Assembly (NCBI GenBank): GCA_019359595.1
Contig: JAHHGZ010000001.1
Coordinates: forward strand, 186,001-250,000
Direction of reading: 5' to 3'
Source of the DNA: Cyanomargarita calcarea GSE-NOS-MK-12-04C
GTDB taxonomy: Bacteria; Cyanobacteriota; Cyanobacteriia; Cyanobacteriales; Nostocaceae
Length of the DNA stretch: 64,000 bases
The notes below the pieces were generated by a model. That model saw nothing but the letters and a program-made list of their open reading frames with translations. It had not been told where the DNA came from and did no database searches. A program made the position numbers and the translations under genes. This document shows, piece after piece, positions 1-64,000 of this stretch. Position 1 is the first letter of the stretch; each line of letters opens with the position of its first letter.

Positions 1-798
1 CTGAGCTACACTAAGCAGAGCGATCGCCCCAATTATCGCAGACCGCGTTTGAAACATCTATTGGAAGATTGGGGTATTGAATCATACTTAAAGCTGGTCA
101 CGGGTCTGACTATGCAGGGGGCTGGGAGCAGGGGGCTGGGGGCTGGGAGCGGGGGGCTGGGGATGGGGATTCACCCCCAGCGTCAACCAAATTTATTTTA
201 TATCGGAATAACATTGCCCCTGGGACGGTTAGAATCTTGGCAGTTGCGGGGTTTGGCTGATTTAGCACGGAATTATGGCAGTGAAACATTGCGGCTGACT
301 CCTTGGCAAAATCTTCTAATTTCTGACATCCCCAACCGTAGTATTGCAGATATCCAAGATGAGATAAGTAAATTAGGACTGGATTGCTCAGGAACTAGTT
401 TATACAGCGCTTTGGTTGCCTGTTCTGGTAGCATCGGGTGCATATCTTCTAACACTGATACTCAAACTGATGCCTTGAAATTGGTCGCAGAATTAAACCA
501 AAAATTGAGCCTGAAACAGCCGATAAACATTCACTTCAGTGGTTGTGAAAAATCCTGCGCTCAACACGGTGGCAGCGATATTGCCCTAGTAGGAACGAAG
601 ATTCAACAAGGCGATCGCACCGTTGAAGGGTATGATATCTACGTCGGTGTCGGGGATTCATCCTTTGGTCGAGAATTATATCGGGGTGTAACAATCGTTG
701 AGGTACCGCGAATCTTAGAGCGGATAATAAAGCTGTATCAAAGACAGCAGTTAACAGGTGAGTCCTTTGGGGAATTTGCCAATCGGTGCCATATATGA
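1..798 (+). CDS. cobG: Precorrin-3B synthase (CobG), 3' part
   Basis: Siroheme and Fe-S enzyme of B12 synthesis that converts precorrin-3A to precorrin-3B. The frame is open from base 1 and reads RPRLKHLLEDWG, a nitrite/sulfite reductase half-domain motif, so the true start lies outside the window. Cysteine pairs for the 4Fe-4S/siroheme site are visible as ACSGSIGC and SGCEKSC. Oddity: a Gly/Ser/Leu-rich stretch encoded by a G-rich repeat (about 112-175) interrupts the domain before HPQRQPNLFYIG. The stop overlaps the cobH start (ATGA). Assignment to CobG rather than assimilatory sulfite/nitrite reductase rests on the following cobH and cobI. Confidence 0.88.
   Translation: MSYTKQSDRPNYRRPRLKHLLEDWGIESYLKLVTGLTMQGAGSRGLGAGSGGLGMGIHPQRQPNLFYIGITLPLGRLESWQLRGLADLARNYGSETLRLTPWQNLLISDIPNRSIADIQDEISKLGLDCSGTSLYSALVACSGSIGCISSNTDTQTDALKLVAELNQKLSLKQPINIHFSGCEKSCAQHGGSDIALVGTKIQQGDRTVEGYDIYVGVGDSSFGRELYRGVTIVEVPRILERIIKLYQRQQLTGESFGEFANRCHI
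112..175 (+). repeat. G-rich low-complexity repeat inside cobG
   Basis: Repeated GGGGGCTGGGAGC-like units. They are translated in frame as GAGSRGLGAGSGGLG without breaking the gene. Confidence 0.75.
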
Positions 799-1424
799 GT
801 CAATATATTCGCGTTCCTAACGATATTTATAGTAAATCCTTCGCCATTATTCGCTCGGAGGCTAATTTGTCTCTGCTTGCAGATGACATGGAAACTGTTG
901 CCGTGCGGCTCATCCATGCCTGCGGAATGACAGATATTGTAACAGACCTAGAGGCTTCAATTGCAGCCGCGACGAGCGGAAGCAAAGCTTTAAAAGCAGG
1001 TGCCGCAATTTTGTGCGATTGTCATATGGTCGCTGAAGGTGTCACCCGCAAAAGATTGCCCGCAGATAATCAGGTGATTTGTACCCTGAAGCATCCCGAT
1101 GTGGCCGAGATTGCCCAACGAGACGGTACCACTCGTTCAGCCGCAGCATTGGAATTGTGGCGATCGCATTTATCCGGTGCCGTTGTAGCAATTGGCAACG
1201 CCCCCACCGCATTATTTCGGTTATTGGAAATATTGGATGCAGGAGCGCCAAAACCCTCGTTAATACTAGGCTTTCCTGTCGGTTTTGTGGGTGCCGCAGA
1301 ATCGAAAGCAGCCCTAGCAGCAAATAGCCGTGGAGTGCCATTTATTACCTTGCACGGACGGCGAGGTGGTAGTGCCTTGGCATCAGCAGCAGTTAATGCA
1401 ATAGCACAAGAGGACGAAATATGA
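795..1424 (+). CDS. cobH: Precorrin-8X methylmutase
   Basis: Moves the C-11 methyl to C-12 to form hydrogenobyrinate or cobyrinate (CobH/CbiC family), about 209 residues, normal length. It begins MSQYIRVPNDIYSKSFAIIR. Family hallmarks are RLIHACGMTD and, near the C-terminus, GFPVGFVGAAESK and RRGGSALASAA. A GTG at 786 could add three residues, but the ATG at 795 overlaps the cobG stop as ATGA, so I chose it. The 3' end overlaps cobI the same way, indicating translational coupling in a cobGHI operon. Confidence 0.95.
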   Translation: MSQYIRVPNDIYSKSFAIIRSEANLSLLADDMETVAVRLIHACGMTDIVTDLEASIAAATSGSKALKAGAAILCDCHMVAEGVTRKRLPADNQVICTLKHPDVAEIAQRDGTTRSAAALELWRSHLSGAVVAIGNAPTALFRLLEILDAGAPKPSLILGFPVGFVGAAESKAALAANSRGVPFITLHGRRGGSALASAAVNAIAQEDEI

Positions 1425-2131
1425 CACAGCCTAGCGGTCGTTTATATGGTCTGGGCATCGGTCCGGGAGATCCAGAATTGCTGACACTGAAAGCCTACCG
1501 CATCCTCAAATCAGTGCCTGTCATCGCCTATCCGAGCTTAGAAAGTGGTAAAGTGCTGGCTAGGGCGATTGTGGCTGACTACCTGAGTGATGACAAGATT
1601 GAAATTCCCATGCCTTTACCATTCAGTGTTGAGCGTTCCTCGCAACCATACTATGATATTGCCGCCGAGAAAATTGCAGTCCATCTGAGTGCGGGGCAAG
1701 ATGTGGCGGTATTGTGTGAAGGTGACCCCTTCCTATATGGTAGTTTCATGTACATCTTCAACCGCCTGTCTGCAAGATTTCCAACAGAAGTTGTACCGGG
1801 AATTTCTTCAACATTGGCGAGTGCTGCGGCTTTGGGGGTACCAATTACTTACCGCAATGATGTATTGAGTATTATGCCAGCAACATTAAGCGCAGAAATT
1901 CTGAGCGATCGCCTTGCAGTTGCCGATGCTGCGGTGATAATTAAATTGGGCAGGCATTTTGCGAAAGTGCGTGATGTCTTGAAAGAGCGGGGTTTGTGGG
2001 AGCGGGCCTTGTATATTGAACGTGCGACTATGCCCAATCAACGGATTGTCCCAATTGCTGAGGTTGAGCCGGGGGAGGTTCCTTATTGGGCCTTGATTTT
2101 GATTCCCAGTCAGTGGAAGGGGGAAGTTTAA
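1421..2131 (+). CDS. cobI: Precorrin-2 C20-methyltransferase
   Basis: SAM-dependent methylation at C-20 of precorrin-2 (CobI/CbiL), 236 residues, full length. The tetrapyrrole methylase fold shows GLGIGPGDPELLTLKA at the N-terminus, the VLCEGDPFLYGS loop and VVPGISS. The start codon overlaps the cobH stop (ATGA). No terminator hairpin with a T-run follows; a 30-bp inverted repeat separates it from the next cobalamin gene. Confidence 0.96.
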   Translation: MTQPSGRLYGLGIGPGDPELLTLKAYRILKSVPVIAYPSLESGKVLARAIVADYLSDDKIEIPMPLPFSVERSSQPYYDIAAEKIAVHLSAGQDVAVLCEGDPFLYGSFMYIFNRLSARFPTEVVPGISSTLASAAALGVPITYRNDVLSIMPATLSAEILSDRLAVADAAVIIKLGRHFAKVRDVLKERGLWERALYIERATMPNQRIVPIAEVEPGEVPYWALILIPSQWKGEV

Positions 2132-2168
2132 CCCACAGATGCACAAATTACTATAAACTTTGATTTGA

Positions 2169-2294
2169 TTAACCGCCAAGTACGCCAAGTACGCCAAGAA
2201 AGAAAAGAGAGGGATATAGAGGTATAGGACTTACGGGAGGGAAAACTCTCTTAAACTCTTATTCCTTGGCGTACTTGGCGTACTTGGCGGTTAA
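2169..2294. repeat. Perfect 30-bp inverted repeat between cobI and cobJ
   Basis: The left arm 2169-2198 (TTAACCGCCAAGTACGCC...) is the exact reverse complement of 2265-2294, with a 66-bp spacer. Each arm itself contains GCCAAGTAC repeats. It could fold as a large hairpin, a MITE remnant or a transcript barrier; there is no T-run, so a simple terminator is unlikely. Confidence 0.85.
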
Positions 2295-2366
2295 TTAAAT
2301 AAATATTCTTTGGATGGGAAAGTAGTAAATGCAATATCACTATTTTCATACTCTACACCAAAAATA

Positions 2367-4109
2367 ATGAAAGATTCCCCGGCCATAATTATCCTAGGAC
2401 AAAATAGCCTCCCTCTCGCTCGTCAATTAACGACAGCCTTACCAGGAGCCAAACTTTACGGTCTATCTGAACGCACAACAGGGGTAGATGTCAGCTTCAC
2501 TAATTTTGGTGACACTTTGCGGGAGTTGTTTGCAGCCGGAACCCCAATTATTGGTATTTGTGCTGCGGGTATTTTGATTCGCACTCTTGCCCCGATGTTG
2601 ACTGATAAGCGTCAGGAACCCCCAGTATTGGCTGTTGCGGAGGATGGTAGCGCAGTGGTGCCGTTGTTGGGTGGTTTGCATGGTGTTAATGAGATGGCAC
2701 GGCAAATTGCAACGGTGTTGGGAGTGGAAGCTGCAATTACGACGACGGGAGATATTCGCTTTCGCACGGCGTTATTGTCTCCACCCAAGGGGTATCATTT
2801 AGCAAATCCGGAGGATGCGAAGAAGTTTATCTCTGATTTGTTAGGGGGAGCAACGGTAAGGGTTTTAGGTACGGCTTCTTGGTTGACTGAGGGGAATTTA
2901 CCTATCAAAGCTGATGGAAATTTGCTGATTCAGGTGACTGAGAAATCAGTGGAATTAACAGGCAATTGTTTGGTGTATCATCCTGCCACCTTGGCTTTAG
3001 GCATTTCTGGAGTCTCGGGTGTTTCTGTGGGAGAAGCTGTTGATTTCATCCAGGAGATGTTGGCGGATGCCGGATTGTCAAAGAAAGCGATCGCTGGAGT
3101 TTTTTCGGATGATGCTCAGATAAGCAATTCGATAATTCAGGCGATCGCTCAAAATTTTCATGTCCCTGCCCGCTTTTTCAATAATTTGGAAATTAAAGCT
3201 GGACATGATATAATAGCCCAAGAAGCGGCGCTGACCGCTAGCGGTGTAGCTAGTAATTTAATCGCCTCGAAAGTTTCCCCTCAAATAACTTGTTGTATAT
3301 CTATTTCCCCAGAAATCATAAACCCTGAAACCCTCGGAAGGTCACGCGGTCAACTCTATATTGTCGGCATTGGTCCTGGCGGTCAACAGTGGATGTCGCC
3401 ACAAGTGAAAGAAATTCTGAGGAATATCACCGATTTGGTGGGTTACAGCACCTATCTTAATTTAGCTGGGTCTTTACTACCAGGACAAAAGCGTCATGAC
3501 TCCGACAACCGCGAAGAAATTGCTCGAGCGCGATTGGCATTGGACTTGGCAGCAACAGGACGGAAAGTTGCAGTTATTTCTTCGGGTGACCCTGGAATCT
3601 ACGCAATGGCAGCCGCCGTATTTGAAGTCTTAGACCAAGAAGCCAACCCAAAGTGGGATAGCATCGATATCCAAGTTGCACCGGGAATCTCCGCAGTCCA
3701 AGCCGCAGCCGCTCAAATTGGGGCACCCATAGGACATGATTTTTGCTTGATTTCTCTCTCAGATATTCTCAAACCTTGGTCAATCATTGAAAAAAGGATT
3801 ACTGCTGCAGCTGAAGCTGATTTTGCGATCGCCTTCTACAATCCTGTCTCGAAACAGCGGACTTGGCAATTAACAAAAGCTCGGGAAATCTTACTGCAGT
3901 ATCGTTCTGGTGATACTCCCGTGGTGTTGGCGCGGAATGTTAGTAGAGTGGGAGAAGAAATAAAGGTACGGCGATTGGAGGAATTATCAGAAGAAGAAGT
4001 TGATATGAGAACCTTGGTGTTAGTGGGGTCGAGCAAAACTAGAATTGTGCCCCGCAAAGATGGGGGAGTTTGGGTTTATACGCCGCGTCGATATGATATT
4101 GATGGATGA
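2367..4109 (+). CDS. cobJ: CbiG - precorrin-3B C17-methyltransferase (CobJ/CbiH) fusion
   Basis: Two-part B12 enzyme of about 580 residues. The N-terminal half resembles CbiG (acetaldehyde release and ring opening in the cobalt-early pathway), with PIIGICAAGILIRTLAPML and PLLGGLHGVNEMAR. The C-terminal half from about residue 327 is a tetrapyrrole methylase (GQLYIVGIGPGGQQW, SSGDPGIYAMA, PGISAVQAAAA, AFYNPVSKQR) for ring contraction at C-17. A TTG at 2310 would extend the frame, but the ATG at 2367 (MKDSPAIIILGQ) starts at the conserved region. CbiG-CbiH fusions are known in cyanobacteria. Confidence 0.93.
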   Translation: MKDSPAIIILGQNSLPLARQLTTALPGAKLYGLSERTTGVDVSFTNFGDTLRELFAAGTPIIGICAAGILIRTLAPMLTDKRQEPPVLAVAEDGSAVVPLLGGLHGVNEMARQIATVLGVEAAITTTGDIRFRTALLSPPKGYHLANPEDAKKFISDLLGGATVRVLGTASWLTEGNLPIKADGNLLIQVTEKSVELTGNCLVYHPATLALGISGVSGVSVGEAVDFIQEMLADAGLSKKAIAGVFSDDAQISNSIIQAIAQNFHVPARFFNNLEIKAGHDIIAQEAALTASGVASNLIASKVSPQITCCISISPEIINPETLGRSRGQLYIVGIGPGGQQWMSPQVKEILRNITDLVGYSTYLNLAGSLLPGQKRHDSDNREEIARARLALDLAATGRKVAVISSGDPGIYAMAAAVFEVLDQEANPKWDSIDIQVAPGISAVQAAAAQIGAPIGHDFCLISLSDILKPWSIIEKRITAAAEADFAIAFYNPVSKQRTWQLTKAREILLQYRSGDTPVVLARNVSRVGEEIKVRRLEELSEEEVDMRTLVLVGSSKTRIVPRKDGGVWVYTPRRYDIDG

Positions 4110-4171
4110 AAGCGGGAATTATAGTAGTCCAATTCAAAGACTTGCCTGCGTTACCTCCTGGACTTTTTTAG

Positions 4172-4525
4172 CTACAAGTGAGCAATAATTGAATCACGAG
4201 TCATTTCAATATAGGAGTGACTACTAAATAATTCAACCAGAGATTGCAAATTAGTTGTGAATAATACTTCTAACTCTAAGTTATTAATATTACCTGTTGT
4301 AATAAGTAGTAATTTGTAAGGCTCTTTAATTGTTAAAAAAGAATTTAAAAAATCAGAATCCTTGGTAATTACTATACGATTATCCCGCATTGAAACGGCA
4401 TTAATTTCTGTATCCGATGTCGCATTTTTATTGAATAAATCTTTTGTATGGATTGTGTCGTAACCCGCAGATTCTAAAAATCGAGCGAGTCGAACAGGCA
4501 ATTGAGCATCGACAAGAAATTTCAT
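4172..4525 (-). CDS. DUF5615 PIN-like toxin
   Basis: 117 residues starting MKFLVDAQLPVRLARFL, typical of the DUF5615 PIN-like family (putative ribonuclease toxins). Acidic residues of a PIN-like site are D6 and the ITKDSDF motif. The start overlaps the stop of the upstream DUF433 gene by four bases, the arrangement of a toxin-antitoxin operon. It sits in the opposite orientation to cobGHIJ. Toxicity is inferred from family and layout only. Confidence 0.85.
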   Translation of the reverse strand: MKFLVDAQLPVRLARFLESAGYDTIHTKDLFNKNATSDTEINAVSMRDNRIVITKDSDFLNSFLTIKEPYKLLLITTGNINNLELEVLFTTNLQSLVELFSSHSYIEMTRDSIIAHL

Positions 4526-4758
4526 GAAGCAATTTTATATATACTTTTAACTTGACTTAAGCGAACGGCAAATTGGAGAGCCGCGAAAATATCTTCTCGC
4601 TCTAAATCGTCATAATCTGCTAAAATTTCATCAGTTGTCATGCCAGAGCTAAGTAATTCGAGTATTAATTCTACAGGATAACGAAGTCCTCTAATACAAG
4701 GCTTGCCGTGGCAAATGTCAGGATTATAGGTGATGCGTTGTAAAAGGTTGCTGCTCAT
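4522..4758 (-). CDS. DUF433 antitoxin-like protein
   Basis: About 78 residues from MSSNLLQRI; an in-frame ATG at 4779 would add seven. It contains ITYNPDICHGKPCIRGLR, the DUF433 winged-helix hallmark, and GMTTDEILADYDDLEREDI. DUF433 proteins are usually the antitoxin of DUF5615 partners, and here the two overlap by ATGA. Neither start has a clear ribosome binding site. Confidence 0.85.
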   Translation of the reverse strand: MSSNLLQRITYNPDICHGKPCIRGLRYPVELILELLSSGMTTDEILADYDDLEREDIFAALQFAVRLSQVKSIYKIAS

Positions 4759-4821
4759 ATTATTTTTTTTGTAAAGCATACACTTGTTCTATATACTCTA
4801 GTTGATATCTCCAATAACTTT

Positions 4822-5571
4822 TCACGCATTTTCGAGATTGCGAATCAACCAAGCGATCGCACTATCAACATCGCAGACTTGTTCCCCTAGAGGAATCGGC
4901 GGACGTTTCACCATAACAACTTTTATACCCAACTCCCGTGCGGCCAGAATTTTGGCATAAGTCGCTTCACCGCCACTATTCTTACTCACCAGCGTCTCAA
5001 TCCCATACTCTATCAGTAAATCCCGCTCCTCAATCAAAGAAAATGGCCCGCGATTATACAACAATAACCCTTTTGGCAATAAAGCACCAGCCTCCGGTGG
5101 ATCTATCATCCGCATCAAAAACCAAATATCATCAAGACTCGCAAAAGCTGCCAGTTCTTGTCTGCCAATGGTGAGAAATACTCGTTTAGCTTGATTTTGT
5201 AGTGCAGCTGCCGCAGTTTCAATCGTCTCAACTTCCAGCCAGCGATCGCCTAATTCCTTCTGCCATGCCGGTCGAATTAACATCAGATGCGGTAAACCAC
5301 ACTCAACAGCAGCACCCGCAGCATTGAAAGATATCTGTGCTGCAAAGGGATGGGTAGCATCAATCAAGACATCTATTTCTGCATCCCGTAAGTATGCTGC
5401 CAACCCAGCTTTACCACCAAAACCTCCAATTCGTAGCTCCCCAAGGGGTGTGGAGGGGTTGCGGGTGCGTCCAGCTAATGATGTGATAATTTCGACTCCA
5501 TCCACAGAGGAAGCCTTTGCTGCTAGTTCTGCAGCTTCGCCGGTTCCACCGAGGATGAGGATGCGCTTCAT
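4822..5571 (-). CDS. cobK: Precorrin-6A reductase
   Basis: NAD(P)H-dependent reduction of the precorrin-6 macrocycle (CobK/CbiJ), 249 residues. It shows MKRILILGGTGEAAELA at the N-terminus, then DVLIDATHPFAAQIS and VFLTIGRQELAAF, with SKNSGGEATYAKILAARELG near the end. It faces the cobGHIJ run from the opposite strand and belongs to the same pathway. Confidence 0.95.
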   Translation of the reverse strand: MKRILILGGTGEAAELAAKASSVDGVEIITSLAGRTRNPSTPLGELRIGGFGGKAGLAAYLRDAEIDVLIDATHPFAAQISFNAAGAAVECGLPHLMLIRPAWQKELGDRWLEVETIETAAAALQNQAKRVFLTIGRQELAAFASLDDIWFLMRMIDPPEAGALLPKGLLLYNRGPFSLIEERDLLIEYGIETLVSKNSGGEATYAKILAARELGIKVVMVKRPPIPLGEQVCDVDSAIAWLIRNLENA

Positions 5572-5582
5572 ATTTTTACTTT

Positions 5583-5632
5583 AAACGCAGAGGGGAGCGG
5601 AGGGAAGCGCAGAGGGACGCAGAGGTTTTTTC
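5583..5632. repeat. Short intergenic repeat (CGCAGAGGG-type)
   Basis: AACGCAGAGG, AGCGCAGAGG and GACGCAGAGG units lie between cobK and the M23 gene. This is a short degenerate repeat with no coding content. Confidence 0.6.
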
Positions 5633-5646
5633 GCACTTCCCAGTTC

Positions 5647-6342
5647 TTAGTAACCAGCATTGCGAATAAATTTTGATTCTTCAATAGTAACTTGTCTTTG
5701 TCGGGAATTTATTGTTCGATTGGAACGTGTAGCTACTTGTTGGGAGAACATTGCCCGTAAAACTAATGCTGGGTCTACATAATTATTACTATATTTTAGC
5801 CCCCAGTGGAGGTGGGGTCCGGTAGTGCGTCCACTCATCCCGACTCTACCGATTCTGGTTCCGGCTGGAACTTGTTGACCTTCCCAAAGTTGAATTCCAC
5901 CTGCACGGTCAATCATATAACTACGACCGGATGCACTTTCAACTTGTCCTGCCATGTGACAGTAGGTGTGTTCCCACTCTCCCGATTTTATGACAATATG
6001 GGTACCACAGCCACCGCTATCACTGACTTTGCTTACTACACCTCCCCACCAACTGCGAATGTAACTACCTTGTGGAGCGGCAATATCTAAGCCTGAGTGA
6101 AATTCTACATTAGAACCGCCAGTTGCCGAACGTCGATAGCCAAAGGGTGATGTGTAAGCTTGAAAATTTTCTACGGGGAATGAGGCTGATTGCCAACTGT
6201 TCGCAGTCGCTACTCGGTTTGACTTAACTTGTTGGGCTGTGACAATTTCTAACCGGGGCAATAGAGCTACAGAACTTACAATTATCAATCCTACCAGAAA
6301 TAGACCGATCCGAATAGCTACTCTTTGTCGCCACTTTGTCAT
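5647..6342 (-). CDS. M23 family metallopeptidase, membrane-anchored
   Basis: About 231 residues. ATG at 6342 is preceded by AAGGAAGAA, so I prefer it to the TTG at 6360. An N-terminal hydrophobic helix (IGLFLVGLIIVSSVALL) acts as signal or anchor. The LytM/M23 zinc site is present as SGLDIAAP following H, HTYCHMAG, and GPHLHWGLKY. The family cleaves peptidoglycan cross-bridges in the periplasm. Only one peptidase domain and no LysM repeat is visible. Confidence 0.9.
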   Translation of the reverse strand: MTKWRQRVAIRIGLFLVGLIIVSSVALLPRLEIVTAQQVKSNRVATANSWQSASFPVENFQAYTSPFGYRRSATGGSNVEFHSGLDIAAPQGSYIRSWWGGVVSKVSDSGGCGTHIVIKSGEWEHTYCHMAGQVESASGRSYMIDRAGGIQLWEGQQVPAGTRIGRVGMSGRTTGPHLHWGLKYSNNYVDPALVLRAMFSQQVATRSNRTINSRQRQVTIEESKFIRNAGY

Positions 6343-6810
6343 TTTTTCTTCCTTAAACAATAGGTTAGAAATTCAATTTTGCCAGATTTAACCTCCGCAC
6401 CGCAATTTTATATGTATTCTTTTTTATTGATATCGCTTCACCGCACTATCTTACTTCACGATATTTATATGTCAAACAATTATGGTTATTTTGCAGTCTT
6501 TTGAGCCATTATATTTGAATCATCACAATTTAAAATTAAAAACTAACATCTCAAATTTTAGCAAGCTTTTTTACTACATTCCAGCACTTATACTGACTCA
6601 ATAATAGTTGATGACTAATAGTAACTATTGTTTGCTAGAAAACACTGATTCATCACCAAGGATATTTTGAAAGTTTTGTGGTTGTTTATACTGATATAAT
6701 TAGCATTCAGAAACCAGGTTTCTCTTCTCTAAGGCGAAAAATTGCCTAAAAAGTTCCCGTATCATCTATTGGAGCTAAAATAGTTTTCTTTGCAGGATGA
6801 ACCACAACCT
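6343..6810. other. AT-rich intergenic region, no gene seen
   Basis: Lies between divergent genes (M23 peptidase and a small membrane protein), so it probably carries both promoters. I see no conserved ORF or RNA gene. Confidence 0.5.
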
Positions 6811-7197
6811 ATGCTCACTGAAATATTGCCTTTCAGCTTTGAATTAGACAAAATTGCGATCGCTGGAGCCTGTTTGTGGTCTTTAGCCCTCTATTTAGCT
6901 TTACCCAAACTCAACCAATGGGTAATAGAGCAACTCAACCGCTGGTTTAACAATGCTTTGCGATCGCTTTACACTCAATCAGAATACGAGAGAACTCGCA
7001 ATGCCAGAGAATCGCAAAATGCTTTTTACGCTTCACTTGGGAGCATTGTACCTTTTTTGGTGATGGGTGCTTTTTTAAACTGGGGCATAGAATTGAGTTT
7101 AGGCCCAAGTTGGGGCATCAGCATGGGTATACTAGCTTGTATGGGTTGCGGTGTCTATGAACTTGGTCGCAGAGATGGAGAATCTCTTGATGAATGA
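6811..7197 (+). CDS. Small membrane protein, unknown function
   Basis: About 128 residues from MLTEILPFSFELDK; a TTG at 6790 would add seven. Three hydrophobic segments are visible: IAIAGACLWSLALYLAL, LGSIVPFLVMGAFLNWGI, and ISMGILACMGCGVYELG. A charged segment (YTQSEYERTRNARESQN) lies between the first two. I do not recognise the family. It is followed directly by heptamer repeats. Confidence 0.7.
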   Translation: MLTEILPFSFELDKIAIAGACLWSLALYLALPKLNQWVIEQLNRWFNNALRSLYTQSEYERTRNARESQNAFYASLGSIVPFLVMGAFLNWGIELSLGPSWGISMGILACMGCGVYELGRRDGESLDE

Positions 7198-7245
7198 GGA
7201 GTTATGAATTAGGAGTTAGGAGTTAGGAGTTGGGAATTGAGAATT
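7196..7245. repeat. Heptamer tandem repeats (TTAGGAG type)
   Basis: GAGGAGTTATGAATTAGGAG and TTAGGAGTTAGGAG units: short tandemly repeated repeats typical of filamentous cyanobacteria. A second cluster of the opposite polarity lies at 7387-7435. Confidence 0.85.
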
Positions 7246-7386
7246 ATTTATTCAAATACACATTTTAAAACCCTTGTATAGTAAAGCTTCCAGGGATTCA
7301 GGGAAAATGTGTTTCTTTCATACGTTGCTAGCTGCGCTTTAGCCGTTAGTTGGAGATTTATATCTGGCACGTATACGATAACTTTT

Positions 7387-7435
7387 AACTCCAAACTCAT
7401 AACTCCTAACTCCTCACTCCAAACTCCTAACTTCC
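7387..7435. repeat. Heptamer tandem repeats (AACTCCT type) at lpxB-like 3' end
   Basis: AACTCCTAACTCC units. On the minus strand this repeat supplies the last codons and the TGA stop of the lpxB-like gene. Confidence 0.85.
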
Positions 7436-8703
7436 CAAACAATCTCTGCTATCTTCTGTGCCGCACCCGGTTCACCTCTGACACTCCGCAGTTTGGCTCG
7501 GATAGCTTCCAACTTTTCTGGATTTTCCAAATAATCCAAAACCATTTCCGCTACTTCTTGGGGCTGGAGTTTTCCCACGAGTTCTGGGACAATCATTTCC
7601 TGTGCCCAGATATTCGGCCATGCTAATAAACCTCTGCGGCTCAAAACCATCCAGTTAATAAGCTTCGCAAAGCCGGAACCAAAAATAGGCAAATTCGCTA
7701 ACAAACCGGGCAACCCATCCCAAGAGCGCATGGCATCTAGTTGTTGGGTCGGTAGCAAAACAATCATCGGCACCCCTAAAGAACCAAGCTCGGCAGTGTT
7801 TGCCCCGACTGTAGTTAAGCAAATACAGCACTGCGATAATACATCATAGGCAGGGTATTCTGTATGGAGTTCTACAGATAAACCTTTAACCGTTAGGAGT
7901 GATGAGTTAGGAGTTAATTTTCCCGCATCTCCCTTTGTCCCCTGACTCTCTGAACCAACCAAAGAACCACCCTTGAACCCGAAATATCTGGCGATCGCGT
8001 TTTTTTCAGGGTCAGCAAAACTCACTAAAGTTTCTAAATCGAGAGTTGGAGCAACCGGAAGCACAAATTTTGTTTGGGGTCTTTTGGCATGGACGTATTC
8101 GGCGATCGCTACAGTTAAAGGCACTCCCTGAGCCAATTTAGATGGCTTGGAACCTGGTAAAATACCAATTAATTCTGACAACTCCTGGTTAACGGATGAA
8201 TTTTCGAGGGGTAACTCAGGAGTTGCCACCATCAAATCTCCCACAACAGTGAACTTGTGAGCATATTTTGGCGCAACTTTGGTAACAACTTCAGCATTCA
8301 TTACGCCAAAGCGGTCAATTAAATTATGCCAGCGTGCATCCCACTCAGCGTAAACAACGGTGCGATAATTCAGCTTTTTGCCAATTACCACCGGGAAAAA
8401 TTGGTCACCACCCAAGAAAACAACTACACCGTTCTCCCTCCAATCCCAATTATCCTGGGTTTTTCCCCACAACAAAAACGAGAAAAAATATTCCGCGCTC
8501 TGCACTCTATCGACTTCAATATAGGAACGAGCGATATCCGCTTCCTTACCGCTAGCATTTGGGCAAGGGGACAATACCACACTTATCCTGGCCTGTTCTG
8601 GGTCAATTCCGAATTTCTGCCGCAATGCCTTGACTACTGGACGCACCCAGGTTGTTACCTCCCCAGGGCCATTCGAGAGAATGAGAATATCTATTTGAGT
8701 CAT
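7414..8703 (-). CDS. LpxB-like (lipid-A-disaccharide synthase-related) protein
   Basis: 429 residues of a cyanobacterial family distantly related to the GT19 lipid-A-disaccharide synthase. It begins MTQIDILILSNGPGEVTTW, with FLGGDQFFPVVIGKKL, GILPGSKPSKLAQGVPL and CLTTVGANTAELGSLGVPM in the GT-B C-terminal half. Cyanobacteria generally lack lipid A, so the true substrate is unknown. Two oddities: residues around GTKGDAGKLTPNSSLLTV are encoded by a heptamer-repeat insertion (about 7895-7965), and the last codons (EVRSLE) come from an intergenic heptamer cluster. Confidence 0.8.
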   Translation of the reverse strand: MTQIDILILSNGPGEVTTWVRPVVKALRQKFGIDPEQARISVVLSPCPNASGKEADIARSYIEVDRVQSAEYFFSFLLWGKTQDNWDWRENGVVVFLGGDQFFPVVIGKKLNYRTVVYAEWDARWHNLIDRFGVMNAEVVTKVAPKYAHKFTVVGDLMVATPELPLENSSVNQELSELIGILPGSKPSKLAQGVPLTVAIAEYVHAKRPQTKFVLPVAPTLDLETLVSFADPEKNAIARYFGFKGGSLVGSESQGTKGDAGKLTPNSSLLTVKGLSVELHTEYPAYDVLSQCCICLTTVGANTAELGSLGVPMIVLLPTQQLDAMRSWDGLPGLLANLPIFGSGFAKLINWMVLSRRGLLAWPNIWAQEMIVPELVGKLQPQEVAEMVLDYLENPEKLEAIRAKLRSVRGEPGAAQKIAEIVWEVRSLE

Positions 8704-8781
8704 GAGTTATGGGTCGAGAGTCGTTCCTCAGTTATTGACATACCATATTAATGGTATAATTGCAGGCTCAAATTTCCTCTC

Positions 8782-8814
8782 AGATCCCCGACTTCTCCAA
8801 AAAGTCGGGGATCT
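8782..8814. repeat. REP-like hairpin, copy 1
   Basis: AGATCCCCGACTT and its exact reverse complement enclose a 7-base loop. A near-identical element lies at 9482-9514 beyond the next gene. The two differ by a C-G to G-C swap in the stem that keeps pairing. Confidence 0.9.
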
Positions 8815-8851
8815 TGTACATTACGATAAATACTCACAGATTATATTTATA

Positions 8852-9454
8852 ATGTTTTATAGCGACTTCTCGCTGTCAAAAGTAAAACGCGACTTTAATT
8901 TAACTACAGTTGAAAACGGAAGATTTTTACCAGAAACCCAGCCAATAGAGCCTAGTCTTTACCTCAAAGAAGCATTAAGCGAAGGATTACCGCTAGCTAC
9001 AGCAACTGGTTCCGAAAAAGCTCGCTCAGAATTAATTATCAGTCCCATTCTCGTAGAAGTTCGTAAATTTCTAGAACGCAAAGTCAGCTTTTTCTCCGGT
9101 GAAGATTTTACCGTTGCATCGGAATTAGGATTAAGCGGAGTCTGTGATTTTTTAATTAGCCGCTCACCCGAACAAATATTTATTGAAGCTCCTGTAATCG
9201 TGATTATTGAAGCCAAAAAAGGTGATTTAAAACCGGGTTTAGGGCAATGTGCAGCAGAAATGATTGCCGCACAGAAATTTAATGAGATAAATAATATACC
9301 AATTAAGACAATTTATGGAAGCGTCAGCAGCGGTACTGCTTGGCGATTTTTGAAATTAGAAGGGCAAACACTGAGTATTGATTTAAACGATTATTCCGTT
9401 ACGCCAATTGAAATCCTATTAGGAATCTTGATTTGGATGGTACGGGAAGGTTAG
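8852..9454 (+). CDS. PD-(D/E)XK nuclease-fold hypothetical protein
   Basis: About 200 residues from MFYSDFSLSKVKRDFNL. The frame is open from 8702, but that upstream part runs through the hairpin and overlaps the lpxB-like start, so it is probably not coding. The pattern SELIISPILVE, LSGVCDFLISRSPEQ, VIVIIEAKKGDLKPGLGQC and AAEMIAAQKF matches a PD-(D/E)XK-type core (D in CDF, E-x-K in IEAKK). This is a common cyanobacterial family without known function. It is flanked on both sides by copies of the same hairpin repeat. Confidence 0.75.
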   Translation: MFYSDFSLSKVKRDFNLTTVENGRFLPETQPIEPSLYLKEALSEGLPLATATGSEKARSELIISPILVEVRKFLERKVSFFSGEDFTVASELGLSGVCDFLISRSPEQIFIEAPVIVIIEAKKGDLKPGLGQCAAEMIAAQKFNEINNIPIKTIYGSVSSGTAWRFLKLEGQTLSIDLNDYSVTPIEILLGILIWMVREG

Positions 9455-9481
9455 TGGCTTAACTATCGAGCGATCTCTCTA

Positions 9482-9514
9482 AGATGCCCGACTTCTCCAA
9501 GAAGTCGGGCATCT
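9482..9514. repeat. REP-like hairpin, copy 2
   Basis: AGATGCCCGACTT pairs with AAGTCGGGCATCT around a 7-base loop. The following bases (TTGTCCATCACG) also match those after copy 1 (TTGTACATTACG). Confidence 0.9.
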
Positions 9515-9537
9515 TGTCCATCACGTAAGCGAAGCCA

Positions 9538-9732
9538 CTAACCAACAACTTTTGTTTTGCTTGATTCCATAGTTTGATTAGGTTTATTAAGAGGTGCTGA
9601 AATAATTTTTCTTCCGCTCTGGGCTTGTCGCTTTTGCCAATCAGCAAACATCGCATCCAAATCATAATTATAAGCTTTGGCGTGTTCTTCGCGGATTTGG
9701 TGAATTTCTTCTAAAATCTCATCTTTCCACAT
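9538..9732 (-). CDS. Small conserved hypothetical protein (antitoxin-like)
   Basis: 64 residues beginning MWKDEILEEIHQIREEHAKA, then YNYDLDAMFADWQKRQ and SGRKII. This N-terminal pattern recurs in many small cyanobacterial proteins found near toxin genes. No toxin partner is adjacent. An overlapping frame (9459-9665) looks like its shadow. Function unknown. Confidence 0.65.
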   Translation of the reverse strand: MWKDEILEEIHQIREEHAKAYNYDLDAMFADWQKRQAQSGRKIISAPLNKPNQTMESSKTKVVG

Positions 9733-10175
9733 AAACTATTCTCCTACCCCAAAATACTCGTTTCAATGTAGATGCTTTCACTCACGCCAATTCGCTGCTT
9801 AATATAAGCTCATTTTAACCAAATTTAGTTGTCTAGATTTGGAATTGCACTTTTGGAAACTTTGGGTTTGAAGTGCGATTCCTAAATAAACGGGTTCCGG
9901 TACGGAAAGCTAAGTCGCAAAGTAATAGGCATCGCCCAAATTGTAACAAAAAATTTACATAAATCTGAGCAAACACTTTTGTAAGAAGTCAACAATTGCA
10001 AACAAATATTACATTATATATATCGAATTGTGTCAGTTAGACGACAAAACGCCCAACTGGCAAGCGTTTTCTGATAAAAAATTCTTATTGCCGAAAAAAA
10101 GAGCGGAAGTAAAAAGTAGCTCATGTGCTGCAAAAACTTCCAGTAGAGGACACGCATCGAAGGAGCCTAGGAAGC
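9733..10175. promoter_or_regulatory. Upstream region of chlH
   Basis: About 440 bp, AT-rich, containing no conserved ORF. It must hold the chlH promoter and a long leader. I cannot assign specific boxes with confidence. Confidence 0.4.
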
Positions 10176-13100
10176 ATGTTCACCCACGTCAAGTCCACCA
10201 TTAGACATATTGCGCCTGATAATTTACGAGGACGTAATTTAATCAAGGTGGTCTATGTCGTGCTAGAGTCCCAGTACCAAAGCGCATTATCCCAAGCGGT
10301 ACGCACGATAAACGATCAAAATCCCGACCTGGCGATTGAAATCAGCGGGTATTTGATTGAGGAACTCCGAGATCCAGAGAATTATGATGAGTTTAAGCGG
10401 GAAATTGCGAGCGCTAATATATTTATTGCCTCGTTGATTTTCATCGAAGATTTAGCCCAGAAGGTAGTAGCAGCAGTCGAACCACATCGCGACAACTTGG
10501 ATGTTGCGGTCGCTTTCCCCTCAATGCCGGAGGTAATGCGCCTAAATAAAATGGGCAGTTTCTCCTTGGCACAGTTGGGACAGTCAAAGAGTGCGATCGC
10601 CCAGTTTATGCGGAAACGCAAGGAAAAATCCGGTGCGGGTTTCCAAGATGGGATGCTCAAACTGTTACGAACGCTGCCCCAGGTGCTAAAATTCCTGCCA
10701 ATGGAAAAGGCACAGGATGCTCGTAATTTCATGCTCAGTTTTCAGTATTGGCTTGGTGGTTCTCCAGAAAACCTGGAAAACTTCTTGCTGATGCTAGCTG
10801 ATAAATATGTATTGAAAGGTGTAAATAAACAAAGTTCTGCATCCTACTCGGCACCGGTTGTCTATCCCGACATGGGGATTTGGCACCCGTTGGCACCATG
10901 TATGTTTGAGGATGTCAAGGAATACCTCAACTGGTATAGTAGCCGCAGGGATATCTCCAAGGATTTACAAGACCCCTTGGCTCCCTGTGTTGGCTTGGTA
11001 ATGCAGCGCACGCACTTAGTTACGGGTGATGATGCCCATTATGTGGCGATCGTCCAAGAATTTGAATCGATGGGGGCGCGGGTAATCCCTGTGTTTGCTG
11101 GTGGTTTGGACTTTTCTAAACCTGTGGAGGCCTATTTCTACGACTCCAGTATTAACGCTGCTGTGGTGGATGCGGTAGTATCTTTGACAGGTTTTGCCCT
11201 GGTAGGGGGACCCGCAAGACAAGACCATCCGAAGGCAATTGAGACGTTGAAACGGTTGAATCGTCCTTATATGGTGGCCCTACCTTTGGTGTTCCAAACC
11301 ACCGAAGAGTGGCAGGATAGCGATTTAGGTTTGCATCCCATTCAAGTGGCTTTGCAAATTGCGATTCCTGAGTTAGATGGGGCGATTGAGCCGATAATTT
11401 TATCTGGTAGGGATGGGAATACGGGGAAAGCGATCGCTCTCCAAGACCGTGTGGAAGCTGTGGCACAACGCGCTCTCAAATGGGTGAATCTACGGAAAAA
11501 GCCGAAGTTAAATAAGCGGGTTGCCATCACCGTTTTCAGCTTTCCCCCCGATAAAGGAAATGTGGGAAGTGCTGCATATCTGGATGTATTCGCTTCCATC
11601 TTTGAGGTGATGAAGGGACTACAGCAAAATGGGTATGACGTGCAGGATATTCCGGAGACTGCCAAGGAGTTGATGGAACTGGTAATTCACGATGCTCAAG
11701 CGCAGTATAGCAGTCCCGAATTAAACGTTGCTTATAAGATGTCGGTTCCTGAATATGAGGCATTGACACCATATTCTCAGCGTTTAGAAGAAAATTGGGG
11801 GCCACCTCCCGGAAACCTGAACAGCGATGGGCAAAATCTGCTGATTTACGGCAAACAATTCGGTAATGTCTTCATCGGTGTCCAGCCTACCTTTGGTTAC
11901 GAAGGTGACCCGATGCGACTGTTGTTCTCCCGTTCTGCCAGCCCGCACCACGGTTTTGCAGCATACTACACATACTTAGAAAGAATTTGGGGTGCAGATG
12001 CTGTATTGCACTTTGGTACCCACGGTTCCTTGGAATTCATGCCTGGGAAACAGATGGGGATGTCCAGTGAATGTTATCCAGATAACTTAATTGGCTCAAT
12101 TCCAAATCTGTATTATTACGCAGCCAATAATCCAAGTGAAGCCACAATTGCCAAGCGTCGCAGTTATGCCGAGACAATTTCCTATCTCACACCACCCGCA
12201 GAAAACGCTGGTTTATACAAGGGTTTAAAAGAACTCAGCGAGTTGATTGCTTCCTACCAAACCCTGAAAGATACGGGACGAGGTGTTTCCATTGTCAACA
12301 GCATCATGGATAAATGCCGGATAGTAAACCTGGATCGGGACATCAACTTACCGGATACTGATGCTAGGGATATGACGGCAGAGGAGCGGGATAATATTGT
12401 TGGTTCCGCTTACGGCAAGTTGATGGAAATTGAATCTCGGTTGTTGCCTTGTGGGTTGCATATTATTGGGAAACCACCGAGTGCAGAAGAAGCGATCGCC
12501 ACTTTGGTAAATATTGCAAGTTTAGACCGTGCGGAAGAAGAAATCCTTGGTCTTCCGAGAATTATTGCCAATAGTATCGGACGGGATTTAGACGAGATTT
12601 ATCTTCAAAGCGACAAGGGCATTTTAGAAGATGTCCAATTGTTGCAAGAGATAACAATGGCCTGCCGTGCAGCCGTTACAGCCCTTGTGAAAGAACAAAC
12701 CGACGCATCCGGACGAGTATCCCTCGTTTCCAAGCTGAATTTCTTCAATATGGGTAGAAAACAGCCTTGGGTAGAATCTCTGCATCAATCTGGTTACAAC
12801 AAGGTTGATACAGATGCATTAAAACCGCTGTTTGAATATCTGGAATTCTGTTTAGAACAAGTCTGCGCTGACAAAGAATTGGCAGGATTGCTTCAAGGTT
12901 TAGCAGGTGAATATATTTTACCCGGTCCTGGTGGCGACCCCATCCGCAACCCGGATGTCCTACCCACTGGTAAAAATATACACGCCCTCGACCCCCAATC
13001 TATCCCAACAAGTGCAGCAGTCCAATCAGCAAAAGTCGTCGTTGATAGGCTGATAACCCGGAATAGGTCAGAAAACAACGGCAACTACCCCGAAACCATC

Positions 13101-14156
13101 GCCTGCGTCCTCTGGGGCACCGATAACATCAAAACTTACGGTGAATCCCTAGCTCAAATTATGTGGATGATTGGTGTGCGTCCGGTTGCTGATGCTTTGG
13201 GACGGGTGAATAAATTGGAGTTGATATCCTTAGAAGAGTTGGGCAGACCCAGAATTGATGTCGTTATCAACTGTTCTGGTGTATTCCGTGACTTGTTTAT
13301 CAACCAAATGAATTTGCTGGATCAAGGGGTGAAAATGGCTGCAGAAGCCGATGAACCTTTGTCGATGAACTTTGTCCGCAAACACGCTCTAGCTCAAGCA
13401 GAGGAAATGGGGATTAACCTCCGTCAAGCAGCGACTCGGGTCTTCTCCAACGCTTCCGGTTCCTACTCGTCAAATATTAATTTGGCAGTGGAAAACAGTA
13501 CCTGGGAAAGCGAAGCAGAGTTACAGGAAATGTATCTCAGCCGGAAATCCTTCGCCTTCAGTGCCGATAACCCCGGTACAATGGAACAAACTCGGAAGAT
13601 TTTTGAAAGCACCCTGAAAACTGCTGATGCAACCTTCCAAAATCTGGATTCTTCCGAAATTAGCTTGACAGACGTTTCCCATTATTTTGATTCAGACCCC
13701 ACCAAATTAGTCACAAGTCTGCGAGCCGATGGTAAAGCACCAGCATCTTACATTGCAGATACGACAACAGCAAATGCCCAAGTCCGGACATTATCCGAAA
13801 CCGTGCGTTTAGATGCTCGAACCAAATTGTTAAATCCCAAATGGTACGAAGGGATGTTATCGCATGGTTACGAAGGTGTGCGGGAACTCTCCAAACGTTT
13901 GGTAAATACAATGGGTTGGAGTGCCACTGCCGGTGCTGTTGATAACTGGATTTACGAGGATACAAATACCACGTTTATTCAGGATAAGGAGATGCAGGAA
14001 AGGTTGATGAATCTGAATCCGCATTCTTTCCGCAAGATGGTATCGACTTTGTTGGAAGTCAATGGACGGGGTTATTGGGAGACTAGTGAAGAGAATTTGA
14101 ACAAGTTGAGGGAGTTGTATCAGGAGGTTGAGGATCGGATTGAAGGAGTAGAGTAG
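10176..14156 (+). CDS. chlH: Magnesium chelatase subunit H
   Basis: Large porphyrin-binding subunit of Mg-chelatase, which inserts Mg2+ into protoporphyrin IX as the first committed step to chlorophyll; works with ChlI and ChlD. About 1326 residues, the usual cyanobacterial length. The ATG at 10176 ([19 protein letters not shown]) is the conserved start and has AAGGAG upstream; the frame extends to 10125 without support. CobN/ChlH-family motifs include [18 protein letters not shown] and [17 protein letters not shown]. No ChlI or ChlD is nearby. Confidence 0.98.
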
Positions 14157-14168
14157 TCTTGACATATG

Positions 14169-14193
14169 GCCCACACACAAATAGGGTGTGGGC
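14169..14193 (+). terminator. Hairpin after chlH
   Basis: GCCCACAC pairs with GTGTGGGC around a short loop just after the chlH stop. There is no strong T-run, so it may be a weak terminator or an mRNA-stabilising stem. Confidence 0.5.
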
Positions 14194-14341
14194 TACTTAA
14201 ATAAAAGGAATACGGTAAAACCCTAACTTTTTTTGAAAATAAATATCAGTCCCCTACTTTAAAACATCCTCTGAAAATCGTTGTTGGGAAGATCGCAGTA
14301 TATTAATACCAAACTGCTTGTGATTTAGGCTTTTTGAAATA

Positions 14342-15283
14342 ATGACTATACGATGTAGTGGAAAAGCAAAAATACTGATACCAGAAACAGGTGAAGTACT
14401 TGAAGTCAGTTCCGATGATTTGGAATGGGAAATTGGTGATGATTCTGAAGAAAGATCAATGGGTGCGGAAGTACATTATTATTCATCCGTTTATTTAGAA
14501 AGCGAGCAAGGAAATTGCGTAGAGGCTGAGTGGGATGTTTGGGAGTACCCAATTGGATCTATCGAGAGTGCAGAGGTCGAAGTTAAAGGCGGTGAATTAC
14601 TCGAAGATTTTGATAATATTTGGTCAACCAGCCTTGATGATGACTACGATCCTTATGAAGATCAACTAGATGCAATCCTTTCTAACACTGAGTTTTACCG
14701 TACATTCTCCGACGGAATAGCAAGTCTTCGAGTTCTGAACAGCCTTGTCATTGATGATTTAAATGCACAAAGAACGCTAAAGAGGCAAATCCACATTGGC
14801 ACGATAGCCTGTCTTGAAACTTATTTATCTGATGCCTTTATAAATACTGTCTTGTCGGAAACATCATATCTTAGGTCTTTTTTTGCTTCGTTTAAGGATT
14901 TCAAAGAGCAAAAACTAGGAATGAACGATCTATTGAAATTTGCTGACCAAGCAGAGGACATAGCAAAGAAAGCAATGTTAGAGGTAATTTATCATAATCT
15001 TGCCAAAGTAAAAAAGATGTATGAATCAACCCTAGCTATTTCATTCCCTGACTTTTCAAAGGTTCAAAGTGATATAGGAATTAGGCATGATTTAGTGCAT
15101 AGAAATGGCAAAACAAAAGAGGGTAAAGAAATCGCTATTGATAAAGTAAAGGTTGATGAAGTTATTTTGAGAATAGTAAATTTTGTTGACCAGATTGATC
15201 GAACGTTGAAGGCAAAGGAGCAATGTAACAAAACAACTTATGAGAAGGAGGCAGATTTTATCATGGACATAGAAGACTTTTGA
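14342..15283 (+). CDS. HEPN-domain protein, probable RNase-type effector
   Basis: 313 residues. The first about 100 residues look beta-rich and acidic (IRCSGKAKILIPETGEV). The rest is helical and carries RHDLVHRNG at residues 248-256, matching the R-x4-H signature of HEPN ribonucleases. TIACLETYLSDAFINTV resembles the first helix of RiboL-PSP-type HEPN domains. It lies at the start of a toxin-antitoxin-rich island. HEPN proteins of this sort occur in defence and abortive infection, but a role here is inference. I see no partner nucleotidyltransferase (MNT). Confidence 0.65.
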   Translation: MTIRCSGKAKILIPETGEVLEVSSDDLEWEIGDDSEERSMGAEVHYYSSVYLESEQGNCVEAEWDVWEYPIGSIESAEVEVKGGELLEDFDNIWSTSLDDDYDPYEDQLDAILSNTEFYRTFSDGIASLRVLNSLVIDDLNAQRTLKRQIHIGTIACLETYLSDAFINTVLSETSYLRSFFASFKDFKEQKLGMNDLLKFADQAEDIAKKAMLEVIYHNLAKVKKMYESTLAISFPDFSKVQSDIGIRHDLVHRNGKTKEGKEIAIDKVKVDEVILRIVNFVDQIDRTLKAKEQCNKTTYEKEADFIMDIEDF

Positions 15284-15361
15284 CAAACGGAAATAACAAA
15301 ACCGCACATCAAGTTAAACAAGTCTATGAAGTAATTTTTAAATATCAGCTAGGAGGTTAAA

Positions 15362-15574
15362 ATGATACTTCGCTATGAAATAATCCTCCACTGGAGCGAA
15401 GAAGACCAAGCATTTATTGCCGAAGTACCAGAATTACCCGGTTGTGCTGCGGATGGGGAAACCTATCAAGAAGCACTGCAAAATGTTGAAGTGATTATGC
15501 AGGAGTGGATTGAAACTGCTGATGAATTAGGACGTGCAATTCCTCAACCAAAACGACGGCTGATGTCAGCGTAA
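15362..15574 (+). CDS. HicB-like antitoxin, apparently orphan
   Basis: 70 residues, MILRYEIILHWSEEDQAF then EVPELPGCAADGETYQEAL, the partial RNase-H-like fold of HicB/UPF0150. It has a strong ribosome binding site (AGGAGGT, 7 bases upstream). No HicA toxin is seen on either side, so it may be orphan or act on a distant partner. Confidence 0.8.
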   Translation: MILRYEIILHWSEEDQAFIAEVPELPGCAADGETYQEALQNVEVIMQEWIETADELGRAIPQPKRRLMSA

Positions 15575-15632
15575 AATCATTTGATATCCAACTGTTTTGA
15601 GAAGTCGGGAATATTTTTTTATGAGTAATATC

Positions 15633-15772
15633 ATGTCCGGCTAATTACTTATAAATTGAACATGAACCCCACCCCTTTATCCCCTCCCCGTATACTGTCC
15701 GGGGACTTTTAGCACAGCTAAAAGGGGGTGGGGTTGAGTGACTCAGGGAATTATAATTGATTAACCGGACAT
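15633..15772. mobile_element. Putative 140-bp MITE
   Basis: Terminal inverted repeats ATGTCCGGCTAAT (left) and ATGTCCGGTTAAT (right, reverse complement) bound a 140-bp unit with an internal GC-rich stem (CCCCACCCCTTT / AAAGGGGGTGGGG). No ORF inside. Confidence 0.7.
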
Positions 15773-15835
15773 CATATAATTTATAACTGCTATATAATTA
15801 ATTTCTCAGTTAATTAATACACATTAATTTGCTAT

Positions 15836-16066
15836 ATGGATTTATTAAAGCTACGCACTAAAGTAATCGCAGAAATCAATCTCCTTCCCAAAGAAAAATT
15901 GGAAGAATTATATAATTTCATTCATTATTTTCGATTAGGTGTAGAAGCATCTAAAGGTTCCTTAGAGCAAACTATGCAATTTGCTGGGTGTTGGAATGAT
16001 ATGCCAAATGAAGTGTTTACTAATTTCGATGAAGAAATAAAAACACGTCGTCAACAAGCAAGGTAA
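15836..16066 (+). CDS. DUF2281-like antitoxin
   Basis: 76 residues: MDLLKLRTKVIAEINLLPKE, LEELYNFIHYFR, then FAGCWNDMPNEVF. This matches small VapB-type antitoxins (DUF2281-like) that normally precede a PIN toxin. Here the next gene is convergent and has its own antitoxin, so this one appears unpaired. Confidence 0.65.
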   Translation: MDLLKLRTKVIAEINLLPKEKLEELYNFIHYFRLGVEASKGSLEQTMQFAGCWNDMPNEVFTNFDEEIKTRRQQAR

Positions 16067-16068
16067 AT

Positions 16069-16455
16069 CTAACTATCAAATGGATTCAATACAATCAATC
16101 CATCAACACGCTTAAAATCATCAACATTACGAGTCACTAACGTACATCCCTCAACCAATGCACAAGCTGCAATTAAAGCATCCGCTATTTTAATGCGCTC
16201 CCTGCGGATTTGAGCAGCAGAATCTAATACTGATTCAGTTAGCGATACACAAATTAAATTCCGCAAAAATTCTCGCATCTCGAACGCTTCAGTCTCACTC
16301 AATTCAGGATAACACAGTAACTCTATCCAAGTAATAGGACAGTAAAATCCTATAGCATTACCAGATGCAATTTCGTCAAAGATAGATTTTACAGCTAACT
16401 CTCCCTTAAAAAAGCCAATGAGAATATTAGTGTCCAGTAAATATTTCCTACTCAT
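16069..16455 (-). CDS. PIN-domain toxin (VapC-like)
   Basis: 128 residues. PIN acidic residues are visible in KYLLDTNILIGFF, WIELLCYPELSETE, KIADALIAACALVEGC and TLVTRNVDDF. VapC toxins are Mg-dependent ribonucleases. The start overlaps the upstream antitoxin gene by eight bases on the same strand. Confidence 0.88.
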   Translation of the reverse strand: MSRKYLLDTNILIGFFKGELAVKSIFDEIASGNAIGFYCPITWIELLCYPELSETEAFEMREFLRNLICVSLTESVLDSAAQIRRERIKIADALIAACALVEGCTLVTRNVDDFKRVDGLIVLNPFDS

Positions 16456-16663
16456 CCCATTCTCGTCTGAGTTGCAACTGGAATTCTAAAGCATCAATCC
16501 GCTCTGGTAAAAATCCAAACCAGCGGTCAAATTTTTTACTGCTTGTATGATGTTGTGATATTACTCGCTGACGAACTAACACTGCTAATTCTTCTAACAG
16601 TCGCAATTGCTCTTCAGGTGTGAGGTTTTCTACTTGACTGTATATCTCGTTATAAGTAGACAT
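16448..16663 (-). CDS. VapB-like antitoxin
   Basis: 71 residues: MSTYNEIYSQVENLTPEEQ, LRLLEELAVLVRQRV, ending QLQLRREWDE. Small acidic-tailed partner directly upstream of and overlapping the PIN gene, as in type II pairs. Confidence 0.8.
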   Translation of the reverse strand: MSTYNEIYSQVENLTPEEQLRLLEELAVLVRQRVISQHHTSSKKFDRWFGFLPERIDALEFQLQLRREWDE

Positions 16664-16716
16664 ATACTCTTTGTTTTAATTCTTTTATTATAAGGGTAAT
16701 GACAGGGGTAATTCAA

Positions 16717-17433
16717 TCACGCACTATTAAGGATAATTCGCTGCTCTCTACAAGTCCGCTCGTAAATATTATTTAATTCAACAGGTAAGCATATCTCACC
16801 ACGCAACCAAAAAGGTAAAGTTGGTAGAACACAGTCAATAGTCAATTCTTCCTGCCAAATATCCAGGCTAGATTGTTCATCTCGCTCAACAACTCGATAG
16901 GAAGTTGCATAGAGTTCGGTGTTGAATGACAATGTATTTGTCCCCGTCAATCGGTTTAACAATTCATTGTGCAGATTTGCCTTGCCTTGGGTGACAACAT
17001 CAACAATAATCAAACCTATTCCCTGCCGCAAATAAGTCTCACATTTAGAAACAAAAGCATTACGATGGGAAGAACGGTCTTTGTTGGCAGGACTCACTAA
17101 CTCAATTGCCCCTGCTAAAACTGGGCCACCTTCTGTGTTAAAAATACTTATTTCCACCGTTTCGTCTGTTGGTAGAAAAGGGACATTTTGAGATGGAGGT
17201 GGAGGTGTCCAATTGCGATCAAAATTTATAGATAAACACTCAAATTGTGACAATGATTCGTCAAAAGCAGCTACATCAATTTCAATCCCAAATTGCACGT
17301 TTGGTTCTGCAAAATAACCCTCTGGCAATTTAGCATTTAAATCAGATGCGATATAAGTTGCCCAAGCATTGTCAAATGTATGCCAGTGACGACGTAGTGA
17401 AAGCGGTGGACGAAAATGGTCTTGCAGCACCAT
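16717..17433 (-). CDS. DUF4058-like conserved hypothetical protein
   Basis: 238 residues starting MVLQDHFRPPLSLRRHWHTF, then GYFAEPNVQFGIEIDVAAFD and GAIELVSPANKDRSSHR. The ELVSPxNK block with a following KCETYLRQGIGLIIVDVV strand resembles the nuclease-like core of DUF4058/Uma2-type cyanobacterial proteins. No function is established. Confidence 0.6.
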   Translation of the reverse strand: MVLQDHFRPPLSLRRHWHTFDNAWATYIASDLNAKLPEGYFAEPNVQFGIEIDVAAFDESLSQFECLSINFDRNWTPPPPSQNVPFLPTDETVEISIFNTEGGPVLAGAIELVSPANKDRSSHRNAFVSKCETYLRQGIGLIIVDVVTQGKANLHNELLNRLTGTNTLSFNTELYATSYRVVERDEQSSLDIWQEELTIDCVLPTLPFWLRGEICLPVELNNIYERTCREQRIILNSA

Positions 17434-17508
17434 AGTTTTAGCAGTGTCGTGTGCTTACTACTAATTGTACAACTACAGTCGAGCCACTGTGTAGTTTAGG
17501 GCGATCGC

Positions 17509-18015
17509 TCACTCTTCAAGCAGTATCAATATTGTCTTCATGGGGATAAACAGCGAAAATTGATTATTCTCAAATAGAATAAAACCGTATTTTAAGTAAA
17601 AAGCCTTCGCTTCCTCATTAATAGCATCAACGGTCAGGGCAAATATCCCAACCTCAGAGGATAAACGAACTGCTATGCGAAAACATTGCATCAATAATTC
17701 TTTCCCCAAACCTCTACCCTGAATACATTTATCTACCGCAAGCTTGCCAATACGCATCGCTGGCACAGGATAACGGGGTAATTTTCTAGTGTAATCTTCA
17801 GGCAGGGATTCACGTTTAATTTCTGCCATACTGATAGAATAATAACCTAATACATTCCGATTTACTGATTCAGAAATTGCCACAAAGGTTTTTGCAATTC
17901 CTTTGTCATCGTTTTGTTTGGCATATTTTTTTAGGTAGTCATTTAATTCGAGAATACCGCAATCAAAATTTTCCTTCCTGACACTTGCGTCTATGGGACA
18001 AAAAATCCATTCCAC
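17509..18015 (-). CDS. GNAT acetyltransferase toxin (TacT-like)
   Basis: 168 residues with FDCGILELNDYLKKYAKQND, VLGYYSISMAEI, AMRIGKLAVDKCIQGRGLGK (acetyl-CoA pyrophosphate loop), and EEAKAFYLKYGF. This is the layout of TacT-type toxins, which acetylate aminoacyl-tRNA. The upstream antitoxin lies 3 bases away. Confidence 0.85.
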   Translation of the reverse strand: MEWIFCPIDASVRKENFDCGILELNDYLKKYAKQNDDKGIAKTFVAISESVNRNVLGYYSISMAEIKRESLPEDYTRKLPRYPVPAMRIGKLAVDKCIQGRGLGKELLMQCFRIAVRLSSEVGIFALTVDAINEEAKAFYLKYGFILFENNQFSLFIPMKTILILLEE

Positions 18016-18018
18016 TGC

Positions 18019-18297
18019 TTACCATTTCCCATATTTTTCTTGATTTTCTTTAATTGCGGCTTTTAATGCTTCATTTGCTTCAGGAGGATTTACCAAGGCT
18101 GATTCAAATACGTCCCAATCTCGCTCAGACAGCACAATCTCCTCCGTATCTATATTCGATTCTCGCAATTTTGTTTCCAGATACTGCCTCACTGCTTCAC
18201 TAACTATTGTTTCAGGAGATTGGCCTCTCTGACGCGCAAAATTTGTTAACTTTTCTAATAGAGTCTGTTCTGGCTTCCAATTAAATGTTGAATCCAC
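18019..18297 (-). CDS. TacA-like (DUF1778-type) antitoxin
   Basis: 92 residues. An N-terminal ribbon-helix-helix-type DNA-binding region is followed by the neutralising tail VLSERDWDVFESALVNPP and EANEALKAAIKEN. It is immediately upstream of the GNAT gene. Confidence 0.82.
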   Translation of the reverse strand: MDSTFNWKPEQTLLEKLTNFARQRGQSPETIVSEAVRQYLETKLRESNIDTEEIVLSERDWDVFESALVNPPEANEALKAAIKENQEKYGKW

Positions 18298-18361
18298 AGG
18301 ATAACTTCTCTTATATTAGTAACAATTTAAATCCTAACAAAACGGCTAGGTTTAATCAAAG

Positions 18362-18384
18362 CCTCTCTCCTCTTAGGAGAGAGG
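18362..18384. repeat. Perfect 10-bp-stem hairpin
   Basis: CCTCTCTCCT-CTT-AGGAGAGAGG in the intergenic gap between the TacA-like gene and tkt. No T-run; likely a repeat element. Confidence 0.7.
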
Positions 18385-18458
18385 TACCCCTTCGGGGAAG
18401 CAAGCTATGGAGAGAGGTTCAGTGAATGTGGTTCAAATAAGCCAAAATCCTACCGTAA

Positions 18459-18492
18459 AAAAAAAGGGGCAGGTAAAACACCCACCCCACAA
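18459..18492 (-). terminator. Rho-independent terminator of tkt
   Basis: On the minus strand GGGGTGGGT...ACCTGCCCC is followed by nine T, directly after the tkt stop. Confidence 0.8.
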
Positions 18493-18505
18493 AAACGATC
18501 GCTAA

Positions 18506-20518
18506 TTAACCCAATACCTTCTTCGCTGTTGCTAACACATTATCAACATTGAAGCCGAACTTATCCATACAAACTCCACCAGGAGCCGAAGCACCAAAAC
18601 GGTCGATGCTCACGAAACCACCTTCCAAACCAACATATTTGTGCCAACCGAAACTAGTACCAGCTTCTACAGATACTCGCTTGGTAACAGCTTTCGGCAG
18701 AATGGACTCTTTATAAGCTTCATCCTGTGCATCAAATATAGTCGTTGAAGGCATCGAAACTACCCGCACCTTCTTACCTTCGCTCGTCAGTTTCTCAGCA
18801 GCGGTGACGCAGAGGCTCAATTCCGAACCAGTACCAATCAAGATAATGTCAGGTGTGCCTTCAGAATCTACCACCGTGTATCCACCCTTTGCCACACCCT
18901 CTATTGAGGTACCAGCCAAGTTGGGGACATTTTGACGGGTGAATGCCAACAAAGATGGGTCGTTTTGCTTCGACTTCTCAATCGCTACTTTGTAAGCTCC
19001 AGAACATTCGTTTCCATCTGCGGGACGAATTACTGTCAAGTTAGGAATAGCTCTGAGGGAAGCAAGAGTTTCAATTGGTTGGTGGGTGGGACCATCTTCA
19101 CCTTGTCCGATGGAGTCGTGGGTCATTACCCAAATCGAGCCAGCTAAAGACAAAGCAGATAACCTGATAGCTGCACGCATGTAATCTGTGAAGATTAGGA
19201 AGGTCGCACCATAAGGAATTAATCCCGAATTATGCAGTGCCATCCCGTTACAAATTGCGCCCATCCCGTGTTCCCGGACACCAAAGTGAATGTTGCGGTT
19301 TTCGTATTGTCCCTTCTGGAAGTCGCCGAAACCTTTGATTTCAGTCAAGTTGGAGTGGGTCAAGTCAGCGGAACCACCGATTAACTCAGGTAAAACTTGT
19401 GCCAATTTGTTGAGGCACATTTCTGAGTGTTTGCGGGTGGGCAATCCTTTGTCTGCAGGGGTGTAGGTGGGTAGTACCTTGTCCCAACCGTCGGGAAGTT
19501 TGCCGCTGATGTAACGCTCGAATTCAGCCGCTTCTTGGGCATATTTGGCTTTGTAGCTGTCAAAAGCTTTGTTCCATTCTTCTTCATAGCCAGCACCGCG
19601 CTCAACTGCCTTGCGGGTATGGTTCAAAGCATCTTGGGGAACCACAAAAGGCTCGTGTTCCCATTTCAAGTTGTTCCGGGTTAAAGCTATTTCATCTCCA
19701 CCCAAAGCAGCCCCGTGAACGCCGGCGGTGTTTTGTTTGTTGGGGGAACCATAACCGATGATTGTTGTTACCTTAATCATGGTTGGCTTGTCGGTGACCG
19801 ATTTAGCTTCTTCAATTGCTTTCGCGATCGCATCTAAATCGGTGTTACCCTCTTTGACGTGCAGAACGTGCCAACCGTAAGCTTCAAAGCGCTTGGAAAC
19901 ATCTTCGGTGAATGCTACATCTGTAGAACCATCGATTGAGATGTGGTTGTCGTCGTACAAAGCGATTAATTTACCTAATCCTAGGTGCCCAGCGAAAGAA
20001 CAAGCTTCACCGGAAATGCCTTCCATGTTGCAACCGTCACCCAAAATCACGTAGGTGTAGTGGTCAACAATCTTAGCATCAGGTTTGTTGAATTTAGCGG
20101 CAAGATGTGCTTCTGCTATTGCCAAACCTACTCCATTTGCAATCCCCTGCCCCAATGGTCCGGTGGTAACTTCTACACCAGGAGTCATGAAATTTTCCGG
20201 GTGTCCGGGGGTTTTGGATTCCCACTGACGGAATTGCTTGATATCTTCTATACTTACGCTGTCGAAGCCTGTCAGGTACAATAAGGCATACTGCAACATT
20301 GAGCCATGACCGGCAGACAAGACAAAGCGATCGCGGTTGAACCACTTGGGATTTTTCGGGTTATACCGCATGAATTTATCCCAGAGTACAAACGCCATCG
20401 GCGCTGCGCCCATTGGCAAACCGGGGTGACCAGATTTTGCCTTTTCTACGGCATCGACTGCTAAAAAGCGAATCGAATTAATACAAAGTTCTTCAAGGGA
20501 TTGGGTTGCAACAGCCAT
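18506..20518 (-). CDS. tktA: Transketolase
   Basis: Thiamine-diphosphate enzyme transferring two-carbon units in the Calvin cycle and pentose phosphate pathway. 670 residues, full length. TPP motif [17 protein letters not shown] with [12 protein letters not shown]; also [32 protein letters not shown] and the pyrimidine-domain [17 protein letters not shown] strong hairpin and T-run terminator follows. Monocistronic by spacing. Confidence 0.98.
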
Positions 20519-20915
20519 AATCGGATTGTTTTGAACGAAGGGTTAGCACTCTTTTAGCTTTACTTACTTTTGGGGAGAGAATGAAACATTGACATATTCT
20601 TTTCCATTTCCCCTTAAGTACATATCCTCATCATCCCATTGCTAGTTGTTGCCCGACAAGCTGCAAATGTTGGGATTTTTGATGTGGATTTTAGATTAAT
20701 TTTATGAAGGATTCCCTCAAATGTCGGTTGCTAAATCGACTGAATTATCCATCAACCTGGACTAGATTTCTTTCGGGAGTGGGGAAAAGTTAGGGGTTAT
20801 GAGTGCGGGGAGTGGGTAAAAGTTAGGAGTGATGAGTTATGAGTTATGAATTTTTAACTCCTAACTCCTAACTCCTAACTCCTAACTCCCAACTCCCAAC
20901 TCCTAACTCCCCAAA
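20519..20915. other. Upstream region of tkt with heptamer repeats
   Basis: No gene. The part near tkt probably holds its promoter. Bases 20826-20915 are heptamer repeats (AACTCCT). Confidence 0.6.
20826..20915. repeat. Heptamer tandem repeats (AACTCCT)
   Basis: First a TTAGGAGTGATGAGT stretch, then several AACTCCT units of opposite polarity, giving a foldable inverted arrangement directly at the fabF 3' end. Confidence 0.9.
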
Positions 20916-22166
20916 CTAGGGGTATTTCTTAAAGGCGAGGGTCACATTATGACCGCCAAAACCAAAAGAATTGGATAATGCCACGTCAACTTTTTGAGCG
21001 CGGCTGGTGTTGGGAACATAATCCAGGTCACATTCTGGATCGGGATTGACTAAATTGATTGTCGGTGGAATTTGGTCATTAGCGATCGCCAATGCTGTCG
21101 CTACACCTTCAATACCGCCAGAACCGCCCAACAAATGACCTGTCATCGATTTAGTAGAACTAATAGCGATTTTTTTGGCGTGGTCTCCCAAGGCTTTTTT
21201 CATCGCGGCGGTTTCGGTGGAATCGTTCGCCGGAGTACTCGTACCGTGAGCATTGATATAGGTAACCATATCTGGAGTCAGTCCCCCATCCTTGAGTGCC
21301 ATTTGAATTGCTCTGGCGGCTCCTTCTCCTCCTGGTACTGGAGAAGTCATGTGATAAGCATCACAAGTCATGCCATAGCCAACAATTTCCGCATAAATAC
21401 GGGCACCGCGACTCAAAGCATGTTGCAATTCTTCCAATATTAAAATTCCCGCACCTTCACCCATGACAAATCCATCGCGGTCTTTATCAAAGGGACGGCA
21501 AGCTTTTTGCGGGTCATCATTTCTAAAGGAAAGAGCTTTACAAGCGGCAAATCCAGCCAAGGACAAGGGTGTAACTGCGGCTTCTGTGCCACCGCAAATC
21601 ATCGCTTGGGCGTATCCCCTTTGAATCATGCGAAAAGCATCTCCAATAGCATTGGAACCAGCGGCACAGGCAGTCACGGTACAGTTATTTGGGCCTTTTG
21701 CACCAGTGTGAATTGCCGTCAAACCTGCTGCCATATTGGCGATCATCATCGGAATCATAAACGGACTACAGCGATCGGGACCTCGATTTAGGTAGATCGT
21801 TTGTTGGTCTTCTAAAACCTTGATGCCGCCAATCCCCGATCCAATTATGACACCAACCTGCTCTGCATTTAGGTCATTGATAACGAAACCCGCGTCTGTT
21901 AATGCCTGCTTTGCTGCCGAAACCCCGAATTGGGCAAACCGATCCATCCGTTTGGCTTCTTTGCGATCCATATAATCGTGTGGATCGAAATTTTTCACTT
22001 CACCAGCAATTCGGCAATCATGGCGAGATGCATCAAATAGAGTGATTTCACCAATACCGTTGCGTCCGCTTAATAAACCTTCCCAATATTCTGCTGGTGT
22101 ATTCCCAATCGGTGTAATCGCGCCAACACCAGTTACAACAACGCGCTTACGATTATAGTCTGTCAT
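20916..22166 (-). CDS. fabF: 3-oxoacyl-ACP synthase II
   Basis: Condenses malonyl-ACP with acyl-ACP in fatty-acid elongation. 416 residues. The catalytic Cys sits in [15 protein letters not shown], the two His in [14 protein letters not shown] and [15 protein letters not shown], and the C-terminal loop is [10 protein letters not shown]. It lies 147 bp downstream of acpP on the same strand, the usual acpP-fabF order. Confidence 0.98.
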
Positions 22167-22266
22167 GGCTCAGTTAAAGGTGCGAGAAAAAGAAAGTGCA
22201 ACAGACAGCTAATTCTGAGGGCTGAGTTTTGGAGGGGGAGACGGGGGGAGAGGGGAGAGGGGAGAA

Positions 22267-22313
22267 TTCCTAACTCCTAACTCCTAACTCCTAATTCCTA
22301 ACTCCTAACTCTT
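22267..22313. repeat. Heptamer tandem repeats (AACTCCT)
   Basis: AACTCCTAACTCC units between acpP and fabF, within a probable operon, ending right at the acpP stop. Confidence 0.9.
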
Positions 22314-22565
22314 CTAAGCAGATGCGGCGACTTTTTTGTTGATATAATCGACTGCCTCTTGAACAGTTGTTATTTTTTCAGCGGCTTCATCTGGGATTTC
22401 GATGTCGAATTCTTCTTCCAAAGCCATTACCAGTTCCACAGTATCTAGGGAATCAGCCCCCAAATCGTTGGCAAAATTCGATTGTGGGTTGATGGTGTCA
22501 GCCTCAACACTTAGTTGATCGACAACAATTTTCTTAACTCTTTCAAAAATATCCGCTTGACTCAT
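22314..22565 (-). CDS. acpP: Acyl carrier protein
   Basis: 83 residues, acidic. The phosphopantetheine serine is in [20 protein letters not shown]. Carries acyl chains for FabF downstream. Start at [14 protein letters not shown]. Confidence 0.98.
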
Positions 22566-22824
22566 AGATAAAAGACCTCAACCAATTGCTATATTCCGCT
22601 ATTCTGGACGACGTGGCTTTGAGCATATACATCTTATCTAAAAGAGGGATCGCATATACCGCATAAACGATCTTGTTTCCATTCTTTTTAGGAAATTTTT
22701 TCTTCTTTACCTATGGATTGAATCCACAGTCAACAACCGACAGGCTCGTTGGAATGATAAAACAGTTATTGTCCCAGGCGATGCCCTTGGCAACCTTCGG
22801 TATCGCGCATCTTAATAGATTCTT

Positions 22825-23733
22825 ATGCTATCTCAGACTCTAAAATATGCTTACTTCCCCGGCTGTGTGGCACAAGGGGCTTGTGGAGAGCTTCATATGT
22901 CAACGGTGGCTCTTTCTCAAGCACTAGGCATTCAATTGGTTGAATTAAAAAAAGCCTCTTGCTGCGGTTCTGGCACTTTTAAGGAAGATTCTCAACTGTT
23001 GGAAGATACTGTCAATGCTCGGAATATTTCTTTAGCAGAGGAATTAAAGTTGCCTCTAATTACCCATTGCAGCACTTGTCAAGGTGTTATTGGTCATGTT
23101 GATGAACGGCTCAAAGAAAGCCAGGAAACTGACCCAGCTTACATAAATAAAGTCAATGGCTTGCTTGCAAAAGAAGGTTGTCTACCTTATCGGGGAAGTA
23201 CAGAAGTTATCCACCTGCTTTATGCTCTGATCAGAGATTATGGTTTGGAGGAAATTCAAAAACGTGTCACCCACCGTCTAACGGGACTAAAATGTGCCGC
23301 TTTTTATGGCTGCTATCTTCTGCGGGCACAAAAATCTACGCCCTACGATGACCCTTTCCGCCCCCAAGCGATGGAAAATGTCTTTCAGGCACTAGGAGCT
23401 ACACCAATTTATTACCGAGGTCGTACCCAATGTTGTGGGTGGCCTCTTTCGAGCTATGCCACGACTCAATCTTTTAAAATGGCTGGAACCCACATTCAAG
23501 ATGCCATTGATAGTGGTGCTGATTGTATCGTGACACCTTGTCCTTTATGTCACCTAAATTTAGATTCCCGTCAACCAGAGGTAGAAAAGGTGATCGGGAG
23601 TAAGTTAGGTTTGCCTGTGCTGCATTTACCCCAGTTAATTGCTTTGGCTTTGGGGGTCAGTCCAAAAGAACTGGGTTTAGAAAGGCACATTGTTTCTACT
23701 AAGCCTTTGTTGGAGAAGTTGGGCAGAGGATAA
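22825..23733 (+). CDS. HdrB-like protein with two CCG domains
   Basis: 302 residues in the heterodisulfide reductase subunit B family. Each half carries a cysteine-rich motif: FPGCVAQGACGE with ASCCGSGTFK, and FYGCYLLR with TQCCGWPLSSYA. Additional cysteines are in THCSTCQGV and TPCPLCHLN. CCG domains bind 4Fe-4S or zinc in thiol-disulfide or quinone-linked redox enzymes. Cyanobacteria make no coenzyme M/B, so the partner differs; a role as a subunit of a succinate-dehydrogenase-like enzyme is one possibility. No redox partner gene is adjacent. Confidence 0.85.
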   Translation: MLSQTLKYAYFPGCVAQGACGELHMSTVALSQALGIQLVELKKASCCGSGTFKEDSQLLEDTVNARNISLAEELKLPLITHCSTCQGVIGHVDERLKESQETDPAYINKVNGLLAKEGCLPYRGSTEVIHLLYALIRDYGLEEIQKRVTHRLTGLKCAAFYGCYLLRAQKSTPYDDPFRPQAMENVFQALGATPIYYRGRTQCCGWPLSSYATTQSFKMAGTHIQDAIDSGADCIVTPCPLCHLNLDSRQPEVEKVIGSKLGLPVLHLPQLIALALGVSPKELGLERHIVSTKPLLEKLGRG

Positions 23734-23763
23734 GGAGGACAGGGGGACAGGGGGCAGGGGGGA

Positions 23764-23822
23764 ATTAACTCCTAACTCCTAACTCCTAACTCCTAACTCC
23801 TAACTCTTAACTCCTAACTCCA
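23764..23822. repeat. Heptamer tandem repeats (AACTCCT)
   Basis: Seven or more AACTCCT units between the convergent HdrB-like and lpxD genes. Confidence 0.92.
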
Positions 23823-23826
23823 CCCC

Positions 23827-24873
23827 TCACTTGTTTTTGAGTTCTCGCTGCAATTGTCTGAAGGATTGATACATTTCTGGAAGGCGGTTATAAATAGCTG
23901 AAACTCTCAAATATAATTTGTGGGGTATAGCGGGCATCCCAGAGACAATTTCTCCTGGTGCAATATCGTTGTGAATTCCGGCTTTCGCGCTTGCGATCGC
24001 TCCATCTCCAACTGTCACTTGATTGGCTACTCCTGATTGTCCGGCTAATATGACGCGATTGCCGATTTTTGCCCCTCCTGCTATCCCCGCTTGACCTGCT
24101 ATAGCACAACCAAAGCCAATTTGGCAACCGTGTCCGACTTGAACTAAGTTGTCAATTATTGTATTCTGTCCTACCCGTGTTTCGCCAACGGCTGGGCGAT
24201 CGATGGCACTGTTGGAACCAACTTCGACGTTATCTTCTAAGACGGTACAACCAGATTGTTCCATTTTCACCCAACCAGTGCGGGTGGGAACAAAGCCAAA
24301 GCCTTCAGCCCCAATGACGCAGCCACTGTGAATTACGCAATCACAACCGATGCGGGTACGTTCGTGGATGCTACAGTTGGCGTGTAAGACTGTGCGATCG
24401 CCGATTTTGGCATCAGGATATATCACGACATTGGGATGAATGCAGACGCTAGAGCCGATTTCTACCCCCGGTTGAATCACGACATGGGCACCAATATAAA
24501 CATCACTACCAATTTTCGCGGTAGGGTGAATGACGGCAGTGGGGTGAATTTCTGGACTGGGGCGATATGGTTGATAAAATAAGGCGATCGCTTGAGCAAA
24601 CAAAAGTCGCGGTTCTGATGTAGCGATCCAGGCAATACCCCGTTCTTGTGCTTCTAACTGTAATGCGTCATTTTTGGGTAAAATTAATGCTCCTGCGTTG
24701 GTTTTGCCGACAAAAGAAGCAAATTTTGCTCCCTCTATGTAGCTGAGATTGCTAGCTTCCGCTTCGTCAACCGCTGCTAGTCCGGTAATTTCTGGGTCGT
24801 TATCTTGGTTACTAGTCAGGTTGTTGCTCTTGGCAGCGTCCCCGATTTTACTTACTATTTCACTAAACTTCAT
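23827..24873 (-). CDS. lpxD: UDP-3-O-acylglucosamine N-acyltransferase
   Basis: 348 residues. An N-terminal uridine-binding domain is followed by a left-handed beta-helix of hexapeptide repeats (IGSDVYIGAHVVIQPGVEIG). The likely catalytic His is in VQVGHGCQIGFGCAIAGQ. LpxD acylates UDP-GlcN in lipid A synthesis. Cyanobacteria often keep lpxA/lpxD-type genes while lacking classical lipid A, so the exact product is uncertain. Confidence 0.93.
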   Translation of the reverse strand: MKFSEIVSKIGDAAKSNNLTSNQDNDPEITGLAAVDEAEASNLSYIEGAKFASFVGKTNAGALILPKNDALQLEAQERGIAWIATSEPRLLFAQAIALFYQPYRPSPEIHPTAVIHPTAKIGSDVYIGAHVVIQPGVEIGSSVCIHPNVVIYPDAKIGDRTVLHANCSIHERTRIGCDCVIHSGCVIGAEGFGFVPTRTGWVKMEQSGCTVLEDNVEVGSNSAIDRPAVGETRVGQNTIIDNLVQVGHGCQIGFGCAIAGQAGIAGGAKIGNRVILAGQSGVANQVTVGDGAIASAKAGIHNDIAPGEIVSGMPAIPHKLYLRVSAIYNRLPEMYQSFRQLQRELKNK

Positions 24874-25020
24874 TAGTTGTCTGGAATAAGTTTGTTGTTT
24901 ATTATGTTATTTTTCAGCACGCAAAAATAAAATAGCATCCAGCCATCACGACTGAATGCATTCTATAAAACATAAATTTTATACTGCAAGAAAGCGTCAG
25001 TGGAGGATTTTTATCTATCC

Positions 25021-25136
25021 GCTTCCTTGTGGGGGTTCAATATCCCGACAAGAAGTAGGGAACCCGTTTTGAGTTGGGATCTGAATCCACATATATAATC
25101 CTCCTTCTTCCTTCTTCCTTCTTCCTTCTTCCTTCT
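25021..25136 (+). repeat. Dispersed repeat R, copy 1
   Basis: Order of blocks: GTGGGGGTTCAATATCCCGAC, CCCGTTTTGAGTTGGGAT, ATCCACATATATAA, then TTCCTTC heptamers. Related copies lie at 28914-29030 and, inverted, at 43047-43141. It abuts the mltA stop. Confidence 0.85.
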
Positions 25137-26387
25137 TTATTGCTTTAACAGCAAATAATATAGTTTGCCACTACCACCTGTCACCCCAGCCCGATCGCCT
25201 GCGGTTTTACCTGTCCCCATGAAATAATCTACCCTTCCTGGTCCCTTGATGGCACTACCTGTGTCCTGATCGAGGACAAAGCGGTTAACGACACGATAAT
25301 CCAGCCCATTCCCTGAAGGATAGGGCAACCTGGTGTTAACTAATGCTAGTGCCCCCGGAGGCATGATAGATTTGTCTGTGGCAATGGAACGCTCTGGTGT
25401 TACTGGTACATTGATACTTCCGGTCGCTGGTCTAGCATTGGTTTCTCTAAAGAAGATAAAGCGATCCCATCGGGGCAGATAGTTATCCATCTCTTGGGGA
25501 TTTTGCCGGAAAAATTGGACAAGTACTGGCATTGTCAAACCTTGTAAGGGTAGTTTGCCATCTTTCGCCACTTCTTTACCGATACTAGTCCAGGGGTATT
25601 CTGTTGCACCTGCATAGCCGACAGAGGTTCTACTGCCATCAGTCAACTGTAGTTGTGCCGAACCCTGGATATGGATCATATATGCATCTAGGCGATCGCG
25701 GAACCAAACTAGTTCCAAACCGTGCAATTTACTTCGATCCCCTAATAAGCCATCTTGCCCTTCTAATTCAAGCCTTTTTGGTTGCGGTTTTGCCCACTGC
25801 TCTAAATCGGATGGTTCTCGATACAGAGGATATTTATATACTTCCGTGCGAACGCGACTCGCGCTATAAACTGGCTCATAGTAGGCGGTGTACTTCACAG
25901 TCCCGTTGCCGTCATTGCCAACTGATTTATAAAAGACAAACTCCCGGTTGACAGCGGCTTGCAGTTGTGCTGCTGACTTGGAGGCAACCACCAACTGGCG
26001 GAAACGCAACAAACTCCGACGTGTACGAGCGAGGGTAATTTCCCTAATCGGATAATTCTGATATTTTGCCGCAGCTGTCGGAGTATCCAAATAACGCAAA
26101 CTGTTGTCAATTGATGCTAACAGTGCTTTGCGATCGCCCGCTTTACCCTTTTTCCAAAAAAGTTGTTCATCCAAACCCAAGCAACGAGCAGCAGGTTTAC
26201 ATTCATCACCAGCATCAATCAATTTGAGTGGTGGTGGTGGTGCCGATAGCGGTGGCAATGACGGCACTTGCGGATTAATACTCGGTACTGGTATTTGTAA
26301 GCCGGGGGGAACCTGACTCACAACTGACGACAACGGGCTAATAAGGGCAATTCCCATCAAGGAAAGCAAAGTAAGCGTTTTTCTCAT
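25137..26387 (-). CDS. mltA: Membrane-bound lytic transglycosylase A
   Basis: 416 residues. Signal peptide MRKTLTLLSLMGIALISPLS, then a Pro-rich linker. The MltA domain includes GTVKYTAYYEPVYSASRV and YMIHIQGSAQLQLTDG. The C-terminal 3D domain has ALVNTRLPYPSG, LDQDTGSAIKGPGRVDYF and MGTGKTAGDRAGV, with its conserved aspartates. It cleaves peptidoglycan glycan strands. Downstream of and co-directional with an 83-residue conserved gene six bases away. Confidence 0.93.
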   Translation of the reverse strand: MRKTLTLLSLMGIALISPLSSVVSQVPPGLQIPVPSINPQVPSLPPLSAPPPPLKLIDAGDECKPAARCLGLDEQLFWKKGKAGDRKALLASIDNSLRYLDTPTAAAKYQNYPIREITLARTRRSLLRFRQLVVASKSAAQLQAAVNREFVFYKSVGNDGNGTVKYTAYYEPVYSASRVRTEVYKYPLYREPSDLEQWAKPQPKRLELEGQDGLLGDRSKLHGLELVWFRDRLDAYMIHIQGSAQLQLTDGSRTSVGYAGATEYPWTSIGKEVAKDGKLPLQGLTMPVLVQFFRQNPQEMDNYLPRWDRFIFFRETNARPATGSINVPVTPERSIATDKSIMPPGALALVNTRLPYPSGNGLDYRVVNRFVLDQDTGSAIKGPGRVDYFMGTGKTAGDRAGVTGGSGKLYYLLLKQ

Positions 26388-26393
26388 GTTTTA

Positions 26394-26645
26394 CTAAAAT
26401 CTTTCAACACTAGAGCTAAAGACTGGTTCTACCCGGATTGCTACAATTCGAGACGGACGTACTACCATGTACTCCCCTTGAATATTCTTAATCGGTACGC
26501 TGATAAAGTCATCGGAAGCAGATTTTGGCACCAGTTCGCCGCTATACCACTTCTGAAACTCTTGAATCGTCGGAAAACGTACTTCTTCCCGAATTCCACC
26601 CTCGATCATTAAGTGTACGGAGTATTCGCTTGGTGTTCTAGGCAT
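26394..26645 (-). CDS. Conserved cyanobacterial hypothetical protein
   Basis: 83 residues: MPRTPSEYSVHLMIEGGIRE, then FPTIQEFQKWYSGEL and MVVRPSRIVAIRVEP. It is only 6 bp upstream of mltA and probably co-transcribed. No known function; soluble and probably small beta-rich. Confidence 0.75.
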   Translation of the reverse strand: MPRTPSEYSVHLMIEGGIREEVRFPTIQEFQKWYSGELVPKSASDDFISVPIKNIQGEYMVVRPSRIVAIRVEPVFSSSVERF

Positions 26646-26734
26646 AACGGTTGAATCATTTTAAACATATCCAACCCATTGTTAACCACGCTACCCTCAA
26701 ATGGGAAGAGGAGGGGGGAATGGGAAAGTTATGA

Positions 26735-26824
26735 GTTATGTAGTTATAAGTGATGAGTTAGGAGCGATCGGTTCTGATTTTTTTACTCCTAACTCCTAAC
26801 TCCTAACTCCTAACTCCTAACTCC
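26735..26824. repeat. Heptamer tandem repeats (AACTCCT)
   Basis: TTATAAGTGATGAGTTAGGAG on the left and AACTCCT units on the right, separated by an AT-rich gap. Confidence 0.9.
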
Positions 26825-26925
26825 GCTCCTCCAAACTCTTCACTTTCGGATATGACGCTTACTTACCTAGAAACGGTTCCGTTATATAAGACCTACTCAT
26901 AACTACTCACAACTAGACGAATCTA

Positions 26926-27494
26926 TTCATATGTAGCTTGATGCTTAATTCCTGCTTCATACTGGTGATGTCGGCATCCTCCAGTCCACAGGCTCTCACC
27001 ACCAAAAGGAGCGGATACGTACTGACTGAGATTGATTGCTGCGTTTATGTCACGGTCAATGGAGAAACTTTTCTTGAATTTAGGAACTCCCGCAGTTTTG
27101 TTAAAACATCTCTTCCAAGCTTCGCGTAAAGCAATCAATGCTTGCTGTGGTGTAGATTTGCTGCATTCGTAATACCAGGGGTTCTCAGATTTTACTAACG
27201 CCACCAACCATTTACAGCAAATTTCAACTTTGTGAGGTACAGAAATACCCCTCCCCAACCCTCCCCTTGCCAAGGGGAGGGGGTGTACTTCATTTACTTG
27301 CAAAGTGCTGTATGTAGGTCAATCGCAGTAGGAAACTTGATTTTAGCCGTGGGGTTAGCTTTGTTATGATCAAGGATTTGTTTTGTTAAAGCCAGTCCCC
27401 AGTTCCATGCATGGCGTGCTACACCACAATGCTTTATTAATCCAGTGCGTTGTTGGTTATTCAGTTTTAGCTCTGTTTTGAATCCAAGTAACAT
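26926..27494 (-). pseudogene. IS200/IS605-type tnpB (OrfB) pseudogene
   Basis: The N-terminal part MLLGFKTELKLNNQQRTGL to PTAIDLH is followed by an inserted 96-bp MITE that shifts the frame and adds stops, and then KWLVALVKSENPWYYECSK and WKRCFNKTAGVPKFKK. The text then jumps to FSIDRDINAAINLSQY, the C-terminal active-site region, so some 200 central residues are deleted. TnpB is a guide-RNA-directed nuclease; this copy cannot be active. No tnpA is adjacent. Confidence 0.88.
27215..27310. mobile_element. 96-bp MITE inserted in tnpB, TA target duplication
   Basis: Ends CAGCACTTTGCAAGT and CAGCAAATTTCAACT are imperfect terminal inverted repeats around a CTCCCCTTGCCAAGGGGAG core. Flanking TA dinucleotides at 27213-27214 and 27311-27312 look like a target duplication. 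Removing the element and one TA restores the tnpB reading DLHKWLVAL. Confidence 0.85.
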
Positions 27495-27613
27495 GGCGAT
27501 TCATGCAAACCATTCTCTAAGCGGAAAGTTGCTCTTCTTACGGTTTCCGTTGCGGCAACATCAGTAAGACAATGCTTGTGACATATTTTAACCATTACAA
27601 TAAACCATCTGTC

Positions 27614-27661
27614 TACGATCGGATAAATTTTTTCATCCAATAGCCTTATCCCGATCGTACA
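27614..27661. repeat. 48-bp imperfect inverted repeat upstream of tnpB
   Basis: ACGATCGGATAA pairs with TTATCCCGATCGT. Possibly an end of the decayed insertion sequence. Confidence 0.6.
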
Positions 27662-27913
27662 ACGACCATCGCAAAAGTGTGGAAAACCGTAAACAAACCG
27701 AATATATATTTTCAACCCTCCTCATTTTGAACAATGATGAGTAGCTTTGTAAAGAAATTAAGTTACAGTTCTTTGCCCTCTAAAAACTCTTAATCTTGTA
27801 CTTAGCCGATAAGTGTATATAAGAAAAAATTATGTAGGCTACATCAGACCGACGGTATCCGAGCAATCGAGAAAATCTGATTCGGTCGTAACGCACCAAA
27901 TATTTCTAAGATG

Positions 27914-28687
27914 TCACTTTATAAATAACTTAAATCGCAGTAGTTGGGTTTCTATGGCTTCGGGGAGGATTTTAGTTAGTTCTTTGGTGGTTGCGAATTC
28001 TAAAATTTGCTGGGTGGGTAAGTCGAAAGGAAATTCTCCAGAATAGTCCAAGCGCTGCATTTTCGCTAATAAAATTTGTTCGGAGCGTTTACTTTGAAGA
28101 GCATAGCCAATTTCTATACAGACTTGGGGACTGGGAATTTGACGGGTGATATCTTTGCCCTCTATCTTCGCGATCGCTGTGGTATCGGCTATAAATAGCA
28201 AACTCTTCCGGATTTTTCGCATCATCGCTGCTGATAGCCGCATTGCTCCCTCTTTCGGGCGGTATGATTCTATTAATGTTATCGGCAGACGCGATCGCTT
28301 GTTTAATTTCTCTAAACTAGTCGCTAGTCCCTCTCTCAGGGCATCTGTTGCATCTGCATACTCGGTTTGAGTACATAAATATATTATCGGCTCTAACTGC
28401 GCTAACAACGCCTGTTTGGTAAAATAAATTTCGTGACTAATTAAGTCAATGTTGGCAACTGAATAACCACCGCTACCCTCTACATAAAATTCAACCTGCT
28501 CTCCTTCCAGATAGCGCCCAAACCATGTTGATTTCTTGACTTCTTCACTTTCTTCTAAGAAGTCCGCTCTTAATCCTGATTTCAGCAGGCTTTTTTTACT
28601 CAAGCGAATATCTGGCGCACGTTTTTCCACTTCTGGAATCGGCTCATAATCCTGAATATACCATGCCCTCAGAGCAATAATTGACAT
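27914..28687 (-). CDS. TIR/NDT-fold C-terminal domain protein, unknown function
   Basis: 257 residues. The N-terminal two-thirds are unrecognised (FVEG-type beta strands then helices around 90-150). The C-terminal part reads KSLLFIADTTAIAK (161-174), SPQVCIEIGYALQSKRSEQI (186-205) and EFPFDLPTQQILEF (218-231). This order, an IAD strand, NPxVxxExGYAL with a Glu, then PFDL, is that of predicted nucleotide-binding TIR-like and nucleoside deoxyribosyltransferase-like proteins. E192 would be catalytic. An NAD- or nucleotide-cleaving function is inference. It is isolated among decayed DNA. Confidence 0.62.
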   Translation of the reverse strand: MSIIALRAWYIQDYEPIPEVEKRAPDIRLSKKSLLKSGLRADFLEESEEVKKSTWFGRYLEGEQVEFYVEGSGGYSVANIDLISHEIYFTKQALLAQLEPIIYLCTQTEYADATDALREGLATSLEKLNKRSRLPITLIESYRPKEGAMRLSAAMMRKIRKSLLFIADTTAIAKIEGKDITRQIPSPQVCIEIGYALQSKRSEQILLAKMQRLDYSGEFPFDLPTQQILEFATTKELTKILPEAIETQLLRFKLFIK

Positions 28688-28913
28688 ATCAACGCTATAT
28701 TTAACCGTCGATGAGCTATTAAACTGTGTACTAGCTTACAACGATTGGGGTATGATACCAATTCTCTACGAGGTTGGACTTTATTTACCCCCAGCTATAA
28801 TCCCTTAGGGTTCCCGCAGGCTGACCACATCCCGATTTGGGCTAAATTAGGCACATTTGCATAAATAAATTATATTAGGGCTTAAATTAAAAAATTTTAT
28901 CTGTATTTATTTT

Positions 28914-29030
28914 TCCCTGGGGTTTAACACCCCGACCTGTATAGGTCACCCGTTTTGGCTTGGGTTCCGATCCACATATATTATTAACTTATAAATTCCT
29001 TCTTCCTTCTTCCTTCTTCCTTCTTCCTTC
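28914..29030 (+). repeat. Dispersed repeat R, copy 2
   Basis: CTGGGGTTTAACACCCCGAC, CCCGTTTTGGCTTGGG, GATCCACATATATTA, then TTCCTTC heptamers; same order as copy 1. Confidence 0.85.
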
Positions 29031-29403
29031 ATTCAAACAACAACACCCAAGCTCTATTCGATGAGTTATTTCCTCTATAAATTTATTATAGCCAGGGATG
29101 CAGTGGTCATATCAACCAGTAGCATTGCCCCCTGATTATGTAAAATTGGGGAAATATCAACTTTCGAGTTGGGTGTTGCTATGTTCTGACGAGACAGATG
29201 GGATTTTAACAGCGTTTTTACCTCTTAATTAACTTCACATACAGCTGTTGTATCTTGCCAGCGAAGCTTTATTCGCTTCTGTTATTAAACTATCACTTTA
29301 CTAACTCCTAATGGGAGCAAATTTACTAAACTTTACTATTATCTTAAATGCTTCCCCCACGCTCTATTCTCAAGGCAGGAGCCAAAAATCTGCACAATGG
29401 TAG

Positions 29404-29556
29404 ATGAAAAAAAACTATACCAGTAACGTAAAATACAAAGGGAATAAAGACTATCCCGTAATAGATAGTAAATTTACCACGGTAGATAGATGCGCTTACC
29501 TCAAACAATATTCAACCGAATTAAAAACTGTTTTGAAAAAGAGCATTATTATATAG
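29404..29556 (+). CDS. Small ORF, 50 residues, doubtful
   Basis: MKKNYTSNVKYKGNKDYPVI, then DRCAYLKQYSTELK. It is lysine/tyrosine-rich without a good ribosome binding site. It may be a remnant. Confidence 0.25.
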   Translation: MKKNYTSNVKYKGNKDYPVIDSKFTTVDRCAYLKQYSTELKTVLKKSIII

Positions 29557-29904
29557 ACCGATAACACGGCATAGTGATGAGAGTTGAACAGTCTTCAATT
29601 ATTATGTGTAAGGGCTTCGCTGACCCTCAGAAGTCTGTAACTGAATTAAAGGCGATTTTTGGGTATTCGATAGGTGATTTTGTGCGGCAAAAAAGTATGC
29701 AAAAGGCAAGTTAACACCTAGAAGTAATCGCAATTGTTATATGTCATGGGGAGATAAAAATCGAAAATCGGTGAAAGCTAATTAGGTTACAGCTTTACAG
29801 CGTAAAGATGGTTATATTTATAAGTTTGAGGAATTTGAGCGGGTATTTTTCAGAAATTACCGGGAAATCAGTCTCACACTACTAACGGTTAGAGAAATAT
29901 CTTA

Positions 29905-32900
29905 ATGTTTAATATCATCCGCTTACGCCTACAGGATTTACTTCAAACCTCTTCAAATTGCCTCTTATCACAAGCTGCAAGTGTATTCGCAATTTCGATT
30001 GGCAGTGCAGTACTAATTGGCTGGTGTTTTCAGATAGAAGTTGGTACGGCAATGAAGGCCAGTACAGCCTTATGTTTGATACTATCCGGTATTTCCCTGT
30101 GGCTGTCTTCTCCCCCTACTCCCCCTACTCCCCCCTCCCTCCTTGTTGCCAAAATTTGCGCTAGAGCTGTTTTTGGGATTGGTTTGTTGACGCTCGGTGA
30201 ATCTTTGTTACAAATCAATTTCGACCAGGGGCACATGGGGACAAATACGGCACTGAGCTTTATGCTTGTGGGTAGGGCGCTCTTTCTTCTCGCAGAGCCA
30301 AAAAGTAGCCGCAGCTATTGGTATATCCAAGTTTTGACACTTATCACTTGTTTGATTTCCTTGCAGTCTGTTGTTGGTTATGCCTATCAAGTAAAAGTCC
30401 TTTATGGTATTGCTCCCCATATAACCTCAATGACGCTACCCACTGCGCTGACGTTTGTGGTGCTTTCTGCGGGCATTCTCTGGGCACGGACAGATGAGGG
30501 AGTGATGAAAATGGTCACAAGTGATACCTATGCTGGCTTGTTGGCACGTCGGTTGTTAGTGGTGGCGATCGCTATACCTTTAGTATTGGGTTGGTTTATT
30601 GTTCAAGGACAACGAGCGTCGGTATACGATCCGGCCTTTGCGATCGAGTTATTTGCCATCATTACGATCGTCACATTTGTGGTTCTAATTTGGCAAAATG
30701 CCGCGTTAATAGAACGTTTGAGTCACCAACACGAAAGCGATCGAGCAGTTATTCGAGAGAATGAAGATAAGCTGCGGGCTTTCGCTAACGCTAATGTCGT
30801 CGGTATTATGTTCGGTGATGTTAAGGGCGGTATCCAACAAGCAAATGATGAGTATCTGCGAATTATTGGCTACAAGCGTGAGGATTTAGTCGCAAACAAG
30901 ATCCGCTGGGATGAGATTACGCCACCAGAATATCTCTATTTGGATGAGCAAAGCACTATTGAAGCTTTATCAACTGGTGCTTGTACGCCTTATGAAAAAG
31001 AATATATCCGCTTTGATGGTAGCCGCATTCCGATTTTAATGGGTTTTGTGCTGGTAGGAGAAGAGCGGCAAGAGTCGGTTTGCTTTGTTCTCGACTTGAG
31101 CAAACGCAAAGAGGCAGAGTCAGCTTTACAGCAAAGTGAAAAGAGATTTCGGTTGGCGGTTGACAATATTCCCAATGTGTTCTCGATTTACGACCAATAT
31201 GGAAGATTTCAGTTTGTGAATGCTGTAGCATCGCAAATTACAAACAAATTACCAGAAGAATTTATCGGACGCACTGACGAGGAAGTTTTTCCACCTGAAA
31301 TCACACAAGCTTACGTTCAGACTCTCCACCAAGCAATTAAAACACGCACTTTACAAACAACAGAAGCGACAGTAATTCTACCTAATTACGGCAAGTTCAC
31401 TACAGCAATTAAATATGTGCCCCTGCTGGATGAAAACGGAGAAATTTTCCAGATTCTCGGCATTACTGACGACATCACAGCCCGGAAAGAGGCAGAAGAC
31501 GCTCTGCGCAATCAGCAAAAATGGCTGGAAGAATTAGTAAACTTGATGCCGACACCACTGCTGTTAATTGAAGCAGGAACGGGGCGGATAACTTTTGCCA
31601 ATCGAGCCGCACAAGAGATGGCTGGAGGCGAGTTTCCCACTAATGTAGCAACAGAAAATTATGATACAGTTTATCATGTTACAGATGCAGCTGGAAACGT
31701 TATTCCCAATGAGGAGACACCTGGAGCTAGGGTAGCACGGGGCGAACGCATTGATGGAGCAGAAATGGACTGGCACACCCCTGGAGGAGTCCGTTCGCTT
31801 GTGACCTATGCCGATACTTTACCTGCGATATACGGGCATGAGGCGACCTGTGTAATGGTATTCCAAGACATTTCCAGCCTCAAACAGGTGAAAAATGCCC
31901 TGAGTTTAGGGTATAAAAGATTGCAGTTATTATTTGAGACTGCTAGCGATTTATTATCGAGTCAGCAACCAGAGGCACTGGTTAATAACTTGTTTGGGAA
32001 ACTTTCCGATCAGATTTCCTTGGATGTTTATTTTAACTATTTGATAGAAGATAAAGAACTACTCCGGCTGGAGTCTTATAGTGGAATAACAGAAGAATTC
32101 GCTTCATCTGTTAAGTGGGTGAAATTCGGTCAAGCGATATGCGGTACAGTTGCAGCCGAACGTCGGGCAATATATGTGGAGAATGTACAGCAATCAATTG
32201 AACCAAAAACAGAATTAATTCGTTCGATTGGAATTACAGCTTATTATAGTCATCCATTGATTGCCCAGGAAAAGCTTTTGGGTACTATTTCCTTTGGGAG
32301 TCGCACTCGTTCCAAGTTTAGCCAAAATGAAATGAGTATGATGCAAGCTGTTTGCGACCTTGGGGCGATCGCAATGGAACGAACAAGCTTGATTGCTTCT
32401 CTACAGCAGCAAACCGAGCAGTTAAGCGATGCAAACCGGATGAAGGATGAATTCTTAGCAATATTATCCCACGAATTGCGATCGCCCCTGAATGCCATCC
32501 TGGGTTGGGCACAGCTTTTGCGGGGTGGTAAATTGAACGAAACCCAGATTAGCAAGGGAATTGAGACAATCGAGCGCAATGCTAAAGCCCAAACCCAACT
32601 CATAGAAGACTTATTAGATATTTCGCGGATGATTCAAGGCAAATTGCGTCTCAAAGTCTGCCAATGCGATTTAATTCCGATTATCGATTCTGCCCTCGAT
32701 TCTGTAAGTTTAGCCGCTCAAGTCAGAGAAATTGATTTAAGAATTTTTATTGCTGATAGGGGACAGTCACAGTACTTAGTTTCCGGTGATGCAGGACGTA
32801 TCCAGCAAGTAATCTGGAATCTCCTATCCAACGCTATCAAGTTCACACCCAAAGGAGGACGGGTGGAACTGCGAATGTCAATGAGTGCTAATTTAGGATC

Positions 32901-33600
32901 TGAATTACTCGCAATCATCCAAGTCAGTGACACAGGCATTGGTATCAGTCCAGACTTTCTCCCTTACGTGTTCGATCGCTTTCGACAAGCAGATAGTTCC
33001 AGCACCAGAAATCATGGTGGATTGGGATTGGGATTGGCGATCGTGCGTCATATAGTAGAACTACACGGCGGTACTATCTATGCAGAAAGTCCTGGTGAAG
33101 AACAAGGGGCAACCTTTACAGTCAAACTACCACTCTTAAAAACTCAACCCTCTCCCCCTCTTTCCCTCTCCCCTCCTCCTCCCTCCTTTCCTTCCTTCCC
33201 TTCCCTATTTGGAGTGCGAGTGTTAATTGTCGATGACGAAGCAGATACCCGAGACTTTCTGGTAACTGTACTCCAAGGTTGCCAAGCCGAAGTTCATGCA
33301 GTTGCATCGGTTGCGGAAGCATTGCAGGTAATTCCAGAGTGGAAACCAGATGTTTTAGTCAGCGACATCGGAATGCCAGGGGAAGATGGTTATTCTTTAA
33401 TTCGCAAATTGAGAGCTTCTCCACCAGAAAAAGGTGGGAAAATTCCGGCAGCAGCTTTGACTGCCTATACAAGAACACAGGATCGGATGCGAGCTATCCA
33501 AGAAGGCTTTCAGCTGCATTTGCCCAAACCTGTGGAGCCAGATGAGCTAGCTGCTGTTGTTGCTAGTCTTGTTGGACGAATTTCACAGATTACTAAGTAG
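29905..33600 (+). CDS. Hybrid sensor histidine kinase with integral-membrane sensor, PAS and GAF domains
   Basis: 1231 residues. An N-terminal membrane region (about 20-275, several helices) is followed by three PAS-type segments (about 290-660), a GAF domain (about 670-830), HisKA with the phospho-acceptor His in ILSHELRSPLNAILGWAQLL (about 856), HATPase (NLLSNAIKFTPKGGR; GLGLGLAIVRHIVELHGG), and a C-terminal receiver (LIVDDEADTRDF; VSDIGMPGEDGYSLI). Two Pro/Ser-rich linkers, near residue 70 (SPPTPPTPPSLL) and 1080 (SLSPPPPSFPSFPS), are read from pyrimidine-rich repeats. No partner regulator is adjacent. The ligand is unknown. Confidence 0.93.
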   Translation: MFNIIRLRLQDLLQTSSNCLLSQAASVFAISIGSAVLIGWCFQIEVGTAMKASTALCLILSGISLWLSSPPTPPTPPSLLVAKICARAVFGIGLLTLGESLLQINFDQGHMGTNTALSFMLVGRALFLLAEPKSSRSYWYIQVLTLITCLISLQSVVGYAYQVKVLYGIAPHITSMTLPTALTFVVLSAGILWARTDEGVMKMVTSDTYAGLLARRLLVVAIAIPLVLGWFIVQGQRASVYDPAFAIELFAIITIVTFVVLIWQNAALIERLSHQHESDRAVIRENEDKLRAFANANVVGIMFGDVKGGIQQANDEYLRIIGYKREDLVANKIRWDEITPPEYLYLDEQSTIEALSTGACTPYEKEYIRFDGSRIPILMGFVLVGEERQESVCFVLDLSKRKEAESALQQSEKRFRLAVDNIPNVFSIYDQYGRFQFVNAVASQITNKLPEEFIGRTDEEVFPPEITQAYVQTLHQAIKTRTLQTTEATVILPNYGKFTTAIKYVPLLDENGEIFQILGITDDITARKEAEDALRNQQKWLEELVNLMPTPLLLIEAGTGRITFANRAAQEMAGGEFPTNVATENYDTVYHVTDAAGNVIPNEETPGARVARGERIDGAEMDWHTPGGVRSLVTYADTLPAIYGHEATCVMVFQDISSLKQVKNALSLGYKRLQLLFETASDLLSSQQPEALVNNLFGKLSDQISLDVYFNYLIEDKELLRLESYSGITEEFASSVKWVKFGQAICGTVAAERRAIYVENVQQSIEPKTELIRSIGITAYYSHPLIAQEKLLGTISFGSRTRSKFSQNEMSMMQAVCDLGAIAMERTSLIASLQQQTEQLSDANRMKDEFLAILSHELRSPLNAILGWAQLLRGGKLNETQISKGIETIERNAKAQTQLIEDLLDISRMIQGKLRLKVCQCDLIPIIDSALDSVSLAAQVREIDLRIFIADRGQSQYLVSGDAGRIQQVIWNLLSNAIKFTPKGGRVELRMSMSANLGSELLAIIQVSDTGIGISPDFLPYVFDRFRQADSSSTRNHGGLGLGLAIVRHIVELHGGTIYAESPGEEQGATFTVKLPLLKTQPSPPLSLSPPPPSFPSFPSLFGVRVLIVDDEADTRDFLVTVLQGCQAEVHAVASVAEALQVIPEWKPDVLVSDIGMPGEDGYSLIRKLRASPPEKGGKIPAAALTAYTRTQDRMRAIQEGFQLHLPKPVEPDELAAVVASLVGRISQITK

Positions 33601-33664
33601 CCATCACGAACTGACCTACACCAATAATGGATGAAAATGGGCATTGGGCATTGGAATTTTAAAA

Positions 33665-33700
33665 TTTCCCCCTTGTCCTCCTTGTCCTCCTTGTCCCCGA
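33665..33700. repeat. CCTTGTCCT nonamer repeats
   Basis: TTGTCCTCCTTGTCCTCC units between the kinase gene and the following ORF. Confidence 0.7.
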
Positions 33701-33716
33701 TCCCCCACCTTTTACT

Positions 33717-34226
33717 TTGAGTTCACTGGCGAATTTGTACGCTAACAATCTGCGTAATACTGGGGAAAGAGCAGAAGCATCAAGCGTTGAGCCACATCGC
33801 TTCGGATTGAATGATATTTACAGCACACTCTCTTTAACCGCCTTCAATCAATCCCTGGTTTCTACCAAAATTGCGGAGTGGAAGGCACTGAATTTGGATT
33901 GGCAAGCGGCTGTAGCAGCCCTCAATCAGATCAATGCCAATGTCAGCTATGAAGAGATTGAATGTCTTGGCTTAAGCTCTGACCCAGAACAGTTAGTTGC
34001 CACCTTCCGCATTAAACGCCCAACCGGATATTCTGGCGATCGCACTCCGACCCAGATTCAATCTGGGTTTTTCGTTGCGGTCAACTTATGCTTTAATGGA
34101 GGACACTTTATCCTTTATAATTTACGCGGTCATAATCTGCACCTGCTTCCTCAAGTAACAACCGGACGTACGGACGTAAGTACTACGGGGAGTACCATAG
34201 AGAATAGGTTTTGCCATTATTCTTAG
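33717..34226 (+). CDS. Hypothetical protein, possibly truncated
   Basis: 169 residues from a TTG codon. The first 100 residues (SSVEPHRFGLNDIYSTLSL, LVATFRIKRPTGYSGD) look like the start of a larger soluble protein. After GYSGD the text changes character (TPTQIQSGFFVAVNL...), which suggests a frameshift or fusion. I cannot name the family and see no ribosome binding site. Confidence 0.45.
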   Translation: MSSLANLYANNLRNTGERAEASSVEPHRFGLNDIYSTLSLTAFNQSLVSTKIAEWKALNLDWQAAVAALNQINANVSYEEIECLGLSSDPEQLVATFRIKRPTGYSGDRTPTQIQSGFFVAVNLCFNGGHFILYNLRGHNLHLLPQVTTGRTDVSTTGSTIENRFCHYS

Positions 34227-34404
34227 ATTGCCAATACAAAAACCTAATTTTAATCAAATGCAAGTATTTTGACTAGCCCAATAAAAATTAGCTTTACCTA
34301 TTCCTTGTGGTTATGAACAATTAGTTCCATTGGTAGATTGGTTAACTAGGTTCAGATTGCTAATGTATATATGTGAGTAAAAACCTTTACCAAATTAACA
34401 AAAA

Positions 34405-34677
34405 ATGAACATTATTGCTTGGATTGTTTTAGGTTTGATTGCCGGTGCTATTGCTAAAGCTATCTATCCCGGTCATCAAGGTGGCGGAATTCTCGGAACG
34501 ATTTTATTAGGAATTATCGGTGCTTTTGTTGGCGGTACCTTGGGTGTATTCTTTAGTACAGGTAACTTTGCATTGACGGCTCCTACTCTTAGCATTCCTG
34601 GTGTTGCATTGGCTGTTCTTGGCGCAATTATCGCTGTTTTCGTGTGGAACTTCTTGACCAGCCGTAGTGCTGCTTAA
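34405..34677 (+). CDS. GlsB/YeaQ/YmgE family stress membrane protein
   Basis: 90 residues, three hydrophobic segments rich in glycine: MNIIAWIVLGLIAGAIAKAI, GGILGTILLGIIGAFVGGTL, and GVALAVLGAIIAVFVWNFL. This is the transglycosylase-associated (GlsB/YeaQ) family, linked to stress responses. A well-formed hairpin follows. Confidence 0.92.
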   Translation: MNIIAWIVLGLIAGAIAKAIYPGHQGGGILGTILLGIIGAFVGGTLGVFFSTGNFALTAPTLSIPGVALAVLGAIIAVFVWNFLTSRSAA

Positions 34678-34740
34678 TAAATTAATTTAATCACGGCTAA
34701 TTAAGAGTAAATTTCAGATTCTTGAACTAAATTAAATCAA

Positions 34741-34776
34741 TAGCGCTTGCCTAAGTATAGGTGAGCGCTATTATGT
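34741..34776 (+). terminator. Hairpin terminator after the GlsB-type gene
   Basis: TAGCGCTTGCCTA pairs with TAGGTGAGCGCTA (two G-T pairs) around a 4-base loop, then TTATGTTT. Confidence 0.7.
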
Positions 34777-34794
34777 TTGATAAAAGGGATTAGT

Positions 34795-34919
34795 TCATCG
34801 ATCGCGTGCTTGAAAAAAATTATAGATAGCAAGAGTAATTGCTAAAACTAACGCTAAATGAATCAGATTCCCGGCAATATGAAACACCAGCCCCGTCAGC
34901 CCCAAAGTATGCCAAACAT
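34795..34919 (-). pseudogene. lmo0937/DUF5670-type small membrane protein, frameshifted
   Basis: Begins MFGILWG then hits TGA. In the next frame the text is GLVFHIAGNLIHLALVLAIT, then NFFQARDR and a stop. The normal small protein reads through MLxILW, an LG segment, then HIAGNLIHLLL, so a deletion has removed part of the first helix and shifted the frame. It lies next to another stress membrane gene. Confidence 0.7.
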
Positions 34920-35082
34920 AATTTTTTATGCCTAATGGTATTTTTCCTTTTGTTCGACTATTCTAAAGGGTTAGTCTCACCTAGTCCTATTCATCTTTAG
35001 ATGGGTCTGTTTGTTCAAAACATCTACCTTTGGGAATGGGGAGTACCAATGGCATCTACAAACAAAAATCTATCTGCTTATA

Positions 35083-35185
35083 CCGTTTCTTTGTGAAGCT
35101 GCATATATTACCCCCCTGTAGTCCCCCCTTGCCAAGGGGGGACTACAGGGGGGTCTTGATTATGTGCATCTTCATACAGAATTGG
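35083..35185. mobile_element. 103-bp MITE M, copy 1 with TA flanks
   Basis: Ends CCGTTTCTTTGTGAAGCTGC and CCAATTCTGTATGAAGATGC are imperfect inverted repeats. The core is the palindrome GTCCCCCCTTGCC/AAGGGGGGAC. TA at 35081-35082 and 35186-35187. The inverted second copy is at 56965-57072. Confidence 0.88.
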
Positions 35186-35231
35186 TATTACTCAAATGTA
35201 AGTATTTTGACTAGCTCGATAAAAATCAGTT

Positions 35232-37946
35232 TTACCTAGGATAACTTTTTAACAAAAAATTTTCCGCAGAATCTCTATCCTTAATTACTCCATCTAAACT
35301 AGCTGCTAGTAAATCATCCAAAATTTGCTTAAACTGCGGACCTTTTTTGTAACCCAATCCAATCAGGTCATTACCATTCAATGGTGACTGAACGTGACGC
35401 CAAACTGTCAAATATTGCCAAATCGTCTGCCTTATCTTTTTCTGACTTTGCACGGCAATTAATATCAATATTGGCAAATCGTACCGTCGCAACAACTGCA
35501 CCACCTGACTTGGACGAACCTCACCTTCCCCCTGCTTGCGAACAATACTATTGACATTTGGCTGAATTTGTGGTAGATTATCCAATCTATTAATACTGTC
35601 GTCAGGTAATTGCAAATTCTTCGCCACCTTTGCCCGATATTCTGGTGCGAGGTGGGCGATTATCGCTTCTAAGCGGATTTGCCAGTGGATGAGGGTTTGT
35701 TCAAGGTCAAATCGTCGCAAACAGCGTTCTATTAAACGCAGCTGTCGCAGGAGTTCTTCGTCTAGTTTGAGGGTGGGATGGATGCACTGTAATGCCCCTA
35801 ACTCGGAGAGTAATTGTAAAGCTGATTTCCAATAGGGTGCTTGCAGGAGATACTTCAATTCTGCCTTGAGACGAGTTTGCAGGGCTGGGGTTTTGCTGTT
35901 TTCTTTGGCTGTGCGATCGTAAATACCGCTATTGATGGCATATCTAATATATGCTTCTGTTTGCGCTTCGATTTCAAATCCCAGTCGCACGGCAAAGCGC
36001 ACACCGCGATAAATCCGGGTAGGATCTTCGATAAAGCTGTTGGGGTGTAAGACTCGAATTTGCTTTGCTTCTAAATCCAGTAACCCACCAAAGAAGTCGA
36101 GCAATTCACCTGCACGGGGAGGGGTTAACCGTAGTGCCATTGCATTGATCGTAAAATCTCGTCGATACAAATCTTGACGAATGGAACTTGCTTCAACTTC
36201 CGGATTTGCTGCGGGATAAGGATAAAATTCTGTTCTGGCTGTGGCTATATCTATCGCCAAAGAATCCAACACTTCATCTTTGTGCCACAATAATGCCGCA
36301 GTTTGAAAAGCCCCGTGAATATCCAAGCGTGCTGCAAGATAAAGTTCTTGGAGTGCCTTTGCCAATTCCACTCCAGCACCGACATCTGCTGATTGGTGAA
36401 AACCATCGACGACTAAATCAATATCTGGAAGCATCAAATTACCGGATGAAGCGGCTAGCAGCAAGTCACGCACCGCACCACCAACTATATAGAGATGCCA
36501 ACCTCGTTTTTCTGCCTCTTGGGACGCTTGGGTTAGCAATTTCCACAACTGGGGTGCAAGACGATTTTGTAACTGTGAGGTAATAATATTTTCTTCTTCC
36601 CCTCTCCCCCTCCCCCCCTCTCCCTCTCTCCCTTCTCCTTGATGCATTTCCCTCAACACATCAGTGCGGGTGACAATTCCCACTAACTGCCCCGAATCTA
36701 ATACTGGTAAGCGTCCGATATCATATGTCACCATTAACGCCTGGATTTCTGGTAATGTGGCTGATGGGGCGATCGCATGGGGGTTATTTGTCATGTAACC
36801 TTTGACTGGTGCATGACTAAAGCCGTGGTGCAGGGCGATATCTATATCCCGTCGTGAAATAATACCTACCAGTTTATCTTGAGCATCCACTACACATAAA
36901 CCAGAGTGTCCGTAGCGCAATAAAATCCGCTGTGCTTCGTCTATTGTAGTTTCTGGGCGAATGCTACGGACAGGGGATGACATCAAATCCCGTGAATTAG
37001 GTGGTTGGGGAATTTGGGATTTTAACTCCTCAACGAGTTCTTTTAATATTGCTTCCCTATCGACTCCGCGTAAACTTAAAGATGCTGCTTGCCTTTGACC
37101 ACCACCGCCAAATTTTTGGAATAATTGATTAAGATTTGTTGCTGGAATTTGCGATCGCCCAATCAGAGTTAACCGAGATTCACCATTCCCTAAGGGAAAT
37201 TCATGTGCCAGTAATAAAGCATCAATTTCGCTTAAGGAAACTAACTGCGATGCTAGATTGGATAAACCCGGCACAAAATCATCAGTTTTGAGAGTTACCC
37301 AGGCGATCGTATATCCCCGGATATTCAAAGATTGTAAGTTTTGCAGTCCCTCAGTGAGTAAATGCTGTAAGTGGCTAGACAAACCAGGAGAAACATACTG
37401 AGTAATTAGCGCCAAACTGACACCTTGTTGCATCAACCAAGCCAAAGCCAAAGCATCTCGTGGTGTAGTGTGGTCAAAGGTGAGAGAACCAGTGTCAACA
37501 TGGATACCCAATGCCATCACCGTAGCTTCCGCCGGGGTGAGGGTGATTGGCCGTTGTTGCAACTGTTCTACGATTAAAGTTGTCACGGCTCCTACTGCTG
37601 AGAGATTAAACTGCGTAGCGGGGATATCTGTTTGTTGTCCTAAATGATGGTCGTAAATTATAATTTCGCGAACATCGGGTAAATCTAGCCATTCTGCGGC
37701 TTTTCCCAGGCGATCGCGTTGTTGCGCATCCACCACAATCAAAGAACGAATTTGTTTTGGATTCACCGCACGTCTTTCAATCAGCGGATACTCATCCCGA
37801 TGCAACGCCAAAAAATCTCTGACAGGTGGGTGAGCTCCCCCAGTCAGCACAATCTTACTCCCCGGAAGCAGTCGCGTTAAGCCCACCGCTGCACCCAGTG
37901 CGTCAAAATCAGCCGTCGTGTGACAAAGTATTATAGATTTTTGCAT
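35232..37946 (-). CDS. DHH phosphoesterase - CBS pair - tRNA nucleotidyltransferase fusion
   Basis: 904 residues. Residues 1-310: DHH/DHHA1 phosphoesterase (HTTADFDALGAAVGL; IIYDHHLGQQTD; GGGGQRQAASLS). About 320-430: two CBS domains (VRSIRPETTIDEAQRIL; GIVTRTDVLREM). About 470-900: polymerase-beta-type head and RNA-binding domains (IVGGAVRDLLLA; PDIDLVVDGF; YRRDFTINAMALRL; EDPTRIYRGVRFAVRLGF). The last part adds A or CCA to RNA 3' ends; whether it is A-, CC- or CCA-adding cannot be told. A Gly/Glu/Arg linker (GEGREGEGGRGRGEEEN) is encoded by a repeat at about 36590-36645. Confidence 0.93.
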   Translation of the reverse strand: MQKSIILCHTTADFDALGAAVGLTRLLPGSKIVLTGGAHPPVRDFLALHRDEYPLIERRAVNPKQIRSLIVVDAQQRDRLGKAAEWLDLPDVREIIIYDHHLGQQTDIPATQFNLSAVGAVTTLIVEQLQQRPITLTPAEATVMALGIHVDTGSLTFDHTTPRDALALAWLMQQGVSLALITQYVSPGLSSHLQHLLTEGLQNLQSLNIRGYTIAWVTLKTDDFVPGLSNLASQLVSLSEIDALLLAHEFPLGNGESRLTLIGRSQIPATNLNQLFQKFGGGGQRQAASLSLRGVDREAILKELVEELKSQIPQPPNSRDLMSSPVRSIRPETTIDEAQRILLRYGHSGLCVVDAQDKLVGIISRRDIDIALHHGFSHAPVKGYMTNNPHAIAPSATLPEIQALMVTYDIGRLPVLDSGQLVGIVTRTDVLREMHQGEGREGEGGRGRGEEENIITSQLQNRLAPQLWKLLTQASQEAEKRGWHLYIVGGAVRDLLLAASSGNLMLPDIDLVVDGFHQSADVGAGVELAKALQELYLAARLDIHGAFQTAALLWHKDEVLDSLAIDIATARTEFYPYPAANPEVEASSIRQDLYRRDFTINAMALRLTPPRAGELLDFFGGLLDLEAKQIRVLHPNSFIEDPTRIYRGVRFAVRLGFEIEAQTEAYIRYAINSGIYDRTAKENSKTPALQTRLKAELKYLLQAPYWKSALQLLSELGALQCIHPTLKLDEELLRQLRLIERCLRRFDLEQTLIHWQIRLEAIIAHLAPEYRAKVAKNLQLPDDSINRLDNLPQIQPNVNSIVRKQGEGEVRPSQVVQLLRRYDLPILILIAVQSQKKIRQTIWQYLTVWRHVQSPLNGNDLIGLGYKKGPQFKQILDDLLAASLDGVIKDRDSAENFLLKSYPR

Positions 37947-38372
37947 AAATAAAATATATTCAAATCTACTTATTTATCTACAGTCAAATGATATAGTTAG
38001 AACTGAGAGTTCAGTTTGAACCACCTCAATGAAAGATTAAGTAGACCTTAATCTTAAGTCTAAAAGAATTCCCTGATGCGAAAGTTAAGGGATTAAGGGT
38101 TGTGTAGTTCAACCAAGGTCATCAGTGACTTAAACTGAGTAGACAGTGGATATTTGAATATATTCGACTATACGAAAGGTAACTATTAAGTTCATAAGTC
38201 AACAGTCCAGAGTCATTGGTCAAGAGTTATTAATTGAATATTCGGAATGTGCGACAAATGACTAAAAGGGTGAAATTTCTGATACCTTACAATTAAGGAT
38301 AAGGAAAAAAAGTAAGCCGAAACGCTGACCATATTCTACTTTTAGAATTTTGCTGTCTTGGGAGAAGGAAAA
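37947..38372. promoter_or_regulatory. Divergent promoter region upstream of psbZ
   Basis: About 425 bp, AT-rich, between the DHH-fusion gene and psbZ. No ORF is supported. It must contain the psbZ promoter. Confidence 0.4.
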
Positions 38373-38561
38373 ATGACTGTCGTATTCCAAATTGCTTTAC
38401 TAGCTCTGGTTGGTCTGTCTTTTGTCATGGTAATTGGCGTCCCCGTCGCCTATGCTACCCCACAAAATTGGGTGGAATCGAAAAAGCTACTCTGGGTTGG
38501 CTCCGGAGTCTGGTTTGCTTTAGTGCTTCTGGTCGGTGCGTTAAACTTTTTCGTAGTTTAA
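38373..38561 (+). CDS. psbZ: Photosystem II protein PsbZ (Ycf9)
   Basis: 62 residues, two transmembrane helices: [20 protein letters not shown] and [20 protein letters not shown], with [12 protein letters not shown] between. PsbZ is a small subunit of PSII linked to light-harvesting coupling. ATG is preceded by GGAGAAGGA; the upstream TTG in frame is less likely. The psbZ-ribH neighbourhood is conserved in cyanobacteria. Confidence 0.97.
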
Positions 38562-38599
38562 GCGATCGCTTCCTTAAAGCTATAGCAAATAGTATAGAA

Positions 38600-38697
38600 A
38601 TAACGGCAGGGAGTAACAGGAGGAAAGGGAGGACAAGGAAGAAGCTCTTCTGTGTCTCCCCCGCTCCTCATTTTCCTGCCTGTCGTTTTTTTCAAAA
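38600..38697 (+). terminator. Probable terminator of psbZ
   Basis: ACGGCAGG pairs imperfectly with CCTGCCTGT, enclosing a purine-rich and a pyrimidine-rich stretch that can also pair, followed by seven T. Confidence 0.5.
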
Positions 38698-38763
38698 CAG
38701 CCTAATATCTCATGCTTTTTGGAACTATATTTGCTAGAAGTATAGTAAATCTTAGAGGCGGTC

Positions 38764-39339
38764 ATGGCAGTTTTCGAGGGAACTTTTGTTCAGACAGAAC
38801 CTTTACGGTTTGCGCTGGTGATTGGTCGATTTAATGACTTAGTTACCAACAAGCTGGTAGAGGCTTGTCAAGACTGTTTGAAGCGCCACGGTGTGGATGT
38901 GAATCCTCAAGGCTCTCAAGTAGACTACGTTTATGTTCCAGGCAGTTTTGAAGTGCCTGTAGTAGCACGTCAATTGGCACTTACCCATCGCTACGATGCA
39001 GTTATTTGCTTGGGTGCCGTCATCAAAGGGCAAACACCTCATTTTGACTACGTTTCTTCTGAAGTTGCCAAGGGCATAGCGGCCGCTGCTTTCCAAACAG
39101 GTGTACCTGTGATATTTGGCGTTCTGACAACAGACACAATGCAGCAAGCCTTAGAACGGGCTGGTATCAAAAGTAATCTGGGTTGGGAATATGCGATGAG
39201 TGCCCTGGAAATGGGTAGCTTGATGCGGCAAATCCGCTCTATCCAGACAGAATCATATTCTCATAATTCTCTTTCGCCCGCTTCTCTCAAGAGTGCGAAT
39301 TTAGGGGAATTTGCTTCCGAGTCGAAAGAAATCGGCTAA
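38764..39339 (+). CDS. ribH: 6,7-dimethyl-8-ribityllumazine synthase
   Basis: Penultimate step of riboflavin synthesis. 191 residues. Family motifs: [53 protein letters not shown] and [20 protein letters not shown], with the active-site His in TPHFDY. A 30-residue Ser-rich C-terminal tail beyond the usual end is seen in several cyanobacterial homologues. Confidence 0.97.
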
Positions 39340-39352
39340 GTACAAGATTTCA

Positions 39353-39414
39353 TTAGTTCGTAGCGAACGAAACTCTGCGTCGCTGGTGCGTTTCAATCAT
39401 TCGCTACGAATTAA
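39353..39414. repeat. Large hairpin after ribH
   Basis: TAGTTCGTAGCGAA pairs with TTCGCTACGAATTA, with a partly paired middle. Could be a terminator or a repeat; no clear T-run. Confidence 0.6.
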
Positions 39415-39655
39415 TGCTTCTTCTGTACTAAGTTCTTAATTTATCCCGTGTTTTTTTACAGTAGCGATTCTCTTTCCCTTCAAGACGCTTCAACAGAGAG
39501 GCTGCGCCAACGCTTGACGGCTCATTTAGAGGAGCAGCCCTATTGCCGTTCGCAATGTTGCGAAATATAATTGACGAGAGCGAAGATGATATGAGATATT
39601 TTTTTCCTACTTAATTGACTCTCGGGATGTTCCCTAATTTTAAAAAATTAACTCA

Positions 39656-40735
39656 ATGCTGGAAAATTTAAAAACGCAAATTAAAAATAACATTGTAAAA
39701 TCAGTTTCTTTAGATGAGGTATATCCCGATCTCAATAAGTCTCATATAATTGATTCCGAGGTAATTGAAGCTCAAGAAATAGAGCAAATGCCCATTGCTC
39801 ATCATTTAAAACCTTTGCCAGGAGAATCTTTACAAACTCCCGTAGCATACACAACGATTATAGAAGGAGTAATTTATTGTCCAGAATACAATATATTGCT
39901 AACAAAAAACAGAAAAATAATATCAGAATCTTTTAACACTATTAGACCAAAAGAAAGCTTTAATTTAAAGTCATTATTTAATTTAAAAGTCGAAACTATT
40001 TCTGGTTACTGTACAGTTTTTCATCAATGGACAAATAATTATTACCATACAATCATTGATAACATTCCCCGATTTTACTTAACTTGTCAACAAGAATTAA
40101 TTCAAAATCAAACTGAAGAAGTTAAACTTATCCATTCGAGATATATATCAGAAATGGATAAATTTTTTCTCTCGAAGTTTATCACCCCAAATGTTAAAAT
40201 CACTCCAGTTAAAAAAGATAAACTATACCAGATTGATAAATTAATATTTTCCACATTTTTAACTCGTGACAGTATTGGATATTTACCAAAAGCATATCGA
40301 GAAGAATTTGTATCTAAATATACTCCCAAACGACTACGCAAGAAAAATCATCGCATATATATCTCTAGAGAAAGCGCTTACAATGGTCGTCATATTTTAA
40401 ATGAAGAAGAACTATTAAAAGTTATAAATCAGTTCGGCTTCCAAAAAATTATCCTGGAATCTATGTCGATATCAGAGCAAATAGAACTTTTTTACGATGC
40501 TGAAGCTGTAATCGCACCACATGGCGCTGGCTTGACTAATATTATATTCTCCGAAAACATTAAAGTTTTAGAATTATTTCCTTGCCCAGTAATTACTACG
40601 CATTATTACTTTATTTCTAAATCAGTGGGACATACTTATCAATACTGCTCTGCAACAGAAAATACCCACAATAGTAATTTTGTTGTAGATGTGATGCAAG
40701 TAAAAATGCATTTAGAAGCATTATTAACAGCTTAA
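39656..40735 (+). CDS. Glycosyltransferase family 61 protein
   Basis: 359 residues. DUF563/GT61 hallmarks: CTVFHQWTNNYYHTIIDNIP, KKNHRIYISRESAYNGRHI, and IAPHGAGLTNIIFSENIKVL. The region is markedly more AT-rich than the flanks, suggesting horizontal transfer. No other sugar genes are nearby. The substrate is unknown. Confidence 0.85.
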   Translation: MLENLKTQIKNNIVKSVSLDEVYPDLNKSHIIDSEVIEAQEIEQMPIAHHLKPLPGESLQTPVAYTTIIEGVIYCPEYNILLTKNRKIISESFNTIRPKESFNLKSLFNLKVETISGYCTVFHQWTNNYYHTIIDNIPRFYLTCQQELIQNQTEEVKLIHSRYISEMDKFFLSKFITPNVKITPVKKDKLYQIDKLIFSTFLTRDSIGYLPKAYREEFVSKYTPKRLRKKNHRIYISRESAYNGRHILNEEELLKVINQFGFQKIILESMSISEQIELFYDAEAVIAPHGAGLTNIIFSENIKVLELFPCPVITTHYYFISKSVGHTYQYCSATENTHNSNFVVDVMQVKMHLEALLTA

Positions 40736-40882
40736 GGAATAAACTGCGTTACACCAGAACTGATGAAAATGAGGTTTTACTAGCTGTCTGGTGAACTTTT
40801 TTCACTCCTCATAAAAAAAATTTTCCAATCACCTCTTGACAACCAAGGAATAATCTGGCATATTAGTATTTGTATGCAGTTT

Positions 40883-40954
40883 GCGGGTATAGCTCAGTGG
40901 TAGAGCGCAACCTTGCCAAGGTTGATGTCGCGCGTTCGAATCGCGTTACCCGCT
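40883..40954 (+). tRNA. tRNA-Gly (anticodon GCC)
   Basis: Acceptor stem GCGGGTA/TACCCGC, D-arm TAGCTCAGTGGTAGAGC, anticodon stem CAACC-TTGCCAA-GGTTG with GCC at 40915-40917, and T-arm GCGCGTTCGAATCGCGT. CCA is not encoded. Confidence 0.97.
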
Positions 40955-41012
40955 TTGTAGGTAAAATGTCTTTGTCCCAGAGTCAATATCTTGGTTGTCT
41001 AAGGGATCGGAT

Positions 41013-41120
41013 ATGAAAATGACGCCTGGAACCACAGCGGATGTGCGGGTAAAGGTGGAGGAACAAGCGCCAATTACATTTTTATTGCCGTTTTTACGTA
41101 AATGGAGCGGCATTCAGTAA
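41013..41120 (+). pseudogene. C-terminal gene fragment, HlyD-type adaptor remnant
   Basis: Short open frame reading MTPGTTADVRVKVEEQAPIT, then FLLPFLRKWSGIQ and stop. PGMTADVRVxxE is typical of the C-terminus of membrane-fusion (HlyD-like) proteins. The rest of the gene is absent, so it is a remnant next to the tRNA. Confidence 0.45.
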
Positions 41121-41251
41121 ATTAAAATTGATGTAGAGAGGCTTAGGCATCGCATCTTGAGGCTAGCATCAATTTTATTCAAGGATATGCTACATAAGGG
41201 TAAAATTGACATGGCAGTTATTTTGTAAGGTTAAAAGTCAGGAAGAATTTA

Positions 41252-41659
41252 ATGGCTAAAGACCCCTTTCATTATGCTGTTAGAACTGCCTTGGAGAAAC
41301 AAGGGTGGACAATTACTGCCGACCCTTATGAGATAAGCGTTGGGGATGTAGATTTTGAAATAGATTTGGCGGCAGAAATGTTGGCTGCCGAACGAGCAGG
41401 GGAGAGAATTGCAGTTGAAATCAAGAGTTTTATTGGGGGGTCGAATGTCTCGGAATTTCACACTGCTCTAGGGCAATTTCTTAACTATAAATTTGCTCTT
41501 GAAGAAGCTGACCCGCAACGAAAACTTTATCTCGCAGTGCCAGAGTCAATTTACAAATCGTTCTTTCAACGTCGTTTTACACGGTCAGTAATTGAGCGAA
41601 TTCAAATTAACTTACTTATTTATAATGAAAAACAGGAGGTAATTGTTCAATGGCTGTAG
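41252..41659 (+). CDS. xisH: XisH-type protein
   Basis: 135 residues. MAKDPFHYAVRTALEKQGWT, FEIDLAAEMLAAERAGERIA, then VEIKSFIGGSNVSEFHTALG. XisH was defined as a factor controlling fdxN-element excision in Anabaena; the fold is PD-(D/E)XK-like (E-x-K in VEIKSF). Its stop overlaps xisI by ten bases. Confidence 0.95.
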   Translation: MAKDPFHYAVRTALEKQGWTITADPYEISVGDVDFEIDLAAEMLAAERAGERIAVEIKSFIGGSNVSEFHTALGQFLNYKFALEEADPQRKLYLAVPESIYKSFFQRRFTRSVIERIQINLLIYNEKQEVIVQWL

Positions 41660-41982
41660 AACGATATCGTCAAATTATTAAACAATTAATTTTAGAACGG
41701 GCACAGCGGCGATTAGGGCAAGAGGAAATAGAAACACAAGCTATTTTGGATACTGAGCGCGACCATTACCTTTTACTACATACGGGCTGGCGCGACAATA
41801 GTCGGACACATGGATGTAGTATACACCTCGATATCAAAGACGGCAAAATTTGGATTCAACATGACGGTACTGAAGTTGGTATTACTACACAACTGTTGGA
41901 GCAAGGCGTGCCTGCATATGATATAGTTTTAGCATTTCACTCTCCTTATATGCGCCAATTTACTGAGTTTGCCACCCATTGA
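41650..41982 (+). CDS. xisI: XisI-type protein
   Basis: 110 residues. MAVERYRQIIKQLILERAQR, YLLLHTGWRDNSRTHGCSIH and KIWIQHDGTEVGITTQLLEQ, the XisI family. It overlaps and is co-transcribed with xisH. No XisF recombinase or element boundary is seen here, so this pair is not part of an obvious excision element. Confidence 0.95.
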   Translation: MAVERYRQIIKQLILERAQRRLGQEEIETQAILDTERDHYLLLHTGWRDNSRTHGCSIHLDIKDGKIWIQHDGTEVGITTQLLEQGVPAYDIVLAFHSPYMRQFTEFATH

Positions 41983-42147
41983 GCTAATTTGTAAATCTCG
42001 ACGTGTTTGCTCTATCCTATTTTAAGCCTGTACTTTTTGAATTATTAAAGTGTGCAATTCTGGCTTGGGGTACTTATTCGGATATTATCCATTACTTTTT
42101 CTATATAACTACCAAATTTGAGACAATCATGAGCTTGAGGTGCTGTA

Positions 42148-42369
42148 ATGGCTTCACCATTTCCAGGGATGAACCCATATTTAGAAAATCCAGTATTTTG
42201 CTCAGAAATCCATAATCTTCTCATCGCAGCGATTTTTCGGAAACTCAACCCTCAATTGCGACCAAAGTATAGAGTTGCGATTGAAAAGCGAGTATATCAA
42301 ACAACAGATGAAGATTCGCTTTTAGCAGCTTGGGTAGATGAGGTTTTGAAACAGAAAGAATTGAGATAA
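42148..42369 (+). pseudogene. DUF4058 gene with internal deletion
   Basis: 73 residues. The N-terminus MASPFPGMNPYLENPVF to YRVAIEKRVYQTTDEDS is the normal DUF4058 beginning. It joins directly to AAWVDEVLKQKELR, which resembles the normal C-terminal end. Roughly 170 central residues are missing, in frame. Confidence 0.75.
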
Positions 42370-42613
42370 GATTTCTCAATATAATACTACCAAATCTAGA
42401 ATGAAATAGCCCTGTACTCAAGGGTATTAGCCAACACAAATCTTACTTCAGCAGGTTGAGCAATAAGCAACTACTCATCCTCAGATTCAACAAACTTCAG
42501 GAAACCAAGAAACTTTTCTGATATGACGAATGTCTATAGTAACTATTAACTTGACTTAGGGTAGTGTAATCGAATACCCTCAGTTGTCATGCTTGTTTTT
42601 TTTCAGGAAGACT

Positions 42614-42988
42614 ATGAACAAGAAACTCATTCTCACTTTGCTGTCGAGTTCGGCAATTTTCACTTCGTTAATGTCAACGCTGGCAATTATTAATCCTGCT
42701 CATGCATCTGGTGGACAACGATTAATTCACACCCAAGACAATAAAACCTGCATCACGAATCCCCACGGTCATCATAATTTTATCTGTATTCGGGATTCAG
42801 AGAGAAATCCAGGTGCTAAACCTGTAGTTACCCAAACAATTGTTCAAGGGAAATCAGAGGTGAATGTGGCTATGCTGGACTTCAGTGAAGAAGAGAGCGA
42901 CGCAGCAATTAATTTATTTGGTTGCGATTGTCCCTATTGTTTAAATTCTTTACGTCAATTGAAAGGTACTGGAAATTTAGTGTACTAA
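42614..42988 (+). CDS. Secreted small Cys-containing protein, unknown
   Basis: About 124 residues. A signal peptide (MNKKLILTLLSSSAIFTSLM, cleavage near AHA-SGG) precedes a mature region with four to five cysteines, including CDCPYC near the end. The ATG at 42614 follows a weak AGGAAG. I do not recognise the family; the tail FGCDCPYCLNSLRQLKG may bind metal or form disulfides. Confidence 0.65.
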   Translation: MNKKLILTLLSSSAIFTSLMSTLAIINPAHASGGQRLIHTQDNKTCITNPHGHHNFICIRDSERNPGAKPVVTQTIVQGKSEVNVAMLDFSEEESDAAINLFGCDCPYCLNSLRQLKGTGNLVY

Positions 42989-43046
42989 AATTTGGATGGT
43001 CATGCTGCCCTTAAATTGAAGTGGGCAGCATAATTTTAGTTCTAGT

Positions 43047-43141
43047 TGAAGAAGGAAGAAGGTTTATATATGTGGATACAAAATCCCAACTCAAAACGAG
43101 CGACCTGAATAAGTCGGGGTATTAAACCCCCACAAAGAAGT
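43047..43141 (-). repeat. Dispersed repeat R, copy 3 (inverted)
   Basis: Read on the minus strand: GTGGGGGTTTAATACCCCGAC, GTTTTGAGTTGGGAT, TATCCACATATATAA, then TTCCTTC-type units. Confidence 0.85.
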
Positions 43142-43299
43142 GGATAAACCAGAGTGAATTCCGCAGCCATAGCTGTAACCATTTGTCCACAAGAATCCGC
43201 ACATGGCGATCGCTACACCAAACCCTCGATTTAGACTCTTGAAACCCTAATGCATACTTGCTGCAAAAAAACCGAATTTTTAGCTTGAACAGTAAGAAG

Positions 43300-43333
43300 C
43301 CCAACACCATACCCGTAAGGGTATGGTGTTGGG
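43300..43333. repeat. Perfect 15-bp-stem hairpin, 4-base loop
   Basis: CCCAACACCATACCC-GTAA-GGGTATGGTGTTGGG. Isolated between repeat R and the MscS gene. Confidence 0.9.
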
Positions 43334-43528
43334 ATGAATTACGAGACAAAATCGACACCTTGAGACTATATGTCGCTTCAATAGTTGCAAAATTACCAAT
43401 AGTATCCAGTTAATTTCATCTACCCAATGACTTAAATCGTAGAGCTCATTACTACTTATGCTTGTCTTTCCTTAGCGTGAAGACAAGCAGAGAAATTTTA
43501 TTTAAGCTCTTAGCAATAACGGTAAAGC

Positions 43529-44908
43529 ATGAAAATCAAATTCAGCAAATATCTTAGCAAATTGACGCGAGTTAGCATACGTTCAATGTTGCTGCTTGCA
43601 ATCTTAATTGCAACTATCATACCCGTCTCTGTAGGAGCGCAAGATGAGCGGGTAACAGTGCGATTAGATGGGCAATCGGTGTTTCGAGTAAGCGCAATAG
43701 AAAATACAGATGCAACAGCACGGGCACGTCAGGTTGAGCGACGACTAGCACGGTTATTAGAGAACCCGACAGCAATTTCTTCACCCCGTATTGAAACTTC
43801 CAGGGATAAAGAAGAACGTATTATTACTATTGCTGCAGTGCCAGTTGTTACTATTACAACCGCAGATGCTCAAGATAATTTAACAACAGTTGATGCACTA
43901 GCTGCCCAGTGGTCGCAAGCAATCAATACTGCTCTTGCACGATCCAGTCAACGCCGTCTCTCTCCTTGGGCGCGATTTGTTACCGAAGTACGGGCATCGG
44001 TGGAAACAGCTTTTGGACGGTTGGCTGAATCTGCAATCATCATCATTCCCCGTGCCTTGGCGGCTCTATTAGTTATTGGATTATTTTGGGGACTTGCATT
44101 TGGGGTACGCGCTCTCATGCGTGTTATCTTTCGACACATTGTAGATGATTTAACAGTTGAAAATTTGATTAAACAAGTCGCCTATTATGCTGTTTGGATG
44201 CTAGGTTTTATTGTGGCGCTAGATGCTTTTGGTTTTGACCCCCAAACGGTGGCAACTGGTTTAGGTTTAACCAGCCTTGCCCTTGGTTTTGCCTTGAAAG
44301 ATATCCTTTCTAACTTTATTAGTGGTATTTTAATTCTTGTGTTGCGGCCCTTTGAATTGGGCGACCAAATTATTGTTGGTGACACTGAAGGCAATGTGGA
44401 ACGCATTGAACTAAGGGCTACTCAAATCCGTACCTATGACGGTCGAGTTGTCCTCGTCCCGAATGCGGAAGTATTCACGTCACGAATCACAAATAATACT
44501 GCTGCTCCAATCCGTCGCAGCAGCGTAACATTATTTCTTGGCTACGACAGCGATTTACCAAGAGCGATAAGGGTTGTGGAAGAAGCAGCACAGTCTGCGA
44601 CTGGAGTATTGACCGACCCAGAAGTCTCTGTACGCATCCGCGAACTGGGACAAGATGACATTATTGTGGAAGTACGGTTTTGGACAGATTCACGACGTTC
44701 TGATTTTGTCTTGACTACATCAACCGTGCGGGGGTCTATTGTGACATCTCTAAAAAATGCAGGAGTTGGGCTACCCGATCCTGACGTACGAATTTTAGTA
44801 CCGCATCATCCAGATAGATGGAAAGCTGCATTTGACACGAATGACAGTGATAATAATACTGACTCCAATTCAGCAGAAGCGCCAAATTTTAGAGATAGAA
44901 GTTTATGA
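43529..44908 (+). CDS. MscS-family mechanosensitive channel
   Basis: 459 residues. N-terminal signal/TM (RSMLLLAILIATIIPVSVG), a periplasmic domain of about 130 residues, then TMs (SAIIIIPRALAALLVIGLFW; YAVWMLGFIVALDAFGF). The pore helix GLGLTSLALGFALKDILSNF and the beta domain GILILVLRPFELGDQIIVGD with VLVPNAEVFTSRI are MscS hallmarks. It releases solutes under turgor stress. Confidence 0.92.
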   Translation: MKIKFSKYLSKLTRVSIRSMLLLAILIATIIPVSVGAQDERVTVRLDGQSVFRVSAIENTDATARARQVERRLARLLENPTAISSPRIETSRDKEERIITIAAVPVVTITTADAQDNLTTVDALAAQWSQAINTALARSSQRRLSPWARFVTEVRASVETAFGRLAESAIIIIPRALAALLVIGLFWGLAFGVRALMRVIFRHIVDDLTVENLIKQVAYYAVWMLGFIVALDAFGFDPQTVATGLGLTSLALGFALKDILSNFISGILILVLRPFELGDQIIVGDTEGNVERIELRATQIRTYDGRVVLVPNAEVFTSRITNNTAAPIRRSSVTLFLGYDSDLPRAIRVVEEAAQSATGVLTDPEVSVRIRELGQDDIIVEVRFWTDSRRSDFVLTTSTVRGSIVTSLKNAGVGLPDPDVRILVPHHPDRWKAAFDTNDSDNNTDSNSAEAPNFRDRSL

Positions 44909-45008
44909 TGAATAAATGCATTTTTTAACATCATCTGCCAAAATAGCTTTATTCCTACCAGTTGCCAACATCCAAAGCAATGCAACCTCTCGAACAGCCG
45001 TTGAACAT

Positions 45009-45866
45009 TTATGGCGACTCAGTAAATTGTTTTCTAGTCCTAGCCAACAACCCATGTTTAGGTGCAAATATCATTGCCACTACGAATAGTAAGGTTTGCA
45101 ACACTACAATACAACCCCCAGTAGCACCATCAATGTGATAGCTAATATATGTTCCCATCACACTAGAAAATACTCCAGAAGCTATTGCAATTAAAATCAT
45201 ATGGTCAAAGCGATCGGTTAATAAATATGCAGTTGCACCTGGAGTTACTAACATTGCCACAACAAGAATAATTCCTACAGTTTGTAGTCCTGCAACCGCA
45301 GTTAGGGAAAGCAATGAAAGTAAAATATAATAAAGCGCTCCTGTATTTAAACCAATAGAACGGGCATGGGTGGGGTCAAAACAAAATAACAACAGGTCTT
45401 TACGTAAGATAGCTATACTCACTAAAGTAATTAAGCTAATAACTATTGTTTGGATGATATCTTGATTAGAAATACCCAGAACATTACCAAATAGGATATG
45501 TGTTAAATCTATACTACTAGGTGTTTTAGAAACTAACACTAAACCAAAAGCAAAAAAACCTGTAAATACTAATCCAATTACCGTATCTTCTTTAATTCTT
45601 GTCATCGCTTTGATATAACCTATGGCAATGACTGAACAAAGTCCAAATACAAAAGCACCTACAGCAAGGGGTATTTTGAGAACGTAAGCAATTACGACTC
45701 CTGGCATTACCGCATGAGACACTGCGTCTCCCATCAATGCCCATCCTTTAAGAGTCATATAACAAGAAAGAACAGAACAAACTACCCCAACTAAGGCACT
45801 GACAAGAATTGCCTTGACCATAAATTCATGTTGTAGGGGTGTAGTAAACCATTGTAACAATTCCAT
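45009..45866 (-). CDS. mntB: Manganese ABC transporter permease
   Basis: 285 residues, ABC-3 family with eight or so hydrophobic segments. Motifs GDAVSHAVMPGVVIAYVL and QTVGIILVVAMLVTPGATAY are characteristic of ZnuB/MntB. The start overlaps the mntA stop (TAATG). Assignment to Mn follows mntC below. Confidence 0.93.
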   Translation of the reverse strand: MELLQWFTTPLQHEFMVKAILVSALVGVVCSVLSCYMTLKGWALMGDAVSHAVMPGVVIAYVLKIPLAVGAFVFGLCSVIAIGYIKAMTRIKEDTVIGLVFTGFFAFGLVLVSKTPSSIDLTHILFGNVLGISNQDIIQTIVISLITLVSIAILRKDLLLFCFDPTHARSIGLNTGALYYILLSLLSLTAVAGLQTVGIILVVAMLVTPGATAYLLTDRFDHMILIAIASGVFSSVMGTYISYHIDGATGGCIVVLQTLLFVVAMIFAPKHGLLARTRKQFTESP

Positions 45867-46630
45867 TATATTTCCTCCTGATTTTCACGAGTCAACTGAC
45901 TTTTGGTAAAGGGCGAACCACCAAAAGTACGCGATAAATTTTCTTCAGTAAATACTTCAGATGTATTGCCATATGCCAAGATGGTACGATTAATTAGAAT
46001 TACCTGGTCACAAAATGTGGTAATTGATGCTAAGTCATGGGTAGAAATCAAAATAGTGTGTCCCCGTTCACGCAACTCTAATAACAGGTTAATCAGAGTT
46101 TTTTCTGTTGTAATATCCACACCAGTAAAAGGTTCATCTAATAATAAAACCTTTCCCTCCTGTGCTAATGCACGAGCAAAAAAAATACGTTTCTTTTGTC
46201 CACCAGAGAGCTCGCCAATTTGACGATTTCGCATATCCCACATCTGCACTCTTTCTAAGGATTCCCGCACTATTCTTTTATCTATTGGTCGAGGAATGCG
46301 GAGAATGTTCATATATCCATAGCGCCCCATCATTACCACATCATCGACACTCACCGGAAAATCCCAATCTACTTCTTCTGATTGCGGTACATACGCCACT
46401 AAGTTATTTTTTTGTACCATTCTAATTGGCAAACCATTAATCAAAACCCTACCCGTCACTGGTTTAACAAATCCCATAATTGCCTTGAATAGAGTCGATT
46501 TTCCAGCACCATTCATCCCCACTAAGCCACAGATTGAACCTGATTTAAGTTGTAAATTTGCACCGTGTAAGGCTACTTTACCGTGATAGGTAACGGTCAC
46601 ATTTTTAATGTCAATACTGATTGTATTCAT
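45866..46630 (-). CDS. mntA: Manganese ABC transporter ATP-binding protein
   Basis: 254 residues. Walker [18 protein letters not shown], signature [17 protein letters not shown], Walker [13 protein letters not shown] and switch ISTHDLASI. It lies between mntC and mntB in the usual order. Confidence 0.95.
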
Positions 46631-46694
46631 CTGATTTGTGATTGATAGTGGGCAATTAGCAATTATTGAATAGTCTACTCCTAACTTTTAACAC

Positions 46695-47681
46695 CTAAGT
46701 TTCTGACTTTAGGAGTAAACCATTAATCAATGTTGTAACGTTATGTTCAAGTAACTTGAGATAGGTAGATGCGGGACCATCAGAAGGAGAAAGGGAATCA
46801 ACATAAAACACTCCGCCGAATTTCGCCCCCGTAGCTTTGGCAACTTCAAGCTGCGCTTCATTATTTACCGTACTTTCACAAAAAATAACGGGCACTGCAT
46901 TTTTCTTAACAGTATTAATTACCTTTTCTACCTGTTTTGGAGTCGCTTGCTGTTCTGAATTAACCGCCCAAAGATATATTTCTTTCAAACCATAATCGCG
47001 AGCAATGTAAGAAAATGCCCCTTCACAACTGACCATAAACCGTTTTTCTTCTGGAACTACAGATACGGCTTTTTGTAACTTCTTGTCTATTTCTTTAATC
47101 TTCTGGCTATAAGCGGTAGCATTCGTATTATAGGTCTTGGCGTTCCTTGGGTCTAAATCAACCAGTGCCTTACGAATATTCTCTACATAAATCAAAGCGT
47201 TTTGGGGCGACATCCACGCATGGGGATTAGGTTTACCTTGATAGGTATCCTCTGCGATATCTACTGGCTGGACACCTTGGCTTAAAGTAATACGGGGTAC
47301 TTTCGGGACGTTGTTATAAAATTTTTCTGCCCAACGTTCCAAATTTAAACCATTATCTAGAATCAAGTCTGCTTTTTGCGCCCTGACTAAATCCTTGGGA
47401 GTCGGTTGATAACCATGAATTTCCAACCCTGGTTTTGTTAAAGATTCAACAATTGCCTTATCCCCGGCAACGTTTTTTACCATGTCGGCGATGACTGTAA
47501 ATGTGGTCAGAATAAGCTTTTTATCTGGATTTATAACATCTCTTGTAGCATCAGTTAAATTTACTTGCGGCTGACTGGGTGTAGGACTACACGCAACCAG
47601 CCAAAACCCGATCAGAAGCCCAGATGCTAAAGTCGCGTATTGCGGTAGATACACTCGGTAACTCTTGAGAGTAGTTTTCAT
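46695..47681 (-). CDS. mntC: Manganese-binding lipoprotein MntC
   Basis: 328 residues. Signal with lipobox LVAC-SPT. Cluster A-I solute-binding fold with ligands visible: His in EIHGYQPTPKD, His in NPHAWMSPQN, Glu in SCEGAFSYIARDYGL, Asp in DSLSPSDGPASTY. Two cysteines, SCEGAF and IFCESTVN, match the disulfide pair known in cyanobacterial MntC next to the metal site. This favours Mn over Zn, as does the lack of a His-rich loop. Confidence 0.93.
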   Translation of the reverse strand: MKTTLKSYRVYLPQYATLASGLLIGFWLVACSPTPSQPQVNLTDATRDVINPDKKLILTTFTVIADMVKNVAGDKAIVESLTKPGLEIHGYQPTPKDLVRAQKADLILDNGLNLERWAEKFYNNVPKVPRITLSQGVQPVDIAEDTYQGKPNPHAWMSPQNALIYVENIRKALVDLDPRNAKTYNTNATAYSQKIKEIDKKLQKAVSVVPEEKRFMVSCEGAFSYIARDYGLKEIYLWAVNSEQQATPKQVEKVINTVKKNAVPVIFCESTVNNEAQLEVAKATGAKFGGVFYVDSLSPSDGPASTYLKLLEHNVTTLINGLLLKSET

Positions 47682-47738
47682 TTAAATATTTTCATAATCT
47701 TCTCATTTTTACACTATCTTACTATAGGTGGAACAAAA

Positions 47739-47837
47739 ATGAAAAGTGCTAAAGTTGTAACGAAGTGGTATAAAGTTGCTGAAGATCAAAACCGCAGCCC
47801 TCTTAAGGTAAGTAGCGATCGCATCCTTTTTGCTTGA
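47739..47837 (+). CDS. 32-residue small ORF divergent from mntC
   Basis: MKSAKVVTKWYKVAEDQNRS, then PLKVSSDRILFA. AGGTGG lies 8 bases upstream. It faces away from mntC in the presumed regulatory gap. Could be real or chance; no family recognised. Confidence 0.35.
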   Translation: MKSAKVVTKWYKVAEDQNRSPLKVSSDRILFA

Positions 47838-47998
47838 CCTCACCAAATCGCGTTGCTCCCAATACAACTATGTTCAATCTTGGAAAAATTTTTCTGGCAA
47901 ATGCTGAAATTTCATCCTCTTAAATTCAAGTTGTATTAATAATTAGTTAATCAATTGGAAAGAGAAAAATCTCGTCGCAGTTCACACAAGCTGCCACG

Positions 47999-48306
47999 AT
48001 TACATCCACATGAGCAAACAAAGATAATCGGAAGCCGGATGCAGCAAAAGTGGCATATCCGGATTAAAATGCCAGGTGCGGGGAATAATATCCCCCATCG
48101 ACCCAACCACGTTACGAGTGGATTGACCGCAATCGGCGGTATTGGATACAACAGCTAGCAGATTTTGAAAGCTATATGAAGCAGCGAGGGCTACAGATGT
48201 AGCTGTAGGTGATGTCTGCGTGCGTAGCGGATTGTTCAGCATTGTTGCATCCCACCATCATCAAGGTAAACGCGGCAATAATAACCACTTGAGTAGGACG
48301 GAACAT
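47999..48306 (-). pseudogene. Small lipoprotein-like gene, frameshifted
   Basis: Begins MFRPTQVVIIAAFTLMMVGC with a lipobox-like end, then NNAEQSATH, and stops after 45 codons. A neighbouring frame continues TSPTATSVALAASYSFQNLL to DIIPRTWHFNPDMPLLLHP and stops near 48000. A single-base shift would join them. The product is unrecognised. Confidence 0.4.
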
Positions 48307-48421
48307 AAAAAACTTCCCAACACCTAATGGATCGGTCAAAATAATAAGACTATCATTTGTATCGTAACCGAGAAATTCTAGCTCATAGTCGATTTTTGCT
48401 CATTCTTAACAGGAGATTTTC

Positions 48422-48706
48422 ATGAAACGAGCATTTCGCAAGTACCACCGCACTATTGCAATTATGGTTGCTTTGCCATTGTCTTTAACTGTGTTGACTG
48501 GAATGGCTGCAACTGTGGCTGGAGAGTGGGGTATGAGCATAGGACTATCTCGTAATCTGTTGCTTGGCATCCACACGGGCGAAATTTTTCATCTTCAGGC
48601 AATCTACCCTATCTTAAACGGATTGGGACTGATTGGTTTGTTGGTGACAGGGTTGAGTATGTCTGGTTTATTTGGTAAAAAGACGCAGAAAATTAAACAA
48701 GATTAA
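48422..48706 (+). CDS. Short PepSY-type membrane protein
   Basis: 94 residues. MKRAFRKYHRTIAIMVALPL and IHTGEIFHLQAIYPILNGLG, with two hydrophobic helices. This matches the small PepSY-associated TM protein family. A good ribosome binding site (AGGAGAT) precedes the ATG. Confidence 0.75.
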   Translation: MKRAFRKYHRTIAIMVALPLSLTVLTGMAATVAGEWGMSIGLSRNLLLGIHTGEIFHLQAIYPILNGLGLIGLLVTGLSMSGLFGKKTQKIKQD

Positions 48707-48984
48707 TTTTTTCAAACAATTCTTAATAAAGACGTGCTTTATTTTTGACCATAGAGACGTTATATGTAACCTAAGAGGGTGTTTATAAAATAAAGATAAA
48801 ATTTCTGTAGGGTACGTTAGACCGAGGACGTAGAGTTTCCATATTTTAACAAATAATGGATTAGTTCAAGGTATTTCCCATAATAACTGTAAAGCAATCC
48901 ATAAAAAAGATGGTTATGGATACTCGTGTTATGAAATATGTACCATCTCTAAATAGGGTGTGCAAACTGTGTATGAATATAAGT
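48707..48984. other. Intergenic region, no gene seen
   Basis: No supported ORF or hairpin terminator between the convergent PepSY-type and radical SAM genes. Confidence 0.4.
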
Positions 48985-50097
48985 CTACAAGCGACGCAAC
49001 CACTGTGCTTGTTCCCAGACAGCTTGGAGTGAAAGCAGATTTTTGCGATTAAACCAATGTTTCCAAGCTTGTGGAAAATTTCCTTTGGCTGCAGCTTTTA
49101 CTCCATCACTAACTGCGACACCGACATGTTGCATAACACTTGAATCACGGTAACAGTCAATCATGCATGCAGTACAGCCATCCCGCACTCGCTGAGAACC
49201 GTCAAATTCTGTTATGTGGCACATGGGTTTATCCCAGTTGTGACAGCGGTAGAGGTTTAGATGCCAATCTAAATAAAACTGTTTCCAACCACCAAGACAG
49301 CCAAATTCTTCGGCTTCACCCTGTAAATGACGCTGCATATCTTCAATGGAAGCAGTGGGATTCACTACTTGAAAATCTTTTTTCAGAGCTTTAATAGTTT
49401 CAAAGCGCTCATTCAATTCCTCGACTGTGTAATCTACTAAATTTGACTGCGCGTAACCAAGATAAGAAGATGCTAAAGTTGTCAGGGGATAAGAAAATGT
49501 AACGCTGTCAAATCCTAAGGACTTGAGAAAATCTGGCAATTTTTGGTAATCTACCAACCTGCTCATGGTAACTGAGGCGGTAGTACCAATTTTGCGATTC
49601 TGGAAATGAGTATTAGCTTCTCGAATGCGCTCGCATACTTCCTTTAATCCGCGATTTTGTTCGTGCTTTTCCGCGTCTGCTGCATCAATAGATATTATGA
49701 CGCTGGTCAGTCCCGCATCTGCCATTTGGTGGATTTTTTGTGGTGTGAGAAGCGAGCCGTTAGTTACTAGCATTGCAGCCATACCAATACTTGATGCATG
49801 GGCAATCATCTCGTTGAGATGGGGATGCATCATTGGTTCACCACCAACGTAAATTAAGAAGTACACGCCATTTTGATAAAGAATTTCCGCTGCTTGTTTA
49901 GCATCTTCCAGAGTGACAGAATGCCTTAACTCTATTGGCATACTATCTACTGCAAAGCTGCAAAACCCACAACGGGCATTGCATGAACTAGTAATGGCAA
50001 ATTGACAGGTTGAAGGACCGCCATTTTGCAATCCTTCTAGTGCCATTTGCCACAAAGAACGCCGTTTTGTCTGGGAAGCTAGGTTTTTCTGAGACAT
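48985..50097 (-). CDS. Radical SAM protein with SPASM-like C-terminal cysteines
   Basis: 370 residues. The 4Fe-4S motif CNARCGFC is in ITSSCNARCGFCSFAVD, with YVGGEPMMHPHL as the GGE motif. C-terminal cysteines CHNWDKPMCH and DGCTACMIDCYRD could bind an auxiliary cluster. Similar to HpnH/MoaA-like proteins; the substrate is unknown. Confidence 0.85.
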   Translation of the reverse strand: MSQKNLASQTKRRSLWQMALEGLQNGGPSTCQFAITSSCNARCGFCSFAVDSMPIELRHSVTLEDAKQAAEILYQNGVYFLIYVGGEPMMHPHLNEMIAHASSIGMAAMLVTNGSLLTPQKIHQMADAGLTSVIISIDAADAEKHEQNRGLKEVCERIREANTHFQNRKIGTTASVTMSRLVDYQKLPDFLKSLGFDSVTFSYPLTTLASSYLGYAQSNLVDYTVEELNERFETIKALKKDFQVVNPTASIEDMQRHLQGEAEEFGCLGGWKQFYLDWHLNLYRCHNWDKPMCHITEFDGSQRVRDGCTACMIDCYRDSSVMQHVGVAVSDGVKAAAKGNFPQAWKHWFNRKNLLSLQAVWEQAQWLRRL

Positions 50098-50328
50098 ATG
50101 TAGTTAAGTGTTTTAAATCAAAAGGGGGTGGCCAGCACCTCAAAATATATATAGGATAAAGATTTGACCGAATTCTTATAAATATAAAAAAGATCGGTCT
50201 GTCATTCTCAACAATATCTATCTATTGATAATATCTTACCTCCATTCTACCAGACACAGTTAATGACGTGGTAGCGCAATAAAGCTTGTGTTATTACGTC
50301 AATTTCAGCTAGACGCTGAAGCTAAGGA

Positions 50329-50538
50329 CTAAGCACGGGTGGTTCGCAACACAATCCACCCCAGCACCAGCACCACAGGCTCATGGATTAAGGACGACAC
50401 CAAGATTGCGACTGCGGAAAGTACAAAGGCTACAATAAAACTGGCAGTAGCATTCACAATGTCGGCAAGGTCGCTCAGAACAACGCCGGATCGACCAACA
50501 GCCACAACCTCACCACGCGAAATATCCAGAGCCAGATT
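50329..50538 (-). pseudogene. C-terminal membrane-protein fragment, unrecognised
   Basis: Open frame without ATG: EVVAVGRSGVVLSDLADIVN then ASFIVAFVLSAVAILVSSL and VVLVLGWIVLRTTRA, stop. Two hydrophobic segments. It is richer in GC than neighbouring DNA. Probably the end of a lost gene. No family assigned. Confidence 0.35.
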
Positions 50539-50608
50539 TTATATTCTGATTTGAATTCAGCGATCGCAGTATCACGACCACTGGATGATAACCGGAAAAA
50601 CGGTTCAT

Positions 50609-51001
50609 TTACTCTAAATTTTCTACTAAAGAGCGATATAAATTGATGACGTGACTGTCAGCCAAATTGTAATAAACATTGCGACCTTCTCGACGATAGC
50701 TGACTAAACGCATGGCTTTCAACAACCGCAGTTGATGACAAACGGCTGATTCACTCATTTTTGTCAATGCAGCTAAATCGCAAACGCATAACTCCTGGTT
50801 TGCCAAAGCTGATAGCAGACGCAGACGGTTTGGATCTGCTAGCACCCCAAAGATTTCTGCCATTTGCTGTGCCTTGTCTGTCGGCAGGATTTCCCCCTGA
50901 GTTGAACGGACATTATCTAGATGTACCAGATGGGTGTCACAGGTAGGGGCCTCAGAACTTTGGAGTAAGTCAAAGTCTTGTTGGGGCTTGCGCTTGTTCA
51001 T
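50609..51001 (-). CDS. aztR: ArsR/SmtB-family metal sensor, AztR-like
   Basis: 130 residues from MNKRKPQQDF (ATG at 51001; an upstream TTG is less likely). Winged helix with the alpha-3 site ELCVCDLAAL and N-terminal Cys/His cluster PTCDTHLVHLDNV. The alpha-5 zinc site is incomplete: DSH is present, but the next His is Asn. This pattern fits alpha-3N sensors such as AztR and CadC (Zn/Cd/Pb). Divergent from the P-type ATPase gene it probably represses. Confidence 0.85.
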   Translation of the reverse strand: MNKRKPQQDFDLLQSSEAPTCDTHLVHLDNVRSTQGEILPTDKAQQMAEIFGVLADPNRLRLLSALANQELCVCDLAALTKMSESAVCHQLRLLKAMRLVSYRREGRNVYYNLADSHVINLYRSLVENLE

Positions 51002-51063
51002 AGTGTTTGATATCGGCAATGGTTATCAGTTTCAATTGTAACTAAAATTAAACAGTTGCACAA

Positions 51064-51093
51064 TTGAATAACTGCTCAATAATTGTGTATGAT
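51064..51093 (+). promoter_or_regulatory. aztA promoter with overlapping operator-like repeat
   Basis: -35 TTGAAT (51064-51069), 18-bp spacer, -10 TATGAT (51088-51093). The spacer contains TTGAATAACTGCTCAAT, an inverted repeat (TTGA/TCAA) of the ArsR/SmtB operator type, so the sensor would block polymerase here. Confidence 0.6.
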
Positions 51094-51141
51094 AGTTATA
51101 TCAAGACAGAAAATCGCTGAAAAGTTAACTTTGTCGGATGA

Positions 51142-53604
51142 ATGTATAAAGTTGCCATGACTCAAACTCCTTCTGTTAGAACTCAAGCTTTGCAGGTTGG
51201 TGGCATGGATTGCGGAAGCTGCGCTAAGACCATTGAAGTCAGCTTGCTTTCATTACGCGGTATTACGGAAGCAGATGTTAGTTTTACAACTGGAAAAGTC
51301 CAAGTATCCTACGATCGAGAACAGGTCAGTGAAAAGGCGATTTTTGACCGGATTAAAGCCTTGGGTTATACAGTTGAGCAGAGTCATGAGGCAAAATCCA
51401 AAACGAGTATCCATTCCTGTTTTGGCGGCCATGACCACGATGACCACCACCATCTTAAGATAGGTGGGATGGATTGTGGAAGTTGTGCTAAAACCGTTGA
51501 GGCTGGATTGCGTCAGGTAACAGGGGTATCGGAAGTATCAGTTAGCTTTGCAACCCAAACAGCGCAGATATCATATAACCCTTCTCTAGTTAATGAAACG
51601 GCAATTTATGACCGGATTAAAGCTTTGGGTTATACAGTTGAGCAGAGTCATGAGGTCAAATCCAAGACGAGTAACAAACAACCTCATCTAGAGAGCAAGC
51701 AGACCCAAAATACCGACCCAACAAACTGGAAGTTTTGGATTCACAACCGCCGGGGTCAGAGTGTAATTTTAGCAGGAGTGGGGTTAGTCCTGGGATTGGT
51801 GACTCAAAATTTAGCGCTACCCATTCAGATTGCACGGGCTTTTTATGGCATTGGCATTCTTGTAGCCGGATTTCCCATTGCGAGAGCCGGCTTGATGGAA
51901 TTGCGCTTGCGTCGTGCTGACATGAACCTGTTGATGACGATTTCGGTAGTAGGTGCGGTGATTTTAGGAGACTGGTTTGAAGGTGCATTAGTCATCTTTT
52001 TGTTTTCCTTGGGGACAACGCTGCAAATATTTACATTCAGTCGTACCCGCAATGCTATTAGTAGCCTGATGAATTTGACTCCACCGACTGCGACTGTCAA
52101 ACGGGGTTCTGGGGAAGTGACAGTGGGTGTAGAAGATATAAAAATTGCGGAAATTCTGACAATTCGCCCCGGACAGCGTGTAGCCTTAGATGGGGTGGTG
52201 ATATCGGGAAATTCAGCCATAGACCAATCGCCAATTACCGGAGAATCTATCCCAGAAGATAAAGAAATAGGCGATCGCGTCTTTGCCGGGACATTAAATC
52301 AAACTGGCTTTTTGGAAGTTAAAGTGACTCACACCGTTGCTGACACTACAGTTGCGAAAATTATTCACCTAGTCGAAGAAGCCCAAGGAAGCAAAGCACC
52401 CTCTCAACAATGGGTAGATAAGTTTGCCGAGATATATACTCCAATTGTAATTATCAGCGCTCTAGCTCTAGCTATAATTCCCCCCCTAGCCTTTGCCCAA
52501 CCCGGAGATGTTTGGCTTTATCGGGCGCTAGTATTATTAGTAATTGCTTGTCCCTGTGCTTTAGTAATTTCTACCCCCGTTTCGATTGTCAGCGCTATTG
52601 GTGCAGCCACCCGTGAAGGTGTTTTGTTCAAGGGTGGTAACGGTTTGGAAACTGCCGGCAAGTTAAAGAGTCTGGCTTTTGATAAAACTGGAACCCTGAC
52701 GCAAGGTTCACCTGTGGTACAAAAAGTTTATGAATTGGGAGAGATGAGTGCAAACTCGATATTATTAATTGCAGCTTCCTTGGAACAACAATCCGAACAT
52801 CCTTTAGCTGCTTCAATTGTGGCACAAGCGAAGGAACAAGGAATCGAGTTAGAAAATCCCGAGAACTTTACAGCTTATCCTGGTAAAGGCATTGCGGCGA
52901 AATTTGCTGAAAATCTCTATTTTGTCGGGAATCGGCGATTATTCTTTGACCAAAATATCGCATTATCCCCATCAGCACAATTCCTTTTAGATGAGATTGA
53001 AAATAAGGGACAAACCCCCGTTTTAGTTGGTAATAGCCGGAAAATATTAGGAATAATTGGCATTTCAGACGGCTTGCGGTTAGAAGCAAACGAAGCATTA
53101 CATCTGCTCAAACAGACAGGTTTGAAACATCTCGTAATGTTGACAGGCGATCGCACTGCCGTAGCCCAGCAAATAGCCCAACAACTTCAATTATCTGAGT
53201 ATAAAGCAGAACTATTGCCATCAGACAAACTTCAGGAAATTAAAGAATTACGGCGGTTTGGGGCTGTCGGCATGGTGGGTGATGGTATAAATGATGCCCC
53301 AGCGTTAGCAGCTGCGGATATTAGCTTTGCGGTGGGTGCTATAGATATAGCGTTGGAAACAGCGGATGTGGTACTTGTGGGTAGCGATTTAAGAAAACTT
53401 GCCTATGCAGTTGATTTGAGTCGTCGCACCGTATCGGTGATTCAGCAAAATATTATCTTTTCCTTGGTTACAAAAGCTCTATTTTTACTTTTGGGGACAT
53501 TTGGGTATGTCGGATTAGCTCTAGCTGTTTTGGCAGATACGGGAAGTTCTCTACTGGTTACAGCGAATGGGATGCGGTTATTTCGGGCTAAATCGAAGAA
53601 GTGA
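51142..53604 (+). CDS. aztA: Zn/Cd/Pb P1B-type ATPase, AztA-like
   Basis: 820 residues. Two N-terminal heavy-metal domains with GGMDCGSCAKT each, separated by a His-rich HDHDDHHH stretch. Eight TMs with CPC in VIACPCALVISTPVSIV, phosphorylation DKTGTLTQGSP, TGES, HP motif in SEHPLAASI and MVGDGINDAPALAAAD. Exports divalent metals. A second ATG at 51157 is also possible. Divergent from the sensor. Confidence 0.95.
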   Translation: MYKVAMTQTPSVRTQALQVGGMDCGSCAKTIEVSLLSLRGITEADVSFTTGKVQVSYDREQVSEKAIFDRIKALGYTVEQSHEAKSKTSIHSCFGGHDHDDHHHLKIGGMDCGSCAKTVEAGLRQVTGVSEVSVSFATQTAQISYNPSLVNETAIYDRIKALGYTVEQSHEVKSKTSNKQPHLESKQTQNTDPTNWKFWIHNRRGQSVILAGVGLVLGLVTQNLALPIQIARAFYGIGILVAGFPIARAGLMELRLRRADMNLLMTISVVGAVILGDWFEGALVIFLFSLGTTLQIFTFSRTRNAISSLMNLTPPTATVKRGSGEVTVGVEDIKIAEILTIRPGQRVALDGVVISGNSAIDQSPITGESIPEDKEIGDRVFAGTLNQTGFLEVKVTHTVADTTVAKIIHLVEEAQGSKAPSQQWVDKFAEIYTPIVIISALALAIIPPLAFAQPGDVWLYRALVLLVIACPCALVISTPVSIVSAIGAATREGVLFKGGNGLETAGKLKSLAFDKTGTLTQGSPVVQKVYELGEMSANSILLIAASLEQQSEHPLAASIVAQAKEQGIELENPENFTAYPGKGIAAKFAENLYFVGNRRLFFDQNIALSPSAQFLLDEIENKGQTPVLVGNSRKILGIIGISDGLRLEANEALHLLKQTGLKHLVMLTGDRTAVAQQIAQQLQLSEYKAELLPSDKLQEIKELRRFGAVGMVGDGINDAPALAAADISFAVGAIDIALETADVVLVGSDLRKLAYAVDLSRRTVSVIQQNIIFSLVTKALFLLLGTFGYVGLALAVLADTGSSLLVTANGMRLFRAKSKK

Positions 53605-53643
53605 AGTAGTCCACCACATTAATTATGAAGGGCTGCGACTCAA

Positions 53644-53695
53644 AAGCCCCCCTGCCGCCAATTATGTTCGATTTAGGTTAGGGGGCTTATTTTTA
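53644..53695 (+). terminator. Terminator after aztA
   Basis: AAGCCCCC pairs with GGGGGCTT around a 29-base loop, then ATTTTTAC. Confidence 0.75.
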
Positions 53696-53707
53696 CCCCT
53701 CATAGCG

Positions 53708-53921
53708 AATGACATGGAGTACTAGTAGTCTATGTCATTAATTTTGATGGATGTAGAGACGCAAAATTTCGGCTTTCTACAAGGTTTTCAACACCCAACC
53801 AACCCCTCAGAACTAATGACATGGAGTACTAGTGGTCTATGTCATTAATTTTGATGGATGTAGAGACGCAAAATTTCGGCTTTCTATAAGGTTTTCAACA
53901 CCCAACCAACCCCTCAAAACT
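53708..53921. repeat. 107-bp tandem duplication, each with a 32-bp palindrome
   Basis: Copies 53708-53814 and 53815-53921 differ at only three visible positions. Each begins with an imperfect palindrome, AATGACATGGAGTACTAG and its near-complement. Confidence 0.95.
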
Positions 53922-54056
53922 AGTAGACTGTCAACCCAACTTTGCAGAGTTAATAAATATTTGGTGGAAGTATATAATTGTTACGTGCATAAGTTTATTT
54001 AACAGCCCCTATGAAAAAGTAAATCAAGATTGGCTTTTTTATTAGGAGAACAAAAA

Positions 54057-54185
54057 ATGACCCCTATTGTAGCATTTGAAACAGCGCTCCAGTTTCTAAC
54101 ATTAACCTATGTAGCTTCAGGGATACTCGTACTACTGGTTTCTCAAGTTTTTTTAGCAGCAATCGAAACCATCGAAACTCAGTAG
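54057..54185 (+). CDS. 42-residue single-TM protein
   Basis: MTPIVAFETALQFLTLTYVA then GILVLLVSQVFLAAIETIET. AGGAGA lies 8 bases upstream. One hydrophobic helix; the N-terminal MTP resembles small photosystem subunits, but no assignment is safe. A decayed homologue lies at 57444-57581, supporting reality. Confidence 0.7.
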   Translation: MTPIVAFETALQFLTLTYVASGILVLLVSQVFLAAIETIETQ

Positions 54186-54316
54186 TAGCTCACCAAAGTA
54201 ACTTTGCGGGGTTTGGGACGACACACCTGACGCAAACAGAATTGATAAATAAATATTGCTTCTCTACTTTTTTGATAGTGGGTTGACCTTTAAAATAGAA
54301 GCGCTAACTGTAAATA

Positions 54317-54390
54317 ATAAAGTTGGAAGTTACACTACTTTTACATAACTCAATAAAGTAGTGTTAATATTTCCAGCTTTATTTTTATTG
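54317..54390. terminator. Long imperfect hairpin with T-rich end
   Basis: AATAAAGTTGGAA...ACACTACTTT pairs with AAAGTAGTGT...TTCCAGCTTTATT, followed by TTTTA. Probable terminator of the upstream small gene. Confidence 0.65.
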
Positions 54391-54604
54391 TGTAATTTTT
54401 CTCACAGTGTGATAAAACCTGCAAGTGCCTTTATGTTAAGGGTTGGGTTGAAGGTGTAACCTACGTTTGGAAAGAAATCAAAGACAAGTTTTAGTCGAAG
54501 ACGAGTAAGGTAAAGATTTTTAATAAAAAGTATTCGCGTAAAGCCGTGAGTACCCCACTAGCCCTATCATCAGTGCTATTCAAAGCTTGAGGAGTAAATT
54601 TATA

Positions 54605-55057
54605 ATGTTCCGTCTAATCGCAATTACTTTATCGATATTCCTAACCGTGACTGTTAGTTTATGCAATATGCCTGCTACTTGGGCTGTAGGAATTAGTAAC
54701 GGTCATCTTACGGATTGCCCAGCTTCCCCAAACTGCGTTGTCAGTCAAGGTGCTGATGACAAACACGCTATTGAACCCATTCCCTATCATCTAGACCGCA
54801 ACAAGGCACGAGAAATCTTACTAAAAGTTCTTACCGTTGTCCCCCGCACAGAGGTCATAGAACAGACAGATAATTACATCCATGCTACAAGCCAAATCCC
54901 CATTTTTGGCTTTATTGATGATGTAGAGTTTTATTTTCCTCCCAACGAGCCAGTAATTCATTTGCGTTCGGCATCCCGTCTTGGAGATTGGGATCTAGGT
55001 GTTAATCGTAGACGTGTGGAGCAAATTCGTCTGGCTCTACACGATTTAAATATTTGA
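54605..55057 (+). CDS. Secreted DUF1499 protein
   Basis: 150 residues. Signal peptide MFRLIAITLSIFLTVTVSL to NMPATWA. Motifs CPASPNCVVSQGADDKH and FIDDVEFYFPPNEPVIHLRS, then ASRLGDWDLGVNRRRVEQIR, define DUF1499. ATG at 54605 follows GAGGAG; the frame opens at 54587 with TTG. Function unknown. Confidence 0.9.
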   Translation: MFRLIAITLSIFLTVTVSLCNMPATWAVGISNGHLTDCPASPNCVVSQGADDKHAIEPIPYHLDRNKAREILLKVLTVVPRTEVIEQTDNYIHATSQIPIFGFIDDVEFYFPPNEPVIHLRSASRLGDWDLGVNRRRVEQIRLALHDLNI

Positions 55058-55263
55058 TTTTTAGTTTTGGATTCATCAACAGTGCGGTGGATGATAGCGT
55101 GTATGTTACCAACGTTAAAAGCTATCGCTCTTCGGATCGCTCATGCGGTAAGCTCCCGCTATGCCGTAGGCTTTACGTAAGGAAAGCCACCCACTTACTC
55201 AGTTTTAGGGCATAATATCGCTAATATCGCTTCTTTTGACCGTTTAGCATCATGTGATAAGTC

Positions 55264-56721
55264 TTAAAAAATACCCTGACCGGGGGTTAGCAAATTGTTA
55301 GGATCGTAGCGTCGTTTGGCACTTACCAACTTGCCCCAAACCGGACGAAACTGCTGCTTCCAATCCGAGTGAGAAAATTTAATAGCATCTACGGGATAGC
55401 GAGTACCGCCAATATCACGGTTTTTCTCAAAAAATCTCCGATTGTCATCAAGCATTTTGCGAACTGTAGCATCATCAAGCGGTGCAGTCCGTAGAATAGC
55501 AAAGAGAAACACAACGGGATCGTTGGGTGTCCGAAATAAAGGCAGCTTAAAACGATCGGTTTTGACAGGATACAGCAGAATTGGACTATTTCCTGTATCA
55601 GCCAGTGTCAAGGTAGAAACGAGATCGCCAACATATTGCTCAACGGCTGTACCCGGTACAAAGAGGTTAATCCAAGGATGAGGGTTAGACCAAACACCAA
55701 TGGATTGGAGGAAAGCAACAGTGGGAGCCAAGCGGTTAAGAAAGTCGAAGTAAGATTTATCCTCTATTTGTTCTGTACCCGAAGTGTAGCTCAAAGACGC
55801 AAGTACAAGAGTGTTGTCTGGCTGATTGGGTGGGGTGTAAAAGCTAGCCGCTTCTAACATATAACGCCACCCTCCTTTAGTATCAGATACTACCTGACCT
55901 TCTACAAAATTGAACCGTTCATCAGCAATTAGTAAGCGTTGGTCATGAGTAAAGGTATTCAAATTATCGTAATACAAATGAAATACACGTACATTGGTAA
56001 AGGCTTGGATCAACCGAATCGTTGCCCTTACTATGATTCCACACTGACCCAGACCAGCCAACACTGCTTCAAATAAATCGCGGTTTTGGTAGGGAGAACA
56101 AGTTTCCAACTTACCCGAACCCGTCACTATCTGAAGTTCCAACACATTATCGACTTGGACACCATAGCGATGGCTCGCGCCACCAATACCGCCCAATGAT
56201 AGCGTTCCTCCAATTGACAGTTCGATGTAATCGGTGAGGACAGGTGGTGTCAATTGTTGCTCCAAGGTTGCTTGCAATAGCTGGCTCCACACTACCCCTG
56301 CGTCAACAACAGCCCGGTCTGCACCAAGGTCATGGATTTTGTTTAACGTACTCATATCAATGATTACACCCTCTTCTACTTGTGCCTGACCGTAGCAAGA
56401 GTGACCCTGACCCCGTGCAGCAACCTTGAGGTTATTCTGAATAGCAAACTGGATAATACGGACAATATCCTGAATTGAACCTGGTTTGAGTACAGATGAA
56501 GGCAAACGATATACTAAATGACCAAAATCATTACTCACAGCAGCGCGTGCGGCATCATCAGTGTAAAGCACACCATCTAGATGCGGCAGGTTTACAAACT
56601 CCTTAGATGCAGATGCTGCGTTAGCGGACGTAACCCACGAACGATTGATTACATCGAATCCAATAATAGCACTGGTAATCAAACCTTGCAAAATGGCGCG
56701 GCGCGAGGTTTTATTTTTCAT
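55264..56721 (-). CDS. Tat-exported FAD oxidoreductase, cytokinin-dehydrogenase-like
   Basis: 485 residues. Tat signal SRRAILQGLITSAII. The FAD-binding PCMH domain has AARGQGHSCYGQAQV (His for covalent FAD) and LGGIGGASHRYGVQVDNVLE. The C-terminal RRYDPNNLLTPGQGIF resembles plant cytokinin dehydrogenases. Cyanobacterial homologues of such enzymes are known. Cytokinin as substrate is inference; alcohol/sugar oxidases share the fold. Confidence 0.82.
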   Translation of the reverse strand: MKNKTSRRAILQGLITSAIIGFDVINRSWVTSANAASASKEFVNLPHLDGVLYTDDAARAAVSNDFGHLVYRLPSSVLKPGSIQDIVRIIQFAIQNNLKVAARGQGHSCYGQAQVEEGVIIDMSTLNKIHDLGADRAVVDAGVVWSQLLQATLEQQLTPPVLTDYIELSIGGTLSLGGIGGASHRYGVQVDNVLELQIVTGSGKLETCSPYQNRDLFEAVLAGLGQCGIIVRATIRLIQAFTNVRVFHLYYDNLNTFTHDQRLLIADERFNFVEGQVVSDTKGGWRYMLEAASFYTPPNQPDNTLVLASLSYTSGTEQIEDKSYFDFLNRLAPTVAFLQSIGVWSNPHPWINLFVPGTAVEQYVGDLVSTLTLADTGNSPILLYPVKTDRFKLPLFRTPNDPVVFLFAILRTAPLDDATVRKMLDDNRRFFEKNRDIGGTRYPVDAIKFSHSDWKQQFRPVWGKLVSAKRRYDPNNLLTPGQGIF

Positions 56722-56964
56722 ATTCTTGGTTACTGAATTTTTTAATGTTTAAACAAGCAAACAGATTAATTGAATAAGCTCTGTAGGGTTGCTGCAATCA
56801 AAATAATATTTTACAGGTGAATGGCACTCAAACGGATTGGGCATCTAATAGTAACGATATTCATCCAGCGTCGGGAAAATCAATTTAAGTAGATTTATTT
56901 TCCATCTTCTACTGCGCCTAGAGCTTTGAGGGTGGCAATTTCTGCTTCTCTTAAGCCTTTAACA

Positions 56965-57072
56965 CCAATTCTGTATGAAGATGCACATAATCAAGACCCC
57001 CCTGTAGTCCCCCCTTGGCAAGGGGGGACGGCGTAGCCGGGGGGTAATATATGCAGCTTCACAAAGAAACGG
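56965..57072. mobile_element. 108-bp MITE M, copy 2 (inverted relative to copy 1)
   Basis: CCAATTCTGTATGAAGATGC ... AGCTTCACAAAGAAACGG, with the core GTCCCCCCTTGGCAAGGGGG. TA follows the right end; the left flank is CA. Confidence 0.88.
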
Positions 57073-57189
57073 TATAACACCATTCTTAGTTTTCCCAAAT
57101 TCAGACCTACTATTACTAGTGCAAAACTACTCTCCGTATATTGCCGATCGCAAGAAGCACTGCATCTACTCCAGGTAGTGCGATCGCAA

Positions 57190-57372
57190 GCAGGCAAGCA
57201 GTACCCAGAATTTTGGGTGCAAACACCGATTAATGTAACCCGCGACAGTTGCTAATGGAACGCATATTGCTTTTATTGCTTCCAATAAAGAAGCTGTTCA
57301 TGCTTTTTATGAGGCAGCATTATCTACTGGGGGCATAGACGAGGGTATTCCAGGCTCCCGACCTGACATTGG
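57190..57372 (+). pseudogene. VOC-family (glyoxalase-like) gene remnant
   Basis: Frames read EFWVQTPINV and then PATVANGTHIAFIASNKEAV, HAFYEAALSTGGIDEGIPG, typical of VOC proteins. The first strand and the metal-binding end are missing. Confidence 0.75.
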
Positions 57373-57443
57373 CGTGAAGCTCTCCGTAGAAGTTTTGAGG
57401 GAGCGATTGCTCGGCTTTGCTGCGTTTTCATGCGATCGCATCG

Positions 57444-57581
57444 GATAAGTATTACACATTCTTGGCGATCGCTTAGTTTCTGACTGTAACCTATGCAGTT
57501 TCAGCAATATTTATGCTGGTAATTACCCAAGTTTGTTTGGTAGCAATCGAAACATTTATAGATGATAGTACTTTCTTTTAA
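57444..57581 (+). pseudogene. Decayed paralogue of the 42-residue TM protein
   Basis: FLTVTYAVSAIFMLVITQVC, LVAIETFIDD aligns with FLTLTYVASGILVLLVSQVF, LAAIETIET of the gene at 54057. The codon matching Gln is TAG here. Confidence 0.75.
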
Positions 57582-57772
57582 CTCGCTATCAACGAGCCTC
57601 TGCTGGTTTGTTGGCTGCACCGTTGCACCGGGAGTTAGGGGGATGGGGTGCAGGATTTGATGCCAGTGTTACCCACGAACTGCTGATGCTACTAAAGCAA
57701 ATCGGGCACGGCAATTTGGCTGTTGGCCGAATTTACGAGGGGCACGTCAACGCATTGCAGGCGATCGCTTAA
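57578..57772 (+). pseudogene. Acyl-CoA dehydrogenase N-terminal remnant
   Basis: Open frame YQRASAGLLAAPLHRELGGW, GAGFDASVTHELLMLLKQIG, NLAVGRIYEGHVNALQAIA, stop. The start of an acyl-CoA-dehydrogenase-like flavoprotein with the rest gone. Confidence 0.75.
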
Positions 57773-57906
57773 ATTTAAGTTGCGTTTTATCTTTAGTGTG
57801 CTATATTTATATTGAATTGAGTATTATTTTCGGTTATATGACTCGTTTAAACAACGTCTCTACTGAATCTAAATCTCTACACACTAAGATTTATTGGAGA
57901 TGTTTT

Positions 57907-58215
57907 ATGTCTATCTACGTCGGTAATGTATCTTATGAGGTTAAAGAAGATGACCTCAAACAAGTTTTTGCAGAATACGGCACTGTTAAAAGCGTCCAAT
58001 TGCCTACAGACCGCGAAACAGGTCGGGTAAGAGGGTTTGCATTTGTAGAAATGGGAACAGATGCAGAAGAAACAGCAGCGATTGATGCCCTTGATGGCTC
58101 TGATTGGATGGGTCGTAGCTTAAAAGTTAATAAAGCTAAACCCCGTGAAGACAGAGGTTCCTCTGGTGGTGATAGACGAGGAAGCGGTGGCGGCGGATAC
58201 TCTCAACGATATTAA
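57907..58215 (+). CDS. rbp: RRM RNA-binding protein (cyanobacterial Rbp)
   Basis: 102 residues. RNP2 SIYVGNVSYEV, RNP1 RGFAFVEMGTDAEE, and a Gly-rich tail (SGGDRRGSGGGGYSQRY). ATG at 57907 gives the standard N-terminus; the upstream open frame from 57796 is leader. Such genes are often cold-induced through their long leader. Followed by rpsU, a conserved pairing. Confidence 0.95.
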   Translation: MSIYVGNVSYEVKEDDLKQVFAEYGTVKSVQLPTDRETGRVRGFAFVEMGTDAEETAAIDALDGSDWMGRSLKVNKAKPREDRGSSGGDRRGSGGGGYSQRY

Positions 58216-58245
58216 TCTGAAATAAGAGTTTAATTCGTTGGACAA

Positions 58246-58279
58246 CCAGGGTAGACTAGGAGTCTGCCTTTTTTTTTAT
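58246..58279 (+). terminator. Terminator or attenuator between rbp and rpsU
   Basis: GGGTAGACT-AGG-AGTCTGCC followed by nine T. Confidence 0.85.
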
Positions 58280-58332
58280 CGAGGGCGTAGTTGATTGCTC
58301 ACCACCATTAAGTCAATTTAATTGGAGATACA

Positions 58333-58524
58333 ATGACCCAAGTAATTCTAGGAGAAAACGAAGGAATTGAGTCAGCCTTACGCCGATTTAAGCGAGAAGT
58401 TTCCAAGGCTGGAATTTTTCCGGACATGAAAAAGCACCGTCATTTTGAAACACCTCTGCAAAAACACAAGCGTAAAGCAGTAGCCAGACACAAGCAGAGC
58501 AAAAGACGTTTCCGTAGTAATTAA
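58333..58524 (+). CDS. rpsU: 30S ribosomal protein S21
   Basis: 63 residues, very basic: [20 protein letters not shown] and [21 protein letters not shown]21 aids initiation. GGAG precedes the ATG. The rbp-rpsU linkage is typical of cyanobacteria. Confidence 0.97.
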
Positions 58525-58635
58525 CGATGACTGCTTGCGAGTAGTTATCCTGTTTCACCAGAAATGCAGGAGTGATAATGAGCGAGAAGGACATTTTGTC
58601 AAACGTATTATTACTCCTGGTGTTTCCCTACTGCT

Positions 58636-59572
58636 CTACAGCCACGCAATCTCTGAATGGGTCGAGTGTGTGGTTTGCGGCAAGCGGTGCCGTCTTACAG
58701 AAGATCGTAAATCAGCGATCGCCTGCTTAATATCCACATTTTCCCAACGCTGCGCCCAAATTTGTTCTTCTGAGGCGCATTTTTTAACTTTTTCAAACAA
58801 CTGACCAAAGGTATGTGGTTGCGCTAATTCCTGTGCAAGCCATTTAGTTGGAACTCCTAGGGTGTCTGACAAAGCTGCTAAGTCGGTATGAGTTGGCATT
58901 GAGCCGTTTAGGATACTCCACCACATGACTCGTAATTGCCGACGTGCAGTAAAACGAGTTTCAATAGCCAAGGCCGACTCTACCAAAAATGATTGCTGTT
59001 GTTGGCCCATTTTTGCCCACTCATTTAACTGATTTGCCAAACCAATGTCGGTACGTCCGCTTTGTCGTGCCGATGTCACTACCCGCACTAACGGACTGTG
59101 GCGAAAACGGGCATTTACCCGCACCAAAGCCTGATAAAACGCTACATCTTCGGGTGCCCGTACAGGTGGTAAGCCTCCTGCAAGTGCATACATTTCTACC
59201 GTCACCGCCAAAGAAGCCCCATAATGTTGATAGTGCCGGGGAAAAGTATCCCATTCGTCGGGGTCAAGGTAACTTTCTAATTCTGCAATCAAGTAGCGAT
59301 AGCCGACCTCCCGCAGATGGCAAGCTTTGGCATAGGGGTCTAATGCCGCACGTCCAGCCTTATCAGTCAGAATTCGTCCAGTCAACCTGATGGGCTAAAG
59401 CAGCCAGGGTTTGTACCAATGTCTGAGCTTCATTGCGAACCGGAACAATTACGCATAGTTCACAATGCTTTGACGGTGGTGTTTGGACTAAAGAAGAAGA
59501 AGTATTCCAGTGAAGTTGTGCCCCTGGAAAGTCAGCAACGACAAGCGAGCGCTTACTTTCCATAAAAAACAT
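58636..59572 (-). pseudogene. GT2 glycosyltransferase, internal deletion and frameshift
   Basis: The N-terminus CVIVPVRNEAQTLVQTLAAL then AHQVDW ends at a stop. The next frame continues TGRILTDKAGRAALDPYAKA, CHLREVGYRYLIAELESYLD and PRHYQHYGASLAVTVEMYAL to the end. The central catalytic part (DxD region, roughly 150 residues) is missing at about 59385. Confidence 0.8.
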
Positions 59573-59799
59573 TTTTAGATCCCCAAGAAAACAGACAAAG
59601 TGTATTCATCCGACAGCGAAATATGACGTTTTGTTAACTTATTGTGATTGTTTCATTAATCATTTTTAATCCACCTAAAGCATGATTAGTGGTCAGTGAA
59701 ACTATACCAATAAGTGTAACAAAAAAACATCGTAAATCTATATATTCTAAAAGCTATAACCCAAAAGACATATACTTTTTATCGTTTTTTTATCAAGAT

Positions 59800-59970
59800 T
59801 TAAAGTAATAAATAATACTTTAATATATTTGATGTTCGCTCCAAATCCAAATCTGGTTTGGTATCGTCGTACCAAATTATGTAGGACTTACCAAAATATT
59901 TGGTGTTCATCAAGCACGCATTTAACCACTCCATCACTGATTGAATTTGTTCCCCAATAATTAACTTCAC
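59800..59970 (-). CDS. 56-residue ORF overlapping an RHH gene
   Basis: GTG start within the TGA stop of the RHH gene (GTGA overlap). VKLIIGEQIQSVMEWLNACL, YFGKSYIIWYDDTKPDLDLE. No family recognised. The overlap suggests coupled translation and a two-gene module. Confidence 0.45.
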   Translation of the reverse strand: MKLIIGEQIQSVMEWLNACLMNTKYFGKSYIIWYDDTKPDLDLERTSNILKYYLLL

Positions 59971-60146
59971 TCTTGACCCTCTAAAATCTTTTTCCCCTCT
60001 GCGACATAAGGAGCTATTGAAGAGCGGATGATTTCACTCATAGTTGTATGATTTTTGTCGCACCAAGCATCAAAAGCAATCCTATCATCGGGATTAATCA
60101 CGACTTGTATGTATACATTTTTGCGTCCTAATTTTTTTCTAGGCAT
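59967..60146 (-). CDS. Small ribbon-helix-helix DNA-binding protein
   Basis: 59 residues. MPRKKLGRKNVYIQVVINPD, DAWCDKNHTTMSEIIRSSIA, PYVAEGKKILEG. A basic beta strand (VYIQVVI) followed by helix-turn-helix (MSEIIRSSI) is the RHH/CopG pattern. Its ATG is 20 bp from a perfect 34-bp palindrome, its likely operator. Confidence 0.75.
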   Translation of the reverse strand: MPRKKLGRKNVYIQVVINPDDRIAFDAWCDKNHTTMSEIIRSSIAPYVAEGKKILEGQE

Positions 60147-60165
60147 GGTTTTTGATTCATACTAC

Positions 60166-60199
60166 TTATTTTATCATGATATATATCATGATAAAATAA
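60166..60199. promoter_or_regulatory. Perfect 34-bp palindrome, likely RHH operator
   Basis: TTATTTTATCATGATAT followed by its exact reverse complement. It sits between the RHH gene (minus) and the divergent 64-residue gene (plus), where a self-regulating RHH dimer would bind. Confidence 0.7.
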
Positions 60200-60252
60200 T
60201 CTAGGGACAAAAAATCCCCCCTCTTGGTTAAATACAAAAAGGAGGTAATTGA

Positions 60253-60447
60253 TTGAGCAAAAATGGTAACGGTCATAGAAAGTTCTTTAATCCTGCCAGA
60301 GTTTTTCTCCGTTTGCTGTCCGGGCTATGGGAAAAACGTGACATGGTAAACGATGAAACCTATCTCATAAACGCCGATGAAGTCAAAGACAATTTGGCAG
60401 ATATGAGCGATGAGGAATCGGAAGAACTAGGAAGTGACCGTAATTAA
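60253..60447 (+). CDS. 64-residue hypothetical protein, divergent from the RHH gene
   Basis: MSKNGNGHRKFFNPARVFLR, then an acidic tail DEVKDNLADMSDEESEELGS. The TTG start is supported by AGGAGGT 7 bases upstream. A basic N-terminal half and an acidic tail. Unknown family. Confidence 0.6.
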   Translation: MSKNGNGHRKFFNPARVFLRLLSGLWEKRDMVNDETYLINADEVKDNLADMSDEESEELGSDRN

Positions 60448-60460
60448 TTAAATCAACAGT

Positions 60461-60486
60461 CCCTAGAATTTATTCTAGGGGCTTTT
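60461..60486 (+). terminator. Terminator of the 64-residue gene
   Basis: CCCTAGAA-TTTA-TTCTAGGG then GCTTTT. Confidence 0.8.
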
Positions 60487-60511
60487 CTACTTAAATAGGT
60501 TTGATAAAATT

Positions 60512-60829
60512 ATGCCAAGTTTAGGAACAATCGTTTATCCAGTTCATTGTCGGCTAGTTGTACGTCGTCGTGATAGTTGGTATTTTACTAAAGGCGACGT
60601 ATTTGTAAATTTATTTAATATTCCAGTCCTTGAGCAGAAAGATTTATTTGCCTGCTTTGGTACAACTATGAAAGAAGTCGCAAACGAACTGAAAATTATT
60701 AATGGGGGTAAAGAGGGATTTTACATAGCTGACATATTAGAAAAAAAGTACTGCTACTGCGGTGATAGTTGGAAAGACGTAAAGATTAAGCTTCAAGAAC
60801 TAGGAATAACAAGACCAGATCCAGTATAA
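60512..60829 (+). CDS. Hypothetical protein
   Basis: 105 residues: MPSLGTIVYPVHCRLVVRRR, DVFVNLFNIPVLEQKDLFAC, EGFYIADILEKKYCYCGDSW. Soluble, four cysteines including CYC. Not recognised; AT-rich and in the accessory stretch. Confidence 0.5.
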   Translation: MPSLGTIVYPVHCRLVVRRRDSWYFTKGDVFVNLFNIPVLEQKDLFACFGTTMKEVANELKIINGGKEGFYIADILEKKYCYCGDSWKDVKIKLQELGITRPDPV

Positions 60830-60934
60830 TAATGTATTTTTGAAGGCATTATGTTAGACTCAAATACTTGGACTTTACAACTGCGCTACTTTAGTGTTGG
60901 ATCTGCTTGTTCGATTCTGAAGAACTTGTGAGTA

Positions 60935-61351
60935 ATGCTGCAAATTTCCAATAAAGTCATCATCCCAGAGAGTGAAATTGAACTGACTGCAATTCGCTCT
61001 CAAGGGGCCGGAGGTCAAAACGTTAACAAGGTTTCCACTGCCATCCACTTACGCTTTGATATTAGAGCTTCATCGCTACCCGATTTTTATAAGGAACAGC
61101 TTTTGAAACTCAGCGATCGACGCATCACCCAGGAAGGAGTTGTTGTGATCAAAGCCCAAGAACACCGAAGCCAGGAGCAGAACCGAACCGAAGCGTTGGA
61201 ACGACTTAAAGAACTTATTAAAAGTGCAGTCGTAGTGAAGATAAAACGCAAACCGACAAAACCGACTCGCAATTCTCAAAAAAAGCGTCTAGACCAGAAA
61301 ACCAAGCGCGGACAGATTAAGTCTAACAGAGGGCAAGTTACGGATTCTTAA
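60935..61351 (+). CDS. arfB: ArfB/YaeJ alternative ribosome-rescue hydrolase
   Basis: 138 residues. The GGQ motif is in RSQGAGGQNVNKVSTAIHLR; the basic tail (KKRLDQKTKRGQIKSNRGQV) would enter the mRNA channel. It releases peptides from stalled ribosomes. Confidence 0.95.
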   Translation: MLQISNKVIIPESEIELTAIRSQGAGGQNVNKVSTAIHLRFDIRASSLPDFYKEQLLKLSDRRITQEGVVVIKAQEHRSQEQNRTEALERLKELIKSAVVVKIKRKPTKPTRNSQKKRLDQKTKRGQIKSNRGQVTDS

Positions 61352-61407
61352 TTTATAGATTATACTCAATAACGGTCATATGTATCACACTATACAATTA
61401 AGTAATT

Positions 61408-61653
61408 ATGAAAATCAGAGACGGCACAATTAAATTAAATCAGTTTTTGAAGTTGATGGATATAGCCGCAAGTGGGGGACAAGCGAAACTGATGATTCAA
61501 GGTGGGGATGTCCAAGTAAACGGGATGGTTGAAACTCGACGAGGACGGCGACTAGTGCGGGGTGATAAAGTGACAGTGGAAGGACAGACTCTTGAAGTCA
61601 ATGTGGCCAGTGATGAATACCACGAACCTGTTTTTTTGGAAGAAACCGAGTAG
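61408..61653 (+). CDS. S4-domain RNA-binding protein (YbcJ-like)
   Basis: 81 residues. MKIRDGTIKLNQFLKLMDIA, ASGGQAKLMIQGGDVQVNGM and RRGRRLVRGDKVTVEGQTLE, the compact S4 fold. Follows arfB in the same direction. Confidence 0.88.
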   Translation: MKIRDGTIKLNQFLKLMDIAASGGQAKLMIQGGDVQVNGMVETRRGRRLVRGDKVTVEGQTLEVNVASDEYHEPVFLEETE

Positions 61654-61679
61654 AGAGCCTACAGTAAAAAAAAGCCTTC

Positions 61680-61712
61680 TGTAGGACAGACCAAAAAATC
61701 TGCCCTACAAAA
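61680..61712 (+). terminator. Hairpin after S4 gene
   Basis: TGTAGGACAGA pairs with TCTGCCCTACA around AAAAAA. No strong T-run; bidirectional use is possible. Confidence 0.6.
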
Positions 61713-61726
61713 ATATTGTCAGATTT

Positions 61727-61840
61727 TTATTTTGAAGTTCCTAAACCGTCATATCTGTTTGGGTCTTTCTTATCTTTTTTATCCTTCGGATCTTGTTTAG
61801 GTTTTTTAGATTCTTTATTACCTTTTTTTTCCTTCGACAT
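61727..61840 (-). CDS. 37-residue Lys-rich small protein
   Basis: MSKEKKGNKESKKPKQDPKD, KKDKKDPNRYDGLGTSK. Ribosome binding site GGAG 7 bases upstream. The GNKExKKPK motif recurs in small bacterial proteins. Function unknown. Confidence 0.65.
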   Translation of the reverse strand: MSKEKKGNKESKKPKQDPKDKKDKKDPNRYDGLGTSK

Positions 61841-62199
61841 TAGCGTTCTCCAACTAAGTTGATTGGGTTTCAGTTGTCAGTTTTAACATCAAGGGTTTAA
61901 ATCCCCTCTTCCACTTTCCAGCTATGGGTTGATAGCGGGTTTAAATCTTTGTAACCAAAGCCCTTGATGACTCTTAAATGCTTACTGTTCGTTGATTAAA
62001 TGCAGTCATTCCCTTTTACAAACTAGCGCCACTCCTCGAATGGGGCAAATGGAAACTTTTGCTACTTAATACTATGATAGACCCAAATGCATTTAAATTA
62101 CTCTTGACAAAAACCTTGGTTGATGAATCAACCAAATAATCGTTGGTTAATCAGATCAAATTACAAAAACTTATGATTTGAAAAAACTCTATTATTCCA

Positions 62200-62907
62200 G
62201 TGTATAAAGATTTTAGCAATTGGTTACAGCGCAAGTGGCCCTATATGAATGGATCGCACCTGAGTCGGCTGATAGAGAGTATTCACCAAGAGCTACTTCC
62301 CAATTTCCAAATTGAGAGCGTCGATCCCCACGACCCAGTAAAAGTCCATTCCGTTCCCAAACCTTGGCAACTTCTTGGAGCCGGAAACTATGCTGCAGTC
62401 GTCCATCACCCTGATTACCCCGAACAGGTGGTAAAGATTTACGCGCCTGGTCGTCCCGGCTTTGAGGAGGAATTGGAGGTCTACCACCGCTTGGGTTCCC
62501 ACCCGGCCTTCTCTGAATGTTTGTATGCCCAAGAGGGATTATTGGTTCTGAAGCGGCTGCATGGAGTGACCCTTTATGACTGCATTCACCGTGGTATACA
62601 GATCCCTATAACGGTTATCCGAGACGTTGACGAAGCCCTAGACTATGCACGCCAACGCGGTCTTCGCCCCCACGATATCCACGGTCGAAATGTGATGATG
62701 CACCAAGGCAGGGGACTAGTCGTGGATATTTCTGACTTCCTTCATAAAGATAAGTGTTCAAAATGGAACAACCTCAAGAAAGCGTACTACTGGCTGTATC
62801 GTCCCATTATATACCCAATGAAGCTCCGGATACCTTACTTTGTCTTGGATGCTGTCCGCAAAAGTTATCGTTTCTTCTCCCGCTTAACTAAACGTCTACG
62901 CCCTTAA
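62200..62907 (+). CDS. Protein-kinase-fold (RIO/ABC1-like) protein
   Basis: 235 residues from GTG. A Gly-rich-loop-like LGAGNYAAVVHHPDYPEQVV with Lys (KIYAPG), then GLRPHDIHGRNVMMHQGRGL as catalytic loop (HDxHxxN), and VVDISDF as the metal-binding motif. A compact kinase; substrate unknown. Confidence 0.7.
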   Translation: MYKDFSNWLQRKWPYMNGSHLSRLIESIHQELLPNFQIESVDPHDPVKVHSVPKPWQLLGAGNYAAVVHHPDYPEQVVKIYAPGRPGFEEELEVYHRLGSHPAFSECLYAQEGLLVLKRLHGVTLYDCIHRGIQIPITVIRDVDEALDYARQRGLRPHDIHGRNVMMHQGRGLVVDISDFLHKDKCSKWNNLKKAYYWLYRPIIYPMKLRIPYFVLDAVRKSYRFFSRLTKRLRP

Positions 62908-62998
62908 TTGATATCTTCTACTCTAAAAAAATGTCAAAATTATCGCTTCTATTACTCAGGTAAATCTATTAATCTTCCTACTTGCCAGTTAGTCAGCC

Positions 62999-63049
62999 AG
63001 GGACTAGAAGTCCCTGTCTAGTAGCATAAGTCCATTAAAATGGACTCAA
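62999..63049. repeat. Short REP-like hairpin pair
   Basis: AGGGACTAGAAGTCCCT followed by TCCATTAAAATGGA. Palindromic, no gene. Confidence 0.6.
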
Positions 63050-63101
63050 AATAATGCGATGATTTTGCAGTATATTTTATACTTTTGAAGAAGTATTGGC
63101 A

Positions 63102-63380
63102 GTGAGGCAACGCAGAAATCAATGGATAGTTGCTTCCCTCACTGTGGCTGCTGTAGTAGCGATCGCCTGGACAATATTTTTCATGCAGCAGCATAACTCT
63201 GCAATCGCTCGTGTCTCGGTTCAACAAGACCGCATCACCCGAGTCCAGGACGATGGCGGCAACCTCAAGACCATCTCCCGTAAACCCAATCTGGAACTAT
63301 TCTACCGGGTTACCCTCAAGGATTGTACTGCTACTCTAAGGGTGAGATGCGGTAATTGCGGAATATTTGACCTTTGTTAA
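63102..63380 (+). CDS. Small membrane-anchored protein, unknown
   Basis: About 92 residues from GTG. A single TM (IVASLTVAAVVAIAWTIFF), then a soluble part (ARVSVQQDRITRVQDDGGNL) and a cysteine-rich end (LRVRCGNCGIF). Possibly truncated. Not recognised. Confidence 0.4.
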   Translation: MRQRRNQWIVASLTVAAVVAIAWTIFFMQQHNSAIARVSVQQDRITRVQDDGGNLKTISRKPNLELFYRVTLKDCTATLRVRCGNCGIFDLC

Positions 63381-63585
63381 TTGCTATTTCATATACGAGC
63401 TGATCAGATTGTCGGTTTCGGCTTTTTGAAAGCTTTAAATAGCATGGGAAATTCTCAAAATTCGACTGTTGTGTTCCTGTTAGTAAAATTTTATAAGTTA
63501 AATCTTGCACCTCTATGTATAAATCACTAATCATAAATTTTAAAGTGACTAATTTAACATCATAAAACTTTATCTTTATCTAACA

Positions 63586-63635
63586 GTCCTCTACCCTACG
63601 GGAACGCCAAGGGCGAATAGAGGACTTTGGCTATG
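63586..63635. repeat. Inverted repeat upstream of photolyase
   Basis: AGTCCTCTA pairs with TAGAGGACT around a 26-base loop containing a second small stem. Confidence 0.65.
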
Positions 63636-63723
63636 AGACAGGGATTTATAATCGAATGGCTCCCTGGCTCCCTGACGGGCTGTTTTTTGGTACGATTGTA
63701 TTATTTTTATAAAAAATTGAGTT

Positions 63724-64000
63724 ATGCACCTTCTTTGGTTTCGCCGGGACTTACGATTAACTGATAACGAAATTGTCACATTGGCAACTGCCAACAATGC
63801 CCCAGTTTTACCCTTCTTTATCATTGACCCTTGGTTTTATACATGGGCTGATACAGGCAAAGCACGGGTGAGGTTTTTGTTTGAGTCTTTGGAAAACTTA
63901 AATTATAACCTGCAACGTTTAGATAGTCAGTTGATATTATTCGAGGGTAATTCAACTCATGTTTTGCAAGACTTAACCGGACAGTTAATCCAGCAAGGAT
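63724..64000 (+). CDS. Photolyase/cryptochrome, 5' part
   Basis: ATG at 63724, running off the window. MHLLWFRRDLRLTDNEIVTL, then NAPVLPFFIIDPWFY and LQRLDSQLILFEGN, the alpha/beta antenna domain of the photolyase/cryptochrome family (DNA repair by blue light, or light signalling). Which subtype needs the missing C-terminal part. Confidence 0.92.
   Translation, partial: MHLLWFRRDLRLTDNEIVTLATANNAPVLPFFIIDPWFYTWADTGKARVRFLFESLENLNYNLQRLDSQLILFEGNSTHVLQDLTGQLIQQG

Follow-up and report, generated by a model that had tools for sequence, protein, structure and literature searches.

A mobile cyanobacterial cassette with a ribbon-helix-helix-type gene, a palindromic operator-like site and a pair of small genes

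Ribbon-helix-helix (RHH) proteins are frequent regulators of plasmid copy number and partition genes, and the operators of the MetJ, CopG and Arc type consist of short palindromic sites in tandem, on which dimers sit next to one another. In the omega-epsilon-zeta system of pSM19035 a separate RHH repressor is combined with a small acidic protein and a second protein. On the Bacillus plasmid p576, the RHH repressor Reg-p576 gates transient establishment genes, including ardC; the transferred DNA arrives without the repressor, and its cargo is then expressed transiently, a logic that was likened by the authors to anti-CRISPR control (PMC8708921). The Acr-associated regulators (Aca proteins) are described as helix-turn-helix proteins which follow acr in the operon (PMC9410906).

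The locus reported here resembles each of these systems in part. The RHH-gated establishment regulon of p576 appears to be the closest working model: both have an RHH repressor that controls, or in the cyanobacterial case is predicted to control, its own and strong outward promoters, as well as small genes of obscure function that are located on mobile DNA and form a variable cargo. The cargo, however, is unrelated, the phylum is different, a single autonomous cassette replaces a multi-operon regulon, and transient expression would have to be assumed for the cassette. With acr-aca operons it shares a small acidic protein under what is presumed to be a strong promoter, a predicted inverted-repeat operator and a small repressor of its own, insertion in phages and plasmids, and an exchangeable regulator; in contrast, this regulator is of the RHH type and lies divergently in the locus studied or upstream elsewhere. 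Since Acr-associated regulators are described as helix-turn-helix proteins (PMC9410906), an RHH cassette would by definition not be an acr-aca operon. Only the three-part layout is shared with omega-epsilon-zeta, whereas the cassette has no zeta-type kinase, a terminator splits the pair, and the protein presumed to be the toxin is retained where its partner is gone. The operator-like site is built from tandem short palindromic sites as in MetJ, CopG and Arc, but with the site TATCATGATA and a spacing of 12 bp.

Layout and gene set of the cassette

The window, that is, the whole 64 kb stretch of DNA analysed, belongs to a 7.9 Mb genome whose relatives are Nostocales cyanobacteria. Positions 59967-60829 form a self-contained mobile cassette composed of an RHH-type gene (RHH59), a palindromic site, the divergent gene F64, a terminator and the gene F105 (Table 1). 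Cassettes of this kind measure about 900 bases and are carried by cyanobacterial plasmids, phages and chromosomes. Their anatomy is well supported and is held with high confidence.

Table 1. Features of the cassette and of the adjoining open reading frame, in window positions.
Feature	Position	Strand	Basis and remarks
56-aa ORF, remnant of a member of F115, a plasmid family of ~115-aa proteins	59800..59970	-	adjoins the cassette, not a working part
RHH59, gene of a 59-aa ribbon-helix-helix-type repressor	59967..60146	-	ATG start, clear Shine-Dalgarno site absent; selection, alignment, Pfam
Perfect 34-bp palindrome, presumed operator	60166..60199	.	two TATCATGATA sites; role suggested by strict co-occurrence with RHH59
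Presumed -10 box TAAAAT of the RHH59 promoter, left palindrome arm	60168..60173	-	predicted from sequence
Presumed -10 box TAAAAT of the F64 promoter, right palindrome arm	60192..60197	+	predicted from sequence
Short 5'-UTR stem-loop	60203..60219	+	weak here; most relatives have a stronger one of altered sequence
F64 ribosome-binding site AAGGAGGT	60239..60246	+	sequence
F64, gene of a 64-aa acidic-tailed protein	60253..60447	+	TTG start; selection
Intrinsic terminator between F64 and F105	60458..60486	+	hairpin 60458-60483, AGTCCCTAGAA-TTTA-TTCTAGGGGCT, then a T-rich tail
F105, gene of a 105-aa protein, partner of F64	60512..60829	+	directly behind the F64 terminator; profile searches, selection

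An earlier sequence-only reading of this DNA had listed RHH59, the 56-aa ORF, the palindrome, the 64-aa gene and the terminator hairpin, all of which were found again at the positions of Table 1. Of the three-gene set that it proposed, RHH59 and F64 stand, the 56-aa ORF turned out to be a fragment of another family, and the true third gene, F105, had been overlooked; the corrected gene set spares experiments on the wrong ORF. RHH59, the palindrome and F64 are conserved across related genomes, and the genes are under purifying selection: according to the Nei-Gojobori method, dN/dS between the window and Calothrix CSU_2_0 is 0.14 for F64 and 0.19 for F105, and that of RHH59 against its relatives ranges from 0.08 to 0.26 where calculable. 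The idea that such genes are too small for usual annotation was mistaken, as RHH59, an F64-like gene and F105 are all annotated as hypothetical proteins on plasmid pNOS7524.01 of Nostoc PCC 7524.

Two neighbors of the cassette were also noted. The glycosyltransferase-like gene on its left (58636-59572, minus strand) looks frameshifted, with ORFs 59363-59572 and 58636-59385 overlapping in different frames. Directly behind F105 lies arfB (60935-61351, plus strand), whose DNA is 81% identical to the arfB of pNOS7524.01, a plasmid that also bears an RHH59 cassette.

Relatives of RHH59 match the Pfam profiles PF19839 RHH_9 (E 3e-4) and PF01402 RHH_1 (E 2e-3), and the RHH59 of the window itself reaches only E 0.08 against RHH Pfam profiles. 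As the relatives do not reach the curated cut-offs, the basis for the RHH assignment is these sub-cut-off Pfam matches together with the operator-like site. An RHH59 profile gave no sequence match in the PDB.

The palindrome is separated from the start of RHH59 by a measured 19 bp, in agreement with the proximity reported earlier. No other perfect palindrome without a loop and with arms of at least 9 occurs in the 64 kb, where about 7e-6 loop-free perfect palindromes with arms of 17 would be expected by chance, and it contains two TATCATGATA sites (60172-60181 and 60184-60193) spaced 12 bp from centre to centre. Tandem TATCATGATA-like sites 12 bp apart occur between RHH59 and the divergent gene in all ten RHH59 loci and in none of 17 loci with other regulators; from this strict co-occurrence the palindrome is the predicted operator of RHH59, to which the protein would bind. 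TAAAAT or TATAAT boxes stand at both palindrome ends and point outward, so that the region has the appearance of two divergent promoters around a central operator. A generic promoter scan yielded no excess over shuffles. The earlier view of a self-regulated module of plasmid type is supported by the co-occurrence of RHH59 and palindrome as well as from the presence of cassettes on plasmids and in phage contigs.

The signals for expression differ among the genes. The match to the Shine-Dalgarno consensus has a median of 8 nt in F64-like genes and of 3 in F105, and amounts to 3-4 in RHH59. Behind F64, a hairpin resembling a terminator was found in 50 of 54 cases, and an upstream hairpin stands out in 35 of 53 F64 genes at p<=0.05, the best hairpin being the operator itself in some loci. 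An Rfam search returned chance-level matches only. Taken together, the signals suggest much F64, little F105 and a slow build-up of the repressor.

Regulator exchange and the recombination joint

F64/F105 cassettes use RHH regulators of at least three classes (RHH59, RHH68 and RHH74), a classification based on sequence patterns and BLAST groups. RHH68 is a small RHH-like gene located upstream of F64/F105 in the same direction (23 loci), and in Calothrix CSU_2_0 and a further genome (G018) it takes the place of RHH59 on the other strand. RHH74 is a second class, also divergent, and is accompanied by GTTAAC-centred palindromes. The F105 tree shows at least 10 changes of regulator class, and even the window and its sister Calothrix CSU_2_0 carry different regulators. 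In a DNA comparison, window positions 60239-60819 are 90% identical to Calothrix CSU_2_0 (G091, L096), and the block 59973-60197, comprising RHH59 and the palindrome, matches the loci of other genomes instead. Thus the swap of the regulator is visible in the DNA itself, with the F64/F105 side matching the sister and the RHH59/palindrome block matching other genomes; in general, the cargo pair is kept together while regulator and operator are exchanged as a block.

The 56-aa ORF overlaps RHH59 by 4 nt (GTGA) at the RHH59 stop, and the sequence-only reading had likened the layout to a self-regulated toxin-antitoxin or plasmid-maintenance unit. The ORF aligns to the middle of the ~115-aa family F115, common on cyanobacterial plasmids, and window positions 59907-59951 resemble the F115 gene of Calothrix CSU_2_0. 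It was beside RHH59 in none of the other RHH59 loci examined. The mixed DNA matches around RHH59 and this lone pairing indicate that the GTGA overlap is best read as a recombination joint and not as an evolved coupling; the ORF is, on these comparisons, the broken middle of a member of an unrelated family that was joined to RHH59 by recombination. It was consequently rejected as a cassette partner, and a toxin-antitoxin pairing of RHH59 with this ORF is not supported. The F115 family itself is widespread on cyanobacterial plasmids (e.g., NZ_CP050441.1:47168-47512), and its member in G018 had no Pfam match.

Pairing and distribution of F64 and F105

Profile searches of related loci located F105 within 200 bp downstream of F64 in 28 of 29 F64 loci. 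The distances of the two proteins are correlated (r=0.83, n=54; Mantel test, 0 of 2000 permutations as high), in a test that leaves phylogeny in. Within RHH68 loci the correlation between F64 and F105 is 0.90, and the two values that involve the RHH protein are lower (0.56 and 0.62); as shared ancestry feeds all of these correlations, it is the contrast between the values that counts. On this evidence F64 and F105 appear to co-evolve, and F105 is the real partner of the 64-aa gene.

The pairing is asymmetric. A mechanical test detected an acidic gene upstream of F105 in 61 of 93 loci, and among the F105 loci without one a diverged or broken F64 was recognisable at just four; thus about a third of the F105 loci are without an intact acidic partner, with the reservation that many loci come from draft or metagenome assemblies and some broken genes may be assembly errors. 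The genome of the window has four F105 genes, with an intact F64 only at the window copy. F105 is intact at the other places, where F64 is interrupted at what appears to be a single locus divided over two contig ends (C61/C73), has been lost although its terminator is still there (C36), or is absent (C24). The split in the first of these copies seems to lie inside F64 at the end of G000:C61 and the start of G000:C73 (L214, L211) and was probably caused by a repeated element. Where F105 has no local F64, copies elsewhere in the genome may help.

In a sample of 194 genomes from across the phylum, 8 had F105, almost exclusively members of the window's own family, and 112 relatives were detected in GTDB contigs, above all in Nostocales. 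It was also found on 9 plasmids and in 8 IMG/VR contigs; annotated phage genomes contained none, and the phage occurrences therefore consist of the IMG/VR contigs only. In two phage contigs (L121 and L122) the cassette lies between the terminase and portal genes; its neighbor is the tape measure gene in another (L118) and the terminase gene in a fourth (L123). Judged from gene order, this place among phage structural genes, with a presumed promoter and a terminator of its own, is that of a phage moron. Several genomes contain many chromosomal copies outside obvious phages, and nearly identical RHH74-F64-F105 islands of about 960 bp occur in unrelated chromosomal flanks (L153, L165, L171 and L179), around which no terminal repeats were seen by eye. 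A GIY-YIG-like protein is encoded behind F105 in the two genomes whose gene order is most similar (L095:10655-11323 and L096:10039-10689).

On plasmids, the cassette adjoins ssb and ardA in pNLP3 and lies near ssb in pn2, and in pNOS7524.01 and Fischerella plasmid3 it is far from ArdA or the antirestriction gene. Linkage to anti-restriction genes was inconsistent on fully read plasmids and was dropped as support for an anti-defence role. Constant linkage to rep or par genes on plasmids was not found either.

Neither F64 nor F105 had a convincing match in Pfam or PADLOC, nor did F105 in NCBIfam or F105 and the F64 of the window in PHROGs; matches of F64 to PF14754 and of F105 to Tectonin were weak and scattered and were set aside. 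The structural model of F105 (pLDDT 85) had no match at E<0.3 among the PDB and viral models (best VIA Z 3.3), which does not imply a novel fold, and the SH3- and HisRS-like matches of the F64 model were not trusted because that model is too poor (pTM 0.47). In the databases searched there was no known toxin or antitoxin family for F64 or F105, a result still compatible with a new family.

Possible functions of the cassette

The best explanation, tentatively preferred with slightly less than even confidence, is that of an RHH-gated accessory operon of mobile elements expressed in a burst, by analogy with RHH-controlled plasmid establishment genes. Dimers of RHH59 would occupy the two TATCATGATA sites next to each other and so shut off both the RHH59 promoter and that of F64, whose -10-like boxes are the ends of the palindrome. 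Upon entry of the cassette into a repressor-free cell, or when the repressor is low, F64 would be produced in a burst by means of its strong ribosome site and a short, terminator-ended mRNA, and F105 would be made at a lower level by read-through past the terminator. The poorly translated RHH59 would accumulate slowly until the switch closes again. The small acidic F64 and F105 would act jointly in an establishment or host-takeover function, possibly anti-defence, of plasmids and phages. An establishment or anti-defence function of the two proteins is the best guess, held somewhat short of even confidence, and the more specific proposal that cyanobacterial plasmids and phages have in them a new pair for anti-defence or host takeover, in a modular cassette with a block-swapped RHH regulator and operator, is possible but rather unlikely. 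The many chromosomal copies outside obvious phages would be unusual for pure anti-defence genes and count against the best explanation.

The cassette could instead be a three-component toxin-antitoxin (addiction) unit with the layout of omega-epsilon-zeta, in which the RHH repressor governs an abundant acidic antitoxin, F64, and a weakly made toxin, F105. The tight pairing and co-evolution of the two proteins would agree with this, as would the far stronger signals of F64 and the terminator between the genes, expected where an antitoxin is in excess, and the mobility of the unit, with many copies on plasmids and chromosomes. It is nevertheless unlikely, since F105 is often intact without F64: an intact acidic partner is lacking at the third of F105 loci mentioned above, F105 is intact with F64 broken or absent at three further places in the genome of the window, and no known toxin family or fold was matched. 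The same asymmetry is what would be expected of an orphan antidote if the roles were inverted, with F64 as the harmful protein, held off by the RHH regulator, and F105 as the antidote in a toxin-antitoxin or effector-immunity unit; F64 is almost never without F105, F105 often outlasts F64, and co-evolution would fit as well. The translation signal of the presumed toxin would then be much the stronger of the two, and its gene would precede the terminator; the inverted arrangement seems improbable. A role in ordinary plasmid housekeeping, in which F64 and F105 would tune replication, copy number or DNA transfer under RHH auto-control, is in keeping with the frequent control of copy number and partition genes by RHH proteins and with the cassettes on plasmids. 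It is quite improbable, given that cassettes also lie between phage structural genes and in chromosomes without other plasmid parts, and that rep/par linkage is not constant.

Whichever function applies, the cassette is a recognisable accessory unit of cyanobacterial mobile elements with two nameless protein families that have no convincing fold match. The block exchange of regulator and operator in front of a fixed pair means that further members may be found by their regulators. Should F64 and F105 target host defences or the host cell, they would open a way to study the conflict biology of plasmids and phages in cyanobacteria, which is poorly known.
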